DNA from: Mesorhizobium sp. BR1-1-16
GTDB taxonomy: Bacteria > Pseudomonadota > Alphaproteobacteria > Rhizobiales > Kaistiaceae
Assembly (NCBI RefSeq): GCF_020165495.1
Contig: NZ_JAIUIE010000003.1
Location: forward strand, 248,001-312,000
DNA length: 64,000 nt
Reading direction: 5' to 3'
Made by a program: the position numbers and the translations under genes
Notes under the pieces: generated by a model
Told to the model about the DNA's origin: nothing
Database searches by the model: none
What the model saw: only the letters and a program-made list of their open reading frames with translations
In this document: positions 1-64,000 of the stretch, in pieces
How positions within the stretch are numbered: the stretch's first letter is position 1
How the letters are laid out: the number at the start of each line of letters is the position of its first letter

Positions 1-56
1 ACGACAGGGTCTGCGGCGCCGTCATGCACCGGATCGGCATAGACAGGGCGCGACAT
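1..56 (-). CDS. Start of an unidentified CDS, possibly a glycosidase (cut by window edge)
   Basis: Only the first 18 codons are present; the gene runs off the left edge. An ATG at 54-56 is preceded on the minus strand by an AGGGA ribosome-binding site. The reading begins MSRPVYADPVHDGAADPVV. A tyrosine-alanine-aspartate-proline start followed by a GA-DP motif resembles the first blade of GH43-type five-bladed beta-propeller sugar hydrolases, but 18 residues cannot settle this. It lies 9 bp after the methyltransferase stop on the same strand, so it is probably the next gene of the mnmA transcript. Confidence 0.4.
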   Translation of the reverse strand, partial: MSRPVYADPVHDGAADPV

Positions 57-65
57 GGAAAATCC

Positions 66-755
66 CTAGAGCCGCTCGAAGACCAGCAGCGTGAAAAAGC
101 CGAGCGGTCCGACGCGGCGCTTCTCGACCAGGCGGAGATCGCTCCGGCCCAGGATGCGGCCGAGCTGAAAGTCCGTATGCCAGCCGAGCGCGGCCGAGAG
201 CGGCGCGAACACCTCGCCGATCGTCTTTCGCCAGCCCTTCTGGTCGGCGAAATGGCTGACGAGTATCACGGTCCCGCCCGGCCGCGTGACGCGGGCGAGC
301 TCCGACATGACGGCGGCCGGATCGGGCACGACGGTGATGACGAACATTGCGACGGAGGTATCGAAGGCCGCATCGCCGAAAGCGAGGTCGCCGGCATCGG
401 CCTCCTCCAGCGCCTCGACATGTTGCAGCCGCTCGCCCTCCACGCGTGCCCGTGCCCGCTCGAGCATTTCGGGCGAGAGATCGACGCCGGTGATGCGATG
501 GTCGCGGCGGTAGTCGGGGAGCGAGATACCGGTGCCGACGCCGCATTCGAGGACGCGGCCCGGCGGCAGTTCGTTGACCACCACAACGGCGGCGCGACGT
601 CCCGAATCGAAGACGGCCCCGAACACCCAGTCATAAACAGGCGCCCAGCGTGCATAGGCGGCCCTGACGGCGCCGTCATCCATGCGCCAGCCGCGACTTC
701 TGCCTCCTGAAAAAGACTTGAACCGCCGCGCAACGTCTTCGAACAGATCCGGCAT
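66..755 (-). CDS. Class I SAM-dependent methyltransferase, PmtA-like
   Basis: A 229-residue cytosolic or membrane-associated methyltransferase. The SAM-binding motif I (E-CGVGTG) lies at residues 70-76 and the following acidic strand GVDLSPEM near 89. The segment from residue 26 (DDGAVRAAYARWAPVYD) resembles the start of Rhodobacter-type phospholipid N-methyltransferases (PmtA), which methylate phosphatidylethanolamine towards phosphatidylcholine. The start at 755 was chosen because an AGGGAG ribosome-binding site lies about 6 bases upstream; a second Met at residue 25 has no good site. It begins 9 bp after the mnmA stop, so the two are probably co-transcribed. The exact substrate is inferred from family resemblance only; ubiquinone or menaquinone-type methyltransferases look similar. 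Confidence 0.75.
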   Translation of the reverse strand: MPDLFEDVARRFKSFSGGRSRGWRMDDGAVRAAYARWAPVYDWVFGAVFDSGRRAAVVVVNELPPGRVLECGVGTGISLPDYRRDHRITGVDLSPEMLERARARVEGERLQHVEALEEADAGDLAFGDAAFDTSVAMFVITVVPDPAAVMSELARVTRPGGTVILVSHFADQKGWRKTIGEVFAPLSAALGWHTDFQLGRILGRSDLRLVEKRRVGPLGFFTLLVFERL

Positions 756-764
756 GCGAACTCC

Positions 765-1955
765 CTAGCTGGTCGCCAGCGGCTCGGCGGCGAGGCGGGC
801 CAGCGCCGCCTCGGCTCCATCCGAGCGCCGGCTGCGTTCGATCCAGCCGCCGCCGAGAACACGCGTCCCGGGCTCGTCGCCCTGATAGAAGACGCAGGCC
901 TGGCCAGCAGCGACGCCCGTCTCCTCGCCGAGGAGCTCGACCTCGACCACGCCGCCCGAAGACGCGAGGCGGGCTGGCTGTGGCGCGCGCGTCGAACGCA
1001 CGCGGGCAAAGACTTCGACGCCCTCTTCGCCAAAATCGGCGAGCGGCCTGTCGCCGAGCCAGTTCACGTCGCGCAGCACCAGCCGGCGGACGGCAAGCGC
1101 CGTGCGCGGTCCAACGACGACGCGTCGCCTGGCGGCATCGAGCGCCACGACATAGAGCGGCTCGCCGGCAGCAACGCCGAGGCCGCGCCGCTGGCCGATC
1201 GTATAATGGATGATCCCCTCGTGGCGCCCGAGTACGGCACCGTCGAGATGCACGATCTCGCCGGGCTCGGCCGCGTGAGGCCGCAGCCGGGCAATCACGT
1301 CCGCATAGCGTCCGCCGGGCACGAAACAGATGTCCTGGCTGTCATGCTTGTCGGCGATCTCGAGCCCGAGGTCGCGGGCGATCGCGCGCGTCTCGGGCTT
1401 GGTGAGGCTACCCAAGGGAAAGCGCACGAAATCGAGCTGCGCCTGGGTCGTCGCGAACAGGAAATAGCTCTGATCGCGATCAAGATCGGCCGGACGAAAA
1501 AGCCCACGATGGCCGGAGGAAAGCGGCTTCGTCGAGACATAATGGCCGGTCGCGAGCGCCGCCGCGCCAAGGCCCTGAGCGGTCGCCAGGAGATCGGAGA
1601 ACTTCACCGTCTGATTGCAGGCGATGCACGGGACCGGAGTCTCGCCGGCAATATAGCTGTCGGCAAAGCGGTCGATCACCGCCTCTCGGAAGCGCGATTC
1701 ATAGTCGAGGACGTAATGCGGGATATCGAGCCGCTCGGCCACCCGGCGGGCGTCGTGGATGTCCTGTCCGGCGCAGCAGGCGCCCTTCCTGTGCGTCGCC
1801 TCGCCGTGGTCATAAAGCTGCAGCGTGATCCCGACGACGTCATAGCCCTCGCGCTTCAAAAGCCCGGCGACGACAGAGGAATCGACGCCCCCGGACATGG
1901 CCACGACGACGCGGTTGTCCTTGGGAAGCCCGGGAAGATCGAGGCTGTTTGGCAT
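765..1955 (-). CDS. mnmA: tRNA-specific 2-thiouridylase MnmA
   Basis: A 396-residue enzyme that installs the 2-thio group on the wobble uridine of tRNA-Lys, tRNA-Glu and tRNA-Gln, using ATP and a persulfide relay. The PP-loop SGGVDSS is at residues 21-27. The CxxC pair carrying the nucleophile is at 110-113 (CIAC), and the second catalytic cysteine is in SQDICFV. The length is usual for the family. The frame is open further upstream to 2024, but those residues are arginine-rich and unlike the family, so the start at 1955 (MPNSLDLPG) was chosen. It is the first gene of a leftward unit with the methyltransferase. Confidence 0.96.
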
Positions 1956-2105
1956 GACCGCTGTCGTTGAGGCCGGCCGGCGGCATCGGCCGGCGGACTG
2001 ACGTTTTGATGCGGCTCGCGCCACGGAGGTTCGCCGGAATATAGCCGCGCTACCTCGATGTTCAAGACTGCTCTACCGACACCGGCAGCGTGCGACAGGT
2101 CTTTC

Positions 2106-2177
2106 CGCAAGTTTGCAAGTTGTCGCTGCCGGGACGGGGCGCGTCGCAAAACGCTGCGATTGCTCGCAATTTGCAAG
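2106..2177. repeat. Pair of CGCAA-TTTGCAAG direct repeats
   Basis: Two near-identical words, CGCAAGTTTGCAAG at 2106-2119 and CGCAATTTGCAAG at 2165-2177, lie 59 bp apart (start to start) in the 318-bp region between the divergent mnmA and sciP genes. Each is followed by TGTCG within ten bases. They may be operator sites for a regulator of one or both genes. No known regulator is assigned. Confidence 0.3.
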
Positions 2178-2204
2178 AAATGTCGACGAATTTTGCCATT
2201 TGGC

Positions 2205-2219
2205 TTAGCCAAAATTTAA
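2205..2219 (+). promoter_or_regulatory. Candidate CtrA box upstream of sciP
   Basis: TTAG-CCAAAAT-TTAA matches the full CtrA consensus TTAA-N7-TTAA with one mismatch and keeps the CC that often follows the first half-site in Rhizobiales. It ends 54 bp before the sciP start codon, a sensible place for an activator site overlapping the -35 region. In Caulobacter sciP is a CtrA-activated gene, which supports the reading. Binding is inferred, not shown. Confidence 0.5.
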
Positions 2220-2273
2220 GGGCCGAGCTCTAGTCTCACTCTACGACAAGGTCAGGTTGAGTGTGAGTGTAGA

Positions 2274-2549
2274 ATGACCGATCAGATGCGTCCGCGGGTG
2301 AAGTATGTCATCGGGCCGGACGGCAGTCCGTTGACGATCGCGGATTTGCCGCCGCGCGATACCAAGCGTTGGGTCATCCGCCGCAAGGCCGAGGTGGTCG
2401 CAGCCGTTCGTGGCGGATTGCTCAGCCTCGAGGAAGCCTGCCAGCGCTATACGCTGACCGTCGAGGAATTCATCTCCTGGCAGCAGTCGATCGACCAGCA
2501 TGGACTTGCCGGCCTTCGGACGACCCGCATCCAGCAATACCGCCAATAG
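2274..2549 (+). CDS. sciP: SciP-type CtrA inhibitor (DUF1153)
   Basis: A 91-residue DUF1153 protein. In Caulobacter SciP binds CtrA and DNA and blocks CtrA-activated transcription late in the cell cycle. The basic N-terminus carries the family phrase VIGPDGSPLTIADLPP. Residues 34-70 form the helix-turn-helix (RRKAEVVAAV, then LSLEEACQRY, then TVEEFISWQ). The length and motif match the family across the Alphaproteobacteria. The ribosome-binding site is weak. A candidate CtrA box lies upstream and a strong hairpin 30 bp downstream. ctrA itself is 26 kb away in this window. Confidence 0.93.
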   Translation: MTDQMRPRVKYVIGPDGSPLTIADLPPRDTKRWVIRRKAEVVAAVRGGLLSLEEACQRYTLTVEEFISWQQSIDQHGLAGLRTTRIQQYRQ

Positions 2550-2579
2550 TCCCCTGCACCAATTCTCCCGCCCCATGGG

Positions 2580-2615
2580 CGATCGAGGCCGGCCAAGCGC
2601 CGGCCTCGATCGTTT
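2580..2615. terminator. Bidirectional stem-loop between sciP and the UPF0173 gene
   Basis: A 14-bp perfect stem CGATCGAGGCCGGC (2580-2593) pairs with 2599-2612 around a five-base loop, followed by TTT. It sits between the convergent stops of sciP and the hydrolase gene and can terminate both. Confidence 0.7.
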
Positions 2616-2621
2616 GCGGTC

Positions 2622-3323
2622 TCAGAGCGTCAGGGTTTCGCCAACCGTCGGCACGACAACCTTGGTCGCAGCCCCCTTCATGCCTTCGAGAAAGGCATCC
2701 GCGGTCGCATCGACCATCGGGAAGCTGGCGTAATGGCCAGGGATCACCGTCTCGAAATGGAAGAAGCGCCGCGCCGCCATCGCCGCCACCGCGCCGCCCA
2801 TCGTGAAACGGTCGCCGATCGGCAGGATGCCGATTTTCGGCTGATAGATTTCATCGATCAGCGCCATGTCGGAAAAGATGTCGGTGTCGCCAGCGTGATA
2901 GAGCGTCTTTTCGCCTGGCGCCCGGATCACGACGCCATGCGGATGGCCCAGCGAATGCGAGACGCCATTGTCGTCGATCATCGCCGAGGAATGATGCGCG
3001 ACCGTATAGGAAATGCGGAACGGTCCCTGGTCGACTGTGCCACCTGAATTCATCGGATCGACATTGGCGACACCCTGCCGCGCCAGAAAGCTGACGAGGT
3101 CCGCATCGCCGATCACCTTGGCGCCGGTCGCCTTCGCGATCGATACGGTGTCGCCGACATGGTCACCATGGCCGTGCGTCAGAACGATATGCGTGACGCC
3201 CTCACGCGCGGCAGCGTGATCGCCCGGAAATTTAGGGTTGCCGGTGAAAAACGGGTCGATGAGAATGACCGCGTCCTTGATCTCGATGCGGAACGCGGCG
3301 TGGCCCAGCCAGGTCAGTTTCAT
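2622..3323 (-). CDS. UPF0173 metal-dependent hydrolase
   Basis: A 233-residue metallo-beta-lactamase-fold protein of the UPF0173 / UlaG-like group. The metal-binding motif H50-x-H52-x-D54-H55 (THGHGDH) is intact, and further ligand histidines are in VAHHSS, YHAGDTD and IPGHY. These are soluble cytosolic hydrolases; the natural substrate is not established for this group. The start at 3323 gives the usual family N-terminus [11 protein letters not shown]. It is a single gene, convergent with sciP and divergent from the YqaA-type gene. Confidence 0.9.
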
Positions 3324-3454
3324 GAAATCGACACCCTGTCGTTGTTGGTGTCGGGATTATGGGGTTGCGACCGGACGGCGACCAGTGCACGTCCGGTGAA
3401 CAGTCTCGCCGTTTGAATACGGCGGGCAGGGCTGACAAAGGGCAAGGGCTTCAG

Positions 3455-4075
3455 GTGACGGATCTGGAAACGACGGCGGATCGCGGCAACCGCGGCTTGT
3501 TGAAGCGGCTCTTCGACCGCATCATGGTGCTTTCGGCAGGACCGCATGCGCTCTGGCTGCTGGCCGGGGTCTCCTTCGCCGAGGCCTCGTTCTTCCCGAT
3601 CCCACCCGATCCGGTGCTTGCTGCGATCGTCCTCGCCCGACGCGATCGTGTCTGGATCGCCGCGCTGGTCTGCACGCTCGCCTCCGTCGTCGGCGGCCTC
3701 GCAGGCTATGCCATCGGCGCCGTACTCTATGAGGCGATCGGCCAGCCGGTGATCGCGTTCTATCATCTCGAAGAGGCGTTCCATAATTTCCAGCTCCGCT
3801 TCGATGAATGGGGCGGCTGGATCATCGTCGCCAAGGGTCTGACGCCGATCCCCTTCAAGCTCGTCACCATCGCCTCCGGCGTGGTGCATCTGAACCTCGT
3901 CACCTTCATCGTCGCGGCGGCGCTGACGCGCGGCCTCCGCTTCTTCGTCGTCGCCTGGCTCTTCTATCGCTTCGGCCCGCAGGCAAGGGCGATGATTGAC
4001 AAGCATTTCAGCAAGGTGATGATCGCCGGCACGATCCTCGTGATCCTCGGCTTCGCCGCCATCGTCTATATCTGA
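3455..4075 (+). CDS. YqaA-type membrane protein (DedA/SNARE-associated family)
   Basis: A 206-residue inner-membrane protein with about four hydrophobic segments. The conserved motif FPIPPDPVL near residues 47-55 and the [15 protein letters not shown] loop are hallmarks of the YqaA branch of the DedA (VTT) family, whose members are linked to lipid scrambling or envelope homeostasis. The frame is open from an ATG at 3359, but that extra region is not family-like. A GTG at 3455 gives a short cytosolic lead ([11 protein letters not shown]) and is preferred, with moderate certainty. It is followed by ruvX 8 bp downstream, probably in one transcript. Confidence 0.8.
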
Positions 4076-4083
4076 GCCGAAGA

Positions 4084-4578
4084 TTGGCAGCCTCCCTCCT
4101 CGACATCGCTGACCTTGCACCGCAGCTCGCCAAGACCGCGGCCCTGTTCGGCCTCGATCTTGGCACCAAGACGATCGGGGTCGCGATCTCCGATCTTGGC
4201 CGCCGCATGGCTTCGCCGCTGGTGCTCATCGTCCGGCGCAAGTTCACGCTCGATGTCGAGGAACTCGGCAAGCTGATCGCCAGGCATAAGCCGGCCGCCA
4301 TCGTCATCGGGCTGCCGCTCAACATGGATGGCTCGGAGGGACCGCGCGCGCAGGCGACGCGCAGCTTCGTGCGCAACCTGCTGCCGCTCATCGATATCCC
4401 CGTGGTGTTCTGGGATGAGCGGCTTTCGACGGTCGCGGTGACACGGACGCTGCTCGAAGCCGACACCAGCCGCAAACGTCGTGGCGAACTGGTCGACAAG
4501 ATGGCGGCCGCGTTCATCTTGCAGGGCGCGCTCGATCGCCTGGCGCGGATCGCATCGGATCTCGCCGGCGACGACTAG
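4084..4578 (+). CDS. ruvX: RuvX/YqgF-type Holliday junction resolvase or pre-16S rRNA nuclease
   Basis: A 164-residue RNase H-fold nuclease. The active-site signature [10 protein letters not shown] (Asp25) is near the N-terminus, with the family blocks [11 protein letters not shown] in the middle and DERLST before the C-terminal helix. The E. coli homologue matures the 5' end of 16S rRNA; it was first named for a predicted role in junction resolution. The start is a TTG, and it gives the rhizobial family N-terminus ([11 protein letters not shown]). It is closely linked to the upstream membrane-protein gene. Confidence 0.9.
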
Positions 4579-4672
4579 GGCATATCGGAACATCGACGAG
4601 ACATGACACGCAACCATTTCGTTGCGTCAGCCTCTGAGATATGCCACAAGAGACGCAACCAGGAGGTTGCGC

Positions 4673-5176
4673 ATGGACACCAACGAGATCAGGAAGCAGA
4701 TCGTCCTCAAGGCCCCACGCGAGCGGGTCTGGAACGCGATCGCCGAGTCCGGGGCGTTTGGAACCTGGTTCGGAGTGGAGATCGACGGGCCGTTCGTCGC
4801 CGGCCGGGAGGCGGTCGGAAAGATCGTTCCCACCAAGGTCGATGCCGAGGTGGCCAAACTTCAGGAACCGTATCGTGGGACGGTCTTCCGCATCAGGATC
4901 GTGCAGATCGATCCCATGCATTTATTCTCGTTTCGCTGGCACCCATTCGCGGTTGATCCCACGAAGGACTATGAGTCCGAGCCGATGACGCTTGTCAGCT
5001 TCGAGCTTGCCGATGTCGAGGGGGGGACACGCCTCACAATCACCGAGACCGGATTCGATCAGCTTCCGATAGACCGTCGCAGGGCCGCGCTCGAAGCCAA
5101 TGACGGCGGCTGGGAACACCAAGCCCAACTGGTGGCCAAATATCTCGCCTCTGCAGGCGAACGGCCCGCGCCGTGA
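4673..5176 (+). CDS. SRPBCC (AHSA1-type) protein
   Basis: A 167-residue START/SRPBCC-fold protein of the AHSA1 group, which binds hydrophobic ligands in a deep cavity. The opening (IRKQIVLKAPRERVWNAI, then FGTWFG) and the closing helix (ALEANDGGWEHQAQLVAKYL) are characteristic. An AGGAGG site 6 bases before the ATG fixes the start. It overlaps by one base an ArsR-type regulator, a common pairing in which the repressor controls the SRPBCC gene. The usual order (regulator first) is reversed here. The ligand is unknown. Confidence 0.85.
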   Translation: MDTNEIRKQIVLKAPRERVWNAIAESGAFGTWFGVEIDGPFVAGREAVGKIVPTKVDAEVAKLQEPYRGTVFRIRIVQIDPMHLFSFRWHPFAVDPTKDYESEPMTLVSFELADVEGGTRLTITETGFDQLPIDRRRAALEANDGGWEHQAQLVAKYLASAGERPAP

Positions 5177-5526
5177 TGAGCGGCGGCACTACCGTCCAGC
5201 ACCTGGAGGTCACGGCACCGATTTTCGCGGCGCTTGGCGATCCGTCAAGACTTTCGATCATCGAGCGTCTGGGCGCGGATGGTCCCCTTCCGACCACCCG
5301 ATTGAACGGTCCCGGCAGCGGCGTCACCCGACAGGGCATCACGAAACATCTGCGCGTGCTTGAAAACGCCGGTCTCGTCGAGAGCTTCCGCGTCGGACGA
5401 GATCGACTGTGGCGCCTGCGCACCGAGCAACTCGTGATCGCCCGGGGCTATCTCGATCAGGTATCCGCCGAATGGGACGGGCGGCTGGCCCGGCTCAAGT
5501 CGCTTGTTGAAAGCGGGTCGGAGTAA
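5176..5526 (+). CDS. ArsR-family transcriptional regulator
   Basis: A 116-residue winged-helix repressor. It opens with the family phrase (TAPIFAALGDPSRLSIIERL), followed by the recognition region (VTRQGITKHLRVLENAGLVES) and the wing (GRDRLWRLR). There is no clear metal-binding cysteine pair, so it is probably not a metal sensor. The start overlaps the SRPBCC stop (TGATG); a GTG one codon earlier is an alternative. It likely autoregulates this two-gene unit, although no operator could be assigned. Confidence 0.88.
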   Translation: MSGGTTVQHLEVTAPIFAALGDPSRLSIIERLGADGPLPTTRLNGPGSGVTRQGITKHLRVLENAGLVESFRVGRDRLWRLRTEQLVIARGYLDQVSAEWDGRLARLKSLVESGSE

Positions 5527-5625
5527 AGCTGTTCCGCCGCACGTTCCGGCTCTAGAACTGAAGCTTTGATAAGGCTCGCTGGATACGAAGCCTTCTTCTG
5601 TTCTGGACTTCGCCAAGGGGACGAA

Positions 5626-6195
5626 ATGCTGTCGCGCCTGATGACGAACTGGGTCTATGGCGGCTTCCTGGCCGCCTTCCTCATCCTTGCACTGATCGGG
5701 GTCGTGGGGCGCGATCTCCCGGCCGCGCTCGTGCTGATCGCGCTGCAGCTCCCGATCTACATGCTGCATGAATATGAAGAGCATGATGATGATCGCTTCC
5801 GCCGCTTCTTCAATGCGTTGATCGGAGGCGGCCGCGAATTGCTGACCGTACCGGCGGTCTTCATCATCAATATCGGCGGTGTCTGGCTGACCTATCTCGC
5901 CGCGATCGTGCTGGCGGCGACCGTTGATCTCGGCTTCGGCCTCATCGCCATTTATGGGACGCTGGTGAACGCTGTCGTCCATCTCGGCGCCGCAGCGGCC
6001 AAGCGCAGCTACAACCCGGGCCTCGCGACCGCTGTCATCCTCTTTCTGCCGGCAGGGATCGCCGGTCTCTGGCTGGTCTCGGCGGCAGGGACGACGCTCG
6101 GATTCCACATGCTCGGGCTGACGGTCTCGATCGGCCTCCACGCCGTGATCATCGCCTATGTCCTCGTAAGAAGGCGCCGCCTCGCTGTGCCTTGA
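5626..6195 (+). CDS. HXXEE-domain membrane protein
   Basis: A 189-residue integral membrane protein with about five hydrophobic helices. The defining motif HEYEE is at residues 48-52, followed by the acidic stretch HDDDRFRRF. Conserved histidine-glutamate clusters in this family suggest metal binding, but its function is unknown. The start at 5626 is preceded by AAGGGG. It is convergent with aidB with only 9 bp between the stops and no obvious terminator. Confidence 0.8.
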   Translation: MLSRLMTNWVYGGFLAAFLILALIGVVGRDLPAALVLIALQLPIYMLHEYEEHDDDRFRRFFNALIGGGRELLTVPAVFIINIGGVWLTYLAAIVLAATVDLGFGLIAIYGTLVNAVVHLGAAAAKRSYNPGLATAVILFLPAGIAGLWLVSAAGTTLGFHMLGLTVSIGLHAVIIAYVLVRRRRLAVP

Positions 6196-6204
6196 AACGC
6201 GCCG

Positions 6205-7848
6205 CTACATGCGCGGCACGACATAATCGACGAAGGCGCGGGCATCGAAGCGTGCGTCGAGCATGCCATAGGTCGAGCGCCACGGCTTGCCGAGCCGCGT
6301 TTCCAGAAAGGCGTCGGCGATCACCGAGGGGAAACGGCGGCGAAGCGCGGCAGCGGCGACGGTCATCGCAAGTTGCTCGGTGAGGATGCGCGCGGAGCCC
6401 TCGTCGGCGAGAGCCACGGCCGTCGCGGCGCGCAGGACGTTGAGCGTCGACCGCGCGGCGCTGCCAAGACCATCCTCGATCACCTTCAGCACGGCTTCCA
6501 GCGGCTCCGGCGAGCGGCGCAGGACGCGCAGGACATCGAGGCTCAGCACGTTGCCGGGCCCATCGGCGAGCGGCAGCGCCAGAACGTCGCGCGCCAGCCG
6601 GGCCAGAAGACTGTCCTCGACATAGGCATTGCCGCCAGCACACTCCATCGCCTCCATCACGATAGCCGGTGCGATCTTGGCGACCCAGTATTTCACCACC
6701 GGCGTCATCAGCCGCGCGAATGCCGCTTCGGCCGGATTGTCCTGCGAGCGGTCGACGGCCTCGGCAAGGCGGAACACCAGCGCGGTCGCCGCCGTGACGT
6801 CGAGCGCCATGTCGGCGAGCACGCGCGTCATCAACGCCTGGTCGATCAGCGGCGATCCGAAGGCGCGGCGGTGGCGAACCACATGCACCGCTTCGGCGAG
6901 CGCCGCACGCGCAACGCCGGTTGCCGCCAGCGCATCGTCAACGCGCAGCAGCGTGACCGTCTCCGCAATCGTCGAAACGCCGCGGCCGGGCTCCCCGACC
7001 ATGACGCCGATCGAGCCGGGCAATTCAATCTCGGCGGCCGCATTGGAGCGGGTACCAAGCTTGTCCTTGAGCCGCATCATCTTAAGCGGGTTGCGCTTGC
7101 CGTCGGCCTGGAAGCGCGGCACCAGAAACAGCGACAGGCCTTCGAGCGTCTGCGCCAGGACGAGCAGCGCATCGCTCATCGGCGCCGACACGAACCATTT
7201 GTGGCCAACGAGGCGGAAGGTGCCGTCGCCCATCGAATCGGCGCGCGTCGAGGAGGCACGAAGATCGGAGCCGCCCTGCTTTTCCGTCGTCGCAAAGCCG
7301 ATCAGGGCGCCGGTCTTCTGGCCGGTGGGCACGGGCCGGGAATCATAGCGTCGAGAGCGTAGCAACGGCAGCCAGGCCTCGGCGAGCGGCTGTGCATGGC
7401 CGAGCGAAGCGACGCTGGCGCTGGTCAGCGACAGCGGCCCGAGATGGCCGAGCTCGACCTGCGCCGTCATGTAGATCCGGGCGCCGCGCGCCACGGCGCG
7501 GACATTCGATTCATCGCCGACCGCATCCCAGATCGAGGCGTGCAGGCCCGCGCCGACGGATCGGCGCATCAGGGCATGGTAGGCGGGATGGAATTCGACC
7601 AGATCGACGCGGCGGCCGCTCGCATCATGGGTTTTCAGGTGCGGCAGGACGGTGTTGGCGAGGCGGGCAAGATCGGCCATCTCGGCTGAGCCCCATTGCG
7701 CACCATGCTGCGTCAGCCCGTCGACGACAGGTTGCGGCAGGTCCTCGACCAGCGCTGCAAGGACAGGATCGGAGACATAAAGATTGGCACCGGTCCGCGG
7801 CGGGACCTGGTTGCCGACCTCGTGCGTCTCGAAATCCGGCGCGACCAT
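6205..7848 (-). CDS. aidB: AidB-like acyl-CoA dehydrogenase, alkylation response protein
   Basis: A 547-residue FAD-containing acyl-CoA dehydrogenase homologue of the AidB branch. It opens with the typical phrase HEVGNQVPPRTGANLYVSDP. It carries TEKQGGSDLRASST and GHKWFVSAPMSDALLVLAQT in the flavin-binding middle domain, and ECAGGNAYVEDS in the C-terminal helical domain. In E. coli AidB is part of the adaptive response to DNA alkylation and binds DNA. No Ada-box gene is nearby, so its regulation here is unknown. The gene is a single unit between the HXXEE gene and rnr, 95 bp from the latter's stop. Confidence 0.92.
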   Translation of the reverse strand: MVAPDFETHEVGNQVPPRTGANLYVSDPVLAALVEDLPQPVVDGLTQHGAQWGSAEMADLARLANTVLPHLKTHDASGRRVDLVEFHPAYHALMRRSVGAGLHASIWDAVGDESNVRAVARGARIYMTAQVELGHLGPLSLTSASVASLGHAQPLAEAWLPLLRSRRYDSRPVPTGQKTGALIGFATTEKQGGSDLRASSTRADSMGDGTFRLVGHKWFVSAPMSDALLVLAQTLEGLSLFLVPRFQADGKRNPLKMMRLKDKLGTRSNAAAEIELPGSIGVMVGEPGRGVSTIAETVTLLRVDDALAATGVARAALAEAVHVVRHRRAFGSPLIDQALMTRVLADMALDVTAATALVFRLAEAVDRSQDNPAEAAFARLMTPVVKYWVAKIAPAIVMEAMECAGGNAYVEDSLLARLARDVLALPLADGPGNVLSLDVLRVLRRSPEPLEAVLKVIEDGLGSAARSTLNVLRAATAVALADEGSARILTEQLAMTVAAAALRRRFPSVIADAFLETRLGKPWRSTYGMLDARFDARAFVDYVVPRM

Positions 7849-7943
7849 GCCTGCCCCTGCCCTTCAGCCTCAAGTCGCAATCATGCGGCCGCACCTGTTA
7901 ATAGGCGGAAAAGAGGCCAGTGTCTCGTTCCCCGCCCGGACCG

Positions 7944-10316
7944 TCAGCGCCGCTTGGCCCCCGGGCGCGGCTTGCCGCCCGGCTTGGCGCCGGCGGAGCC
8001 CCCCGGCCGTGGCTTGCCGCCCGGACGACCGATGGAATTGCGGAAGCCGCGCTCGATGACGCGCCGCTCGCCCTTGGGAACATGGCGGCCGTCCGAGACG
8101 AGCTGGAAGCGGAGCGCACCGGCAATCGGCGCCACCTCGACCAGCTTCACCTCAACGCGGTCGCCGAGCTGGTGCATCTCGCCGGTGCGGCTGCCAATGA
8201 CGGCGTGGCGCGCCTCGTCATAGTCGAAGAAATCGGCGCCGATCGAGCCGATCGGCACGAAGCCGTCGGCGCCAGTCTCATCGAGCTTCACGAAGAGGCC
8301 CGAACGCGTCACGCCCGCGATACGGCCGCTGAACGTTGCCCCGATCCGGTCGGCGAGCCAATGGGCAACAAGACGATCGATCGTCTCGCGCTCGGCCGCC
8401 ATGGCGCGGCGCTCGGCCCCGGAGATTTCCTGCGCGATCGCTTCGAGATCCGTCTCGGCACCGTCCGGCAACCCGCCCTCGCCAAGCTCCAGCGAGCGTA
8501 CGAGCGCGCGATGCACGATGAGGTCGGCATAGCGGCGGATCGGTGAAGTGAAATGCGCGTAGCGGCGGAGATTGAGGCCGAAATGGCCGATATTCTCCGG
8601 GCTGTACACCGCCTGGCTTTGCGAGCGCAGCACCACTTCGTTGACGAGCGCCTGATGCTCGGTGTCCTTCACCTTGTCGAGGATCGTATTGAAATGACCC
8701 GGACGCAGATTGCCGCTCCTTGGCAGGTTCATCTCGATCGACGCGAGGAATTCGCGCAGAGATTCGAGCTTCGCCAGCGACGGCGCGTCATGCACGCGAT
8801 AGACGAGCGGCGATTTCTTGCGCTCCAGCGTCTCCGCGGCCGCGACATTCGCCTGGATCATATATTCCTCGATCAGGCGATGCGCATCGAGCCGCTCCGG
8901 CACAACGATCCGTTCGATCGCACCGTCGGCCCCGACGATGACCTTGCGCTCCGGCAGATCGAGATCGAGCGGCTCGCGCTGATCGCGTCCGCGCTTCATC
9001 ACCGCATAGGCGGCCCAAAGCGGCTTCAGGACGGGATCGAGCAGCGGAGAGGTCTTCTCATCGGGACGGCCGTCGATGGCGGCCTGTGCCTGCTGGTAGG
9101 AGAGCTTCGCCGCCGACCGCATCATGATGCGGTGGAACCAGTGGAACTTCTTCTTTCCCTCGGCGGTGAACTGCATGCGCACAGCGATTGCAGGCCGATC
9201 CTCGCCTTCGCGCAATGAGCAAAGATCGTTGGAGATCCGCTCCGGCAGCATCGGCACCACGCGATCGGGGAAATAGACCGAATTGCCGCGCTTCAGCGCC
9301 TCGCGATCCAGCGGCGACCCCGGCCGCACATACCAGGCGACATCGGCGATCGCGACCGTGACGATAAAACCGCCGGGGTTCTCCGGATCACTATCCGGCT
9401 CGGCATGAACGGCGTCGTCATGATCCTTGGCATCTGCCGGATCGATGGTGACGAGCGGCATCGGCCGCCAATCCTCGCGCACGCCCGAAATCGGGGCCGG
9501 CTGCGCGCGTTCGGCGGCCTCGAGCACCGGCGGCGGAAAGATATGCGGGATATTGTGCGCATGGATGGCGATCAGGCTGACGGCCTTCTCGCTGTGCATC
9601 GCGCCGATGACCTCGATGACGCGCGCCGCCGAAAGGCCATAGCGCGTCATGCGCTTGACCTCGATGGCGACGAGGTCACCGTCCTTGGCGCCGTTCAGGT
9701 CCTCGGCGGCCAGCGAATATTCGCTCTGCTTGCGATCGACCGGTTCGATGCGCCGCTCGCCATCGATGGTGCTGCGCACGACACCGAGGATCGAAGGCGC
9801 GCGTTTTTCGAGCACCTTGATGACGCGGGCCGTATAGGGAAAGCCGGATTCGGCCGCGGCATCCGGCTCGACACGGGCGAGCACGCGGTCGCCGATGCCC
9901 GGCGCTGGAACCAGCGGCCGGCCGCGGCCGGGCACGAGCAGGACGCGCGGCACCCCGCCCCGGTCGTCGTTCCAGGAGACGGGCTGCGCGACGAAATCGC
10001 CATCGGCGTCGCGGTCGACGATCAGGAGGACGCTCACGGTCGGCAAGGTGCCCACGGGCGTCAGGCGCTTGCGTTCCTTGTTGACGAGGCCTTCCTCGCC
10101 GAGTTCCTTCAGCATGCGCTTCAGCGCAATCCTGGCACCGCCGGAAACGCCGAACGAGCGCGCGATCTCGCGCTTGCCAGCCTGTCCCGGATGTTCGGCG
10201 ATGAAGGTAAGGATCTGTTCGCGCGTCGGCAGGCCGTTCGCGTCGGGAACGACCGGGGCGCCACGCGCCGCCGATCGAGAACCTTTTGAAATGGGATGAT
10301 CTGGCTTCTTGGCCAA
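7944..10316 (-). CDS. rnr: Ribonuclease R
   Basis: A 790-residue 3'-to-5' exoribonuclease that degrades structured RNA. In order: an N-terminal winged-helix region (LTFIAEHPGQAGKREIARSFGV), cold-shock domains, the RNB catalytic domain with its aspartate cluster (VTIDPADAKDHDDAVHA, about residues 285-300), an S1 domain (FSGRIAGVTRSGLFVKLDETGADGFVP), and a basic tail. The last 30 residues are built from Gly-Gly-Lys-Pro-Arg-Pro repeats, probably an RNA-binding extension. It lies 120 bp downstream of topA on the same strand, in an order conserved in Rhizobiales. Confidence 0.95.
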   Translation of the reverse strand: MAKKPDHPISKGSRSAARGAPVVPDANGLPTREQILTFIAEHPGQAGKREIARSFGVSGGARIALKRMLKELGEEGLVNKERKRLTPVGTLPTVSVLLIVDRDADGDFVAQPVSWNDDRGGVPRVLLVPGRGRPLVPAPGIGDRVLARVEPDAAAESGFPYTARVIKVLEKRAPSILGVVRSTIDGERRIEPVDRKQSEYSLAAEDLNGAKDGDLVAIEVKRMTRYGLSAARVIEVIGAMHSEKAVSLIAIHAHNIPHIFPPPVLEAAERAQPAPISGVREDWRPMPLVTIDPADAKDHDDAVHAEPDSDPENPGGFIVTVAIADVAWYVRPGSPLDREALKRGNSVYFPDRVVPMLPERISNDLCSLREGEDRPAIAVRMQFTAEGKKKFHWFHRIMMRSAAKLSYQQAQAAIDGRPDEKTSPLLDPVLKPLWAAYAVMKRGRDQREPLDLDLPERKVIVGADGAIERIVVPERLDAHRLIEEYMIQANVAAAETLERKKSPLVYRVHDAPSLAKLESLREFLASIEMNLPRSGNLRPGHFNTILDKVKDTEHQALVNEVVLRSQSQAVYSPENIGHFGLNLRRYAHFTSPIRRYADLIVHRALVRSLELGEGGLPDGAETDLEAIAQEISGAERRAMAAERETIDRLVAHWLADRIGATFSGRIAGVTRSGLFVKLDETGADGFVPIGSIGADFFDYDEARHAVIGSRTGEMHQLGDRVEVKLVEVAPIAGALRFQLVSDGRHVPKGERRVIERGFRNSIGRPGGKPRPGGSAGAKPGGKPRPGAKRR

Positions 10317-10436
10317 GTTGTCTCTTTTTCCAATGAAATGCAGGGGCCGCTACGGCCGGCCGCGCACCGCCACTCCGGCCGGCTTGCTGCCGGTCAGAAT
10401 GGCGAGGTGCGCGTCGCCTGGCAACAGGCGGCGGGA

Positions 10437-13130
10437 TCAGGACGCTTGCGCGGCCTTCTTGGTCTTGGCGGCCGGTGCCTTCTTGGCAGCCGGCGCCTTC
10501 TTCGCGGCCGGAGCCTTCTTGGCAGCGGCCGTCTTCTTGGCCGCCGGAGCTTTGGTCGTGCTTTTGGCCGCGCGGACGGGTTTTACCGGTGTCTTGCTGG
10601 CGCGTTCGGCGATCAGCGCGACCGCTACATCCATGCTGACGGTTTCGGGCGGCGTGTCCTTCGGCAGCGTGGCGTTGACGGCGCCATGCTTCACATAAGG
10701 ACCGTACTTCCCGGAATGAACCGTGACCGGCCCCCCTAAGGTCGGATGGTCGCCGAGCGTTTTCAAGGGTTCGGCGCCACGCGCGGCGCGCGGACCCTTG
10801 GCCTGCTTTTCCGCAAGAACGGTCACGGCCCGGTTGAGGCCGACGGCGAACACCTCGTCGATGCCGTCCAGATTGGCATATTTGCCATCATGCAGCACGA
10901 ACGGCCCATAGCGGCCGAGGCCAGCCTGGATCAGCTTGCCGTCCTCAGGGTGAATGCCGACCGTGCGCGGCAGCGACAGCAAAGCGAGCGCCCGGTCGAG
11001 ATCAAGGCTCGCCGCTTCCCAGCCCTTGGGAAGGCTCGATCGCTTCGGCTTCTCGGTGCCCTCGGCCTCGCCGAGCTGCACGTATTGGCCAAAGCGGCCG
11101 GCGCGCAGCGTCACCTCTAGGCCCGTCTCCGGATCCTTGCCAAGCACGCGGGTGCCATCGGCCCCGAGCATCGCGCCGTTCTCGCCCGCCTCGCCAGCGC
11201 CCTCGTCGCCCTGCACCACCAGCTGCCGCGTATAGCGGCATTCGGGATAGTTCGAGCAGCCGACAAAGGCGCCGAACTTGCCGAGCTTCAGCGAAAGCTT
11301 GCCGTTGCCACAGGCCGGACAGGCGCGCGGGTCGCTGCCATCGGCCTTTTCCGGGAAGATGTGCGGGCCGAGCAACTCGTTGAGCGCATCGAGAACTTGC
11401 GCGACGCGCAGTTCCTTGGTCTCGCCGACATCGAGCGAGAACTGCGTCCAGAAATCGCGCAGCACGTCCTTCCACGCGATCTCGCCGGCCGAGATCTGGT
11501 CGAGCTTGCCTTCGAGATCGGCCGTGAAATCATATTCGACGTAGCGCGCGAAGAAGCTCTGCAGGAAGGCGGTGACGAGCCGGCCTTTGTCCTCGGGAAC
11601 GAGACGCTTCTTCTCGAGACGCACATATTCACGGTCGCGCAGCACGGTGAGCGTCGCGGCATAGGTCGACGGGCGGCCGATGCCGAGCTCCTCCATGCGC
11701 TTCACCAGCGACGCCTCGCTGTAGCGCGGCGGCGGCTCCGTGAAATGCTGTGTCGCGGTGATCGCACGCTTTTCGAGCGCCTCGCCCTTGTCAATCCGCG
11801 GCAGGCGGCCGTCCTCCTCGTCGCCCTCCTCATCCTTGTCCTCGTTGTAGAGGGCAAGGAAGCCATCGAAGGTGATGACCTGGCCGGAAGCGCGAAGGTC
11901 AAGCTTGCGCCCGCCAGCCTCGGCGAGAATGTCGACGCTGGTGCGCTGCATCTCGGCCGATTCCATCTGGCTCGCGATCGTGCGCTTCCAGATCAGTTCA
12001 TAGAGCTTGGCCTGATCGGCATCGAGATAACGCGTAACGTCGCGCGGACGGCGATCAGGCGCCGTCGGACGGATCGCCTCATGAGCTTCCTGCGCATTCT
12101 TCGACTTGACCTGATAGCGGCGCGGCGCATCGGGTAGATGGCGCGGCGAGAAATCGGCGCCGATCACCTGGCGCACCGCCACGACCGCCTCCGGCGCCAT
12201 GTCGACGCCGTCGGTTCTCATATAGGTGATGAGGCCCACCGTCTCGCCGCCGATATCGACGCCTTCATAGAGGCGCTGGGCGAGCTGCATCGTGCGGTTG
12301 GGTGCAAAGCCGAGCTTGCGGCTCGCCTCCTGCTGCAGCGTCGAGGTGGTGAACGGCGCAAAAGGATGGCGCCTTGCCGGCTTCGATTCGACATCGGAAA
12401 CGGTGAAGCGGCCGGCTTCCAACGCCGCGCGGAACGCGGCGGCTTCAGCTTCGGTGCCGACATCGAGGCGGCTGATCTTCTTGCCGTCAGCCCCGACGAG
12501 ACGCGCGTCGAACTCATCGCCGCGCGGCGTCGCGAGCCGGGCGACCAGCGACCAGTATTCGCGCTTGCGGAACGCCTCGATCTCGCTTTCGCGGTCGCAG
12601 ACGAGCCGCAGCGCCACCGACTGAACGCGGCCGGCCGACCGCGCGCCCGGCAGCTTGCGCCACAGCACCGGCGAGAGCGTGAAACCGACGAGATAATCGA
12701 GCGCGCGGCGGGCGAGATAGGCATCGACAAGCGCCGCGTCGATCGGGCGCGGATTCTTCATCGCCTCGAGCACGGCCTGCTTGGTGATGGCGTTGAAAAC
12801 CACCCGTTCGACCGGCTTGTCCTTGAGGACGCGCTTCTGCTTCAGCACTTCCAGCACATGCCATGAGATCGCCTCGCCCTCTCGATCCGGGTCGGTTGCG
12901 AGAATGATGCGGTCGGCCGACTTTGCAGCCGTCGCCATATCGGACAGGCGCTTTGCCGATTTCGGGTCCGCTTCCCAGAGCATGGCGAAATCATCGTCCG
13001 GCGACACGGAGCCGTCCTTCGATGGCAGATCGCGGACATGTCCGTAGGAAGCCACGACCTGATAGGCCGAGCCCAGATATTTGTTGATCGTTTTCGCCTT
13101 TGCGGGCGATTCGACGATGACGAGATTCAT
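10437..13130 (-). CDS. topA: DNA topoisomerase I
   Basis: An 897-residue type IA topoisomerase that relaxes negative supercoils. The TOPRIM domain starts at residue 1 (NLVIVESPAKAKTI), the catalytic tyrosine is Y303 in ITYMRTDG, and a four-cysteine zinc finger (CPACG, then VGCSNYPEC) follows the core, with further degenerate repeats after it. The C-terminus from about residue 840 is a lysine/alanine tail with tandem AAKKAP units, like histone H1. The frame is open to 13334, but only the start at 13130 gives the family N-terminus. It precedes rnr and follows dprA in the conserved leftward block. Confidence 0.96.
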   Translation of the reverse strand: MNLVIVESPAKAKTINKYLGSAYQVVASYGHVRDLPSKDGSVSPDDDFAMLWEADPKSAKRLSDMATAAKSADRIILATDPDREGEAISWHVLEVLKQKRVLKDKPVERVVFNAITKQAVLEAMKNPRPIDAALVDAYLARRALDYLVGFTLSPVLWRKLPGARSAGRVQSVALRLVCDRESEIEAFRKREYWSLVARLATPRGDEFDARLVGADGKKISRLDVGTEAEAAAFRAALEAGRFTVSDVESKPARRHPFAPFTTSTLQQEASRKLGFAPNRTMQLAQRLYEGVDIGGETVGLITYMRTDGVDMAPEAVVAVRQVIGADFSPRHLPDAPRRYQVKSKNAQEAHEAIRPTAPDRRPRDVTRYLDADQAKLYELIWKRTIASQMESAEMQRTSVDILAEAGGRKLDLRASGQVITFDGFLALYNEDKDEEGDEEDGRLPRIDKGEALEKRAITATQHFTEPPPRYSEASLVKRMEELGIGRPSTYAATLTVLRDREYVRLEKKRLVPEDKGRLVTAFLQSFFARYVEYDFTADLEGKLDQISAGEIAWKDVLRDFWTQFSLDVGETKELRVAQVLDALNELLGPHIFPEKADGSDPRACPACGNGKLSLKLGKFGAFVGCSNYPECRYTRQLVVQGDEGAGEAGENGAMLGADGTRVLGKDPETGLEVTLRAGRFGQYVQLGEAEGTEKPKRSSLPKGWEAASLDLDRALALLSLPRTVGIHPEDGKLIQAGLGRYGPFVLHDGKYANLDGIDEVFAVGLNRAVTVLAEKQAKGPRAARGAEPLKTLGDHPTLGGPVTVHSGKYGPYVKHGAVNATLPKDTPPETVSMDVAVALIAERASKTPVKPVRAAKSTTKAPAAKKTAAAKKAPAAKKAPAAKKAPAAKTKKAAQAS

Positions 13131-13347
13131 CGGTGCCGTTTGCGCAAGGCCGGCCGGGCCAAGCAGCCCGGAACGGCGGAAAATGGGAATGGGTCGCGCC
13201 GGATCGACGCCGCGGCCCGAGCCCGCTTGTCTCGGGGCGGCTCCCGGGCGAAGTCGCGCAGGACAATCCCGGAAAGCGGCTGGCCTGTCAATCAATCGGC
13301 CGTTATCGAGCTCCTCACGACGTCCTGGGGACAATCAGGCGTCGACG

Positions 13348-13370
13348 CAATAGGCCTTTCACGCCTATTG
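13348..13370. promoter_or_regulatory. Inverted repeat between topA and a small gene
   Basis: CAATAGGC (13348-13355) and GCCTATTG (13363-13370) form a perfect 8-bp inverted repeat around CTTTCAC. There is no T-run on either strand, so it looks like a protein-binding operator or an RNA leader hairpin rather than a terminator. It is the only notable element in the 306-bp gap between the topA start and the next rightward gene. Confidence 0.4.
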
Positions 13371-13436
13371 ATTGTATTAAAGACATGATGCAACCTTTGA
13401 ACGAGCCCGGCGACGGTGATCGTCTAGGGATGGGAT

Positions 13437-13643
13437 ATGGGAATGCCGAAGACAGATTCCACTCGCAGCCGCCTTATCGATGTTCCCGAGCCCGCGGATC
13501 GTAGGGAAACGGCGCGCTATATCGGCCGGATGTCGAGCGAACTTCGCGCCATCGCGCAGCGCACCGATCTGCCCTTTCTCGCCTATCTCCTCTCGATGGT
13601 AGAGGACGAATCGCGGGCGGTGATCGGACCGGATCGGAGCTGA
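13437..13643 (+). CDS. Small helical protein of unknown function
   Basis: A 68-residue protein. Its core, from RYIGRMSSELRAIAQ to LPFLAYLLSMVEDESRA, reads as two amphipathic helices. The same pattern (YI-x(n)-PFL-YLL-M-DE) appears in the small island gene at 59354, so the two are distant paralogues. Proteins of this shape are common and uncharacterised in Rhizobiales. The start is the GATATG-type ATG at 13437; a second Met is two codons later. It sits alone between topA and dprA, and its stop lies inside a hairpin. Confidence 0.65.
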   Translation: MGMPKTDSTRSRLIDVPEPADRRETARYIGRMSSELRAIAQRTDLPFLAYLLSMVEDESRAVIGPDRS

Positions 13644-13660
13644 CCTGGACCGGTCAGCTC
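13637..13660. terminator. Stem-loop between a small gene and dprA
   Basis: GAGCTGACC (13637-13645) pairs perfectly with GGTCAGCTC (13652-13660) around a six-base loop. It spans the stop codon of the small rightward gene and touches the dprA stop at 13659. No T-run follows, so it may be a weak or Rho-assisted bidirectional terminator. Confidence 0.4.
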
Positions 13661-14789
13661 AATCGATGAGCGATACGCGCTGGCCTGGATGGCGGTTGAT
13701 CCGTCCTGCGAGGTCGAGTTCCAGCAGGAGAACCTGGACCGTCGGCGTGCTGAGACCCGTGAAACGGATGATGTCGTCGATCGTCGTCGGGACGGGCCCG
13801 AGTGCCTCGACGAGGATCGCACGGTCGCCTTCGTCCGGCATATGCAGCGTCACGGGTTCCACGATGTCGTTTTCACTCCATGCTGGCGGCGGCGCGATCA
13901 CGCGGCCGAGCATCGGTGCCACGATGTCGACGACGTCGCGCACCGTGGTCACGAGATGTGCGCCTTCCTTGATCAAACGGTTGGAGCCGGTTGAGCGCGG
14001 GTCGAGCGGCGAGCCCGGCACTGCAAAGACGGTCCGCCCCTGGATGCCCGCGAGCCGCGCCGTGATGAGCGAACCGGAACGTTCGGCCGCCTCGACCACG
14101 ACGACCCCGGCCGACATGCCCGAGACGAGACGGTTGCGCCGCGGAAAGTCACGCGCCCGCGGCTCCCAGCCATAGGGCATCTCCGAAACATGCGCGCCGC
14201 CCGAAGCGATGATCCGCGCCGCGAGATCGGCATGCTCGGGTGGATAGAGCCGATCGAGACCGCCGGCGAAGGCCGCGACCGTCCCGCCTGCCAGCGCGGC
14301 GTCATGGGCCGCCGCGTCGATGCCGCGCGCGAGCCCCGACACGACGACGAAGCCCTCGTCGCCAAGATCGCGGGCGAGGATTGCCGCGATCTTGCGACCG
14401 GCGACAGACGCGTTGCGTGCGCCCACAATGGCGATCATCGGCCGCTCCGTCAGCGTCACGCCGCTGCCCTTCATCGCCAGCAAAGGCGGCGCGGCGTCGA
14501 TGGCGCGGAGCCATTCGGGATAATCGGCTTCACCGATCGCGACGAGCCTCGCCCCCATGGCAGCGAGCGCTTCCATCTCGCGTTCGGCATCGGCAAGCCC
14601 CGCGATGCGGATCGGCTTGCCAGCCCGCCGCACGAGATCCGGCAGCCCTTCGAGTGCTGCCCCTGCCGAGCCGAAATGCCTGAGCAGATCGCGGAACGTC
14701 GCCGGCCCGACATTCTCGCTGCGGATCAGCCGCAGCCAGTTGAGCCGCTGGCCCTCCGTCAGTCCTGGCGCATGCCCCATACCGCTCAC
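13659..14789 (-). CDS. dprA: DNA processing protein DprA
   Basis: A 376-residue DprA/Smf protein, which loads RecA onto incoming single-stranded DNA during transformation. An N-terminal SAM-like helical region (LNWLRLIRSENVGPATFRDL) is followed by the Rossmann domain with GARNASVAGRKIA, SGLARGIDAAAHDAAL and the phrase FPRRNRLVSGMS. A C-terminal winged helix (IDDIIRFTGLSTPTVQVLLLELDLAG) completes the long form. A Met three codons in is an alternative start. Its position between plsY and topA is conserved in the order. Confidence 0.94.
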   Translation of the reverse strand: MSGMGHAPGLTEGQRLNWLRLIRSENVGPATFRDLLRHFGSAGAALEGLPDLVRRAGKPIRIAGLADAEREMEALAAMGARLVAIGEADYPEWLRAIDAAPPLLAMKGSGVTLTERPMIAIVGARNASVAGRKIAAILARDLGDEGFVVVSGLARGIDAAAHDAALAGGTVAAFAGGLDRLYPPEHADLAARIIASGGAHVSEMPYGWEPRARDFPRRNRLVSGMSAGVVVVEAAERSGSLITARLAGIQGRTVFAVPGSPLDPRSTGSNRLIKEGAHLVTTVRDVVDIVAPMLGRVIAPPPAWSENDIVEPVTLHMPDEGDRAILVEALGPVPTTIDDIIRFTGLSTPTVQVLLLELDLAGRINRHPGQRVSLID

Positions 14790-14950
14790 GAAATGAGCCC
14801 GCGACCGCGATCACCCGTCCCACCGGCCATGCTCAACCCCCGCTTGCGACGCCACCCGTCAGAAAAGCGAGTTTGGCGACGTCGCGGCGGAAGCGAAAGA
14901 GGTGATGCACCCTGGCAACACGAAAAGGTTGTGGAATTCTTCGGTCGGCG

Positions 14951-15547
14951 TCAGCTCTTGGCGCCGATGCGGGTTTCGGTCCCGGCGCGGAGCCGAACGA
15001 TATTGGCCGCGTGCCGCCACCAGACGATCGCGGTGAGGACGACGAACAGGATGGCCTGCGGCCGATCGCCGAGGATCGCAAAGGCGATCGGCGTCGCCAA
15101 TGTCGCCACCAGCGCGGCGACCGAGGAATAGCGGAACAGCGCCGCCACGGCGAGCCAGACCACCGCGAAGCCGATTGCCACCGGCCAGGCGATCCCGATC
15201 AGCACCCCGAGAAAGGTCGCGACGCCCTTGCCGCCCTTGAAGCCGAGCCAGACCGGGAAGACATGGCCGATCAGCGCCCCAAAGGCGGCGATGAGCGCAT
15301 TGCCCTCGCCGACATGGCTGGCGATGACCACAGCCAGCGTCCCCTTCAAGGCGTCGCCGATCAGCGTTGCCGCGGCGAGGCCCTTGCGGCCCGTTCGCAA
15401 CACGTTGGTCGCGCCGATATTGCCCGAACCGATGGCGCGGATATCGCCGGCGCCGAATAAGCGAGTGAGAATCAGTCCGAAGGGCACCGAACCCAGTAGA
15501 TAGCCCAGAATCAGCGTCACGAAGATCTGCACGCCTTGGCTGGCCAT
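14951..15547 (-). CDS. plsY: Glycerol-3-phosphate acyltransferase PlsY
   Basis: A 198-residue inner-membrane enzyme that transfers acyl groups from acyl phosphate to glycerol-3-phosphate, the first step of phospholipid synthesis. All three family motifs are present: [10 protein letters not shown] with [11 protein letters not shown] (active-site Ser/Arg region), [18 protein letters not shown] (phosphate-binding glycine loop), and the last loop with its histidine ([11 protein letters not shown]). About five membrane segments are visible. It lies 38 bp after the dihydroorotase-like gene in the same direction. Confidence 0.95.
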
Positions 15548-15585
15548 GCGGCTTCTCCCTCGAATCCATATCCTGCCTGATCGGA

Positions 15586-16905
15586 TCAGGCGTCGGCGAA
15601 ACTATATACTGTGCGCCCCGCAACGATGGTCCTCAAAACACGACCCTCAAAACGTGAACCCTCGAAAGGCGTATTCTTCGAGCGCGAATGCAACGCTTCG
15701 GTTGTGCAGATCCACGGCATGCCGAGATCGACGAGGATGAGATCGGCGGGCGCGCCGGGGGCGATCCGGCCCGCTTCGAGCCCGAGCAGTGCCGCCGGCC
15801 GCGTCGAGAGCGCGTTGACCACGGCCGCAAGCTCAGCCTCGCCATTGTGGACGAGCCGCAGGGCGGCCGCGAGCAGCGTTTCCAGCCCGACGGCCCCATC
15901 GGCCGCCTCTGCAAACGGATGCCGCTTCGTATCGACGTCCTGCGGATCGTGGCTCGAGACGATCACGTCGATCGACCCGTCGGCAACGCCCTCGACCATC
16001 GCACGGCGATCATCCTCCGAGCGGAGCGGCGGTGACAGGCGGTAAAACGTCCGGTAGGGCCCGACATCGCGCTCGTTGAGCGCGAGATGCGTCGCTGAGA
16101 CGCCGCAGGAGACGTTCAGACCCGAAGCCTTTGCCCGCCGGATCACGGCGAGCGATTCAGCGCAGGAAATCTGCGCGGCGTGATAGCGCCCGCCCGTCAG
16201 TGCGGCGATGCGGATGTCGCGCTCGAGCATGATGATCTCCGCTTCACGCGGAATTCCGGGCAGCCCCAGCCGAGTCGCGGTCTCGCCCTCGTTCATGACT
16301 CCCGAGCCGACGAGATCGGGATCGGCGGGGTGATGCATGATCAACGCGCCGAAATCGCGCGCATAGGTGAGCGCGCGCCGAAGCACCAGTGCGTTGGTGA
16401 TCGAGTGGCGTCCATCCGTAAAGCCGACCGCGCCGGCCGCCTTCAGGAGGCCGAACTCGGTCATCTCGCGCCCCTTGAGCCCCTTGGTCAGCGCAGCCAT
16501 GGGCAGCACATTGACCGAGGCGGTATCACGGGCGCGGCGGGCGATGAAATCGACCAGCGCGACGTCGTCGATGACAGGATCGGTATCCGGCATCGTGACG
16601 ATGGTGGTGACGCCGCCGGCTGCTGCCGCCTGCCCGGCCGAGGCAAAGGTCTCGCGGTGCTCGGCGCCGGGCTCGCCGACGAAGACGCGCATGTCGATGA
16701 GGCCAGGCAACACGGCCCTGCCCCGACAATCGACGATCTCGGCGCCTTCGGGCAGCGCGGGCGTTGGACCCGGTCCGGCATGCGCGATCCGCCCGTCGAT
16801 GACGATAGCGGTACCGAACGCATCGATCTTGCGTCCGGGGTCGACGATACGCGCATTCGAAAGGACGAGCGGACGCGGCTCGGAACGCAGAGAAACGGCG
16901 CTCAT
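15586..16905 (-). CDS. Dihydroorotase-like protein lacking metal ligands (PyrC' / PyrX type)
   Basis: A 439-residue amidohydrolase-fold protein of the dihydroorotase family, translationally coupled to pyrB by a 4-bp overlap. The catalytic metal site looks destroyed. The usual D-x-H-x-H-x-REPG is D71-MRVFVG-EPG, the usual HIS is QIS, and the usual TDHAPH is SSHDPQ. In Pseudomonas and relatives such inactive pyrC' proteins form a structural complex with aspartate transcarbamoylase, and a true dihydroorotase is encoded elsewhere. That is the likely role here. Automatic annotation would call it an active dihydroorotase; the sequence argues against that. Confidence 0.88.
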
Positions 16906-17882
16906 GCGAAATTCGCCTGGTCGGGGAGATGGCTCGCCAAGGCTTCGAGCACGGCCATGCGGACGGCAACGCCCATCTCGACCTGTTCCCGGATCAGGCT
17001 CTGCGCACCATCTGCGACGGCCGAATCGATTTCGACGCCGCGGTTCATCGGCCCCGGATGCATCACGAGCGCGTCAGGCTTGGCATAGCCGAGCTTCTCC
17101 TGGTCGAGGCCGAAGAAGTGGAAATATTCTCGCACTGAAGGCACGAACGAGCCATCCATACGCTCACGCTGCAGTCTCAGCATCATGACGATATCGGCAT
17201 CGGCAAGGCCGGCTTTCATGTCGGTGAAGATCTCGACACCGAGCCGGTCGAGCGCCTTCGGCAGCAGCGTCGACGGGCCAATGCAGCGCACCCGAGCGCC
17301 GAGCGCATTGAGGAGAAGAATGTTCGAACGAGCGACGCGCGAATGCAGGATATCACCGCAGATCGCGACGACGAGCTCGCCGAAGCCGCCTTTGTGGCGG
17401 CGGATCGTCAGCGCATCGAGCAATGCCTGCGTGGGATGCTCATGCGCGCCGTCGCCGGCATTGATCACCGAGCAACCGACCTTCTGCGCCAAGAGATGCA
17501 CGGCGCCAGCCGCATGATGGCGGACGACGAGAATGTCCGGGTTCATGGCGTTCAGCGTCATCGCCGTATCGATGAGCGTCTCGCCCTTCTTCACCGAAGA
17601 AGAGCCGACCGACATGTTCATCACGTCGGCGCCAAGCCGCTTGCCGGCGAGCTCGAATGAGGACTGCGTCCGCGTCGAGGCCTCGAAGAACAGGTTGATC
17701 TGCGTGCGGCCGCGCAGCACCGATTTCTTCTTCTCGACCTGACGGCTGACATCGACAGCCTCCTCGGCGAGATCGAGCAGCGCGACGATTTCCGGAGGGG
17801 TCAGCCCCTCAATGCCCAGCAGATGGCGGTGGGTGAACACCGCCGCGGGCTGGTCCGCGTCCGTCAAAAGGTTTCGTGTCAT
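16902..17882 (-). CDS. pyrB: Aspartate carbamoyltransferase catalytic subunit
   Basis: A 326-residue enzyme condensing carbamoyl phosphate with aspartate, the committed step of pyrimidine synthesis. The carbamoyl-phosphate motif [12 protein letters not shown], the KKGETL segment, the [12 protein letters not shown] aspartate-binding motif and [11 protein letters not shown] are all intact. No pyrI regulatory subunit is nearby, which fits the class that assembles with a dihydroorotase-like partner, here the downstream gene overlapping by 4 bp. It heads the leftward pyrB / pyrC' / plsY / dprA / topA / rnr series. Confidence 0.96.
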
Positions 17883-18263
17883 TTGAAGCGACCCCTATAG
17901 GGACAAAGCACGGCCTCGACAAGGCGGACATGCCGCGACGCGCGAGGATTCCCACCGCAAGTGGCGCTGCCGGCCCCAATGCCATTGAAGCTGCGCGTGG
18001 CATGGTCAGCGATGCAAAATCGTACATCCCTGCATCCGAAAAGTATTGAACGATCGATCGCGCATGCAAGCGGGGCAACGATTGCGTAGGGCTGGCGCAT
18101 CCGCATGATTTTTCATGGCGATAACAGTCGTCTTCAGCTCGGCTGCTTGCCGGGCTGAAGACTTGACATTGATCGACGGCTTGCCGTCACATGAGAAGAA
18201 GTCGCGCGGCCGGCGGCGGGGAGGCCACGGTCATAACAGGCGCGACATAAGGGAGGAAATGCC
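17883..18263. promoter_or_regulatory. Divergent intergenic region, pyrB and sugar ABC operon
   Basis: A 381-bp region with no convincing gene. On the rightward side a TTGACA at 18163-18168 is a good -35 element, but the -10 at 17-bp spacing (GTCACA, 18186-18191) is poor, so the promoter is tentative. GGAGGAAA at 18252-18259 is a strong ribosome-binding site for the binding-protein gene. No pyrimidine-responsive attenuator was recognised in front of pyrB. Confidence 0.35.
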
Positions 18264-19289
18264 ATGACCCGTCTCATAGGGACCGTATCGCTTTTGGCCC
18301 TGGTGGCCGCGCTAGGCGCCGGTTCGGCGCTGGCCGACACCAAGGACAAGAAGATCGCGCTTTCGAATAATTATGCCGGCAATTCCTGGCGCCAGGCGAT
18401 GCTGCGCAGCTGGGACAAGGTCACGAAGCCCGCCGTCACCGCCGGCATCGTCGCTGCTGCCGATCCGTTCACAACCGCCGAAAACCAGGTGACCGAGCAG
18501 GCGGCGCAGATCCAGAATCTGGTGCTGCAGGGCTACAACGCCATCGTCATCAACTCCGCTTCGCCCGATGCGCTCAATGGCGCGGTCAAGGAAGCCTGCG
18601 ATGCCGGCGTTACTGTCGTTTCCTTTGACGGCATCGTCACCGAGCCCTGTGCCTGGCGCATCGCCGTCGACTTCAAGCAGATGGGCAAGGACGAGATCAC
18701 CTTCCTCAAGGAGAAATTCCCGTCCGGCGGCAACGTGCTCGAAATCCGTGGCCTTGCCGGCGTCTTCGTCGACGACGAGATCTCGAAGGGCATCCACGAA
18801 GGCGTCGCAGAGAACCCGCAGTTCAAGATCGTCGGCTCCGTGCATGGCGATTGGGACCAGGCCAAGGCCCAGGCGGCCGTTGCCGGCATTCTCCCCTCGC
18901 TTCCCGACGATATCGTCGCCGTAGTGACCCAGGGTGGTGACGGCTATGGCGCCGCACAGGCGTTCAAGGCTGCCGGCCGCAAGATGCCGACGATCATCAT
19001 GGGCAACCGTCAGGACGAGCTTGCTTGGTGGAAGGAGCAGAAGGACGCCAACGGCTACGAGACCTATTCGGCCTCGATCGCCCCGGGCGTCTCGACGCTC
19101 GCCTTCTGGGTTGCGCAGCAGATTCTCGACGGCAAGGAGGTGCCGAAGGACCTCGTTGTGCCGTTCCTCCGTGTCGACCAGTCCGGCCTCGAAAAGGCGC
19201 TCGAGACAACCGAAAAGGGCGGCGTTGCCAATGTCGAATACAGCGCCGAAGACGCTGAGAAGGTCGTCGGCGCGGCCGCCAAGAAGTAG
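18264..19289 (+). CDS. Sugar ABC transporter substrate-binding protein
   Basis: A 341-residue periplasmic binding protein of the ribose/galactose class (Peripla_BP_4). A signal peptide ([19 protein letters not shown]) ends at a probable SALA|DT cleavage site. The type I fold is visible in [34 protein letters not shown] and the C-terminal [12 protein letters not shown]. It delivers a sugar or sugar-like compound to the two permeases downstream; the ligand cannot be read from sequence. A strong Shine-Dalgarno site and a downstream hairpin suggest it is expressed more than the rest of the operon. Confidence 0.92.
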
Positions 19290-19305
19290 TCGCCCGCGCT
19301 GCTGA

Positions 19306-19342
19306 ATGCGCCGCCGCTGGCCACCGGCCGGCGGCGGCGCAT
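19306..19342 (+). other. Intercistronic stem-loop, binding protein / ATPase genes
   Basis: ATGCGCCGCCGC (19306-19317) pairs perfectly with GCGGCGGCGCAT (19331-19342); the 13-base loop contains a smaller GGCC/GGCC pairing. There is no T-run. Such hairpins after binding-protein genes commonly protect the upstream mRNA from 3' exonucleases and partly stop transcription, giving excess binding protein. Confidence 0.6.
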
Positions 19343-19384
19343 GCTTTGCCACGGTCTTCTAGCCGTTCAGGAGTTGCCCGTTTC

Positions 19385-20842
19385 ATGCCTGTGGGCGAGC
19401 CAATCATCCGCCTTGAGGAGGTTCGCAAGAGCTTCGGAGCCGTGCGCGCGCTTCAAGGTGTCGATCTTGCCTGCCACGAGGGTGAGTGCATCGGGCTGGT
19501 CGGCCATAACGGCGCCGGCAAGTCGACGCTGATGAACCTTCTCGCCGGCGTTTTCGGTGCCGAAGGACGGATGTCGATCGACGGCATCGAGCCGGCCGGC
19601 CCCTACACGATCGCGACGGCGAAGGCGAATGGCATCCGCTGCGTCTTTCAGGAACTGTCGCTCTGTCCGAACCTGACGGTCGCCGAGAATGCGCGCGTCA
19701 TGCACCGCGCCCTCTCCGGCTTTGGCTGGCGCCGCCGCGCCGGACGGTTGATCGTCGAAAAGCTCGACCAGGTGTTTCCGGACCATGGCATCGATGCCGG
19801 CGATATCGTCGGCGACCTGCCGATCGCCCGCCGGCAAATGGTCGAGATCGCCCGCGCCTTCACAGTCACCGACGCGCCCGCCCGCCTCGTCATCCTCGAC
19901 GAGCCGACGTCCTCGCTGGACGCACACCTCGCCAGCCAGTTGCTGGCCTATGTCCGCCGTTTCGTCGCCGAGGGCGGCTGCGTCGTGCTGATCTCGCATC
20001 TCCTCGGCGAAATTCTTGCCGCCGCCGACCGCGTCATCGTCATGAAGGACGGCCGCGTCGTTGCCGAGCGACCCGCCGCCGAATTCACCCGCACAAGCCT
20101 CGTCGCGGCGATGGGCAGCGTTGCGCATGAGGAAGCGAAGTCCCGCGACGTCTCCGCAGCACGGCGCGAGGGCAGTCCCCGCATCCGGGCGCGCGCCCGT
20201 TCCGGCGGCAATGAGCTCATCGCCCATCGCGGCGAGATCGTCGGCCTTGCCGGCCTCGGCGGCCAGGGCCAGTCGGAAATGCTGATCCGCATCTTCGATG
20301 CCGCGCGCCGCCATGCACAGGGCATCACAGTAGAAGGCGGCTCGGCGCTGGTCGCGGGCGATCGCCAGACCGATGGCGTGTTCCCGCTGTGGTCGATCGC
20401 CGAGAATATCACCATCACCTCGTTGAAGCGCCTGCGCAGCGGCATCCTGATCGATCGCGAAAAGACCGATGCCATGGCCGAGGACTGGCGGGCGCGCATC
20501 GGCATCCGTACGCCCGATGTGCACAACCCGATCCTGTCGCTCTCCGGCGGCAACCAGCAGAAGGCGCTGTTTGCCCGCGCGCTTGGTTCGACCGCCGAGA
20601 CTGTGCTGATGGACGACCCCATGCGCGGCGTCGACATCGGCACCAAGCAGGAAGTCTACGGCATGATCCGCTCCGAGGCCGAACGCGGCCGGACCTTCCT
20701 CTGGTACACGACCGAAATGGACGAGCTGAAGCACTGCGACCATGTCTATGTCTTCCGCGACCACCGCATCGTCGCCGATCTCTCGCGCGGCGAGCTGACC
20801 GAGGAGCGCGTCCTGCACGCCTCCTTCGAGGACGTCGCATGA
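19385..20842 (+). CDS. Sugar ABC transporter ATP-binding protein (double domain)
   Basis: A 485-residue ATPase of the RbsA/MglA type with two nucleotide-binding domains. Domain 1 has Walker [10 protein letters not shown] and Walker [10 protein letters not shown], but a degenerate signature ([10 protein letters not shown]). Domain 2 has a degenerate P-loop ([10 protein letters not shown]) and an intact signature (LSGGNQQK), as usual for this class. Domain 2 is slightly short. The start at 19385 ([13 protein letters not shown]) was preferred over an ATG at 19346. The last four bases overlap the first permease gene. Confidence 0.93.
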
Positions 20843-21855
20843 ACGGCGCCTCGCTCGCACGGAACCTCCGCATGCTGCTGCCGGCGATCTCGCTCGTCGT
20901 GCTGCTGGTCGCGATCTATGCCCTGCAGCCACGCGCCATCAGCTATGTCGGCTTCAACTTGATGCTGAACCTCGCGATCCCCATAGCGCTGGCGACGATT
21001 GCGCAGATGTGCGTCATCACGGTCAACGACCTCGACCTCTCCATCGGCACCTATGTCGGCTTTGTCGCCTGTGTCGGCGCGACCATGCTGACCGGCGGCG
21101 TCGCGGCGCTGCCGTTCGTCAAGGATCTCCAGGCCTCCGGCGCTCTGCCCGCCGTGCTGCCATGGATCATGCAGACGCCACTTGCCGGCGTGCTGGTGCT
21201 CGCTTTTGGCATTGTCATCTATGCCGCCCTCGGCGCGCTGATCCATTGGCGAAACCTGCCTTCGATCGTCGTGACGCTTGGCATGTCCTTCGTCTGGCTT
21301 GGCCTCTCCGTGCTGATCCTGCCGGTTCCAGGCGGCCAGGCGCCGGCCTGGATTCGCCAGATGATGACGCTGAAACCGGCCTTCATCCCGTTTCCGATCA
21401 TCGCCGCCATCGTCATCGCCGTCATCGCCCATGTTCTTCTGATGCGAACCTCCTATGGCGCGGTGCTGCGCGGCGCCGGCGGCAATCCCAGGGCGATCGA
21501 GCGCGCCGGCTGGTCGCTGCTCCGCGTCAAGGCCGCGATGTTCGCGCTTGCCGGCTTCTTCGGGATGCTGGCCGGCCTCTCGCTGGTCGGGCTCACGACA
21601 TCGGGCGATGCCAATATCGCGCTGCGCTACACGCTGCTCTCGATTGCCGGCGTCATCCTCGGCGGCGGCGAATTCGTCGGCGGCCGCATTTCGCCCGTCG
21701 GCGCCGTGATGGGCGCGGCGACGCTGACCCTTGCGGGCTCGATGCTCTCCTTCATGCGCATCTCGCCGGACTGGCAGATCGGCGCGCAGGGAGCAATCCT
21801 GATTGTCGTGCTGGCCGCGCGAACATTGATCGACAGGGCGGAGCGCAGCCGATGA
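20839..21855 (+). CDS. Sugar ABC transporter permease (first)
   Basis: A 338-residue inner-membrane permease of the RbsC type (BPD_transp_2) with about nine hydrophobic segments. The family phrase [14 protein letters not shown] and the cytoplasmic coupling loop ([19 protein letters not shown]) are present. The start overlaps the ATPase stop by ATGA, and the stop overlaps the next permease by ATGA, so translation is coupled. Two different RbsC-type permeases in one operon suggest a heterodimeric channel. Confidence 0.92.
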
Positions 21856-22808
21856 ACGCCGCCGCTTTCCTGCGCCGCCTCGCCGGCCGGCCCTGGCTCT
21901 GGGCCTATGTTGCGGCAATCGCCGTGTGGATCGTGACGATCCTCTTCACAGGCGGCCGCGGCGCCGGTGAGGTACTGACGGCCGCGTTCACCTTTGCCAC
22001 CTTCTCGGTCATCGTCGGCATCGGCCAGATGTATGTGGTTACGCTCGGGCCGGGCAATGTCGACCTGTCGATCCCCGCCACGATCACCCTGGCCGGCGCA
22101 GTCGCCACCAAGGTCATGGACACGCAGGACGGCATGATTCTCGCCGGCCTCGCCGTGGCGCTTGCTTGCGGCGTCGGCGTCGGCATCGTCAACTATGCGC
22201 TGATCTGGCTGCTGCGCATTCCCCCGATCATCGCGACTCTCTCCTCGAGCTTCCTGATCCAGTCGACGGCAATCGCCTATGGTCGCGGTATCCGCATCAA
22301 GCCGCCACCAATGCTGGCCGATTTCACCACCGCGCAGGTTTTCGGCATGCCGGTGCTGGCGATCTGCATCATCGCGCTCGCTGCCGTCATGGAACTCGTC
22401 CTGCGCCGCACGCTTTATGGCCGCTGGGTCACGGCCATCGGCCAGAATATCCGCGCCGCGCGTCTTGCCGGTATCGATGTCGGCCGCACGCGCTTTGCCG
22501 CCTATGTCATGAGCGCCGTCTTCGCCGGCCTATGCGGCTACCTACTCTCGGGTTTTTCGGGCGGATCGTCGCTGTCGATGGGCGAGGAATATCTCCTGAC
22601 CTCGATTGCGCTCGTCGTCATCGGCGGTTCGTCGGTCGCCGGCGGCAACTCGAACGTGCCCGGCCTCTGGGGCGCCGCGCTGTTCCTGTTCCTCGTCGTG
22701 ACGATGCTCAACACCTATGGCTTCGGAGCTGGCACGCGCTATCTCGCGACTGGCCTCATCATCATCGCCGTCATCGTGGCGGCCAGCGCGCGCCGACCGG
22801 CGCGATAG
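21852..22808 (+). CDS. Sugar ABC transporter permease (second)
   Basis: A 318-residue RbsC-type permease, partner of the preceding gene. It shows the family phrase TLGPGNVDLSIPATITLAG, the coupling loop (LYGRWVTAIGQNIRAARLAGI) and the late VVIGGSSVAGGN segment. It is the last gene of a four-gene importer that lacks a kinase, isomerase or local regulator, so the substrate class cannot be narrowed beyond 'ribose-type sugar or related ligand'. Confidence 0.92.
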   Translation: MNAAAFLRRLAGRPWLWAYVAAIAVWIVTILFTGGRGAGEVLTAAFTFATFSVIVGIGQMYVVTLGPGNVDLSIPATITLAGAVATKVMDTQDGMILAGLAVALACGVGVGIVNYALIWLLRIPPIIATLSSSFLIQSTAIAYGRGIRIKPPPMLADFTTAQVFGMPVLAICIIALAAVMELVLRRTLYGRWVTAIGQNIRAARLAGIDVGRTRFAAYVMSAVFAGLCGYLLSGFSGGSSLSMGEEYLLTSIALVVIGGSSVAGGNSNVPGLWGAALFLFLVVTMLNTYGFGAGTRYLATGLIIIAVIVAASARRPAR

Positions 22809-22901
22809 AGCCGCGGCCTTATCCGTGAGGCAGGGCCGATTGACGCGTTCCCTTGTTTGCAAGTCGGCCATCGCGATATGTAGAAGCGAAGGAGACCTTC
22901 G

Positions 22902-23357
22902 ATGAGCGAGTGGACAGGACAGGCCAGCGCGGCCGCAGCGGCCAGGCCGCCTCGCTCGCCATGGAATGCGATGGCGCGCGGCTTCCGCTGCCGCTGCCCG
23001 GCTTGCGGCAAGGGCCGCGCCTTCAACGGCTATCTCACGGTCGTCGATCGTTGCGGAGCTTGCGGCGAGGATCTCTCGCATCAGCGCGCCGACGACGCCC
23101 CGCCCTATTTCACGATCATGGCCGTTGGCCATATCGTCGTTCCGCTGATCCTCATCGTCGAAACGACGTTCCACCCCTCCAATTTCGTCCACCTCGCGAT
23201 CTGGCTGCCATTGACGCTCATCTTGACACTGGCGCTGCTGCGTCCGATCAAGGGCGCCGTCGTCGGCCTGCAATGGGCGCTGTATATGCACGGCTTCGAT
23301 CCGGATCACGTTCCGGAGGAAGATGCCAAGGCGCCCTGGCAGCCGGACCTCAGTTGA
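22902..23357 (+). CDS. DUF983 zinc-ribbon membrane protein
   Basis: A 151-residue protein. The N-terminal half has two CxxC knuckles (CPACGKG and CGACGEDL) that form a probable zinc ribbon, with the family phrase ADDAPPYFTI between ribbon and membrane. Two membrane helices follow (MAVGHIVVPLILIV and LPLTLILTLALL). A strong AAGGAGA site precedes the ATG. DUF983 proteins are widespread in Alphaproteobacteria, often near cytochrome oxidase genes, and their function is unknown. Here it stands alone between the importer and an MFS gene. Confidence 0.88.
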   Translation: MSEWTGQASAAAAARPPRSPWNAMARGFRCRCPACGKGRAFNGYLTVVDRCGACGEDLSHQRADDAPPYFTIMAVGHIVVPLILIVETTFHPSNFVHLAIWLPLTLILTLALLRPIKGAVVGLQWALYMHGFDPDHVPEEDAKAPWQPDLS

Positions 23358-23445
23358 ACCGCCACCGTCCCGGTGGTGCCGTCGGCTGACCCCGCGGCCC
23401 AGCTTCGTGGCGCTTGCCCGAGCCATCGATTCCTGAGGTTTATTC

Positions 23446-24633
23446 ATGACAGGCGAGGTCATTCCGGGCCGCGACGGCGGTGCTGAGCAGCATGCCGGAG
23501 GGGGCATAGCCGGCCTGGTCGCGGCAATCGGCTCGATCGCGGCCGTCGGCCTCGGCTTCTCGATCACGCTGCCCTTGCTCGCGCTGACGCTCGAGGATCG
23601 CGGAATCTCCTCGACCTGGATCGGCCTCAACACGGCGTTCTGGGGGCTCGCCTCGCTCGGCATCACGCCTTTCGTCTCGCGCCTCGCGACGCGATTCGGC
23701 ACCGGGCAGATGCTGATCCTGTCGATCCTCGTCCTCGCCGCCTGCCTGCCGGTGTTTTATTTCGCCCCCTTCTGGCTGTGGTTCCCGCTCCGCCTTATCG
23801 CCGGCGCGGCCTTGACGATCACATTCGTGCTCTCCGAGTTCTGGATCTCGAGCGCCGCCCCGCCGGAGCGGCGCGGCATCATCATGGGCATCTATGTATC
23901 GGTGCTGTCGGCCGGCTTTGCGCTCGGCCCGGGAATTCTTTCGATCACCGGCACGCGGGGCCTGACACCGTTCATCACCGGCGCCTGTGTGCTGGCGCTT
24001 GGTATCCTGCCGGTATTAGCGGGCCTCAAGGTGGCGCCCAAGCTTGGCCACCGTCCCAGCGGTTCCTTCGCCCGTTTCCTCGTCCTGGCGCCGATCGCCA
24101 CCGGCGCAGCTCTTCTCTTCGGCGTGGTGGAAAGCGGCGCCTTCGCCCTTCTGCCGATCTATGGCCAGCGAGTCGGCCATGACCGTGAAACGGTGATCCT
24201 GCTTGGCATCGCGGTGACGATCGGCAACATCCTCCTGCAAATGCCGATGGGGCTCCTGTCGGACCGGGTCGACCGGCGCAAGCTGCTGCTCGCCATCGCG
24301 ACGTTCGGCCTTGCGGGCACGGTCGTGCTGCCGCTGGTTTCGGCTGATTTCTGGCCCTTCATGATAGCGCTCGGCATCTGGGGCGGCACGATCGGCTCGC
24401 TTTATACCGTCGGCCTCGCCCATCTCGGCTCGCGCTTTACCGGCGAAGATCTCGCAGCGGCCAACGCGGCCTATATCTTCTGCTATTCGCTCGGTGGCCT
24501 TGCCGGTCCCGCAACGCTGGGTGCAGCGATGGACATCGTCGATCCGCACGGCTTCGAGATCGCGCTCGGCCTGTTCTTCTGCGCCTATCTCCTGCTCGTC
24601 GTCACCCGCATCCGCAGGATCACCGTGGCGTGA
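23446..24633 (+). CDS. MFS transporter
   Basis: A 395-residue major facilitator with about 12 membrane helices. The loop between helices 2 and 3 (SRLATRFGTGQML) and the equivalent in the second half (GLLSDRVDRRKLL) are the family signatures. The GSLYTVGLAHLGSRF segment matches the YcaD-like exporter subgroup. The substrate is unknown. It is followed, after a gap, by rpmG; no regulator is adjacent. Confidence 0.85.
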   Translation: MTGEVIPGRDGGAEQHAGGGIAGLVAAIGSIAAVGLGFSITLPLLALTLEDRGISSTWIGLNTAFWGLASLGITPFVSRLATRFGTGQMLILSILVLAACLPVFYFAPFWLWFPLRLIAGAALTITFVLSEFWISSAAPPERRGIIMGIYVSVLSAGFALGPGILSITGTRGLTPFITGACVLALGILPVLAGLKVAPKLGHRPSGSFARFLVLAPIATGAALLFGVVESGAFALLPIYGQRVGHDRETVILLGIAVTIGNILLQMPMGLLSDRVDRRKLLLAIATFGLAGTVVLPLVSADFWPFMIALGIWGGTIGSLYTVGLAHLGSRFTGEDLAAANAAYIFCYSLGGLAGPATLGAAMDIVDPHGFEIALGLFFCAYLLLVVTRIRRITVA

Positions 24634-24762
24634 CGCCGTTTTCCTTCGCCAGATGGCGTCGATAGGCGCAAGCTTCCTTGACTTTCGAACGCATATCCGT
24701 AGGGTGCGCGCACATTTCCAGTCGGCGGGGCATGCCCGGCCGGCACCATGCAGAGGTTTGTC

Positions 24763-24930
24763 ATGGCCAAGGCCACCACCATCAAGATCCGGCTCGTCAG
24801 CTCGGCCGACACCGGCTTCTTCTATGTCACGAAGAAGAATTCCCGCACGATGACCGAGAAGCTCGCGGTCAAGAAGTACGATCCCGTCGTGCGCAAGCAC
24901 GTCGAGTTCCGCGAAGCCAAGATCAAGTAA
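24763..24930 (+). CDS. rpmG: 50S ribosomal protein L33
   Basis: A 55-residue ribosomal protein of the cysteine-free alphaproteobacterial type, starting [20 protein letters not shown] and ending [10 protein letters not shown]. The start at 24763 gives the exact family N-terminus; an in-frame ATG five codons earlier is ignored. It has its own strong terminator just downstream. Its position next to pleD/divK is common in Rhizobiales. Confidence 0.97.
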
Positions 24931-24962
24931 GTCGCGACGCCACAGCGTCCGTCGACCGCTTC

Positions 24963-24989
24963 AAAGGCACCGCTTGCGCGGTGCCTTTT
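24963..24989 (+). terminator. Rho-independent terminator of rpmG
   Basis: An AAA-led 8-bp stem GGCACCGC (24966-24973) pairs with GCGGTGCC (24978-24985) around TTGC and is followed by TTTT. The A and T tracts would also serve the leftward direction. Confidence 0.9.
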
Positions 24990-25102
24990 CGTTTGGAGCG
25001 AGTGCTGGCATTTGCTTTCGTGCGCGAGACCCGGCGACCGACATCGTCCGGCGACCCGATCGATGATCCGGCCGACCGAATGCGGCGATCCCGGCCGCTC
25101 GT

Positions 25103-26476
25103 TCAGGCGACGGCGGCGCTGACGCGATTGCGACCTTCACGCTTGGCCTTGTAGAGCGCGTCATCGGCCCTGCGCAGCAGCGAATCCTGCGCATCGCCGC
25201 TGCCGAGGCGCGCGGCAAGTCCGATCGAGACAGTGATGGCGATCTGTTCCTCGCCGCCCTCGATCAGGAAGGGCTGGCTCGCGATTCGCTCGCGGATGCG
25301 CTCACCGACCATCGCCGCGAGGCGGATATCCGTATCCGGCATCACGACGACGAACTCTTCCCCGCCCAGCCGGCACACGAGATCCATGCTCCGCACGGTC
25401 CGGCGAACGCGGCGCGAGAACTCGCGCAGGACATCATCGCCGGCATCGTGGCCATGCGTGTCGTTGACCTGCTTGAAGAAGTCGATATCCAGCAGCAACA
25501 CGCTGAGCGGCCGTTCGCGCTGCGCCGCCTGGTCGACAAGGCCGGCGAGATGACGCTCCAGATAGCGCCGGTTATGCAGGCCCGTAAGCCCGTCGGTGAT
25601 CGCCATTTCCATGGTGAGATGGGCGGTGTCGCGCAATCTCTCCATGAAGCGATTGCGGCGGACCTGGGTCCGGACGCGGGCGAGCATTTCATTGGTCTCG
25701 ATCGGCGCCATCAGATAGTCGTTGACGCCGAGATCGAGGCCGCGGACCAGACGATGCGTCGCATCGGGCTGCGCGATCACCAGGATCGGCAGCAGCCGCG
25801 TCCGCTCCAGCGAGCGGATCTGCGAGCAGAGCCGCAATCCGTCGAAATCAGCAAGATCGAGGCTGACGATAACAAGGTCGTGTCTGCCCTCCATGACGCG
25901 GAACAGCGCCTCCTGCGGATCGCTCTCGGCATCGACGTGGTGGCCGGCCTCGGTGAGGCTGTCGGCGATGCGATTGCGCCGCGATTCCTTGTCTTCGACC
26001 AGAAGGATGGTGCCGTGTTCGCCCGAAGCGATGGCGCCTTCAAACGGATCGGCGAGCGTGAATTCGCTGCTCGCTCCGGCCCGCAGCATCCATTGGTCGG
26101 TGAGCGTCTTCAGCCGTACCAGGCTCTTCACGCGGGTGATCAGCGCCAGTTCGTTGATCGGCTTGGTCAGGAAATCATCGGCGCCCGCCTCAAGCCCTTT
26201 CAGGCGGTCCGAGCGCTGGTCGAGCGCGGTGACCATGATGACCGGCAGCTGCGCGGTGAGCGGATTTTGCTTCAGCCTGCGGCAGACCTCGAACCCGTCC
26301 ATGCCCGGCATCATCACGTCGAGCAGCACGATATCGCACTGGCCGCGCGCGCAAACTTCCAGCGCCTCGATCCCGTTCGACGCCGTCACGACCTCGAAAT
26401 ATTCGGCGGACAGCATCGCGTCGAGCAATTTCACATTGGTCGCGATATCGTCGACGACGAGGACGCGGGCGGTCAT
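25103..26476 (-). CDS. pleD: Response regulator diguanylate cyclase PleD
   Basis: A 457-residue protein with two receiver domains and a GGDEF domain. The first receiver has its phosphoacceptor at D53 (VLLDVMMPG). The second (about residues 150-270) is an adaptor with a diverged acceptor site (VSLDLADFDG). The cyclase domain carries CRLGGEEFVVVMPDTD. In Caulobacter phosphorylated PleD dimerises and makes c-di-GMP at the stalked pole. An RxxD inhibitory site is expected five residues before GGEEF; RSMDLVCRLGGEEF has R-x-x-D, consistent with product inhibition. It overlaps the divK stop by one base, so the two are co-translated. Confidence 0.96.
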   Translation of the reverse strand: MTARVLVVDDIATNVKLLDAMLSAEYFEVVTASNGIEALEVCARGQCDIVLLDVMMPGMDGFEVCRRLKQNPLTAQLPVIMVTALDQRSDRLKGLEAGADDFLTKPINELALITRVKSLVRLKTLTDQWMLRAGASSEFTLADPFEGAIASGEHGTILLVEDKESRRNRIADSLTEAGHHVDAESDPQEALFRVMEGRHDLVIVSLDLADFDGLRLCSQIRSLERTRLLPILVIAQPDATHRLVRGLDLGVNDYLMAPIETNEMLARVRTQVRRNRFMERLRDTAHLTMEMAITDGLTGLHNRRYLERHLAGLVDQAAQRERPLSVLLLDIDFFKQVNDTHGHDAGDDVLREFSRRVRRTVRSMDLVCRLGGEEFVVVMPDTDIRLAAMVGERIRERIASQPFLIEGGEEQIAITVSIGLAARLGSGDAQDSLLRRADDALYKAKREGRNRVSAAVA

Positions 26477-26847
26477 CAGGCGTCTCCGAGATAGGCCTTC
26501 ACCGTTTCGATGAACTTGGTCACCGATATCGGCTTGGACAGATAGGCCTCGCAACCGCCCTGGCGGATTCGCTCCTCGTCGCCCTTCATCGCGAAGGCGG
26601 TGACGGCGATGATCGGGATCGCGCGGAGCTCATCGTCCTCCTTGATCCACTTCGTCACCTCGAGGCCGGAGACCTCGGGCAATTGGATATCCATCAGGAT
26701 GAGGTCGGGCCGATGACGGCGGGCAAGATCAAGCGCCTCCAGCCCGTTGCGGGTCTGGATGATGTTATAGCCATGCGCTTCGAGCAGGTCGTGGAAGAGC
26801 TTCATGTTGAGCTCGTTGTCTTCCACGACCAGAACGGTCTTCACCAT
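26476..26847 (-). CDS. divK: Single-domain response regulator DivK
   Basis: A 123-residue receiver-only protein that links the PleC/DivJ kinases to the CckA-ChpT-CtrA relay via DivL. The phosphoacceptor is D53 ([10 protein letters not shown]), with the acidic pair E9-D10, the switch threonine ([10 protein letters not shown]) and lysine (LSKPI). The N-terminus [20 protein letters not shown] is almost diagnostic for DivK. It is first in the divK-pleD operon. The 132-bp gap to the divergent DUF3572 gene contains one GATTC (a GANTC methylation site) near 26955. Confidence 0.97.
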
Positions 26848-26979
26848 GCGAACTCAGCCTCTGCCGCGCAGCCTCACCAGCCTCGCGGTTACGCAACATC
26901 CCGGCGCCGCTGGTGTCGGCCCCACCTGGTTCACTTCGCGCTAAGTTCTAGCGACGATTCGTTTCGGAAAGGAAAATAC

Positions 26980-27288
26980 ATGATCCGCGACCGCGAGCCG
27001 CCGATGTCGCTGGAAGGCGCCGAACAGCTGGCGATCAAGGCGCTCGCCTTTCTCGCCAGCGAGCCCGAGGAGCTGGGCCGTTTCCTGGCGCTGGCTGGAA
27101 TCGGGCCGGAGACACTGCGAACCGCCGCTGCCGATCCAGGCTTCCTCGCCGCCGTTCTCGAATATTTCCTTGAGAACGAGCCCCTTCTCCTCGTCCTCGC
27201 CGCGCGCGACAATATCCGGCCGACCCTGTTCGCCGCCGCCCGCTTCCTGCTCGACCGAGAGATCTCCGATGGCGACCATTCCGCTTGA
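26980..27288 (+). CDS. DUF3572 protein
   Basis: A 102-residue acidic helical protein of the DUF3572 family (EQLAIKALAFLASEPEELGRFLALAGI, then FLAAVLEYFLENEPLLL). It has no catalytic motif and no known function. The family is confined to Alphaproteobacteria and is often next to divK, as here, divergently transcribed. GGAAA just before the ATG is a plausible ribosome-binding site. It overlaps the following acetyltransferase gene by 20 bp in another frame. Confidence 0.85.
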   Translation: MIRDREPPMSLEGAEQLAIKALAFLASEPEELGRFLALAGIGPETLRTAAADPGFLAAVLEYFLENEPLLLVLAARDNIRPTLFAAARFLLDREISDGDHSA

Positions 27289-27913
27289 CCTCGACGGCTA
27301 TACCGATCTCCCTCCGGGGCTGATCGCCAATGTGGTCACCTATCTCAAATTGAACGACCGCAGCGCCGGACGCGTCGCTTCGCTGCCGGAGGGACTGGCG
27401 GTCCGCCGCCTCGAAGCGCCCGACCTCGCGGCCTATCGCGATCTCTATCGCCGCATCGGCGAGCGGTGGCTGTGGTTCTCGCGCGCGGTGATGTCGGATG
27501 GCGAACTCATGGCGCAGCTCAGCCGCGCCGGGGCGGAAATCCTGTTTCTGGAGCGGTCAGGGGAGGCGCTTGGGCTTGCCGAGCTGCAGCATTCCGAGGA
27601 TCGGCGCGAAATGGAGATCGCGATGTTCGGCGTGGTCGATACGGAAAGCGGAACCGGCGCGGCTCGCGGCCTGATGTCGGACGTGCTCGACAGGGCCTTT
27701 GGCGGCGGCGCGGAGCGGGTCTGGCTGCACACCTGCCATTTCGACCATCCGGCCGCCCTGCCCTTTTATCGGCGCATGGGGTTCAGGCCCTGGAAATTCG
27801 CAATCGAGGTCTCGCGCGATCCACGCCTCGACGGCTTCCTGCCACGAGAAGCCGGACCGCATGTTCCGCTGATCGATCCGGCGGAGGGTCGGGACGAACC
27901 CTCGAAAGGCTAG
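27269..27913 (+). CDS. GNAT-family N-acetyltransferase
   Basis: A 214-residue acetyltransferase. The acetyl-CoA region is visible from GVVDTESGTGAARGLMSDVLDRAF, followed by VWLHTCHFDHPAALPFYRRMGFRPW, the typical motif B of GNAT enzymes. The substrate is unknown. The start at 27269 lies inside the end of the DUF3572 gene, so the two are probably coupled. The stop overlaps the convergent fliJ stop by 4 bp, with no space for a terminator. Confidence 0.88.
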   Translation: MATIPLDLDGYTDLPPGLIANVVTYLKLNDRSAGRVASLPEGLAVRRLEAPDLAAYRDLYRRIGERWLWFSRAVMSDGELMAQLSRAGAEILFLERSGEALGLAELQHSEDRREMEIAMFGVVDTESGTGAARGLMSDVLDRAFGGGAERVWLHTCHFDHPAALPFYRRMGFRPWKFAIEVSRDPRLDGFLPREAGPHVPLIDPAEGRDEPSKG

Positions 27914-28338
27914 ACGCTGCGGCGCTCTCCGGCGAGAGGATGGCGGCCACGGCGGGCAGGTTCCTTCTCGCCGACATGGTCCGTCGGCCCGGCACCCCGA
28001 TCACGCTCCTGGTCGCGTTCGGCGAGGAGTTCGTGCTTGCGCAGCTCGTCGGTCGCGGCGAGCAACTCATCCTGCGCCGTCTCGAGCTGGACCTGCAGCT
28101 CTTGCGCGGAAGCGCGGAGATTGTCACGCCGCTGCGAGGCGGCCTTGGCGAAGGTCGGATAGGCGAAATGGCTTTCGTCGCGAATGCCGCTTCGTTCCTG
28201 CTCGATCTTGATCTGATCCTCGAGATCGCGCGCCATCCGTTCGAATTCAGCGATCATGAGTTCGATCTGCTGGACGCGGCGACGCTTCTCCTCAGCCTGG
28301 AAACGCTTCAGCCGAATGAGGCTCTCACGCGACTTCAT
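27910..28338 (-). CDS. fliJ: Flagellar export protein FliJ
   Basis: A 142-residue highly charged coiled-coil protein, the chaperone-escort/stalk-like component of the flagellar type III export apparatus. It starts MKSRESLIRLKRFQAEEKRRRVQQIE and continues with long heptad-type helices to about residue 115; the tail is disordered and basic. In Rhizobiales an isolated fliJ beside ctrA is usual, away from the main flagellar genes. The start at 28338 was chosen for the family N-terminus. Together with ctrA it flanks a 477-bp regulatory region. Confidence 0.85.
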   Translation of the reverse strand: MKSRESLIRLKRFQAEEKRRRVQQIELMIAEFERMARDLEDQIKIEQERSGIRDESHFAYPTFAKAASQRRDNLRASAQELQVQLETAQDELLAATDELRKHELLAERDQERDRGAGPTDHVGEKEPARRGRHPLAGERRSV

Positions 28339-28815
28339 TACACCCACAACTCCCCTCAGCCCCCAGCGCCGGCACAACGCCGGCTCCGAAGCGCTTGCAT
28401 GTCCGCCCCCGATGCGGCGCAACCGTCCGCCAAAGCGGACCAGTCACTTGTCAAAACCTTAAACCTTCGGCTCCGCGCTAACGTTTCGTTTACGTCTCGC
28501 GTTAATCATGGCGAAGGAGGGCTTAAGGCCAGGTAAACCCCATCGGATGCTGACCCATCCTAAAATGCGGAGTCCGACGAATTGGTTACTGCGATCCGTG
28601 CAATTGTGCCTATCGACCCCTCGGGGTGCTGACGGGCGTTCAATTCAGGCGGCGGGAGGAATTTTCGTCCCGTGCGTCCAAGCCGCTTGTAGGCGCGAAT
28701 CGGAATTTGTTAACCATTGTTCGTTAGGCTTCGAATCGGGGTTGAGCCGTTTCCCATGGCGGCCGGTTCGAAAGACCGGAACGCCAAGCCCAGGATAGGC
28801 AATGAGGGGATTGGT
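28339..28815. promoter_or_regulatory. fliJ/ctrA divergent regulatory region
   Basis: 477 bp without a convincing gene. Three GANTC sites (the CcrM methylation target) are present: GAGTC 28570-28574, GAATC 28697-28701 and GAATC 28733-28737, the last two 79-120 bp before ctrA. A CtrA-like half-site GTTAACC lies at 28709-28715, but its nearest partner (TTAG, 28724) is 10 rather than 7 bases away. Several TTAA words near 28460-28535 are not in N7 pairs. In Caulobacter ctrA is controlled by CcrM methylation and CtrA itself, so these sites are probably functional. Confidence 0.5.
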
Positions 28816-29517
28816 ATGAGAGTTTTGCTGATCGAGGACGACAGCGCCACGGCGCAGAGCATCGAGTTGATGCTCAAGTCCGAGAATTTCAACGTCTACA
28901 CGACGGATCTCGGCGAAGAGGGTGTCGATCTCGGCAAGCTCTATGACTACGACATCATTCTTCTCGACCTGAACCTGCCGGACATGTCGGGTTATGAGGT
29001 GCTGCGCGCGCTGCGTCTCTCCAAGGTCAAGACGCCGATCCTGATCCTTTCCGGCCTCGCCGGCATCGAGGACAAGGTGCGCGGTCTCGGCTTCGGTGCC
29101 GACGACTACATGACGAAGCCGTTCCACAAGGACGAGCTCGTCGCCCGCATCCACGCCATCGTCCGTCGCTCGAAGGGCCATGCCCAGTCGGTCATCAACA
29201 CCGGCGACCTGACGGTCAATCTCGACACCAAGACCGTCGAGGTGAATGGCAGCCGCGTCCATCTGACCGGCAAGGAATACCAGATGCTGGAGCTGCTCTC
29301 GCTCCGCAAGGGCACGACGCTGACCAAGGAGATGTTCCTCAATCATCTCTATGGCGGCATGGATGAGCCCGAGCTGAAGATCATCGACGTCTTCATCTGC
29401 AAGCTGCGCAAGAAGCTCGCGACCGCCACCAGCGGCCACAATTACATCGAGACCGTCTGGGGCCGCGGCTATGTGCTGCGCGAGCCGGACGAGGTTCCGA
29501 TGCGCGTTTCCGCCTGA
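28816..29517 (+). CDS. ctrA: Cell-cycle master regulator CtrA
   Basis: A 233-residue OmpR-type response regulator. The receiver domain (residues 1-115) has E7-D8-D9, phosphoacceptor D51 (ILLDLNLPD) and K in [10 protein letters not shown]. The C-terminal winged helix (about 130-225) has the family recognition segment [20 protein letters not shown] and [14 protein letters not shown]. CtrA controls replication, division, flagellar and envelope genes and is phosphorylated by ChpT, encoded 190 bp away on the opposite strand. The tail ends VPMRVSA, a hydrophobic end like that of CtrA proteins degraded by ClpXP. The start at 28816 gives the standard MRVLLIEDD. Confidence 0.98.
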
Positions 29518-29540
29518 TCGAGATCGGCGCTCAACACTGA

Positions 29541-29565
29541 AAAGACCCCGCTCCGGCGGGGTTTT
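29541..29565 (+). terminator. Rho-independent terminator of ctrA
   Basis: CCCCGC (29546-29551) pairs with GCGGGG (29556-29561) around TCCG, with one more A-T pair outside, flanked by AAA on the left and TTTT on the right. It starts 24 bp after the ctrA stop. Confidence 0.88.
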
Positions 29566-29708
29566 GCTTTTGGGGCGGAGGCTCGTCCCGACCCTACCGG
29601 CATCGCGCCGCAGGCGGCGTCTGCAGGATGGAGACTTAAAGCGCTCGGGTAGGACGGCGCTGCCGGATTCCACCGACGCGCGGTACCCACGCCAGCGGCA
29701 GGCCGACC

Positions 29709-30365
29709 TTAAGCGGCGGCAGCCCGGGTCTTGGCGGTGATCAGGACGTCGGTTCCTTCGAGCGCGGCGACAACGTCCATGTTGCAGGCGCGGGCGAGCA
29801 AGCCGGCATAATAAGGCTGCACGGCATGGGCATCGACATGCACGTCGATCAGTTGGCCGGGGACGAGCTTTTCGAAAGCGGCGGGGACGCGCGCATTCGG
29901 GCCCGAGCAATGCAGGCTGAAATCCGGCGCCGACGGCGCGCCATCGACCACCACCTTAATATGGCCGCCGCGCGGCACGGCCGAAACCGCCAGCAGCACG
30001 AGGTTGAGCAGCAGCTTGACGCGGTTCTTGGCCATCAGGGCGGGCGGGGCCGACCACGAGATATCGGCCTTCTCGCCGTCCATCCAGCCGCGCGCCACCT
30101 TCTCGGCATCGCCGAGATCGATCTCGGCACCGGCCGAACCGGCTGCGCCGAAGGCAAGGCGGGCGAATTGCAGCTTGGCCGAAGCCTGGCGGGCGCTCTT
30201 GCGGATGAGATCGAAGGCGAAGGCCTTCATTTCCTCGTTGTTCTCCTCGTCGAGAACCTCGAGCCCGTTGTTGATCGCGCCGACCGGCGAGATGATGTCG
30301 TGGCAGACGCGGCTGCACAGCAGCGCTGCAAGGTCGAGCGCCTCGAGTTCGACCGGCTCAGACAT
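29709..30365 (-). CDS. chpT: Histidine phosphotransferase ChpT
   Basis: A 218-residue phosphotransferase that passes phosphate from the hybrid kinase CckA to CtrA and CpdR. The phosphorylated histidine is H22 (SRVCHDIISPVGAINNG), in a DHp-like helical hairpin. The C-terminal half is a degenerate GHKL ATPase-like domain without nucleotide motifs (NRVKLLLNLVLLAVSAVPRGG). The frame is open upstream to 30467, but the start at 30365 gives the family N-terminus. It is convergent with ctrA; cckA is not in the window. Confidence 0.95.
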   Translation of the reverse strand: MSEPVELEALDLAALLCSRVCHDIISPVGAINNGLEVLDEENNEEMKAFAFDLIRKSARQASAKLQFARLAFGAAGSAGAEIDLGDAEKVARGWMDGEKADISWSAPPALMAKNRVKLLLNLVLLAVSAVPRGGHIKVVVDGAPSAPDFSLHCSGPNARVPAAFEKLVPGQLIDVHVDAHAVQPYYAGLLARACNMDVVAALEGTDVLITAKTRAAAA

Positions 30366-30653
30366 CGCCGTCCCCCAACATGCTGTTGCGAATCGCGCGC
30401 CTCCTGGAGCGCAGCACGGGGATACACCGCCCCGCCGTCGCTGCCAACCGCATCGGCTCCGCGCCAACCCTCCGATCCCTGCCCGGCCACCGCCCCGAAG
30501 GGGCCGCTTTTCTGCGCCATCGTGTCGTTGCCTCAGGGCTCGCTACTATGCTGGCCGGCAGCAAGACTTGCCGCCGGGCGGCTGCTTGGGGCACGCTGAC
30601 GCGCCATATCCGTCACCTGGCGGATTCGCCTCTTGCTCGAAAGGGATCGCCTC

Positions 30654-31226
30654 ATGTCGTTCGCCCTCCGATTCGGGTCTTGGCTCGGCATGCTGGCCCT
30701 TGCGGTCATGCTGTCGTCGGGTCAGGCCAGCGCACAGTCATCCGAGCAATACTCGGTTGACGAGATCGTCAAGGCTGGCGGCAATTTCTTCGGCGAAGTC
30801 TCGGGCGGACTCGCCTCCGTCGTCGAGCATTCGATGAAGCAATATGGTCAGCCGAACGGCTATGTGCTCGGCGAGCAGGGCAGCGGCGCGCTCATCGCCG
30901 GCGTCCGCTACGGCCAGGGCACGCTCTACACCAAGAACGCCGGCAAGCATCCGGTCTTCTTCCAGGGCCCGTCGATCGGCTGGGATTTCGGCGGCGAAGG
31001 CTCCAAGGTGATGATGCTCATCTACAACCTGCCCTCGGTGAATGCGATCTATGACCGCTTCGTCGGGATCAATGGTTCCGCCTTCCTCGTCGGCGGCATC
31101 GGCATGACGGTGCTCTCGCGCGACAATATCTTCGTCGTGCCGATCGTCTCCGGCGTCGGCGCGCGCCTCGGCGTCAATGTCGGCTACATGAAGTTCACCG
31201 ATCACCAGACCTGGAACCCCTTCTGA
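30654..31226 (+). CDS. eipA: EipA-type periplasmic protein (DUF1134)
   Basis: A 190-residue secreted protein. A signal peptide (FRFGSWL-like core, LGMLALAVMLSSGQASAQ) is followed by the DUF1134 beta-barrel with VDEIVKAGGNFFGEVSGGLA, GVRYGQGTLYTK and GPSIGWDFGGEGSKVMMLIYNL. Brucella EipA maintains envelope integrity and its gene is directly activated by CtrA. Its place here, divergent from chpT and two genes from ctrA, fits that link. No TTAA-N7-TTAA box was seen in its 288-bp upstream region. The symbol follows the Brucella family. Confidence 0.88.
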   Translation: MSFALRFGSWLGMLALAVMLSSGQASAQSSEQYSVDEIVKAGGNFFGEVSGGLASVVEHSMKQYGQPNGYVLGEQGSGALIAGVRYGQGTLYTKNAGKHPVFFQGPSIGWDFGGEGSKVMMLIYNLPSVNAIYDRFVGINGSAFLVGGIGMTVLSRDNIFVVPIVSGVGARLGVNVGYMKFTDHQTWNPF

Positions 31227-31352
31227 CCTGACGCTGGCCTTCACGCTCCGGAGAGATTCTCGCGCTAGGCTGTCGGCGCTGGACTCGCGGCCACGCCCGG
31301 TGTCATCTGACGGTCGGGGGCTGCGCACGGACAGGGACCGACGGAGCACGGC

Positions 31353-32513
31353 GTGATCGAAGCGGTGATGTATGTGGCGCTCGGCGTGCTTTCGGCAGGC
31401 CTGGTCGCGCTCGTTCTCATTCCTCCGTTCTGGCGTCGGGCGGTCCGCCTCAACCGTCGCGATATCGAAATGACGCTGCCGATGACCGGGGCCGAAATCG
31501 CGGCCGACAAGGATCAGCTCCGCGCAGGATTCGCCGTGTCGCTCCGCCAGCTTGAATCGACTGTGGAACGGTTGGAAACCCGTGTTGCGGCGCGCGAGGT
31601 CGAGCTTGGCCAGAAGCGCGAAATCATCACGCATCTGACCTCCGAGAGTTCGGTGTCGGCGCAGGGTTTGGGCGTCCTCGAAACCGAGCGCGATCAATTG
31701 CTGACGACGCTCGCGACCCGCGATCGACAGCTGGCCGAGGCCGACGACGCGCATAAGGCCGCCGAGAAGCGCATTCTGGATATCGAGGGCCGGCTCGACG
31801 CCGCGCGGCAGCAGATCGAGGCCGTGATCGCTGAGCGCGAGGCGCAGAAGCTGGAGCTAGTCGCGCGCGAGACAGAACTCGGCAATCTTCGTGATCGGAT
31901 CGCTGTGGCCACGGGGCTGGCGGGCGACGCCGGCGCCGTCGCCTCCGAAATGGCCGAACTCCGGACCGCGCTTGCGAGCGAGCGGGTGCGCCGCGAGGCT
32001 GCCATGGAGGAAGTCCGTGCCGCCGAGGCCGGACGTCGCGCCGTGGACGTCGAGGCGAAGGCGGGGGCGGTTGCGCTGTCGGCCGTGCACGAACAGCTTG
32101 CCGAGGCGACAAGCCGGATCGAAGCGCTGTCGACACGGCTTGTCGAAGCCGAGGCCAACAGCATGAGCCTCGCCGTGCTGCGGGACGAGAACACCGCGAT
32201 GCAGGCACGCTTCGCTGCGCTCGAAGCGGCTAATCTGCGGATCGAGGCATCCAGCGACACGCCCGAAGGCGAAACCGCCGCGCTGCGCAGGAAGCTGCTC
32301 GAAATCGGTGATGCGGTCGCGAGACTAGCCGCGCCGGCGCTTCCCGCCAGCAACGCGGCCATGGCGGCGCTCCCCGAAAGGAGCAGCATCGTTTCCATGC
32401 TCCCGGCGCCGGCCGGTCTTCCGTCCTCCGACGAAAGGTCGGCCCGCGCGATGGGACCGATCGGACTCGCCGAACGCATCCGGGCGCTGCAACAGACCTC
32501 GCAGGCGGGCTGA
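31353..32513 (+). CDS. Membrane-anchored coiled-coil protein of unknown function
   Basis: A 386-residue protein. One N-terminal membrane helix (VMYVALGVLSAGLVALVLI) is followed by a basic turn (PPFWRRAVRLNRRDIEMTLPMT) and then some 250 residues of nearly continuous heptad coiled coil (about residues 50-305), rich in E, R, A and L. The last 80 residues are alanine/proline-rich and probably disordered, ending LAERIRALQQTSQAG. The start is a GTG. The architecture resembles alphaproteobacterial cell-envelope or polar scaffold proteins, but no named family was recognised. It lies 126 bp after eipA and may share its transcript. Confidence 0.75.
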   Translation: MIEAVMYVALGVLSAGLVALVLIPPFWRRAVRLNRRDIEMTLPMTGAEIAADKDQLRAGFAVSLRQLESTVERLETRVAAREVELGQKREIITHLTSESSVSAQGLGVLETERDQLLTTLATRDRQLAEADDAHKAAEKRILDIEGRLDAARQQIEAVIAEREAQKLELVARETELGNLRDRIAVATGLAGDAGAVASEMAELRTALASERVRREAAMEEVRAAEAGRRAVDVEAKAGAVALSAVHEQLAEATSRIEALSTRLVEAEANSMSLAVLRDENTAMQARFAALEAANLRIEASSDTPEGETAALRRKLLEIGDAVARLAAPALPASNAAMAALPERSSIVSMLPAPAGLPSSDERSARAMGPIGLAERIRALQQTSQAG

Positions 32514-32534
32514 CCGCCGGACCCCCCGGCGCCT

Positions 32535-33533
32535 TCAGCGAAGGGCAGCGACAGGCTGCGTTTTCGAAGCCTCTTCCGCCAGACAGCCGAGGCCCTCCAA
32601 AGTGGCGCGGATCGCGATCGGCGTCGGCGTGTGCGGCTCTGCCCCGAGGAAGGCGGTGAGCTTGCTATTGTCCAGCTCGAGCCTCTCCTTCCAGAGATAG
32701 CGCATCTCGAGAATCTCGCGGAACATCTCGACGAACGGCGCCCCGGCATAGATCATCCACCAGGGGAAACGCCCGATCCTGAGCTCGGGCTTGCCGACCA
32801 CCGACCGCACGGCTTCGGCGATGCCGATCCCGCGGTCGAAGAAGTGTCCGCGAAAATGGAACGGTGCGAAGGTCGGCAGTTCGTCGGCGCGCTCGATCAA
32901 CCGTGCAAAGGTTTCGGCGAGATCCGGCAGATAGGCAAAGGCGTGGCCGATGTCGGGCGTTCCCGGATAGGTGATCGCGGTCACCGGCTTGCCCGGCTTC
33001 ACGATGCCCTGGCCGAACCAGCTATTGCCGACCGAGGGGCCGAAGAAATCCCCCGCCCGCAGGATGATGACCGGCACGCCTCCCGACGCTGCCTTGGCGA
33101 GACGCTCTTCCATCGCGACACGGATGCGGCCCTTGCGCGTTAACGGCTTCTGCGCAGCCGTCTCGGCAACAAGAGGCATTGCGTCGGGCCCGTAATTATA
33201 GACCGTGCCGGGGAAGACGATCCGCGCGCCATGCGCCTCGGCTGCCGTGATCGTGCTCTCCAGCATCGGCATCGCGAGGCCCGCCCAGTTCCTGTAGCCG
33301 GGCGGATTGGCACCATGAAAGATGACGTCCGCGCCGGCCGTCGCAGCCACCACATCCGCGGCCTGCATCGCGTCGCCTTCGACCCACGTGATCGCCGGCC
33401 CACGCCAGCGCCGCTGCGCCGCCTCGACATCGCGGGTGAGGCCTCGAACCGTCCAGCCACGGGAGGACATGACGCGCGCCACCGCGCCGCCGATCCCGCC
33501 CGTTGCCCCGATCACCAGCATCGTCTTGGTCAT
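32535..33533 (-). CDS. NAD-dependent epimerase/dehydratase family protein
   Basis: A 332-residue extended short-chain dehydrogenase. The N-terminal NAD(P)-binding motif GATGGIGGAVA starts near residue 8. The segment VFPGTVYNYGPDAMP, with its tyrosine, and the downstream NSWFGQGIV and HAFAYLPDLAETFARL are typical of atypical SDRs that reduce or epimerise small substrates. The ATG at 33533 is preferred over a GTG two codons earlier. It is divergent from a LysR-type regulator with a palindromic operator between them, so it is the likely target of that regulator. Confidence 0.85.
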   Translation of the reverse strand: MTKTMLVIGATGGIGGAVARVMSSRGWTVRGLTRDVEAAQRRWRGPAITWVEGDAMQAADVVAATAGADVIFHGANPPGYRNWAGLAMPMLESTITAAEAHGARIVFPGTVYNYGPDAMPLVAETAAQKPLTRKGRIRVAMEERLAKAASGGVPVIILRAGDFFGPSVGNSWFGQGIVKPGKPVTAITYPGTPDIGHAFAYLPDLAETFARLIERADELPTFAPFHFRGHFFDRGIGIAEAVRSVVGKPELRIGRFPWWMIYAGAPFVEMFREILEMRYLWKERLELDNSKLTAFLGAEPHTPTPIAIRATLEGLGCLAEEASKTQPVAALR

Positions 33534-33616
33534 GGTCACGCTCCATCGCTTGAGAATGACGACAAGCTAGTGCCGCATCCTTCGCAACGAAATTGTTGAA
33601 CTATGACTGGAAGGCA

Positions 33617-33635
33617 TGCATTATTTTATAATGCA
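33617..33635. promoter_or_regulatory. Perfect palindrome, likely LysR operator
   Basis: TGCATTAT-TTT-ATAATGCA is an exact 8-bp inverted repeat with a 3-base centre. It overlaps the start region of the LysR gene and faces the divergent dehydrogenase gene. AT-rich dyads of this T-N11-A form are standard LysR-type binding sites. Its overlap with the regulator start suggests autorepression. Confidence 0.65.
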
Positions 33636-34524
33636 GTTGTCCTGGGATCATTGCCGTTCATTTCTCGCCGTGCTCGGCGAGGGCAGCCTCTCGGCTGCTG
33701 CGCGCACGCTGCGACTGACCCAGCCGACGCTCGGCCGGCATGTCGCGGAACTCGAAGAGACGCTCGGCGTCGCGTTGTTCACACGCAGCCCCTCCGGCCT
33801 GCAGCCGACGGAAGCCGCACTCGAGCTCCGACCGCATGCCGAGGCGATGGCCGCAGCAGCAGAAACGCTGCTGCGCACCGCCTCGGGCGAGGCCGCGGAC
33901 GATCGGGGCACGGTTCGCGTCACGGCGAGCGAGATCATTGGAACGGAGGTGTTGCCGCCGATCCTGGCGCGCTTCAGCCGTCGCCATCCGCGTATCGCGA
34001 TCGAGTTGGTCGTTTCGAACCACACCGACAATCTGTTGCGCCGTGAATCGGACATCGCGGTAAGGATGGTGACGCCGAAGCAGGACGCCCTGCTGCAAAA
34101 GCGGATCGGCACTCTGGCGATCGGGCTGCATGCACGCCGCGACTATCTCGAAGCGCATGGCACGCCGCAAAGCCCGACTGACCTCATGGACCATGTGCTG
34201 ATCGGCTTCGATACCGAAACGCCGACCGTGCAGGCTGTGCAGCGGCTCGGGCTTCTCCCGGAGCGCTCGGCCTTCAGGTTCCGCACCGACAGCGACATCG
34301 CTCAGTTGCAGATGATCCGGGCGGGCGCAGGCATCGGCGGATGCCAGGTGATGCTGGCCAAGCGCGATCCCGAACTCGTCCGCGTGCTGCCGGAAGCGTT
34401 TGATTTCGGCCTCGAATGCTGGCTGGCCATGCATGAGGACTTGAAGTCGGTCCGTCGGATGCGCCTCGTCTATGACGAACTGGCGGACGGGCTCGCCGCC
34501 TATGTCAGGGGGCAAGACGACTGA
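33631..34524 (+). CDS. LysR-family transcriptional regulator
   Basis: A 297-residue regulator. The winged helix-turn-helix (SFLAVLGEGSLSAAARTLRLTQPTLGRHVAELEETLG) is followed by the effector-binding domain (VRVTASEIIGTEVLPPILARF). The start at 33631 (MQLSWDHCRSF) matches the usual family N-terminus; an in-frame ATG at 33616 is possible, but neither has a well-spaced ribosome-binding site. It probably controls the divergent SDR gene through the palindrome at 33617-33635. It ends before a leftward-acting terminator hairpin. Confidence 0.9.
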   Translation: MQLSWDHCRSFLAVLGEGSLSAAARTLRLTQPTLGRHVAELEETLGVALFTRSPSGLQPTEAALELRPHAEAMAAAAETLLRTASGEAADDRGTVRVTASEIIGTEVLPPILARFSRRHPRIAIELVVSNHTDNLLRRESDIAVRMVTPKQDALLQKRIGTLAIGLHARRDYLEAHGTPQSPTDLMDHVLIGFDTETPTVQAVQRLGLLPERSAFRFRTDSDIAQLQMIRAGAGIGGCQVMLAKRDPELVRVLPEAFDFGLECWLAMHEDLKSVRRMRLVYDELADGLAAYVRGQDD

Positions 34525-34550
34525 GCGGCGCGGATCCGTGGATTCGGCAC

Positions 34551-34664
34551 AAAAAAGACGCCCGTCGGGGAGGAGGTCGACGGGCGTCTCTAGAGAAGGC
34601 GCTGGGCTGGGGAGGAGATCAGCCGCGCGCCGATCGCGGGGAACGAGGGAGGAGGTTCGTTCCC
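34551..34664 (-). ncRNA. CUCCUCCC triple-hairpin RNA downstream of DUF1127 gene (copy A)
   Basis: Read on the minus strand, three tandem stem-loops begin 16 bases after the DUF1127 stop. Hairpin 1 (34639-34664): 8-bp stem, loop ACCTCCTCCC. Hairpin 2 (34605-34624): 5-bp stem, loop ATCTCCTCCC. Hairpin 3 (34556-34589): 12-bp stem, loop ACCTCCTCCC, followed by a T6 tract, so it is also the terminator. The stems differ while the loops are the same. Such loops downstream of DUF1127 genes define the 'cuckoo'/CcsR RNAs of Alphaproteobacteria, which are co-transcribed with the gene and processed, and whose loops can pair with Shine-Dalgarno-like sequences. Copy B at 50398 has the same plan. Confidence 0.85.
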
Positions 34665-34680
34665 GGCGAATTCTCGAAAC

Positions 34681-34833
34681 TCAATATCCGGCGGAGCGCT
34701 TGGCGACCTTGGAGATTTCGCCGCGTGCGATGCCGAGGTCATCGAGCTCGCGGGTCGTCAGCCGATTGAGCTCATTGCAGGTCTGGCGATACTTCAGCCA
34801 GCTCTTGTAGGAAGCAACGATGCCATTTGCCAT
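34681..34833 (-). CDS. DUF1127 small protein (copy A)
   Basis: A 50-residue basic protein starting MANGIVASYKSWLKYRQTCN and ending VAKRSAGY. The family core is LNRLTTRELDDLGIARGEI. DUF1127 proteins are small arginine/lysine-rich, RNA-associated factors in Alphaproteobacteria; in Rhodobacter one (CcaF1) is made from the same transcript as CcsR RNAs and affects RNA processing and stress response. Here too a three-hairpin RNA follows directly. A GGACC-type purine patch precedes the ATG, but no strong Shine-Dalgarno is seen. It is 56% or more identical in the core to the copy at 50237. Confidence 0.93.
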   Translation of the reverse strand: MANGIVASYKSWLKYRQTCNELNRLTTRELDDLGIARGEISKVAKRSAGY

Positions 34834-34892
34834 TTGTTCGGTCCTTCTTCCGGAAGCGCCGGGCCAGTGCCGTGCCGCTTTCGATGATTGGA

Positions 34893-34918
34893 AGATAGGC
34901 CAGTCCGCCGGAGATGAG
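34893..34918 (-). promoter_or_regulatory. Candidate stress promoter of DUF1127 copy A
   Basis: On the minus strand, CTCATC, 14 bases, CTATCT, inside the longer word GGCCTATCTT (34892-34901). The same GGCCTATCTT, with CTCGAA 14 bases upstream, lies before copy B, at a similar distance from the start codon (about 60-70 bases). The arrangement is like RpoH-type promoters, known to drive the homologous Rhodobacter operon. The -35 here is weak. Confidence 0.4.
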
Positions 34919-35097
34919 CACTCGGTGAAAAGTCATGGCTGGCCTGCGTTTGATGCAGAGCAATATCACATTGCCGCTCTATGTTGCGCCGCACAATCGC
35001 CATGTTCCGAGGTCTTCAAGGAGACTGCTGCATCGTGCCGGATTCTCGCCACATCGCCGGCGCGGTTGAGCCGCATCTCGGCATGAGCCTCCCGCGA
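34919..35097. other. Gap with no recognisable gene
   Basis: The 264 bp between the DUF1127 start (34833) and the DUF2000 stop (35098) hold only the candidate promoter described separately. The remaining bases show no convincing coding pattern, repeat or terminator. Confidence 0.5.
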
Positions 35098-35505
35098 TCA
35101 CGCCATGAACTTCAGGCCGCTCGTCACCTTGTCGATGATCTTGCGCTCGCCATGCAGGCCGATGCCGACGGGATCCAGCGCCTCGCTTGTGACCGAGGCG
35201 ACCGCCGCGCGGTTGGCGGCATCATGGGTGGTTGCGAACATCTCGCGTATATAGATCGCGATATCGAGTGAGCGGGACAGCGCCCGTCCATGCGTGCGCC
35301 TGAGGCCTGCGGCATCCGTGCCGTAGATGAAGACCGGCTCGCGGATCAGCGCGGCATAGGCCTGGCCGCTGGCATCGCGATAGGGCTCGCCGATGATGGC
35401 GTGCCGCGCGGCGAGCCCTCCGGCGAGGAAGGCGGCGATATTGACCTTCTGCCAAGGCAGCAGATCGTCGAGGATCACGAGGGCAGTCTTGGTGGCGTAA
35501 AGCAT
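35098..35505 (-). CDS. DUF2000 family protein
   Basis: A 135-residue cytosolic protein of the DUF2000 group (peptidyl-tRNA hydrolase-like fold). It starts TKTALVILDDLLPWQKVNIAAFL. It carries the family phrase IGEPYRDASGQ and the histidine-containing segment IREMFATTHDAANRAAVA, and ends near DPVGIGLHG. No enzyme activity is established for the family. It is divergent from an AraC-type regulator 53 bp away, a pairing often seen, so the regulator probably controls it. Confidence 0.85.
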   Translation of the reverse strand: MLYATKTALVILDDLLPWQKVNIAAFLAGGLAARHAIIGEPYRDASGQAYAALIREPVFIYGTDAAGLRRTHGRALSRSLDIAIYIREMFATTHDAANRAAVASVTSEALDPVGIGLHGERKIIDKVTSGLKFMA

Positions 35506-35558
35506 GGCGGCAAGGCTAGGATCGGCGCGAGCCCGCGTCTTGAACGATCGTGCATGGA

Positions 35559-36371
35559 ATGACCGACGACTTTATCCTGACCGAACCGGCCGCGAGCGGC
35601 GTGCAGCGTCTCGTCGCCCGCTTCGGCGGCCATGCCTATGATCCGCATCGGCACGAGACTTATGCGATCGGCGTCACGCTCTCCGGCGCACAGGGATTTC
35701 GCTATCGCGGCGCGGGCCGGGTCAGCCGTCGCGGCCAATGCATGGTGCTGCATCCGGATGAATTGCATGACGGCCGTGCGGCGGCACCGGACGGTTTCCT
35801 CTACCGGATGGTCTATATCGAGCCGGCGCGGATTGCCGAGGCGCTCGGCCAGCCCGGCGCGCTTCCCTTTGTCGGCGAGGCGGTCGCAGCCGATCCTCGG
35901 CTCGCCGATCTGCTGACCGAGATTTATGCCGGCTTTCCGCATGCGGCCCCTCCCCTTGCTGTCGACGGGTTCCTCGCCGAACTCGCCGCGTTGCTGGCCC
36001 GGCGCGGCGGCTTGCAGCCGCAAGCGACAGCGCCGCCGGTTGCAGCCGTCACGCGCGTGAAGGCCTTGCTCGAAGCGGAATTCGACCGGCCGATCGGCTC
36101 GGCCGATCTCGAGCACGTGTCCGGCATGGACCGTTTCGAGACGGCGAGACACTTCCGCCGCTTCGCGGGCACCTCCCCGCACCGCTATCTCGTCGGTCGC
36201 CGGCTGGCGGCCGCGCATGAGCTGATCGCAGGCGGCGCGGCGCTGTCGGATGTAGCGGCACGCGTCGGCTTCGCAGACCAGAGCCACATGACGCGCGCCT
36301 TCAAGGCGCGCTACGGCATGACACCCGGCCGCTTCCGGGCACTGGTGACAGCCGGCACGGACGCGGCATGA
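35559..36371 (+). CDS. AraC-family transcriptional regulator
   Basis: A 270-residue regulator with an N-terminal cupin-like sensing domain (HAYDPHRHETYAIGVTLSGAQ, with metal-type histidines) and a C-terminal pair of helix-turn-helices (about 165-265). The last HTH shows LSDVAARVGFADQSHMTRAFKARYGMTPGRFR, the AraC signature. The ATG at 35559 is preferred; a GTG three codons earlier is possible. Its stop overlaps the start of the next LysR gene by 4 bp, so the two regulators are co-translated, although the AraC target is more likely the divergent DUF2000 gene. Confidence 0.9.
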   Translation: MTDDFILTEPAASGVQRLVARFGGHAYDPHRHETYAIGVTLSGAQGFRYRGAGRVSRRGQCMVLHPDELHDGRAAAPDGFLYRMVYIEPARIAEALGQPGALPFVGEAVAADPRLADLLTEIYAGFPHAAPPLAVDGFLAELAALLARRGGLQPQATAPPVAAVTRVKALLEAEFDRPIGSADLEHVSGMDRFETARHFRRFAGTSPHRYLVGRRLAAAHELIAGGAALSDVAARVGFADQSHMTRAFKARYGMTPGRFRALVTAGTDAA

Positions 36372-37300
36372 TGGATCCGCTCCGGCTCGGCCTCGTCTCA
36401 CCCAAGCTGCATTATTTCCAGCTCGTCGCCAGGCTCGGTTCGATCCGCAAGGCAGCGCGCATGCTGAATGTCGCGCCCTCCTCGATCAGCCGCGCCCTGG
36501 CGCAATTCGAGCAGGAGCTCGACACGCCGCTGTTCGATCGCCAGACGCGGCGGCTGAAGCTGACCAGCGCGGGCGAACTGATGCTCTACCGGGCCCGCGC
36601 AAGCGGCGCCGAACTCGCGCGCGCCATGAGCGAACTCGGCGAGTTGAAGGGTCTCCGGCGTGGCGCCTTTTCCATCGCGGTCGTCGAGAGCGTCGCGCGC
36701 GGGCTCACCGCCGAGGCGCTGGCAATCTTCTGGCAACGCTATCCCGAGATCACGGTCGACATGCGCGTCGTCGATTCGCGTGGCGCCTTCGCCGCCGTCG
36801 CGGAAGGCGATTGCGAGATCGGCATCGCCTTCGACATCGCTGCGCCCAAGGCAACGCAGCGCCTCACCATCGTCGAACTCGGCATCGGCGCCCTGGTGAC
36901 GCCGGATCATCGCCTCGCCGGCCGCTCCGGCGTCCGCCTGCATGAACTGGCCGGCGAGCGCATCATCCTTTCGGACAATACGCTGTCGCTCGGCCGCGCC
37001 CTCGAAGAGGCGCTGGAGGCCTCGGGCGTCGGCGTCGTCAGGCGGATGCGCACCAACTCGATCGAGTTGATGGTCGATCTCGCCTGCCGCGGCCTCGGCG
37101 CCGCCTTGCAGACCCGGGTCGGCGTCGAGCGCGAGATCACCGACGGACGCCTCGCCTTCGTTCCGATCCGTGACCCCCGACTGAAGCCGCGCCGCCTGAC
37201 GCTGGTGACACGCGCGAAAGGCGAAACCTCCGACGCGGCGACCGCGCTTGCCGCGCAGCTCAGCCTCGCCATGGAACGGGCCGCCCGATCCAACGGCTGA
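36368..37300 (+). CDS. LysR-family regulator heading a catabolic cluster
   Basis: A 310-residue LysR regulator. The helix-turn-helix is at about residues 17-60 (VARLGSIRKAARMLNVAPSSISRALAQFEQEL), followed by the ligand domain (FSIAVVESVARGLTAEALAIFWQRYPEI). The opening ATGATG overlaps the AraC stop. It is the nearest regulator to the catabolic genes starting at 37395, in the same direction, and probably controls them. The intervening 94 bp contain GTTGCGCTGGACGCAAC (37303-37319), an inverted GTTGCG/C-GCAAC dyad that may be its operator. Confidence 0.88.
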   Translation: MMDPLRLGLVSPKLHYFQLVARLGSIRKAARMLNVAPSSISRALAQFEQELDTPLFDRQTRRLKLTSAGELMLYRARASGAELARAMSELGELKGLRRGAFSIAVVESVARGLTAEALAIFWQRYPEITVDMRVVDSRGAFAAVAEGDCEIGIAFDIAAPKATQRLTIVELGIGALVTPDHRLAGRSGVRLHELAGERIILSDNTLSLGRALEEALEASGVGVVRRMRTNSIELMVDLACRGLGAALQTRVGVEREITDGRLAFVPIRDPRLKPRRLTLVTRAKGETSDAATALAAQLSLAMERAARSNG

Positions 37301-37302
37301 GT

Positions 37303-37319
37303 GTTGCGCTGGACGCAAC
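37303..37319. promoter_or_regulatory. GTTGCG dyad in front of the catabolic operon
   Basis: GTTGCGCTGGACGCAAC is an inverted repeat (GTTGCG pairs with CGCAAC around CTGGA) directly after the LysR stop and 76 bp before the first catabolic gene. A location between a LysR gene and its presumed target, with a T-N11-A-type spacing, suggests a regulator-binding site. Confidence 0.4.
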
Positions 37320-37394
37320 AGCGAGGCCGTCATTTTAGGGCTATGCGGTGCGCGAGACGCTTGCGATGCTCGATCATCACAAGGAACCGACACC

Positions 37395-37895
37395 ATGCAA
37401 CAGAGCGCGGTCGACGCCGTCCTCCGCGGCCTGAAAAAGGCCGGGGTCACGGTCGCCTGCTACCTGCCGGATTCACTGTTCAAGCCGCTCTACCCGGCAC
37501 TTGATGCCGATCCGGATATCCGCACCATCCGCGTCACCAATGAGGGCGAAGGCGCCGCGATCTGCGGCGGCGTCTTTCTCTCCGGCAAGCGCGCCGTGCT
37601 GGTCATGGAAAATTCGGGCCTTCGCGCCTCGGTCGAGCCGCTCGCTCGCATGGGCCTCGGCGCCGGCATCCCGGTCGTCATGCTGATGAGCTATCGCGGC
37701 GAGCTTGGCGAGAACAACTGGTGGGCCATCCCGCATGGCATCACCATGGAGCCGGTACTGGACGCTCTCCGCATTCCCTATCGCGTGGTGCGGGAGGAAG
37801 ACGAGATCGAGCGCGGGATTACCGACGCCTATGACTGGTCCTACGCCTCTTATTATCATTCGGCGGTAGCCCTCGGCGGGAGCGTCGTCCGATGA
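37395..37895 (+). CDS. ThDP-dependent decarboxylase, PYR-domain subunit
   Basis: A 166-residue thiamine-diphosphate-binding protein carrying only the pyrimidine-binding domain, like the alpha subunit of sulfopyruvate decarboxylase (ComD). The activating glutamate region is VTNEGEGAAICGGVFLSGKRAVLVMENSGL, followed by IPVVMLMSYRGELGENNWWAIPHG. It needs the next gene product to form the ThDP site. The 4-bp overlap with that gene shows they are made together. The likely reaction is decarboxylation of a 2-oxo acid to an aldehyde; the substrate is unknown. Coenzyme M synthesis is not expected here. Confidence 0.82.
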   Translation: MQQSAVDAVLRGLKKAGVTVACYLPDSLFKPLYPALDADPDIRTIRVTNEGEGAAICGGVFLSGKRAVLVMENSGLRASVEPLARMGLGAGIPVVMLMSYRGELGENNWWAIPHGITMEPVLDALRIPYRVVREEDEIERGITDAYDWSYASYYHSAVALGGSVVR

Positions 37896-38500
37896 AGCGC
37901 TATGACTGCATGAAGGCGCTGGCAGCCCGCCTCGACAACGAGCTCGTCATCCTCTCGCTCGGCGCCAGCGTCGACGAATGGTACAACGCGGCCCCGCATA
38001 TGCGCACCGCGAGCCTCTTCCAGCAGCAACTCGGCTGCGTCACGCCCGAGGCCTTTGGCCTCGCGGTCGGCCTGCCACATCGGCGGATCGTCTCGCTCGA
38101 TACCGATGGCGGCATGATGTTCAATCTCGGTATCCTCGCGACCGTTGGCAACGAGCAGCCGAAGAACCTCTTCATCGTCGTCTGGGACAATGAAATGTAC
38201 CAGTCGATCGGTGGACCGCCGACGCACACGGCCTCGGGACGTGTCGACATCGCTGCCATCGCCCGCGGTGCGGGCATCGACGAGGCTCATACCGCCCGTA
38301 CGATCGAGGAATTCGACGCCCATTGCGCCGCAGGGCTCGCCATCGACGCGCCTTATCTCGTCGTCGCCAAGGTGGCGGGCACCGTGCAGCCCGACATCAA
38401 GCGCAAGCATTCGGATGGACGCGAGGACAAGTATATCTTTGTCCGTCATGTCGAGGCGAGCGAAGGCATCACCATCATGGGGCCGAGCGAGCACAACTGA
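37892..38500 (+). CDS. ThDP-dependent decarboxylase, PP-domain subunit
   Basis: A 202-residue partner of the preceding gene, resembling the sulfopyruvate decarboxylase beta subunit (ComE) or the C-terminal half of phosphonopyruvate decarboxylase. The ThDP/Mg motif is D-T-DGG-M-x(23)-WDN (SLDTDGGMMFNLG, then IVVWDNEMYQS). The last 20 residues extend beyond the usual domain (RHVEASEGITIMGPSEHN). Its stop overlaps the ATG of the GMC oxidoreductase gene by one base, so decarboxylase and oxidoreductase are translationally coupled. Confidence 0.82.
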   Translation: MKRYDCMKALAARLDNELVILSLGASVDEWYNAAPHMRTASLFQQQLGCVTPEAFGLAVGLPHRRIVSLDTDGGMMFNLGILATVGNEQPKNLFIVVWDNEMYQSIGGPPTHTASGRVDIAAIARGAGIDEAHTARTIEEFDAHCAAGLAIDAPYLVVAKVAGTVQPDIKRKHSDGREDKYIFVRHVEASEGITIMGPSEHN

Positions 38501-40059
38501 TGCCCTATATCCGCGCCGCCTCGGAGCTTCGTCCCGCCTACGACTTCATCGTCATCGGCGGCGGCTCGGGCGGCTCGGTCATGGCGCGGCGCCTCACAGA
38601 GGGCAGCGACGCGACGGTCCTGCTGATCGAGGCAGGTCCGCTCGATCTCGGCATCCGCGAAATCGACGATCCGACGAAATGGGTGAGCCTGACGCGCGGC
38701 CCCTATGACTGGGGCTATGACTATGCCCCGACAGATCATGTGAATGGCCGCATCATCGGCATTCCCCGCGGCAAGGTGCTGGGCGGCTCGTCATCGATCA
38801 ACGCGATGATGTGGTATCGCGGCCATCCGTCCGATTATGACGCCTGGGAAACGGCGGGCGCGACCGGCTGGAACTTCGCCAGCTGCCTCCCCTATTTCAA
38901 GCGCTGCGAGGACTGGGAAGACGGCGAGACCGCGCTCCGTGGGGCCGGCGGACCGTTGCGCATCGAGCGCAGTGCCGAACCGCATCCGGTGGCGCTGGCG
39001 CTACGCGACGGCGCCATCGAGCTTGGCGTGCCACCGGTCGACGACCCGAACGGCCCGGTCAACGAAGGCGCGACGCTGTCCAACTTCAACATCGCGAGCG
39101 GCACGCGCTGGAGTTCCTCGCGCGGCTATCTCCGCCCCGTCGCAGACCGCCCACACCTCTCCATCCTGACCGGCTCGCTGGCGATGACGCTGAGCTTCGA
39201 AGGCAGCCGCTGCGTCTCCGTCTCGCATGTCGTCGATGGCGCCGTCGTCACCACGCATGCGCGGCAGGAGATCATCCTGGCGCTCGGCGCGATCGATACG
39301 CCGCGGCTGTTGCTGAATTCGGGTATCGGCGATCCGGCCGATCTGCGGCGGCTCGGCATTCGGGTGCAGACCGCGCTGCCGGGCGTTGGAAAGAACCTCC
39401 AGGACCATCCGCTGGTCCGCGCCGTCAATTTCCGCGCCAAGGGCCCGCTTCCGCCGATGCGCGATAATGGCGGCGGCTCGATGATCAACTGGAAAAGCCG
39501 GCCGGACGTCGAAAAGCCCGACCTGCACGCTTTCTGCATCCAGGGTCGCAGCGCGGTTCCCGAAATCGCCGCGGCGCATGATCTTTCCGGCGATGTCTTT
39601 GCCGTCGCGCCAGGACTGATGGGCTCGAAAAGCGTCGGCTACCTGAAGTTGCTCGAAGCGGGTCCCGGTGGGCGCATCGAAATCCAGCCGAATTATCTCG
39701 CTGAGAAGGCCGATCTCGATGCACTGGTGGCGGGTGTCGAGTTCGTGCTCGACCTCGCGGGCACCAACGCTTTCGCTGATCTCTTTGCCGGCTATGCAGC
39801 GCCAGCCGGACGGCTCGATCGGGTCGGAACTGAGCAATTCGTCCGCAATGCCTGCTCGACCTTCTTCCACACCTGCGGCACTGCGAAGATGGGCACCGAT
39901 GCGGACGCCGTTGTCGACCCGGCGCTGAAGGTGCGCGGCATCGAAGGGCTGAGCATCGCCGACGCGTCGGTGATCCCGCTGATTCCAACCTCCAACACGC
40001 ACGCTCCTGTGACGATGATCGCCGAGCGGGCGGCGGATTTCGTGCTGGGGAGAGCCTGA
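38500..40059 (+). CDS. GMC-family FAD oxidoreductase
   Basis: A 519-residue flavoprotein of the glucose-methanol-choline oxidoreductase family. The dinucleotide motif is FIVIGGGSGGSVMA near residue 17, the GMC signature is GGSSSINAMMWYRGHPSDYDAW, and the second is GAIDTPRLLLNSGIGD. The C-terminal active site shows HTCGTAKMG and SNTHAPVTMIAERAAD with the catalytic His/Asn pair. It probably oxidises an alcohol to an aldehyde or ketone, in sequence with the aldehyde dehydrogenase of this cluster. A 122-bp gap follows, which may hold a second promoter. Confidence 0.92.
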   Translation: MPYIRAASELRPAYDFIVIGGGSGGSVMARRLTEGSDATVLLIEAGPLDLGIREIDDPTKWVSLTRGPYDWGYDYAPTDHVNGRIIGIPRGKVLGGSSSINAMMWYRGHPSDYDAWETAGATGWNFASCLPYFKRCEDWEDGETALRGAGGPLRIERSAEPHPVALALRDGAIELGVPPVDDPNGPVNEGATLSNFNIASGTRWSSSRGYLRPVADRPHLSILTGSLAMTLSFEGSRCVSVSHVVDGAVVTTHARQEIILALGAIDTPRLLLNSGIGDPADLRRLGIRVQTALPGVGKNLQDHPLVRAVNFRAKGPLPPMRDNGGGSMINWKSRPDVEKPDLHAFCIQGRSAVPEIAAAHDLSGDVFAVAPGLMGSKSVGYLKLLEAGPGGRIEIQPNYLAEKADLDALVAGVEFVLDLAGTNAFADLFAGYAAPAGRLDRVGTEQFVRNACSTFFHTCGTAKMGTDADAVVDPALKVRGIEGLSIADASVIPLIPTSNTHAPVTMIAERAADFVLGRA

Positions 40060-40181
40060 GTGCCTGGCGCCGCCGAAAGAATAATCCTGCAGTTGTCAGC
40101 GTCGGCATGCGGCCGTTCGCGGCTATCGGATAGACTTCGGCACGCTCTTCCAGAAAACGATAAACGGACCCCGAGGGCCCC

Positions 40182-41555
40182 ATGACCGACACGATCTACG
40201 CCGCCGACTTCCTCCTCACCATGGATGCCGACAACCGGACCATTCCAGATGGCGCGATCCTCGTTTCCGGCAATCGCATCGCCGCCGTCGGGACGGCCAG
40301 CGACCTCACCAAGGCGCATCCGGAGACAGCGGTGGTCCGCCTCGCGGATCGCCTGCTGATGCCCGGTCTCGTCAACGCGCACATGCATTCCGGCCTCCTG
40401 CGCGGCACGGCCGAACATCTCCCGGTCTGGGACTGGCTGACGCTGCATATCAATCCGATGCACCGCGTGCTGAACGCCGAGGAAGCTGAAGTCGCCTCGC
40501 TGCTCTGCTACGCCGAGAGCGTACTCGGCGGAACGACGACGCTGGTCGACATGTGGCGCTTCATGGACGGCAGCGCCCGGGCGGCACAGACGATCGGAAA
40601 CCGCTTGGTCGCGGTGCCCTATGTTGGCGCCCATCCCGATTACAACTATTTCGAAAGCCTCGACGACAACGAGCGCACCATCGCCGACTGGCACGGCAAG
40701 GCCGGCGGCCGGATCAATGTCTGGGTCGGGCTCGAACATCTGTTCTATGCCGACGAAGCAGGCCAGCGCCGCGCCGTCGACATGGCGAAGCAGTATCGGA
40801 CCGGCTTCCACACCCACTGCTCGGAATCGAACATCGAGGCGGCCGAGTTCGACAAGCGCTACGGCAAGCGCGCGATGTTCGTACTCGACGAGCTCGGCTT
40901 CTTCGAGACGCCGCGCGCGATGATCGCCCACGCTGTCTGGCTGGACGAAAGCGAGATCGATTTGATCGGCCAGCGCGGCGTCTCCGTCGCACATAACCCG
41001 GTTTCCAACATGAAGCTCGCCAGCGGCATCGCCTCGGTCGAGGCCATGCTCGCCGCCGGAGTCGCGGTCGGCATCGGCACCGATGGTGAGAAGGAAAACA
41101 ACAATCTCGACATGTTCGAGGAGATGAAGGTCGCCTCGCTGCTCGGCAAGCTGAAGAGCCTCGATGCGGCCGCGCTCGACAGCTGGCCGGTGCTGCGGAT
41201 GGGTACGATCACCGGCGCGAAGGCCATTGGCATTGACCGGGAGGTCGGCTCGCTCGAGGTCGGCAAGAAGGCCGACTTCATCGCCGTACGCACCGATACG
41301 CCGCGGATGACGCCGCTTTTCGGCGTAGGCGAGTATTTCAACCTGCAGCACAATCTCGTCCACGCCGTGCGCGGCGGCGATGTCGACATGACGGTGATCG
41401 ACGGCGAAGTCGTCGTGGAGAACGGCGCGCTCAAGACGGCGGATCTCAAGGATCTCATCGCCCGCGCCCACGCCGTGGCACCCGGCCTCTTCGCGCGGCG
41501 CAAGGCCTGGCTCGCCGAGAATGGCGGCGGCTCGAAGCAATGGACCAAGGACTGA
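40182..41555 (+). CDS. Amidohydrolase (AtzB/TrzN/guanine deaminase-like)
   Basis: A 457-residue metal-dependent hydrolase of the cytosine-deaminase-like branch. Metal ligands are visible: H67-M-H69 in NAHMHSGLLRG, the histidine in FHTHCSESN near residue 210, AHAVWL near 250, and the aspartate in GIGTDGEKENNN near 300. Close relatives deaminate or dechlorinate purines, pyrimidines and s-triazines. Together with the molybdenum hydroxylase downstream this suggests a nitrogen heterocycle substrate. The active site is intact. It is followed 17 bp later by the oxygenase-like gene. Confidence 0.9.
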   Translation: MTDTIYAADFLLTMDADNRTIPDGAILVSGNRIAAVGTASDLTKAHPETAVVRLADRLLMPGLVNAHMHSGLLRGTAEHLPVWDWLTLHINPMHRVLNAEEAEVASLLCYAESVLGGTTTLVDMWRFMDGSARAAQTIGNRLVAVPYVGAHPDYNYFESLDDNERTIADWHGKAGGRINVWVGLEHLFYADEAGQRRAVDMAKQYRTGFHTHCSESNIEAAEFDKRYGKRAMFVLDELGFFETPRAMIAHAVWLDESEIDLIGQRGVSVAHNPVSNMKLASGIASVEAMLAAGVAVGIGTDGEKENNNLDMFEEMKVASLLGKLKSLDAAALDSWPVLRMGTITGAKAIGIDREVGSLEVGKKADFIAVRTDTPRMTPLFGVGEYFNLQHNLVHAVRGGDVDMTVIDGEVVVENGALKTADLKDLIARAHAVAPGLFARRKAWLAENGGGSKQWTKD

Positions 41556-41572
41556 CGGGGCGAAGGACTGAC

Positions 41573-42442
41573 ATGACCCGCACCACGGATCGCGTCGCGC
41601 TGGACGATTGGTACGCCGTCGAAACATCGGCCGAGCTCGGCGCGATACCCATGCGAAACCGACTACTGGGTCAGGACATTGTCAGCCGCCGGCTTGCGGA
41701 TGGCGCACCGCTGATCCGCGAGGTGCTGGACGATGGCAGCTTCGGTCCGCCCCTCCCCGTTGCCGAGCGTTACGGCTGCGTCTGGACCTCGCTTGGCACG
41801 CCGGTTCGGCCGATTGTCGACATCCCCGAAGCCGCCGAGACGGACCGTCGCTTCGTGCCCTGCGGCTGGGTCAAGATGCGTGCCTCGGGTCTCCGGATCG
41901 TCGAGAACTTCCTCGACATGGCGCATTTTCCCTTCGTCCATACCGATATTCTCGGCGCCGAGCCCTATACCGAAGTACCGCAATATCAGTCCGAAATCCG
42001 GCGCGATGTGGACGAGGTTTGGGCGACAAACTGCACCTTCTTTCAACCGCGCATTGCCGCGACGGAGGATAAGGGCGATTTCGTCCACCTGACCTACCGC
42101 GTCCCCTCGCCCTTCATCGTGATGCTCTATAGGGTCTGCCCGACATCGCCGAACCGCCTCGACGCCATCGCGCTGTTCATCCAGCCGATCGAGGAGGACC
42201 TCTGCCGCGCCCAGCCGGTGATGTATCTGGTCGACAGCCTGTCGACCCAGACGGCACTGCTGCGCTTCGAACAGGTCATCTTCCTGCAGGACCGCATCAT
42301 CGTCGAGAACCAGCGCCCGCTCCTGTTGCCGCTGGAGCCGCGGGCCGAGATCCCGACGCGCGCTGACTCGTCGTCCATCGCCTATCGCCGCTGGCTGAAG
42401 GAAAAGGGCATTCGATACGGCACCACGAACCGGGCCGCCTGA
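41573..42442 (+). CDS. Ring-hydroxylating oxygenase alpha-subunit homologue lacking the Rieske centre
   Basis: A 289-residue protein. The C-terminal catalytic domain of Rieske oxygenases (VanA / phenoxybenzoate dioxygenase type) is present, with the iron-binding pattern NFLDMAHFPFVHTDILG. The N-terminal part goes directly from WYAVETSAELG to VAERYGCVWTSLG, where normal family members have the Rieske block C-x-H-x(n)-C-x2-H. No such cysteine-histidine motif occurs anywhere in the protein; its cysteines are scattered and single. The frame is intact, so this looks like a clean deletion and not decay. It may act on electrons from another source or have a non-redox role. Confidence 0.8.
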   Translation: MTRTTDRVALDDWYAVETSAELGAIPMRNRLLGQDIVSRRLADGAPLIREVLDDGSFGPPLPVAERYGCVWTSLGTPVRPIVDIPEAAETDRRFVPCGWVKMRASGLRIVENFLDMAHFPFVHTDILGAEPYTEVPQYQSEIRRDVDEVWATNCTFFQPRIAATEDKGDFVHLTYRVPSPFIVMLYRVCPTSPNRLDAIALFIQPIEEDLCRAQPVMYLVDSLSTQTALLRFEQVIFLQDRIIVENQRPLLLPLEPRAEIPTRADSSSIAYRRWLKEKGIRYGTTNRAA

Positions 42443-42444
42443 CG

Positions 42445-45400
42445 ATGCGCGTCGCGACGCCGACGACGATCGAGGACGCCGCTAACCTTCTGGCCCGGTC
42501 CGGCAGCCGCGCGATCGCCGGGGGGACCCTGATCCAGCTCGGCTGGGCGCGCGGCGAATCAATGCCGGAATGCCTTGTCGACCTTTCGCGGCTCGACCTC
42601 TCCGGTATAGACACGGCGAGCGGCACCCTCCGCATCGGCGCCACCGCCCGCCTGGCCATCATCGAGCGCGATCGGCGCGTCGCGGACGGCTGGCCGCTGC
42701 TCGCCGAGGCCATCCGAAGCGTCGCGGCGGCGCCGGTCCGCAACCTCGCAACCATAGGCGGCAATATCGCTGGCGGAGTCGGCTGTCTCTGGCCGGCGCT
42801 TGTTGCGCTGGACGCATCAATCGATGTGATCACGGACGGCCATTTCGCGACGCTGCCGATCCTCGACTGGTTCACGCTGCCTGCTGGCGCGCTGTTGCTA
42901 GCCGTCCTGATCGGCCCGGTGCCGGCCGACGCGCGCGTAACTGTCCGCAAGACCGGCCTTCGCGCAGCCTTCACGCCGAGCATCATCGGCGTCGCTGCCG
43001 TGGCGCCGATCGTCAGTGGCGTTTTCAACGCGCCGATCATCGCCGCCGGCGGCGGCATCACCCGGCCGCAACGGCTTCGAGCGAGCGAGCGCTACCTGCA
43101 TGGACAGGCCTCCGACGCCGTCGATTGGTCGGCGTTCCGTGCGATCGCCGCCCATGAAATCGAAACGCAGTCGGACGCCTTCCGCAGCGCCCGCTATCGC
43201 AAGGCCGTCGCCGCCAACGCATTGGCGGCCGGCCTCGGCGGTACCACCTCTCTGCCGGCTGGACGGCCGTCCCGGCTGCGACAACCGACACAGCCGGGCG
43301 GCACGCATCAGAGCATCGCCGTCTCGCGCGAAAACCTTGCCGGCCGCTGGGGCGTGCGACCCGATATCGCCGCCAAGGTGGCTGGGCGCCTCATCTATCT
43401 GACCGACCGGCGCAGCGACGATATGCTGGTCGGGCGCATCCTCCGCGCCGGCATTCCGCACGGTCTCATCCGCACGATCGACACCAGCGCGGCGGAGGCG
43501 TTGCCCGGCGTCGTCGCGGTCGTCACAGCGGCCGATATCAAGGGCATCAACGCCTTCGGTATCGTCGAGCCGGAGCAGCCGGCGCTCTGCTTCGATCGCG
43601 TTCGACACGCTGGCGATCCGGTCGCGGCCGTCGCGGCGGGGGATGCCGAGACGGCCGCGCGGGCGCTCGCACTGATCTGCGTCGACTATGAGACTTTGCC
43701 TCTGGTCGGCAGCTTCGAAGCCGCCATGGCAGCGGACGCGCCGGCGCTTCATCCAGGCGGCAATCTCCGCCTGGAACTCAATCATCGCCGCGGCGATATC
43801 GACGCCGCCTTCGCCCGCGCCGCCCATATCGTCGAGGACATCTATGAGACGCCGCGCCAGATGCATGGCTTCATGGAGACCGAAGGCGGCGCCGTCATCC
43901 CCGAAGCCGATGGCTCGCTGACGGTGGCGGTCGGCGGGCAGCACGGCTCGCGCGACCGTTTGCAGCTTTCGCGTATCCTCGGCATGCCCGAGGAGAAGAT
44001 CCGCGTCATCACCTCGCCGACCGGCGGCGCCTTTGGCGGCAAGGATGAATTGACCGTGCAGCCTGCGATGGCGCTCCTGGCGCTGAAAACCGGCCGGCCG
44101 ATCCGTCTGCAGCTCGATCGCGCCGAGTCGGTTGTCGCCGGCATCCGCCGCAATCCGATGACGATCCGCATGAAGACGGCCTGCGATGCCGACGGCATTC
44201 TCATCGCGCAGTCCGTCGACGTCACGTCCGAATGCGGCGCCTATGCCTCGCTGAGCCCGGCCGTGCTCGAAACCGCGCTCGAACATGTCGCCGGCCCCTA
44301 CCGCATTGACAATATCACCAGCCGCGGGCGCCTCGCCTACACCAATAACGGCATCTGCGGTGCCTTTCGCGGCTTCGGCGCCAACCAGATGGTGTTCGCC
44401 ATCGAAAGCCAGATGAACCGCCTCGCACAGCTTGCAGGCCTCGACCCGGTCGAGATCCGCCGCAGAAACCTGCGCGTGCCCGGCGATCCCGGCTTCTTCG
44501 GCCACCCTGTCGCGCCGACCGAGCGCCTGTCCGAAATGCTCGACCAGGCGGCGCTGAACCCGCTCTGGCAGGCGCCGCGCGGCCGCGACGACAGGGGGCG
44601 GCTGATCGGCACGGGCATGGCGCTGCATCATCAGGGCACCGGCCTCGGCTCGCTGCCGCCTGATCCCGGCGGCGGGCGGCTGACCTTCCGCGCCGATGGC
44701 CGGATCGAGGCTGCCTTCGGGCTCGACGAGATGGGCCAGGGCGTCATGCCGGCGATCGAGGCCGCCGTTTCCGCCGCGCTCGGCTGCGCGCGGGCCGATA
44801 TCGTCGCGGTGGTCGGCGATACCGCGCTCGCGCCGGAATCGGGCTCGACCACGGCGGCGCGCGGCACCTATGTCATCTGGCGGACGGCACAGGAGGCCGG
44901 CCGGCCGTTTGCTGCTGCTCTCCTGACCCTCGCAGCGAGGACGCTTCGCCGACCCGCTGAACAGCTGGCGCTCGCGCCAGGCGGCATTCGCGATGCCGGC
45001 TCCAACAGCGGCGCTCTGCTCATGACCTTTGCCGAACTCGCCGCGAGCCTCGACGAGAATGAGCGGCCGGGCGAGACGGTGGCCTTCCACTTCCCAACCG
45101 CCGATTACAAGGATGGCAACGCCCGCTACGTCTTCTGTTTCGGCGCCGCCGTCGTCCGCGTCGCGGTCGATCCCGTCACCGGCATGGTCGCCGTGCTCGA
45201 TCTCGACCAGCACATCGCCGCCGGCCCGATCGTCGATCCGGCGGCCTATCTCGGCCAGATCGAGGGCGGCGGCGGCCAGGGGCTCGGCTTCACCCTGACA
45301 GAGGACGCGTTGATGCGGAACGGCGCCTATGTGACTGGCAATCTCGACACCTATATGCTGCCCTCGATCCGCGACGCGCCGCAGCGCATGCGGGTCACCG

Positions 45401-45594
45401 CGCTGGAGGATCTCGATGATGGCGATCCGCATGGACCGCGCGGCGTCGGCGAAATCGGCATCGGCGCGGTGACGCCGGCCATCGCGGCCGCCATCGCCGA
45501 TGCCATCGGCCACTACCCCGCCGTGACGCCGATCCGGCCGGAGGAGATCCTCGATGCGCTCGCAAGGTCTGGGGTTCACGAGGGTTCGCAATGA
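42445..45594 (+). CDS. Fused FAD and molybdenum-binding subunits of a xanthine dehydrogenase-family hydroxylase
   Basis: A 1049-residue protein. Residues 1-265 are a CoxM/XdhA-type FAD domain (AIAGGTLIQLG; NLATIGGNIAGG). From about 302 follows the hammerhead and molybdopterin domain of the CoxL/XdhB type, with GGAFGGKDE near 528, GAFRGFGANQ, GQGVMPAIEAAVS and the catalytic glutamate E1003 in GVGEIGIGAV. In most enzymes these are separate polypeptides, or the FAD part is fused to the iron-sulfur part. Such enzymes hydroxylate heterocycles (purines, nicotinate, quinoline) with water as oxygen donor. The stop overlaps the [2Fe-2S] subunit gene by 4 bp. No XdhC-type maturation gene is in the window. 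Confidence 0.9.
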   Translation: MRVATPTTIEDAANLLARSGSRAIAGGTLIQLGWARGESMPECLVDLSRLDLSGIDTASGTLRIGATARLAIIERDRRVADGWPLLAEAIRSVAAAPVRNLATIGGNIAGGVGCLWPALVALDASIDVITDGHFATLPILDWFTLPAGALLLAVLIGPVPADARVTVRKTGLRAAFTPSIIGVAAVAPIVSGVFNAPIIAAGGGITRPQRLRASERYLHGQASDAVDWSAFRAIAAHEIETQSDAFRSARYRKAVAANALAAGLGGTTSLPAGRPSRLRQPTQPGGTHQSIAVSRENLAGRWGVRPDIAAKVAGRLIYLTDRRSDDMLVGRILRAGIPHGLIRTIDTSAAEALPGVVAVVTAADIKGINAFGIVEPEQPALCFDRVRHAGDPVAAVAAGDAETAARALALICVDYETLPLVGSFEAAMAADAPALHPGGNLRLELNHRRGDIDAAFARAAHIVEDIYETPRQMHGFMETEGGAVIPEADGSLTVAVGGQHGSRDRLQLSRILGMPEEKIRVITSPTGGAFGGKDELTVQPAMALLALKTGRPIRLQLDRAESVVAGIRRNPMTIRMKTACDADGILIAQSVDVTSECGAYASLSPAVLETALEHVAGPYRIDNITSRGRLAYTNNGICGAFRGFGANQMVFAIESQMNRLAQLAGLDPVEIRRRNLRVPGDPGFFGHPVAPTERLSEMLDQAALNPLWQAPRGRDDRGRLIGTGMALHHQGTGLGSLPPDPGGGRLTFRADGRIEAAFGLDEMGQGVMPAIEAAVSAALGCARADIVAVVGDTALAPESGSTTAARGTYVIWRTAQEAGRPFAAALLTLAARTLRRPAEQLALAPGGIRDAGSNSGALLMTFAELAASLDENERPGETVAFHFPTADYKDGNARYVFCFGAAVVRVAVDPVTGMVAVLDLDQHIAAGPIVDPAAYLGQIEGGGGQGLGFTLTEDALMRNGAYVTGNLDTYMLPSIRDAPQRMRVTALEDLDDGDPHGPRGVGEIGIGAVTPAIAAAIADAIGHYPAVTPIRPEEILDALARSGVHEGSQ

Positions 45595-46109
45595 CCGCTG
45601 AGGGGGAACAGTCGACGGTCCGCTTCACGGTCGACGGCGAAACGGTCGCCGTGGTCGGTGCGCCGGACCGGCGGCTCGTCGATATCCTGCGCGAGGACTG
45701 CGGCCAGACCGGCGTCAAGCGCGGCTGCGATATCGGCCGCTGCGGCGCCTGCATCGTTCTTGTGGATGGCGCCGCTGTGAACGCCTGCCTCGTGATGGCC
45801 TTCCAGGCGGCAGGAACCGCGATCACCACGCCGGCCGGGCTCGATAGAATGCTGGTCGCGCAGGTCGTCCGCGAAGCGCTGATCGAGGAAGTCTCGTTCC
45901 AATGCGGCTATTGTGCGCCAGGTTTCGTAATGTCGCTGACGGCGCTGTTCCTTCGCGATGAAGCGCCGACGACGGACGCGATCCTGACCGCGCTCGAAGG
46001 CAATATCTGCCGCTGCACCGGCTATCATTCCATCCTGCGCGGCGCAGAGAGCGCCGCACGGAAATTCGCCGCCCAGCGGAATGGCGCGGCAGAAGGACAG
46101 ACATCATGA
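45591..46109 (+). CDS. [2Fe-2S] subunit of the molybdenum hydroxylase
   Basis: A 172-residue ferredoxin-type electron-transfer subunit. The first cluster is held by the plant-type set C-x(8)-KRGCDIGRCGAC and the second, helical-domain cluster by QCGYCAPG and NICRCTGYHSI. It passes electrons from the molybdenum centre to FAD of the adjacent fusion protein. It is slightly longer than usual at the N-terminus. It overlaps both neighbours by 4 bp, so the enzyme and the aldehyde dehydrogenase form one coupled unit. Confidence 0.94.
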   Translation: MTAEGEQSTVRFTVDGETVAVVGAPDRRLVDILREDCGQTGVKRGCDIGRCGACIVLVDGAAVNACLVMAFQAAGTAITTPAGLDRMLVAQVVREALIEEVSFQCGYCAPGFVMSLTALFLRDEAPTTDAILTALEGNICRCTGYHSILRGAESAARKFAAQRNGAAEGQTS

Positions 46110-47608
46110 CGATCCATGTCGCGCCGCTGGCCCCCTCGAGCGAGAGCGCGCGCGCCTTTCTCGGCGGTCGCAAGAAGCTTCTCATCGATGGTGCCTGGGT
46201 CGAACCGGCCTCCGGCGCCTTTTTCGCCAGTATCGATCCGGCGACAGGCACGACGCTGGCCGAGATCGCGGAAGGTAGCGCCGAGGACGTCGATGCGGCC
46301 GTTGCAAGCGCCCGCCGCGCCTTTGAGAGCGACGCCTGGCGCGCGATGACGCCGACCGACCGGGGACGGCTGCTGTTCCGCATCGCCGATCTGATCGAGG
46401 CGAATGCCGATGCGCTGGCCGAAATCGAGACGCTCGACCAGGGCAAGTCGTTCCGCACCGCGCGTTTTGGCGAGATCCCCGGCGCCATCGCGCAGTTCCG
46501 TTATTATGGCGGCTTCGCCAACAAGATCCTCGGCGAGACGATCCCAACCTCGATCGGCTACCAGCCGCCTGGCAAGAAGCTCTTCGCCTATACGCTGCGC
46601 GAGCCGGTCGGCGTCGTCGCGGCGATCACGCCGTGGAATTCGCCGCTGCTGATGGCCGCGATGAAACTCGCCCCGGCGCTCGCCGCCGGCTGCACCGTGG
46701 TGCTGAAGCCGGCGGAGGACACCTCGCTCACAGCGCTCAGGCTCGGCGAACTGCTGATCGAGGCGGGACTGCCGGCAGGCGTCGTCAATATCGTCACCGG
46801 CTATGGACGCACCGTCGGGGCGGCGCTCGCAAACCACCAAGGCGTCGACAAGATCGCCTTCACCGGCTCGACGATCACCGGCAAGGCGCTGCTCGATGCG
46901 GCCAAGACAAACTTGAAGCGGTTGACGCTGGAACTTGGCGGCAAGTCGCCGGCGATCGTGCTCGCTGATGCCGATCTCGATCTTGCCGTTCCCGGCACGG
47001 CGCGCGGCATCTTCGCCAATGGCGGCCAGGTCTGCGTCGCCGGCTCGCGCATCTATGCCGCGCGGCCGATCTATGATGCGTTCGTCGAGCGCCTTGCCGC
47101 GGAGGCCGGCAAGCTGCGCCTCGGCCATGGTCTCGACCCTAATGTCGATCTGGGCCCGCTCGTCAACCAGCGCCAGGCCGATCGGGTCGCCGCCTATGTC
47201 GAGGGCGGCCGCTCGGACGGGGCTGAAATCCTTGCCGGCGGCGAGCAGGACGGCACCTTCTATCGCCCGACCGTCGTGGTGAATACGCGGCCGGATATGG
47301 CACTGATGCGCGAGGAGATCTTCGGGCCCGTCGTCGCCGTGACGCCGTTCGACGATGTCGGCGAGGTGCTGGCGCTCGCCAATGACAGCCGCTACGGCCT
47401 CGCGGCGAGCGTGTGGACCGAAAGCCTTTCCAACGCGCATCGCATGGCGGCGGCGCTCCGCGCCGGCACGGTCTGGATCAACTGCCACTCCTATTTCTCG
47501 CCGGAACTGCCGAAAGGCGGGCACAAGGAATCCGGCTGGGGCTATGAGAACGGCCCGCAGGGGCTCGAGAACTATCTCGAGACCAAGACCGTCTGTGCGG
47601 TGATCTGA
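46106..47608 (+). CDS. Aldehyde dehydrogenase family protein
   Basis: A 500-residue NAD(P)-dependent aldehyde dehydrogenase. The core motifs are WNSPLLMAAMKLAPALAAG, FTGSTITGK, LELGGKSPAIV (general-base Glu) and GGQVCVAGSR with the nucleophilic cysteine near residue 310. The late phrase LPKGGHKESGWGYENG is typical of betaine/hydroxymuconic semialdehyde-type enzymes. It probably oxidises the aldehyde made by the decarboxylase or the GMC enzyme. It closes the catabolic set; the next gene overlaps it by one base. Confidence 0.93.
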   Translation: MTIHVAPLAPSSESARAFLGGRKKLLIDGAWVEPASGAFFASIDPATGTTLAEIAEGSAEDVDAAVASARRAFESDAWRAMTPTDRGRLLFRIADLIEANADALAEIETLDQGKSFRTARFGEIPGAIAQFRYYGGFANKILGETIPTSIGYQPPGKKLFAYTLREPVGVVAAITPWNSPLLMAAMKLAPALAAGCTVVLKPAEDTSLTALRLGELLIEAGLPAGVVNIVTGYGRTVGAALANHQGVDKIAFTGSTITGKALLDAAKTNLKRLTLELGGKSPAIVLADADLDLAVPGTARGIFANGGQVCVAGSRIYAARPIYDAFVERLAAEAGKLRLGHGLDPNVDLGPLVNQRQADRVAAYVEGGRSDGAEILAGGEQDGTFYRPTVVVNTRPDMALMREEIFGPVVAVTPFDDVGEVLALANDSRYGLAASVWTESLSNAHRMAAALRAGTVWINCHSYFSPELPKGGHKESGWGYENGPQGLENYLETKTVCAVI

Positions 47609-48528
47609 TGCGCCTCCGCCTCATCGTCCATGGCAAGGTTGCCCGCGAAGCGCGCGTGCATGACGCTGTCGATGCCGTGCGCGCCGATGGCCATGTCGTC
47701 AGCGTCCGCGTCACCTTCGAGGCTGGCGATGCCGGCCGCATGGCCGCCGAGGCCGTCGCCGAGGCGAAGGCCGGAGCGCTCGACGCGATCATCGCCGGCG
47801 GCGGCGACGGCACCGTCAACGAAGTCTTCGCCGCGGCGCTCGCCGCCGACCCGCCGCCGACCTGCTCCTTCGGCGTGCTGCCGCTCGGCACGGCCAATGA
47901 TTTCGCCCGCTCGGCCGACCTCCCGGCATCCGACGCCACCGCCGCGCTTCGCCTCGCCGTGACGCGCGCCGCCCGGCCGATCGATGTCGGGCTCGTCGAC
48001 GGGCGACCCTTCATCAATCTTCTGACGGGCGGCTTCGGCTCGCGCGTCACCGTCGAAACCGATCCGGACCTGAAGCGCAGTATCGGCGGGCTCGCTTATG
48101 TGCTGACCGGCGTCTCGCGCTTTCGCGAACTCGCCGCCAATTCGGGGCGGATCACCGGCGAAGGCTTCGCGTGGGAAGGCGCCTTCCTGGCGCTCGCCAT
48201 CGGCAACGGCCGCTTCGCCGGTGGCGGCATCCTGCTCTGCCCCGACGCGCTGCTCGACGATGGCGCGCTCGACTTGATGGTGCTGCCGGAATTGCCGGCG
48301 GAAAAGCGGCTCGATGCCCTGACCGGGATTGTCCTGCAGGGCGCGGCGGCTCTCCCCGGCCTGCAGGTGCGCGCCCGCAGTTCCTGGTTCGAATACCGTT
48401 CGGACAAGGAGCTTTCGGTCAATCTCGACGGCGAGCCGATCAAGGCACGGCGCTTCCGCGTCGAGTGCCGTCCACGCGCGCTCAACCTGCATCTCGGCCC
48501 GGCCGCCGTGGTCACGCCGCTCGATTGA
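47608..48528 (+). CDS. YegS/diacylglycerol kinase-like lipid kinase
   Basis: A 306-residue lipid kinase of the DAGK catalytic family. The nucleotide loop IIAGGGDGTVNEV and the PLGTANDFARS motif are intact, followed by the beta-sandwich ligand domain (GRFAGGGILLCPDALLDDG). Homologues phosphorylate phosphatidylglycerol, diacylglycerol or sphingoid lipids. The TGATG junction with the dehydrogenase gene means it is co-transcribed with the catabolic set, although a functional link is not obvious. Confidence 0.9.
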   Translation: MRLRLIVHGKVAREARVHDAVDAVRADGHVVSVRVTFEAGDAGRMAAEAVAEAKAGALDAIIAGGGDGTVNEVFAAALAADPPPTCSFGVLPLGTANDFARSADLPASDATAALRLAVTRAARPIDVGLVDGRPFINLLTGGFGSRVTVETDPDLKRSIGGLAYVLTGVSRFRELAANSGRITGEGFAWEGAFLALAIGNGRFAGGGILLCPDALLDDGALDLMVLPELPAEKRLDALTGIVLQGAAALPGLQVRARSSWFEYRSDKELSVNLDGEPIKARRFRVECRPRALNLHLGPAAVVTPLD

Positions 48529-48592
48529 AGGGTTGCGCGAAGCCGGGCCGCATCGGATGAAGGCGGATCGGAAGCCGATGCCGGGAGCGAGC

Positions 48593-49123
48593 ATGACCAC
48601 GACGACACCACCCCTCAAGCGCAATCTCATTGTCATGGGCGTCTCCGGCTCGGGCAAGACGACGATTGGCGAAGCGCTCGCGGCCCATTTCGGCACCAGC
48701 TTCCTCGAGGGCGACAAGCTGCATCCGCCGGCCAATGTCGCCAAGATGTCAGCGGGCACCCCGCTCGACGACGCCGATCGCAAGCCCTGGCTCGAGGCGA
48801 TCGCCGCCCGACTGGCCGAGAGCGACGCAGGACCCTCGGGCATCGTTGCCGCATGCTCGTCGCTGAAGCGCAGCTATCGCACGATCCTGACCAGCGCGAC
48901 GCGGCGGCGCACCACCTTCATCTTCCTCGATGGCTCGCTCGCGCTGCTTCGCGAGCGGATGAACACGCGCAAAGGCCATTTCATGCCGGCGTCGCTACTC
49001 GATAGCCAGCTCGCGACGCTCGAAAGGCCGGGGCCGGACGAGGATGTCCTGACCATCAATCTCGACGGCGATATCGAGGCCCAGCTGGCCGCCACGATCG
49101 CAGCGATCGAACGCGGCGGCTGA
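48593..49123 (+). CDS. gntK: Gluconokinase
   Basis: A 176-residue kinase that phosphorylates gluconate to 6-phosphogluconate. The Walker A motif GVSGSGKTT is at residues 16-24, followed by the family phrase FLEGDKLHPPANVAKMSAGTPLDD, the lid CSSLKRSYRTIL and the specificity segment KGHFMPASLLDSQLATLE. The start at 48593 has GGGAG six bases upstream; an ATG at 48557 is possible. No gluconate transporter is adjacent; the ABC importer at 18-23 kb is a distant candidate. Confidence 0.93.
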   Translation: MTTTTPPLKRNLIVMGVSGSGKTTIGEALAAHFGTSFLEGDKLHPPANVAKMSAGTPLDDADRKPWLEAIAARLAESDAGPSGIVAACSSLKRSYRTILTSATRRRTTFIFLDGSLALLRERMNTRKGHFMPASLLDSQLATLERPGPDEDVLTINLDGDIEAQLAATIAAIERGG

Positions 49124-49220
49124 ACCGCTCGGCACTGCATCGCGGATGCGACTGACGAGCCGGTGAAGCGGCGGCGCGAATTTGCTAAGGCTTTATCGTG
49201 GCAACGGGGACCCGCCAGAC

Positions 49221-50042
49221 ATGACATCGCCCAGATACCGCATCGCGCACCCGACCGACTTTTCGCCGGCCAGCGAGGCAGCCTTCGCCCATGCGCTGAA
49301 GCTCGCCGTCCTGCTCAAGGCAGAGCTGGATATCCTGCATGTTCATCGCCATGGCGAGGCACGGCCTTCCGGCGAACACGCCCCGGCAGTGCGCGAGACG
49401 CTGGCGCGCTGGGGCCTGCTGCCTGCCGATGCGCCGAGAGAGGCCGTCGAGCCGGCCACGGGCGTCGCGGTCTACAAGGTCGACATCCGCGATCACGATC
49501 CTTCCGCCGGCGTGCAGCACTTCATCGAGCGGAGCGGCACCGATCTGCTGGTGCTCGGCACGCATGGCCGCGAGGGGATGGACCGAATCGTGCATGGCTC
49601 GGTCGCCGAGAAGATCGCGGCGCTCGCTGACGCGCCGGTCTTGCTGGTGCCCTCGGAGTCGCCGGGCTTCGTCGACAGCGCCACCGGCGCGCTGACCCTC
49701 GACCGTATCCTCGTGCCAGTCACGAAAGACCCCAACCCCGCGCATGCGCTTTCGCTGCTGGCGCGGCTGATGAACGGAAGTAGCCTTGCGCCCGAGATCG
49801 CCGACTTCATCCATATCGGCACCGAGCCGCCGCGCGTCACTTGGGGCGGCGATGATCAAAAGGCCGTCATCCGCGGCGTGAGCGGCCCGATCATCGAGAC
49901 GATCCTCGATGAAGCGGACGGCGCCGGTCTGATCGTGATGCCGACCCGCAAGCGCGACAGCCTGCTCGACATGCTGCGCGGCTCGCATACCGAGCGCGTG
50001 ATGCGTCAGGCCCCCTGCCCCGTTCTGGCGATCCCCGCCTGA
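49221..50042 (+). CDS. Universal stress protein with two UspA domains
   Basis: A 273-residue protein with two tandem UspA folds. Domain 1 has the nucleotide-binding pattern G-x2-G-x9-GS (GTHGREGMDRIVHGS). Domain 2 is degenerate at this site (PTRKRDSLLDMLRGS). Both end with a P-V-L hydrophobic strand (APVLLVPS; CPVLAIPA). The start at 49221 gives the natural beginning TSPRYRIAHPTDFS. Its function in stress response is inferred from the family. It stands before the second DUF1127 operon, which is also stress-type. Confidence 0.9.
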   Translation: MTSPRYRIAHPTDFSPASEAAFAHALKLAVLLKAELDILHVHRHGEARPSGEHAPAVRETLARWGLLPADAPREAVEPATGVAVYKVDIRDHDPSAGVQHFIERSGTDLLVLGTHGREGMDRIVHGSVAEKIAALADAPVLLVPSESPGFVDSATGALTLDRILVPVTKDPNPAHALSLLARLMNGSSLAPEIADFIHIGTEPPRVTWGGDDQKAVIRGVSGPIIETILDEADGAGLIVMPTRKRDSLLDMLRGSHTERVMRQAPCPVLAIPA

Positions 50043-50142
50043 AGCGCCGGTTGAGCGAACCTCATGCTGCATCGCACCATGATCGGCGCTGACTTTGCTG
50101 CTTTGCACTGGTCGCAGCCCAGCCATGCGCTTTTTCCGTCTG

Positions 50143-50168
50143 CTCGAATAGCAGGACCCGGCCTATCT
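50143..50168 (+). promoter_or_regulatory. Candidate stress promoter of DUF1127 copy B
   Basis: CTCGAA (50143-50148), 14 bases, CTATCT (50163-50168), 69 bp before the DUF1127 start codon. The downstream part is in the word GGCCTATCTT, also found before copy A at the same relative place. The form resembles heat-shock sigma (RpoH) promoters (CTTGAA, 13-15 bp, CCCATnT-like). Confidence 0.45.
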
Positions 50169-50236
50169 TTCAGTCAACAAGAACGGACGGACGGCAACAG
50201 CCGGCGCCCATCGAAGATCGAAGGAAAGGTGCCGAG

Positions 50237-50383
50237 ATGAACATCGTCAATGGCTTCAAGAACTGGCGTAAATACCGGGAAACCTACAATGAGCTTTCCC
50301 GCCTGACCAAGCGTGAGCTTGCCGACCTCGGCATCAACCGTGCCGACATCGACCAGGTCGCTCGCCGCTCCGTCGGCTACTGA
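50237..50383 (+). CDS. DUF1127 small protein (copy B)
   Basis: A 48-residue basic protein, MNIVNGFKNWRKYRETYNEL with core LTKRELADLGINRADI and end VARRSVGY. It shares length, core and C-terminal S-x-GY with copy A at 34681. GAAAGG lies 10-15 bases before the ATG. It is followed after 17 bases by a three-hairpin CUCCUCCC RNA on the same transcript. DUF1127 proteins are linked to RNA turnover, phosphate and stress responses in Alphaproteobacteria. Confidence 0.94.
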   Translation: MNIVNGFKNWRKYRETYNELSRLTKRELADLGINRADIDQVARRSVGY

Positions 50384-50397
50384 GTTTCAAGGCTTCG

Positions 50398-50506
50398 CGC
50401 GGACGGTCCTCCCCCGTCCCTGCGATCTGGCAGCAGGCGAACCTCCTCCCTCGCCTGCTTGCCCTTCATGAGAACGCCCGCCGATCTCCTCCCCGGCGGG
50501 CGTTTT
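50398..50506 (+). ncRNA. CUCCUCCC triple-hairpin RNA downstream of DUF1127 gene (copy B)
   Basis: Three tandem stem-loops. Hairpin 1 (50401-50419): GGACGG/CCGTCC stem, loop TCCTCCC. Hairpin 2 (50432-50459): 9-bp stem AGCAGGCGA/TCGCCTGCT, loop ACCTCCTCCC. Hairpin 3 (50473-50504): 11-bp stem with GACGCC-like GC core (AACGCCCGCCG), loop ATCTCCTCCC, followed by TTTT, hence the terminator. Loops 2 and 3 are identical to loops in copy A although the stems share no sequence. This is the architecture of 'cuckoo'/CcsR RNAs: a DUF1127 gene, then repeated CUCCUCCC hairpins. They are probably released by RNase E processing and could pair with Shine-Dalgarno regions. Confidence 0.88.
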
Positions 50507-50839
50507 CGTGTTCAGAGCAGTTTGAGGCCCCGGACGAGGTCATTCGCCGCCCGCCTTGCCCGCGGCATCCTTGAGGCGCTGGATCGTCTGCCCCTGACGC
50601 GCCGCTCATCCGCACCGGCATTTGGACCTTCGGCAATGGCGGGCTGAAAGACGGAAAGGCCGCTCGACGAATACCAAGCAAAACGGCGAGGTCTTGCCAC
50701 CTAAGCGCTAAAACGCCTCATGGAGCGTTCTCGCGATCGGCGGAACGTTTGCCGGCAGACGGGCATTCTCATCGTGCCGTGCTGCGCTGGGTGATTTCAT
50801 TTCCTCTCCGGCGCCAAAGCAGCGGCAGACAGGAACAAC
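50507..50839. other. 333-bp gap, no convincing gene
   Basis: Short open frames on both strands lack start signals and natural composition. A minus-strand reading near 50530-50590 ends QTIQRLKDAAGKAGGE-stop, which could be the tail of a decayed gene, but it is interrupted just upstream. The region before 50840 presumably holds the promoter of the next gene; no clear -35/-10 pair was found. Confidence 0.4.
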
Positions 50840-51226
50840 ATGCTGAAAATAATTACCGCGTCGATGCTTGCCATTTCACTGGCCGGTGTATCCGTTGCCA
50901 ACGCCAAGACAGTAGAACCGGCAAAGGTCGTCACAATCGGCAAGGAGATTCTCCTCGCCGACGCCAAGGGTATGACGCTCTACACCTACGACAAGGACAC
51001 GGCCGGCAAATCGGACTGCACGCTGCTCTGCGCAGCAGCCTGGCCGCCTCTGATGGCCAAGGCGGGCGCGAAGGCATCCGGAGAATGGAGTTTGGTCAAG
51101 CGCGCCAACGGCTCGATGCAGTGGGCCTATAAGGGTGCACCGCTCTATACCTACCGTCTCGACACCAGGCCCGGCGCCACATCCGGCGAGGGCGTCGAAG
51201 GCGAATGGCACATCGCCAAGCCCTGA
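50840..51226 (+). CDS. Secreted COG4315-type protein
   Basis: A 128-residue periplasmic protein with a signal peptide (IITASMLAISLAGVSVANA|KT). It carries two copies of the 'secreted repeat' unit of COG4315 (LADAKGMTLYTYDKDTAGKSDC and WAYKGAPLYTYRLDTRPG). The paired cysteines DCTLLCAAAWPPL are typical. The function of this family is unknown; heme or redox roles have been proposed. It is the last chromosomal gene before the island junction. Confidence 0.88.
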   Translation: MLKIITASMLAISLAGVSVANAKTVEPAKVVTIGKEILLADAKGMTLYTYDKDTAGKSDCTLLCAAAWPPLMAKAGAKASGEWSLVKRANGSMQWAYKGAPLYTYRLDTRPGATSGEGVEGEWHIAKP

Positions 51227-51378
51227 GGACCGGCGATAAATATCGACAGACAACGGCGAATGGCGGGACGGGCGATGATCCTGCTGTTCGCCGCCGTTAT
51301 TGCCGGGTTGATCGCAAGCAAGGGTCCGTAGAACCATCCTGCGAGAAAATGACCGGCCAGTGATTGAATGAAAAGATT

Positions 51379-51427
51379 TGGCGCGCCCTAGGGGAATCGA
51401 ACCCCTGCTTTCGCCGTGAGAGGGCGT
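51379..51427 (-). other. 3' fragment of tRNA-Glu(CTC), probable attachment site
   Basis: Read on the minus strand: anticodon loop CTCTCAC (anticodon CTC at 51418-51420), anticodon stem 3' side, variable region, T-arm AGGGGTTCGATTCCCCT, acceptor strand AGGGCGC, discriminator G and encoded CCA (51379-51381). The 5' half is missing: no matching acceptor strand (GCGCCCT) occurs upstream. A TCTAGTG...CAGGAT stretch at about 51440-51460 vaguely resembles a D-arm but is wrongly spaced. This is the footprint left when an element integrates in the 3' part of a tRNA gene; the integrase gene starts 130 bp to the right. Confidence 0.75.
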
Positions 51428-51554
51428 AATTCAACCGATCCTGACAGCACTAGATTGGCCCTGATCGCATTGAAAAACAATACCTTTCTTTCACACAGCG
51501 TCATGGGGTATCAACCGCTATCGTGTGGTTCTTGTCAACGAATGCGGCAACGAA

Positions 51555-52832
51555 ATGGCTCATCGGAGAAGCTCTCTAGCTTCCAAGTCTTCCCGTGCAT
51601 CTCTACCAGTCTCCGATGCACCCGAGTGGGAAGTGATCAGCCCCGGGCTGCGCCTCGGCTATCGCCGCGGCCGCGGCACGAACGGACGTGGTGGCACGTG
51701 GCTGGCAGCGTCTCGCGAGGACAGTGGAAAGCGTGTGCAGACCCGATTAGGGCGGGCAGATGATCTCGCGGCGGCCGATGGCGCAGCCGTGCTCACGCAC
51801 GAGCAAGCCAAGGACAAGGCCCGCGCCTGGGCAAAGTCATTGCGAGCCGGCAGCTCCGCATCTCCAGCCTTGACCGTAGACATGGTGTTGGACCGCTATT
51901 TCGAGGCCCGCGCCGCCGAAGGAATGAAGTCGCTATACGACGCGAAGTCCCGCGCAAGCACGCACATCCGCCCTCGCCTCGGCCCCCTTCGCGTCTCAGA
52001 TCTCAGAGTTGAGACGATCCGCAAATGGCGAGACGGAATGACGGTGGCGCCGAAGCTCGTGAGAACAGGCAAGTTCGCCAAGAAGCGCAATGTCCGGGAG
52101 GTCGATATGGCTGATCCCGAGGTCGCTCGGCGGCGGCGGGATACTGCCAACCGGACCCTGACGACCCTTAAGGCGGCCCTAAACTGGGCACGCGACAACC
52201 GTCTGGTGGATGACGATACCGCCTGGCGCCTGGTGAAGCCCTATCGAGGCACGACAGCCGCCCGGGTTCGCTTCCTTGCCCCCGACGAGCAGCAGCGGTT
52301 GATTGGGGTCGTTCAGGGTGATCTTGGAGATCTCGTTGCCGCGGCGCTGATGACCGGCGCCCGTTTCAGCGAGTTGGCACGCCTGACCGTCCGCGATTTC
52401 GATGCCGCAAACGGTTCGATCTTCATAGCCGAAAGCAAGAGCGGCAAGGCGCGCCACATCCCGCTCCCTTCAGAGGGACGCCGTTTGTTCGAAAGATTGG
52501 TGGCCGATAAGTCCGCCTCGTCACCGGTGCTGACGCGTAACAACGAGGCCTGGAAGCCGGCAGCATACCAGCGCAGTTTTCAGTCAGCCCTCAAGGCCGC
52601 AGGCTTGGCTGACATCACGCTTCACGAACTCCGGCACTCTTATGCCAGCACCATGGTTCGGGCCGGCGCGCCGCTGATGGTTGTGGCGCAAGCGCTCGGC
52701 CATACGGATACACGCATGGTGGAAAAGCACTATGCCCATTTGGCGCCGTCCTACATCGCCGACACGATCAGGAGCACCGCCCCTAACCTGGCATTGGGTG
52801 ACCGCCCTGCTTTGCAGAACAGCGACTGCTGA
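51555..52832 (+). CDS. Tyrosine-type site-specific integrase
   Basis: A 425-residue integrase. An N-terminal arm-binding region (SPGLRLGYRRGRGTNGRGGTW) and SAM-like core-binding domain (about 105-225) precede the catalytic domain. The active-site residues are all present: R in TGARFSELARL, the HELRH box (HxxR), H in LGHTDTRM and the tyrosine in VEKHYAHL. The frame is open from a GTG at 51525, but the ATG at 51555 (MAHRRSSLASK) looks natural. It lies next to the tRNA-Glu fragment and is probably responsible for insertion of the island. Confidence 0.93.
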   Translation: MAHRRSSLASKSSRASLPVSDAPEWEVISPGLRLGYRRGRGTNGRGGTWLAASREDSGKRVQTRLGRADDLAAADGAAVLTHEQAKDKARAWAKSLRAGSSASPALTVDMVLDRYFEARAAEGMKSLYDAKSRASTHIRPRLGPLRVSDLRVETIRKWRDGMTVAPKLVRTGKFAKKRNVREVDMADPEVARRRRDTANRTLTTLKAALNWARDNRLVDDDTAWRLVKPYRGTTAARVRFLAPDEQQRLIGVVQGDLGDLVAAALMTGARFSELARLTVRDFDAANGSIFIAESKSGKARHIPLPSEGRRLFERLVADKSASSPVLTRNNEAWKPAAYQRSFQSALKAAGLADITLHELRHSYASTMVRAGAPLMVVAQALGHTDTRMVEKHYAHLAPSYIADTIRSTAPNLALGDRPALQNSDC

Positions 52833-52918
52833 CCCGGCCATTGCTCGGCGCTTGACTCGTATGCACCCACAACTGATGGTTGAGACGCTCGGGTATTGCG
52901 AGCACGGGGGAATTCGAG

Positions 52919-53062
52919 ATGAGAACTCTAATTATTGCGGCGCTGCTCACGGTGGTGTCGTCGGCTGCATTCGCCGGCAACTGCCAGTACTCAAGTGACC
53001 GCGCAGCAGATGGCTCTCGCTGCGGCGGTCGCGCCGCGTCGGAGCGGCCCGGCGGCGATTGA
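52919..53062 (+). CDS. Small secreted protein
   Basis: A 47-residue protein: a signal peptide (RTLIIAALLTVVSSAAFAG) followed by a 27-residue mature peptide with NCQYSSDRAADGSRCGGRAA and SERPGG. Two cysteines may form a disulfide. Small secreted proteins of this CxY-x(n)-GxRCGxRAA pattern are common and uncharacterised in Rhizobiales. The gene stands alone after the integrase. Confidence 0.7.
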   Translation: MRTLIIAALLTVVSSAAFAGNCQYSSDRAADGSRCGGRAASERPGGD

Positions 53063-53306
53063 GCCGCTGTGAACTGTCGCGGAGCCTGACGTGCAACGGG
53101 ATCGGGTTCCGCGATTTTTTGAGGCCCTGCCGGACACGTCCGTAGCGATCCTCACGCCACAGCCTAACGGCCTGCACTCGGATGGACTTCGTCATGCCAG
53201 TGTTGCGTTGAACATGCCGATGCTGACTCTCCCGATCGTGACGCCGATGAGTTGCGATCGCCGGCTTCGGCGCTAAGGTTGCAGACTTCTCGCGCTGGGG
53301 ATCGTC

Positions 53307-54923
53307 ATGCCGCCAAATGCAGAGCCGAGCATTCTTGTTATCGGAGCAGGACCGGTCGGTCTCACATTGGCTGCCGAACTCGCCCGGCATGGCGTTCCAT
53401 GTCGGATCGTCGACAAAGCAGCGGAACCTTCGCCGTTCTGTCGAGCAATCGGAATCACGCCTCGCTCGCTGGAAGTGTTCGAGGACATGGGCATTGCGCG
53501 CGAACTCATCGATGCCGGTATCTGGCTAACTGGCCAGAGAACCGAGATCCAGGGTGCACCGGCCCGGGAAACTCTGATCGACTTCTCAGATCTCCCATAT
53601 TCCGCGCTCGGAGTTCCGCAATATTCGACTGAAGCAGTTCTCGCACGCCATCTCGCCGGCTTCGGCATCAGAGTCGAACGGAGTACGTCCGTGACCGCTC
53701 TTCGTCAGGATGAGAGTGGTGTCGAGGTCGAGCTCGAAACCCCGGAGGGCCCGGAGCAAGCCGTGTTTCGGTTTGTAGTCGGCTGCGACGGCGCCCACAG
53801 CGTCGTCCGGAAGGCCCTCGGTATCGCCTTCGACGGCGAGGCCTTCCCAATGGAATTCATGCTGGGCGATGTGCGAATAGACTGGGATCTTCCGCGGGGC
53901 ATGGCCATGCGCGCGCTGAAGCCCGTCGAGAATGCCGCGCCCGATCTGTTCATCGCGATCCCGCTGCCGGAACAGCACCGTTATCGCGTTACGATGCAGG
54001 CGCCTCAAAGCCTCGCTGCGCCAGTCGATAAGGGAACCGACCACGGGATCCAGCTGGACCGGCCGGGAGCGACCATCTCCGATCTTCAGGCCGTCGCTGA
54101 TCGGCTCTTGGCAGAGCCTGCGGCGCTGTCGGACATGCGTTGGTCTTCAATCTTCCGCATCAGCATGCGCCTCGCGGAACATTATCGCGTGGGTAACGCC
54201 TTGATCGCAGGCGATGCATGCCACATCCACCCACCAACTGGCGGACAGGGCATGAATACCGGCGTTCAAGACGCCTACAATCTGGCCTGGAAGCTGGCAC
54301 TTGTTGTCGCCGGCAAAGCGACCGATAAGCTGCTGGACAGCTATGAGGCCGAGCGTAGACCTGTTGCGGAAGACGTTGTAGCGCGGACAACCGAACAGAG
54401 CATGCAGCTCGGCCGCGAGCGAAAGCCTCCGGACCGGCTCCAGGATACGCAACTGCTTGTCAATTATCGCGAAGGGCCACTGGCATCGGGCACGACATCG
54501 GCGGGTGTCCGAGCGGGCGACAGGGTGCCAGAAGTCCAGGGACTGCGGCGACAGGGCGTCGGCTTTGCCCTTCGAATGTCCGATCTGCTCAGGGGCCCAT
54601 CCTTTGTACTCGTCGTCGCGGCACCGGACGGAAACGCCGGAGATGCAGAGGCGTGCGCCGCCGAACTGCGCCGTCACTGGCCGGGGCTAGTAAGGGTCGT
54701 AGCGGTGGTGGCGGCTGCTGCCCCGACGTCACAGCCATTTGGCGTGGAGCTCGTGCATGATGCGGCCGGAGAATTCGCGAAGGCATTTGCCCCTGACCCC
54801 AATGGCGCTTGGCTGATACGACCCGACAAATATGTCGGACAGCACCTAGGTCGCGTGAGCGTGCCCGACATCGTCGCCTATCTGCAGCAGACAGTGGGTA
54901 TACTAGATACTGCGCCTGCCTGA
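53307..54923 (+). CDS. FAD-dependent aromatic monooxygenase (PHBH/TetX-like)
   Basis: A 538-residue group A flavin monooxygenase. The dinucleotide motif ILVIGAGPVGLTLA is near residue 10, the FAD/NADPH motif is VVGCDGAHSVVRKALGI, and the second flavin motif is NALIAGDACHIHPPTGGQGMNTGVQDAYNLAWKLA. The C-terminal thioredoxin-like domain (about 400-538) is that of the PgaE/MhpA/pentachlorophenol hydroxylase group. It probably hydroxylates a phenol or a polyketide-like molecule, or inactivates an antibiotic. It is a single cargo gene of the island without neighbouring pathway genes. Confidence 0.9.
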   Translation: MPPNAEPSILVIGAGPVGLTLAAELARHGVPCRIVDKAAEPSPFCRAIGITPRSLEVFEDMGIARELIDAGIWLTGQRTEIQGAPARETLIDFSDLPYSALGVPQYSTEAVLARHLAGFGIRVERSTSVTALRQDESGVEVELETPEGPEQAVFRFVVGCDGAHSVVRKALGIAFDGEAFPMEFMLGDVRIDWDLPRGMAMRALKPVENAAPDLFIAIPLPEQHRYRVTMQAPQSLAAPVDKGTDHGIQLDRPGATISDLQAVADRLLAEPAALSDMRWSSIFRISMRLAEHYRVGNALIAGDACHIHPPTGGQGMNTGVQDAYNLAWKLALVVAGKATDKLLDSYEAERRPVAEDVVARTTEQSMQLGRERKPPDRLQDTQLLVNYREGPLASGTTSAGVRAGDRVPEVQGLRRQGVGFALRMSDLLRGPSFVLVVAAPDGNAGDAEACAAELRRHWPGLVRVVAVVAAAAPTSQPFGVELVHDAAGEFAKAFAPDPNGAWLIRPDKYVGQHLGRVSVPDIVAYLQQTVGILDTAPA

Positions 54924-55408
54924 CTCCCTTCAGGTACAATGCTGCCTGCATCCAGCGCTGGGGCTGCAGCGATCCGATCGAGTTGAACAGGCTCGGCACC
55001 ATACCGGACTGGTTCGATGAGACGGGGAATGCGGGGGATGATGGTCTGGATCGTCAACCGTAATCTGGGAAGACTTGCCGGTTTCTTAACACGGCAAAGT
55101 CCTTCTGACGCGGTCTAGACACGCAACTGAGAAGCGCAATGAGGAGTGCCCGTCGGGGGATAGCAGGGGTAACTCCTAACAACCCGAGAATTCTCTCAGT
55201 CTTCCTTGACCAGGGCCCGCCACACGGCGGATATTACAAATGGAAACGCCGCCGACCATGTGGGCCAGCGGCGCGATTTCCAAAGGTTACGATCTCGGCT
55301 GACTAGCACCCTCCGACCGCAGACCTCCTCCTTGACACGCGGACAATGCGATTGTTTGGATCGAATGTCTAGCTGCCTTTGATTGTAAATCATAAGGCTC
55401 TCCATCTA
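54924..55408. other. 485-bp gap, no convincing gene
   Basis: The region is lower in GC than the chromosome. Short frames on the plus strand (to 55063) and the minus strand (55196-55405) lack ribosome-binding sites and protein-like composition. It probably holds the promoter of the KilA-N gene; no clear motif was found. Confidence 0.4.
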
Positions 55409-56179
55409 ATGGTTCCTCAACCTGTCAAGGTTCGCGGTCGCTCGATCGATCGTGACGAGAACGGACTCTTGAACCTCTCTGATATTTGGTCTGCGTCTGG
55501 CCGAACGGTGAACCAGAAGCCCCACGATTGGCTCCGGCTCGGGAGCACGCTACGACTGGTTGAAAGTGTCTTCGAAGCAATTACGGGAAAATCCCGCAAT
55601 TGGTCGAAACAGGAAATGAAATCAGCTCTTTACACGAAACGGGGCAAGGGCGGTGGCTCATACGCCGACGTGCGTCTCGCACTTGCGTACGCTGAATACC
55701 TCGATCCTAAGCTCGCGCTAGAAGTCCGCGAGATCTTCCTTCGCTACAAGGCGGCGGACCCAACGCTCGCCGACGATATCCTCGATCGCGCTAGCCCAGA
55801 AGCCAACGAATGGGTGGCGACTCGTGCCCTTGGAAGGGTAACTCGGAACGACTACACCGACACGTTGCGCGACCACGGGGTAACTGGCGGTGGATACGGC
55901 CTTTGCACCAACGAGACGTATCTCGGCCTGTACGGCAAACCGGCCGCAACGATCCGCCGGGAACGCGGGCTCCCAGCGAAAGCCAATGTGCGCGAATCGA
56001 TGACAAAGGTCGAGTTGGCAAGCGTGATGCTCGCCGAAGCGCTCTCAACCGAACGCATCCGTGACGAAGACAGCGCTGGCACTGAAGAATGTCGTCGCGC
56101 GACGCGGCGGTCTGCTACTTCGATCAAGAACGCGATCGAGAACGATCGCCAGTCCCGAAACCGACGCATGATTGGCTAG
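55409..56179 (+). CDS. KilA-N domain protein
   Basis: A 256-residue phage-type DNA-binding protein. The KilA-N domain spans about residues 15-125 (RDENGLLNLSDIWSASGR, KPHDWLRLGSTLRLVES, GKGGGSYADVRLALAYAEYLDPKLALEVREIF). The second half (TRNDYTDTLRDHGVTGGGYGLCTNETYLGLYGK) is the partner region often seen after KilA-N in prophages. The ATG at 55409 is taken as the start; the frame is open ten codons further to a TTG. It supports a phage-related origin for part of the island. It has its own terminator. Confidence 0.88.
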   Translation: MVPQPVKVRGRSIDRDENGLLNLSDIWSASGRTVNQKPHDWLRLGSTLRLVESVFEAITGKSRNWSKQEMKSALYTKRGKGGGSYADVRLALAYAEYLDPKLALEVREIFLRYKAADPTLADDILDRASPEANEWVATRALGRVTRNDYTDTLRDHGVTGGGYGLCTNETYLGLYGKPAATIRRERGLPAKANVRESMTKVELASVMLAEALSTERIRDEDSAGTEECRRATRRSATSIKNAIENDRQSRNRRMIG

Positions 56180-56202
56180 GGCGATCTGCCGACGCAAAGA
56201 TC

Positions 56203-56227
56203 AAGCCCGCTCACCGGCGGGCTTTTT
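56203..56227 (+). terminator. Rho-independent terminator of the KilA-N gene
   Basis: AAGCCCGC (56203-56210) pairs with GCGGGCTT (56217-56224) around TCACCG, followed by TTT. It starts 24 bp after the KilA-N stop. Confidence 0.88.
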
Positions 56228-56418
56228 CATGTCGGCCCTTCAGCCTTGATCCTCGCCCACTCTTCTGCCGACAACGCCGCCTCGAGCACAGTGTCGGCGT
56301 CTTCCAGATAGTCGTGCCACATGGGCTTGCCCTCGAACTGAGTGTCCTCCGGGTGTCCATCCAGCCGAGCAAGGGCCCGGGCGGCGCGTTCGCGCGGGGA
56401 TTGTGTCGTGATCGGCAC
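56227..56418 (-). CDS. Small unknown protein, duplicated in the island (copy 1)
   Basis: A 63-residue protein with core RERAARALARLDGHPEDTQF, then PMWHDYLEDADTVLEAALSAEEWARIKAEG. It is closely similar in protein and DNA to the gene at 63508. No domain is recognised; two short helices around a GHPE turn are likely. Its stop touches the end of the KilA-N terminator. Similar short proteins occur in Rhizobiales islands. Confidence 0.7.
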   Translation of the reverse strand: MPITTQSPRERAARALARLDGHPEDTQFEGKPMWHDYLEDADTVLEAALSAEEWARIKAEGPT

Positions 56419-56496
56419 GGAATCCTCTCGATTTGCTGCTGTCCGACCTACCGCTCGCGTCGTATTTATCGCCCGGTGGCCGCAGTCCGATGAGCT

Positions 56497-56877
56497 TCAG
56501 CCGGCGCTTGGGGCGGCTTCAAAACTTGACCGTGTTCGGGAAGCCTTACGGGAACCAAAACGGTGTGTCCGCACCTGTTGCCAGAGTTCTTCGAATTCAA
56601 CGGCAGTGACGAGATCGAGCGGTAGGCCGTGCATGGTCTTCATGAATGGTCCGTTTAGGAGAGACGGGCAACTGTCTCCCTTCCGCTCCTCAAGTGCGAT
56701 GCTGTCGCGCTCGATGCGATCGTCGGGAAAGACGTCTACTGAGCGCAAGACAGCATCCGCAACGATGTCGACCTCGTAATAAATCCAAATCGGCTCGCCT
56801 GGAGGGACATCGGCATCGGGCCAGCCTGATCGGTAGCACTCGATGCTAACTGGTGTTGGTGGTAGAGGATTCGTCAA
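56497..56877 (-). CDS. Unknown protein, weakly like DUF6881
   Basis: A 126-residue reading from a TTG at 56877, TNPLPPTPVSIECYRSGWPD. The segment EPIWIYYEVD, followed by LRSVDVFPDDRIERDSIAL and closing AVEFEELWQQV, has the general plan of DUF6881 proteins (E-P-x-x-I-Y-x-E-x-D ... F-E-x-x-W). The frame is open back to an ATG at 57039 that overlaps the previous gene by 4 bp, but those extra residues look unnatural. Function unknown; family assignment is tentative. Confidence 0.5.
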   Translation of the reverse strand: MTNPLPPTPVSIECYRSGWPDADVPPGEPIWIYYEVDIVADAVLRSVDVFPDDRIERDSIALEERKGDSCPSLLNGPFMKTMHGLPLDLVTAVEFEELWQQVRTHRFGSRKASRTRSSFEAAPSAG

Positions 56878-57035
56878 TCTGTCCAGGCCTGACGGTGTCT
56901 GTTGGAGGGAGCCTATTCTGTGTCTTCGCAGACAGCCCTCCTTTTTGGCGCAGATTGTGTCGGCGGCGAGGTCGAACCAGTCCGAGCAGTCCGACGATAA
57001 AGCCCAAAATGGCGGCGAAATGTATCCGCTGGAGA

Positions 57036-57287
57036 TCATCTCGGGAATCCCATTCCGCCCCGCCGCTTCATGTCCGCTGTGATCTCGTCGAGGAGACTGT
57101 GCATGCGGATCTCGTGCCGCTCTTGGTCCTCGTCCGGCTCAGGCGTGGCCAGGCTCGGCGACGGAGCGGCGGCGCGGCGCATCGCAGCGATGCGCGCCTG
57201 TTCGCGGACGCCCCATCTCCCGAGCAGGATGTGCATGATCGCCGTGACAACGGTCATGAGGCAGATGCTGATCAGGAACGCCACCAT
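57036..57287 (-). CDS. Small membrane protein downstream of the SRAP gene
   Basis: An 83-residue protein with one N-terminal membrane helix (VAFLISICLMTVVTAIMHILLG) and a charged cytosolic tail. It starts 3 bp after the SRAP stop on the same strand, so it is co-transcribed with it. No family is recognised. Confidence 0.6.
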   Translation of the reverse strand: MVAFLISICLMTVVTAIMHILLGRWGVREQARIAAMRRAAAPSPSLATPEPDEDQERHEIRMHSLLDEITADMKRRGGMGFPR

Positions 57288-57290
57288 AGC

Positions 57291-58004
57291 TCACAGATCC
57301 TGCTTGACTCCACGCGCTACGATCTTGAGCGAGCCGTCTGCCAGGGGCTGCTTTAGCGAAAGCGCCAGTTCCGTATCGGCAGTCAGCCACATGTCCACCT
57401 CATCATGGGTCGTGAGGATGACCGGCATCGCCTTCAGGTGGATGGCCCCGACCTCGGCATTCGGCTCCGTCGTGAGGAAGCCGTAGAAGTCGGCCGTCTC
57501 GAAGCCGGTCCTGATCTTTCGTACAGAGGTCCATTGCGACACCCAGATTCCAGCGAAGAACGCGAGCGGCCGGCTGTCATCGAATGCGAACCAGATGTCC
57601 CCGCCAGCCTCGCGATTAAACTCGCTGAACGAGGTGAAGGGCACGACGCAGCGGTTCTCCACGCCGAGCCAGCGCGTCCAGTGCCGGCTCGCCGTGTTGC
57701 GGATATTGGTGGTGCCGTTGTCGGGTTCGGCCTTCAGCAGCGCGGGGAAGTCGACGTCCTTGCCCTTGGCCCGCAGCTTGTCAGCGCGGGTCGTCGCGGC
57801 CTTGAACAGCGCCTGGGACGATGAGGGCATGCCCCAGCGCACGCGTGCGAGCTCACGGCCGCTGGGCGTGTTGCGGACAATCGGTGCGAGATAGTCGGGA
57901 AAGATGCCGGGCTGCGGCTCGAGGTTCCCGGTCGAATCGAGCATCGCGCGCGCAAAGGCGCGGATCGCCTCCGGGTTCGACGTCATGCTGTAGAGATTGC
58001 ACAT
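57291..58004 (-). CDS. SRAP-domain protein (YedK/HMCES family)
   Basis: A 237-residue SOS response-associated peptidase-fold protein, which forms a stable thiazolidine crosslink with abasic sites in single-stranded DNA. The catalytic Cys2 is exposed after Met removal (MCNLYSMT). The family elements RWGMPS, the NIRNTASRHW segment, the active-site glutamate region CVVPFTSFSEF and the histidine in HLKAMPVIL are present. In islands and plasmids such genes often accompany DNA-damage or mutagenesis functions. No SOS box was assigned. Confidence 0.92.
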   Translation of the reverse strand: MCNLYSMTSNPEAIRAFARAMLDSTGNLEPQPGIFPDYLAPIVRNTPSGRELARVRWGMPSSSQALFKAATTRADKLRAKGKDVDFPALLKAEPDNGTTNIRNTASRHWTRWLGVENRCVVPFTSFSEFNREAGGDIWFAFDDSRPLAFFAGIWVSQWTSVRKIRTGFETADFYGFLTTEPNAEVGAIHLKAMPVILTTHDEVDMWLTADTELALSLKQPLADGSLKIVARGVKQDL

Positions 58005-58109
58005 GCGACCATCATGCCACGGTGGCTAAAAGCTCTCCACTCTCGGATCGTACCGAACTCGACTTATGCGCGTGCAGGCGTAGGCTATCGGTATTCGGGG
58101 GAGGAAGTT

Positions 58110-58577
58110 GTGCGAGCTCATGTAATAGTCGCCGTCGCGATGGCCTTTATCGTTTCGGGGTGCACGGCTTCTCCAAACTTTGGTCCAGCATCAAGTTACC
58201 GAGCTGATTTGGCGAATGCCACTTGCCAAGCGCAGTCCGGCACCGATGCCTACTTTGATTGCTATTCAAAGGAAATCTCTTCGCCAGGCTCGTTTGGAGA
58301 ATCTCTGCCGCAGCTTGCCATGGAGTCCGCGACCCCGCCACCATCGCCTGTATCCTCCGGCGTCACAGCAGACCCTTCGGGGAGCGCTGGGACAGTAGCC
58401 TACCAGTCACCGCCGCAGACCTTCACGTATCAGACTTATCGTGCCCCTCCGTGCGTGGGCGAGAGCTGCTACGGCGTCGTCAGCACCGTGACGGGCCTGC
58501 CAAGAACGCAGCATGTCAGCGGCTATTTTCGAAAGAACGGGACGTACGTGCATTCCTACTACCGAAGCCATCGCTAG
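58110..58577 (+). CDS. Small lipoprotein
   Basis: A 155-residue probable lipoprotein. A short signal sequence (RAHVIVAVAMAFIVSGC) ends at a lipobox with C18. The middle is Ser/Pro-rich, and the C-terminus has two close cysteines (PPCVGESCYG) and the phrase VSGYFRKNGTYVHSYYRS, a 'RKNGTYV-YYRS' motif common in small rhizobial secreted proteins. The start is a GTG at 58110 behind a strong GGGAGGAA site; an ATG at 58014 is less likely. Confidence 0.7.
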   Translation: MRAHVIVAVAMAFIVSGCTASPNFGPASSYRADLANATCQAQSGTDAYFDCYSKEISSPGSFGESLPQLAMESATPPPSPVSSGVTADPSGSAGTVAYQSPPQTFTYQTYRAPPCVGESCYGVVSTVTGLPRTQHVSGYFRKNGTYVHSYYRSHR

Positions 58578-58641
58578 AACCGCCGCGCGCCGTTCTTGAC
58601 TCCAGCCATGTGGTGAACAAAATAAGAACAAATTCTGGACG

Positions 58642-58833
58642 ATGGAAGCTGCAGTGGTGGACCCGAGCTGTGATCTGAACAAACAGGAAGAGGCCTTGCT
58701 GAAGCGGGTCGATGAACTGATCGCCGTGCATCAGGGCGATCTTCGCGCGGTGATCGAGACGCTGCTGATGGCCTATGACGATCGCGTTGATCAGGTGTCA
58801 AACGGCTTTGTGCGCGGGCGGAAACGTGGATGA
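58642..58833 (+). CDS. Small unknown protein
   Basis: A 63-residue acidic helical protein (LNKQEEALLKRVDELIAVHQGD, then LRAVIETLLMAYDDRVDQVS). It overlaps the next gene by 4 bp (ATGA), so the two are translationally coupled. No family recognised. Confidence 0.6.
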   Translation: MEAAVVDPSCDLNKQEEALLKRVDELIAVHQGDLRAVIETLLMAYDDRVDQVSNGFVRGRKRG

Positions 58834-59159
58834 ACCCTGGACCGCGCTCGCCTCTGACGCCATGGGCCATCATCAAACGATTGGAGGAGCGGGTCGAGAA
58901 GAAGCGCGGGGCACGTCTCACCTGGGAAACCAGCTTCGTCGTACTGCAGGCCCTCCGCGCCTATGTCGCCAATCCGAAGCGTGAGGCGCTCGCCCGCGTC
59001 ATCTGCATGCGGACCCATGCCAAGCGCACACCGTGCGAGCCGCTCTGCCGACGCTGCGTCGATCTCGGCTATGAGCTCAAATGCATGATGCGTGGCGAGC
59101 CCGATCAGTTCGCCGACCGCGGCTGGTACGACGGTGGCAACCGGGTACATCGCAAGTAA
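58830..59159 (+). CDS. Unknown cysteine-containing protein
   Basis: A 109-residue protein. The first half is basic and helical (PWAIIKRLEERVEKKRGARL); the second has a cysteine cluster CEPLCRRCVDLGYELKC, which could bind a metal. It is coupled to the preceding small gene. The family is unknown. Confidence 0.6.
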   Translation: MNPGPRSPLTPWAIIKRLEERVEKKRGARLTWETSFVVLQALRAYVANPKREALARVICMRTHAKRTPCEPLCRRCVDLGYELKCMMRGEPDQFADRGWYDGGNRVHRK

Positions 59160-59353
59160 AGGGAATTTCCCCTCATTTCCCCTCATTTCACCCCCGCTTC
59201 AAATTGACTTCATACCTCGGCAAAAAACTGAGATGCGGTCAAAAAGTAAACAGCGATCGCATTGCGGACCGCACATCTTTCCCAATAAGTTGTCAGAGTG
59301 TGAAAGACAACCAACGCTAGGCATCCATTCGCCTAAGGCGGGAGACCCAAGCC
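59160..59353. other. AT-richer gap
   Basis: About 190 bp with visibly lower GC than the flanks and a direct CCCTCATTTC repeat at 59169-59188. No gene or terminator is apparent; it probably contains the promoter of the next small gene. Confidence 0.35.
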
Positions 59354-59563
59354 ATGACGGCCAACGTTCTGTATATCGAAAAAGAAGCACGCCGCATGGC
59401 CCGCGACGCCAAGCTCACAAAAATGCCGTTCTTAAGCTATCTACTGGAAATGGCGGCAGATGAGGCGAAGCGTGAAGCAATTAGCCGAGAGCAGGCAACC
59501 GGATCCGACGGGCGGATTGGAACAAATCCGTCAGAGGCTCCCCCAGCTCATCGCGTTGGCTGA
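59354..59563 (+). CDS. Small helical protein, paralogue of the 13437 gene
   Basis: A 69-residue protein. Its first 45 residues (LYIEKEARRMARDAKLTKMPFLSYLLEMAADEAKR) follow the same pattern as the chromosomal gene at 13437 (YIGRMSSELRAIAQ, PFLAYLLSMVEDESR). The last 25 residues are low-complexity and overlap another open frame. The ATG is preceded by GGCGGGAG. Function unknown. Confidence 0.65.
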   Translation: MTANVLYIEKEARRMARDAKLTKMPFLSYLLEMAADEAKREAISREQATGSDGRIGTNPSEAPPAHRVG

Positions 59564-59666
59564 GCGGTCGGGCCTCTGCGAGGTTGCGGAGCGTCTTCGC
59601 ACAGCAGAGCGGGAGGCCAACCGGCCGTGCGACGGCGCGGCGCCTTCTATCTCTCCAGATATTTGA
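59460..59666 (+). CDS. Possible small protein overlapping the previous gene
   Basis: A 68-residue reading in another frame that overlaps the previous gene by 104 bp. Its latter part (LPQLIALAERSGLCEVAERLRTAEREANR) has natural helical composition. Either it is a separate, coupled gene or a frameshift has split one longer protein. The sequence alone cannot decide. Confidence 0.4.
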   Translation: MRRSVKQLAESRQPDPTGGLEQIRQRLPQLIALAERSGLCEVAERLRTAEREANRPCDGAAPSISPDI

Positions 59667-59713
59667 AGCTGCAGCCAGATCAGTCCCGCAAAGAAGCAGC
59701 CTTTGTCGGCCAG

Positions 59714-60460
59714 TCAAAGTGGCTCGATCTCGATCCGATTTCGGCCGCGCGCCTTCGCCTCGTACAGCCGTTCATCAGCGGCGTTGAAGAGAGCGTTGAA
59801 GCTGGTAGAGCCGGCAAAGGTCGTCCCGCCGATGCTGATCGACAGGCGTCGATGATCGTGCAGAAAATGGGCGTCGGCACTATAGATCGTCTGCCGCATC
59901 TGCTCAGCCATGGCTGCTGCTTGGCTCGGGCTCGACCCTGGCAAGAAGACCGTGAACTCGTCACCGCCTACGCGTCCGACTAAGTCCTCCGGACGCAGAG
60001 TTTGCCGGATCGTCGATGCAATCAGACGCAATGCGGAATCGCCGGAGCTGTGGCCATAGAGATCGTTGATCCGTTTGAAGTCATCCGCATCAACGACCAG
60101 GAATGCCCCTCTCATGCGATCGGCGTCGCTGCTGAACTTGTCGAGATAGGCGTCTACCAGAACCGTGAAGGCGCTGCGCGTCAACACGCTTGTGAGGCTG
60201 TCGGTGGCGGCGATGTTTGCGAGCTTGTTGTTAGCGATCGCCAGCTCGCGCAGCTTGCTCATAAGGAGGAAAAGCATTGGAACTGCCAGGCCGATCGGCA
60301 GCAAAATATCCACTGCTATCGCGCGAGCGAGCTGGGTCTCATCAAAACCAGAGAAGTTGAACGAATCGACGAAGAGGGCGGCCGCTATGCAGATGAAGGT
60401 TCCGACAATCGTGACGATTATCACTCGACTCCAGCCGGTACGGGTAAAATCGAACTTCAT
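59714..60460 (-). CDS. Membrane-bound diguanylate cyclase
   Basis: A 248-residue protein with two membrane helices (VIIVTIVGTFICIAAALFV and AVDILLPIGLAVPMLFLLM) followed by a GGDEF domain (about 85-245). The active site VGRVGGDEFTVFLPG is intact, with the nucleotide-binding DADDFKRINDLYGHSSGD. An inhibitory RxxD site five residues before GGDEF is visible (RPEDLVGRVGGDEF). There is no sensory domain between the helices and the cyclase. It probably adds c-di-GMP input to a host that also has PleD. Confidence 0.92.
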   Translation of the reverse strand: MKFDFTRTGWSRVIIVTIVGTFICIAAALFVDSFNFSGFDETQLARAIAVDILLPIGLAVPMLFLLMSKLRELAIANNKLANIAATDSLTSVLTRSAFTVLVDAYLDKFSSDADRMRGAFLVVDADDFKRINDLYGHSSGDSALRLIASTIRQTLRPEDLVGRVGGDEFTVFLPGSSPSQAAAMAEQMRQTIYSADAHFLHDHRRLSISIGGTTFAGSTSFNALFNAADERLYEAKARGRNRIEIEPL

Positions 60461-60675
60461 TTAGGTCCTGCTAGCCGGCGCTACGTTAACTGATCCCAAA
60501 CAACGACGGAGGGGCCTCCTGTTTCCTTATAACTGAACTACTTCTTTCGGATGAGAGAAATTGCTGGGACTATCGAGGCGCCGGAAGGTGCCTTCCGGGC
60601 GGGAACGCATGGGGAAAGCTGAGGAACAGGGCGCCAGGTATCTGCATTGGGCAAATGAACGCAGAGGAGATGCAG

Positions 60676-60876
60676 ATGGCCGAAACGCTTTCAATTGGGG
60701 AGCGATCGACGCTCGAAGATGTAGCCGATCCGAGCCGCTGCCTAATTCATGATGGTCCGACCATCGAGAGCCTTGTCGCAAGGGATCTGATTATCTGGGA
60801 CGTTGTCGCCAACTGTTTCCGGATCACGGAAGGCGGCAGAGCCGCTCTGCGGTCACAGTTGTACGCCGCAGAGTGA
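60676..60876 (+). CDS. Small unknown protein
   Basis: A 66-residue protein (AETLSIGERSTLEDVADPSR, then GPTIESLVARDLIIWDVVANCFRITEGGRAALRS). The end reads like the last part of a winged helix. AGAGGAG before the ATG at 60676 supports this start; in-frame ATGs at 60655 and 60670 are alternatives. Confidence 0.5.
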   Translation: MAETLSIGERSTLEDVADPSRCLIHDGPTIESLVARDLIIWDVVANCFRITEGGRAALRSQLYAAE

Positions 60877-61055
60877 TCCCCTCGTCAGAACAACAAGTTT
60901 TCTGTGGCGTTGCACCCATTGATGATGCATTGCAATAACGGGCGCGGCACGACGTGATTGTCGGGCCGGGCGAGGGAGTTCCCCCGATCATTTCTCGCCG
61001 TCCGAGGCGTCCTACACGCTGAGGACCGTCCGCCTTGCCTCGATGCGAGATTAAC

Positions 61056-61217
61056 ATGGCGTTTCACCAAGCTTCGCCTTCCCCCCGCCGGGCCAAGCAT
61101 GAGGCACGCCAAGCGCGACGGCACGGCTATCGCCTACCGCACGGCCATCCCTATCGTGTCGTGCCGATCTGGGTTCCGTACGGCCTAGCCAAGGCTATCG
61201 CGCGCATTTTCGGCTGA
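61056..61217 (+). CDS. Possible small basic protein
   Basis: A 53-residue reading rich in Arg and His ([20 protein letters not shown]), ending RVVPIWVPYGLAKAIARIFG, an amphipathic segment. The ribosome-binding site is weak and nothing similar is recognised, so coding is uncertain. Confidence 0.35.
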   Translation: MAFHQASPSPRRAKHEARQARRHGYRLPHGHPYRVVPIWVPYGLAKAIARIFG

Positions 61218-61429
61218 TGGCGGGATCAGGTCACGTCACGCTGGAGGCTCGCATCGCCTGGAAACGGGGCCGCATGAGAACGGCGCGTGGCACGACTGGT
61301 GTGGGAACAACCTTCGTCGCGCCGGAGGTGCTGCGGGCCATCAGACACAGTTGCGAATAGCAATTGCAATCTCATAAGGTCGATGAAGTAATATGGCGGC
61401 GAAGCCGCTCCCGAGTTCGCCTGACTGTC

Positions 61430-62863
61430 ATGACCAACTTCGCGACGACTGAGGTTTCCGCCGGGAATGCGGAAGCGGGCCACATCAGCGGATGCCTTGC
61501 TCCCGCGATTCTGGCAGCGCTTCCCGCGCCCGTTTATACGATCGACCTTGAAGGTCGGATCACGTCCTACAATCCGGCCGCCGCGGATTTGTGGGGTCGT
61601 CATCCTGTCCTTCATCAAGACCGCTGGTCGGGAGCATGGCGCCTCTATCGGCCGGACGGCACACCTATGGCCCATGACGAGAGCCCGATTGCGGTCGCTC
61701 TTGGTCAAGGCCGAGCAATCCGCAACGCCGAAGCGGTGGCCGAGCGCCCGGACGGAACGCGCGTCCCGTTTCTTGCCAATCCCACACCGCTCCGAAACGA
61801 CCAGGGTGACATCGTCGGAATGGCGAACCTGCTCGTCGACGTCACCGAGGCGCGGCGCGCGGCACTGACGGAGCACCATTTTGCGTCGATCGTGGAATCC
61901 TCGCACGATGCCATCATCAGCAAAGATATCAACGGCATCATCGCGACCTGGAATCCCGGAGCCGAGAACCTGTTCGGGTACACGGCAGCCGAAGCCGTGG
62001 GGCGGCATGTCAATTTGCTGATCCCAGAAGATCGGCTTGACGAAGAGCCAAGAATAATCGACCGCATTCGCAGGGGCGAACGCGTGGATCATTTTGAGAC
62101 AATCCGCAGACGCAAGGATGGCAGTTTAGTCGACATATCCCTGACCATTTCCCCCGTGCGTGATGAACAGGGACGCATTGTCGGAGCTTCGAAGATCGCG
62201 CGTGACATCTCCGAGCGACGGCGCTCAGAAGAACAGCAGGGGTTGATCCTTCGGGAGATGAGCCATCGGGTGAAGAACCTCTTCTCGGTTGCGGCGTCTC
62301 TCGTCACGATGAGCGCCAGGGCGTCGACGACGCCGGAGGAGATGGCCGAATCCGTGCGCGCTCGGTTGAATGCGCTCACGAAGGCGCACGAACTAACGAG
62401 ACCGGGCCTACTCGATATCGACACAGCGATGACCAATACGACGCTGGCGGAGCTGCTACGGGCGATCTTCGAGCCCTACGCACGAGAGAGCGTCGGCCAA
62501 TACGGGTCGATCCAACTCTCGGGGCCGGAAGTGCTACTCGGTGGAAATGCCGTCACCAGTTTCGCCCTGGTATTCCATGAGCTTGCCACCAATGCCGCGA
62601 AATACGGAGCCCTGTCAGACCTTGGTGGAAGGATCCGGGTCAACTGGCACATGACCGAAAGACGGCTTCTCGTTAGCTGGCAAGAGGCCGGTGGCCCCTC
62701 GGTGCCCGGTCCGGCGCGCCATCGTGGCTTTGGTAGCACTCTGTCGCAAAGGCTGATCTCAGGACAGTTCGACGGAAAGATTGACTACGACTGGAGGCCC
62801 GAGGGGCTCGCCATTCACATCGATGTCGAACTGTCGCGGCTCGGCTGGAAGGGGCCGGGTTAG
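61430..62863 (+). CDS. PAS-PAS HWE-family sensor histidine kinase
   Basis: A 477-residue soluble kinase without membrane segments. PAS 1 spans about residues 25-145 (APVYTIDLEGRITSYNPAAADLWGR), PAS 2 about 150-265 (IVESSHDAIISKDINGIIATWNPGAENLFGYTAAEAVG). The kinase core has the H-box LREMSHRVKNLFSVAASL and the N-box VFHELATNAAKYGALS, with RLLVSWQEAGGPSV. This is the HWE/HisKA_2 arrangement common in rhizobia and in general stress or light signalling. Its stop overlaps the convergent response regulator by 4 bp. The signal is unknown; no LOV-type cysteine motif is seen. Confidence 0.93.
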   Translation: MTNFATTEVSAGNAEAGHISGCLAPAILAALPAPVYTIDLEGRITSYNPAAADLWGRHPVLHQDRWSGAWRLYRPDGTPMAHDESPIAVALGQGRAIRNAEAVAERPDGTRVPFLANPTPLRNDQGDIVGMANLLVDVTEARRAALTEHHFASIVESSHDAIISKDINGIIATWNPGAENLFGYTAAEAVGRHVNLLIPEDRLDEEPRIIDRIRRGERVDHFETIRRRKDGSLVDISLTISPVRDEQGRIVGASKIARDISERRRSEEQQGLILREMSHRVKNLFSVAASLVTMSARASTTPEEMAESVRARLNALTKAHELTRPGLLDIDTAMTNTTLAELLRAIFEPYARESVGQYGSIQLSGPEVLLGGNAVTSFALVFHELATNAAKYGALSDLGGRIRVNWHMTERRLLVSWQEAGGPSVPGPARHRGFGSTLSQRLISGQFDGKIDYDWRPEGLAIHIDVELSRLGWKGPG

Positions 62864-63240
62864 CGCTGCTCCATCAAAATATCCCGCAAGGCCGAGACCA
62901 TCCTTTCGGGCGCGTATGGCTTCGTCAGGAAGGGAACGCCTGCTGGCAAATCACCTGGCTGCGGTTTCCTATGGCCCGATGTCACTATGAGTTTGATCGG
63001 CGGCCAACGGTTCCTAATGACAGCTGCCAAACGTAGACCGTTCATTGAGCCCGGCATGTCGATATCGGTGAACACCGCCTCGATATCGGATCTGCATTGA
63101 AGGATCGCGATCGCTTGATCGGCATCGGCTGCTTCAATGACGGCGAAGCCCGCAGCGAGCAAATCGTCGTGGGTCGCCATCCGCAGGAGCGGTTCATCCT
63201 CAACCAGCAAGATAAGGGCCCCACGTCCCAGCACCGCCAT
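62860..63240 (-). CDS. Single-domain response regulator
   Basis: A 126-residue receiver-only protein. The acidic pocket is E14-D15, the phosphoacceptor D59 in VFTDIDMPG, the threonine/serine switch VTSGH and the lysine FLTKPY. It is the FixJ/CheY-like type usually paired with HWE kinases. It is encoded tail-to-tail with the kinase at 61430, and is its likely phosphorylation partner. The start at 63240 is preferred over one at 63258. Confidence 0.9.
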   Translation of the reverse strand: MAVLGRGALILLVEDEPLLRMATHDDLLAAGFAVIEAADADQAIAILQCRSDIEAVFTDIDMPGSMNGLRLAAVIRNRWPPIKLIVTSGHRKPQPGDLPAGVPFLTKPYAPERMVSALRDILMEQR

Positions 63241-63507
63241 CGGGCCCCCACTCCGCATCGCCGACCGCAGTAAAACCCTGGACCGGGATCGGAGTTCCCC
63301 ATCTTCGACGAATTCCTTCTCGGCGGCGAAACTCTCACCCTGAGTGGTCAGCTGCGCAACTTCGCGGCGACCCGGCGCAAGCTGCGACTGTGGCTGTCGG
63401 TTTAATCAGGATGCGGCCTAATTGATCCGCAGGCACTACAGGTAGCGGAGGGCCAGTGATCGTCAGGGGCCAAACCGAAACTTGCTCGCACTTCGTCCGC
63501 AATATCT

Positions 63508-63741
63508 CTATGCCGGCCCCTCGGCCTTGATGCGCGCCCACTCGTCTGCCGACAGCGCCGCCTCGAGCACCGTGTCGACGTCGGGCAAGTAGCTCACCCA
63601 CATCGCTTTTCCTCCGAATTGGATGGTCTCGGGATGACCATCCAGGCGTGACAGAGCCCGAGCGGCGCGTTCGCAGGGAGGTTTGGGCTTGATTATGCTC
63701 GGCCTCACCGACTCCCACAAATGACGGTTCTGAACTGTCAT
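63508..63741 (-). CDS. Small unknown protein, duplicated in the island (copy 2)
   Basis: A 77-residue protein, TVQNRHLWESVRPSIIKPK followed by RAARALSRLDGHPETIQF and DVDTVLEAALSADEWARIKAEGPA. The last 60 residues match copy 1 at 56227 closely in protein and DNA; the N-terminus is longer. Function unknown. The frame is open further upstream to 63909, but the ATG at 63741 is the first natural one. Confidence 0.7.
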   Translation of the reverse strand: MTVQNRHLWESVRPSIIKPKPPCERAARALSRLDGHPETIQFGGKAMWVSYLPDVDTVLEAALSADEWARIKAEGPA

Positions 63742-63797
63742 GAAGCTTACCGCCTGAGCCATTCCTGAACAGCGCGACTCTGGCGCAGCGCGGCCGG

Positions 63798-64000
63798 TCA
63801 TGGTCGGTCGCGCGCCGGCATTTCCGTGTCCCAGGGTATGCCGAGACTTGCAGCCAGCGTCACGATTTCTTCGCCCTCGATATGTGAGCCCGCCGTGGTC
63901 GCTATCCATGCTTTGCGACGTCGAGCTGCCGGAACCTCGCGCATGAGGAACCGCACTGCGTCTTGAAGCGTGTTGAACTCTTCGACATATAGCCTGTCTT
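63798..64000 (-). CDS. C-terminal part of an unknown protein (cut by window edge)
   Basis: The last 66 codons of a leftward gene that enters from the right edge: DRLYVEEFNTLQDAVRFLMR, then AWIATTAGSHIEGEEIVTLA and SLGIPWDTEMPARDRP-stop. Composition is natural for a small cytosolic protein. Its stop is 57 bp before copy 2 of the duplicated gene, with which it may be co-transcribed. No family recognised. Confidence 0.5.
   Translation of the reverse strand, partial: DRLYVEEFNTLQDAVRFLMREVPAARRRKAWIATTAGSHIEGEEIVTLAASLGIPWDTEMPARDRP

Follow-up and report, generated by a model that had tools for sequence, protein, structure and literature searches.

The window analysed was a stretch of 64,000 nucleotides from Mesorhizobium sp. 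BR1-1-16. A DUF1127 gene encoding a 48-aa protein lies on its forward strand at 50237-50383 (PF06568, 53.5 bits; cut-off 23.3), as claimed in a preliminary description made from the letters alone. It is followed on the same strand by a small RNA of the ar14 (cuckoo/NfeR1) family, comprising three hairpins and a terminator, at 50390-50508 (RF02344, 61.9 bits; gathering score 58.8). The RF02344 match begins 6 nt past the DUF1127 stop codon. This gene and RNA are referred to below as copy B. In the predicted fold, hairpin 1 (50395-50425, +) carries the short loop UCCUCCC at 50407-50413, hairpin 2 (50429-50463, +) carries the loop ACCUCCUCCC at 50441-50450, and hairpin 3 (50470-50507, +), which doubles as the predicted intrinsic terminator, carries the loop AUCUCCUCCC at 50484-50493 and is followed by TTTT. 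The 17-base gap reported earlier corresponds to the distance from the DUF1127 stop to the inner stem of hairpin 1, the outer stem of which starts at 50395. The minimum free energy of the three-hairpin fold was -66.2 kcal/mol, against -39.7 kcal/mol (sd 3.5) for shuffled sequences (z -7.56), and none of 200 shuffles equalled it; the three hairpins of the preliminary description, the last with its T run, were thereby recovered.

The loops of copy B were compared with the loop motif of RF02344. Loop 2 contains the full CCUCCUCCC motif; loop 3 differs from it by one base (UCUCCUCCC), and loop 1 has only UCCUCCC. The octamer CTCCTCCC occurs five times in the window, a count reached in 18 of 100 shuffles and not significant by itself, and octamer counting was therefore dropped as evidence. 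What is above chance is that the motif sits in hairpin loops and that the covariance model matches (E 8.7e-9). A tRNA-Glu gene (51379-51450, -; anticodon CTC) and a phage-integrase-family gene (51525-52832, +) lie side by side shortly downstream of copy B and may mark one border of an integrated element.

A second unit of the same plan, copy A, lies about 15.7 kb away in the opposite orientation, as described earlier. It comprises a DUF1127 gene of 50 aa (34681-34833, -; PF06568, 52.5 bits) and an ar14 RNA (34552-34674, -; RF02344, 77.5 bits; z -6.12 for 34552-34690), with a promoter signature at 34934-34962 (-). In order, the loops of copy A are ACCUCCUCCC, AUCUCCUCCC and ACCUCCUCCC, and those of copy B are UCCUCCC, ACCUCCUCCC and AUCUCCUCCC. 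The loops of the two copies had been called equal; they are alike, but the first loop of copy B is three bases shorter than its counterpart in copy A (UCCUCCC vs ACCUCCUCCC). Four ar14 matches (RF02344) and five DUF1127 matches were found in the 5.2 Mb genome, which is of Kaistia type, and a DUF1127 gene lies directly upstream of each of the four RNAs, copy B having the lowest RF02344 score of the four (61.9 bits). Genome-wide scans placed neither an ar14 match nor a promoter-signature match near the fifth DUF1127 gene. Copy B is a separate locus, as proposed, but its designation as a second, independent one was incomplete, since the genome holds four copies. A search for AbcR (RF02345) returned no match in this genome and none in the controls either, and was uninformative.

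Copies A and B are old, separate loci, because the orthologues of each sit beside their own neighbour in relatives. Orthologues of copy B were found in three genomes (G001, G006 and G013), each next to the Usp gene that also neighbours copy B (78, 58 and 59% identity), and orthologues of copy A lie, in six relatives, next to the LysR gene that converges on copy A. The DUF1127 proteins of the two copies share 63% identity over 46 aa, and the earlier statement that no recent simple duplication had occurred held up on both grounds. In the window, the LysR-family gene that converges on copy A lies at about 33.6-34.5 kb (+). Kaistia soli encodes a DUF1127 protein that agrees with the copy B protein at all 48 residues. 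Hairpin loss at relatives' loci, named in the preliminary description as counter-evidence, was not seen at the three orthologous B loci found (L061, L064 and L065), which keep three hairpins with the same short first loop, UCCUCCC. Shared with copy B by all three of these orthologues, this loop is therefore inherited and perhaps selected. A search of the genome contigs with the Usp protein returned no relatives.

Upstream of copy B, a core promoter is predicted at 50140-50168 (+), consisting of CTGCTC (50140-50145), a spacer of 17 nt and CTATCT (50163-50168); TGCTC and CTAtaT are prominent in the genus consensus. Transcription would start near 50175. An LsrB/VtlR-like box, TGCA-N6-GCA, lies at 50104-50116 (+), -71 to -59 from the predicted start, and the last T of the published TGCA-N6-GCAT reads G here. 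The box falls within a longer promoter signature, TGCNNTGCR-N6-GCA-N3-CWGSCATG, at 50099-50127 (+). Further upstream, a conserved box (CATGCTGCATCGCACCATG; genus consensus aAT..TGCa.cGCAacAt, 43 promoters) was found at 50063-50081 (+), about -112 to -94 from the predicted start. The position of this upstream box is that of the NtrC-protected stretch of the NfeR1 promoter, -95 to -121 (PMC10746234).

An alignment of 43 upstream regions from the genus contained a long conserved block, the core of which, TGCR-N6-GCA, was present in 43/43, compared with 9/510 control blocks, equal in length and taken from the same loci. The distance from the start of the box to the start of the -10 element was 59 nt in 40/40 rows in which both were recognised; this count leaves aside three of the 43 rows, two lacking the longer placing motif and one a recognised -10. 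The 5.2 Mb genome was scanned with the signature, allowing up to one mismatch. Four matches were returned, all with 0 mismatches and one upstream of each of the four DUF1127-ar14 units; as the signature was drawn from these same promoters, the absence of other matches is alone informative. A control scan of the genome with the reversed signature returned 0 matches. AGCCATG, taken from the reported Brucella VtlR motif, had been tried first and occurred in 18/56 upstream regions vs 8/331 control blocks; TGCR-N6-GCA described the regions better.

Covariation was assessed with RNAalifold on 36 sequences, chosen by the authors from 71 ar14 places found in relatives. The consensus contained 21 predicted pairs, confined to hairpins 2 and 3, and 15 of these 21 showed at least one pair-keeping double change. 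Hairpin 1 aligned poorly and was absent from the consensus structure. Variable, covarying stems with constant loops, as in RF02344, were thus found for hairpins 2 and 3.

The relatives search covered 41 genomes including the genome itself; RF02344 matched at E <= 0.001 in 32/41 and over the cut-off in 20/41. A DUF1127 frame lay within 400 nt upstream at 59/71 ar14 places. Counted by hand, DUF1127 was upstream at 47 of the 49 over-cut-off places, a few of these being the second unit of a tandem. At L013 (G022) and L022 (G018), one DUF1127 gene is followed by two tandem ar14 units about 200 nt apart. The two exceptions were L019, where the box was present and DUF1127 was not found, and L040, in a same-genus MAG (G013). 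At L040 (G013:C3, 1419-1501), an LsrB-type box with the usual 59-nt spacing to the -10 element is followed at once by ar14, with no DUF1127 gene.

The order-wide search covered 199 genomes including the genome itself, of which 63 matched RF02344, 29 of them over the cut-off. Outside the family of the genome, 45 loci were compared; one place was counted per locus, and an above-cut-off place close to the end of a contig was excluded by choice. The ar14 RNA exists both with and without the gene, because DUF1127 lay within 700 nt upstream at 25/45 of these loci and was absent at 20/45. By family, DUF1127 was upstream at 10/12 loci in f44, 6/6 in f41, 3/3 in f11, 1/1 in f17, 5/19 in f23, 0/3 in f43 and 0/1 in f6. 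The converse was examined with 88 DUF1127 relatives (the best 80 of 290 plus 8 plasmid loci; many are close kin and some are from Kaistia itself). At least two such loops were found within 170 nt after the gene in 18/88, and TGCR-N6-GCA was found within 260 nt upstream in 82/88, compared with 40/262 control blocks from the same loci. The DUF1127 gene and the ar14 RNA are thus separable modules with a similar promoter.

A candidate regulator was sought among the LysR proteins of the genome. A protein encoded near 52614-53225 of contig G000:C23 matched PDB 9hh1, the LsrB of A. tumefaciens (PMC11975290), with 431 bits over 296 aa, the next PDB match being 107 bits. It was picked by eye among 30 of the 32 LysR matches, and its relation to LsrB was tested one way; by this one-way test it is a close LsrB relative and a probable orthologue. 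Among the 30 LysR loci read, the next nearest protein of the genome was 32% identical to it. The LysR protein beside copy A was rejected as the regulator, being far from LsrB (95 bits to 9hh1 vs 431 for the LsrB relative). No NCBIfam model exceeded its cut-off for either LysR protein among the 25 best matches of each.

LsrB activates S. meliloti NfeR1 via TGCA-N6-GCAT at -72 to -57 (PMC10746234). VtlR is the same regulator as LsrB, in other genera. In B. melitensis, VtlR is required for three DUF1127 genes and AbcR2 (PMC12595884). In Agrobacterium, VtlR activates Atu1667, whose small protein product has the Brucella orthologues BAB1_0914 and BAB2_0512 (PMC7486931). The latter report describes Atu1667 as a small hypothetical protein; from its orthology to VtlR-activated Brucella genes we infer that it is itself a DUF1127 gene.

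Candidate targets were collected from the complement of the loops. The loop CUCCUCCC pairs perfectly with GGGAGGAG, which occurs 3-10 nt before an ATG at 45 genome sites, compared with 4 for the reversed pattern, as is expected of any Shine-Dalgarno word. The 45 sites gave 44 loci, two overlapping sites being taken as one, and 36 ORFs of at least 60 aa, seven shorter ORFs having been left out and two overlapping sites sharing one ORF. ABC-transporter components (Pfam) were encoded by 19/36 of the ORFs that follow GGGAGGAG-N3-10-ATG, and 14 of these 19 were solute-binding proteins. The ATGs of L082, L086, L098 and L101 stand in frames open for at least 200 aa upstream and may be internal; two of these were counted as ABC. 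The control was AAGGAGA-N3-10-ATG, built on a Shine-Dalgarno word with a poorer fit to the loops. Its first 30 of 114 sites, on contigs C1-C3, left 24 ORFs after six short ones were dropped, and ABC components were encoded by 2/24 (Fisher one-sided p 3e-4 for 19/36 vs 2/24). With the targets restricted to the contigs of the control sites (C1-C3), the counts were 9/12 vs 2/24 (p 1e-4). Strong Shine-Dalgarno sequences of binding-protein genes may have other causes. Most target candidates of NfeR1 are likewise ABC-transporter mRNAs, two of which were tested and confirmed, and NfeR1 silences mRNAs in trans through three redundant motifs (PMC10746234).

The element itself has already been described in Rfam, and the biology of one member, from S. 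meliloti, is well characterised. RFMSmelA075, with CCUCCUCCC loops, was reported in 2011 as an anti-Shine-Dalgarno RNA present in several copies per genome (PMC3927594), the link to DUF1127 is known as CIN1, and copy B is a further case of both. Like NfeR1/RFMSmelA075 (ar14, RF02344) of S. meliloti, the family has three hairpins with variable stems and CCUCCUCCC loops in several copies per genome; an LsrB-type box appears to lie at the same distance from the predicted start, and ABC-transporter genes are among the likely targets. Unlike in NfeR1, a DUF1127 gene here stands between the promoter and the RNA, and loop 1 of copy B is UCCUCCC only. CcaF1, the DUF1127 protein of the CIN1 locus in R. 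sphaeroides, is co-transcribed with CcsR1-4 and takes part in their maturation (PMC10253847). Copy B resembles this locus in having a DUF1127 gene directly 5' of the RNA, with related small RNA elements following the gene in one unit; CIN1 differs in its four RNAs, 71-aa protein and RpoHI/RpoHII promoter, where copy B has three hairpins, a 48-aa protein and a promoter of the LsrB type. The VtlR-activated small-protein genes (DUF1127 genes of B. melitensis, Atu1667 of Agrobacterium) offer a parallel in the small protein gene and, by analogy, in VtlR/LsrB-type activation, and differ in that here a hairpin tail follows the gene. In a literature search, which covered few subscription papers, LsrB was nowhere linked to DUF1127-ar14 operons, and no paper found dealt with such operons in Kaistia.

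We consider it probable that copy B, like the three other units of this genome, is a DUF1127-ar14 operon, and that it is activated by LsrB and silences ABC-transporter mRNAs. An LsrB/VtlR-type LysR regulator would bind the box near -71 to -59 and probably activate transcription from it. A single transcript would comprise the DUF1127 mRNA and the three-hairpin ar14 RNA, the latter being released by cleavage or persisting as a stable 3' end. The C-rich CCUCCUCCC-type loops would then pair with G-rich Shine-Dalgarno sequences, chiefly of ABC-transporter mRNAs, and this pairing would block translation of the target mRNAs or hasten their decay. The likely role of ar14 is that of an LsrB-activated antisense RNA acting on uptake mRNAs, tuning nutrient uptake at ribosome-binding sites.

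Three other explanations were weighed against this operon. The hairpins could do no more than strengthen the 3' UTR and termination of the DUF1127 mRNA, without acting in trans. The third hairpin is indeed an intrinsic terminator by prediction and the model match starts 6 nt past the stop; but the loops are constant while the stems covary, L040 keeps promoter and RNA at the 59-nt spacing with no DUF1127 gene, 20/45 loci outside the family have no DUF1127 within 700 nt upstream, and NfeR1 of S. meliloti acts in trans (PMC10746234), so that we hold this explanation to be very unlikely. Still less credence is given to the multi-copy decoy proposed in the preliminary description, in which the loops titrate the ribosomal anti-Shine-Dalgarno-binding machinery. 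There are four copies, each with three C-rich hairpin loops according to the family model, and shared mRNA targets of several copies are plausible, which is the part of the proposal that stands. The ribosomal part is unsupported: because the loops themselves mimic the anti-Shine-Dalgarno sequence, they would pair with the Shine-Dalgarno sequences of mRNAs and not with the 16S tail. The enrichment of ABC-transporter genes among perfect complements (19/36 vs 2/24) also fits selective targets better than global titration, and the NfeR1 motifs silence chosen mRNAs (PMC10746234).

A stress module like that of CcsR, in which RpoH would drive transcription and the DUF1127 protein would steer maturation of the RNA by RNase E, as described for CcaF1 in R. 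sphaeroides, is the least improbable of the three, although still doubtful. The gene order is the same, and the association of DUF1127 gene and RNA is the one named CIN1 (PMC10253847); the box conserved in the promoters here, however, is of the LsrB type, and CcaF1 has 71 aa vs 48 aa here. Regulation differs between lineages, because the DUF1127-CcsR operon of R. sphaeroides uses an RpoHI/RpoHII promoter (PMC10253847). A maturation step of the CcsR type, in which the DUF1127 protein would act on the RNA, is compatible with the LsrB-activated operon. DUF1127 proteins may instead work through protein contacts, as with PhoR (PMC12501420).

Taken jointly, the four units of Kaistia could make up a regulon dedicated to a single LsrB-type regulator. 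DUF1127 genes and the NfeR1 RNA, which elsewhere are known as separate LsrB/VtlR targets, would in it have been fused into single operons; we regard the case for this broader reading as evenly balanced. If it is true, a redox-linked regulator would release a small protein jointly with an RNA that silences ABC transporters, and loss of DUF1127, as at L040, would convert the operon to the NfeR1 arrangement. The value of the finding is comparative, in that it provides a genus with several paralogues per genome, a fixed promoter geometry, one DUF1127-less locus and a candidate class of targets. Such loci make the role of the DUF1127 protein for its RNA directly testable, and they may bear on the VtlR/LsrB regulon, where the literature found treats DUF1127 genes and ar14 RNAs as separate targets.
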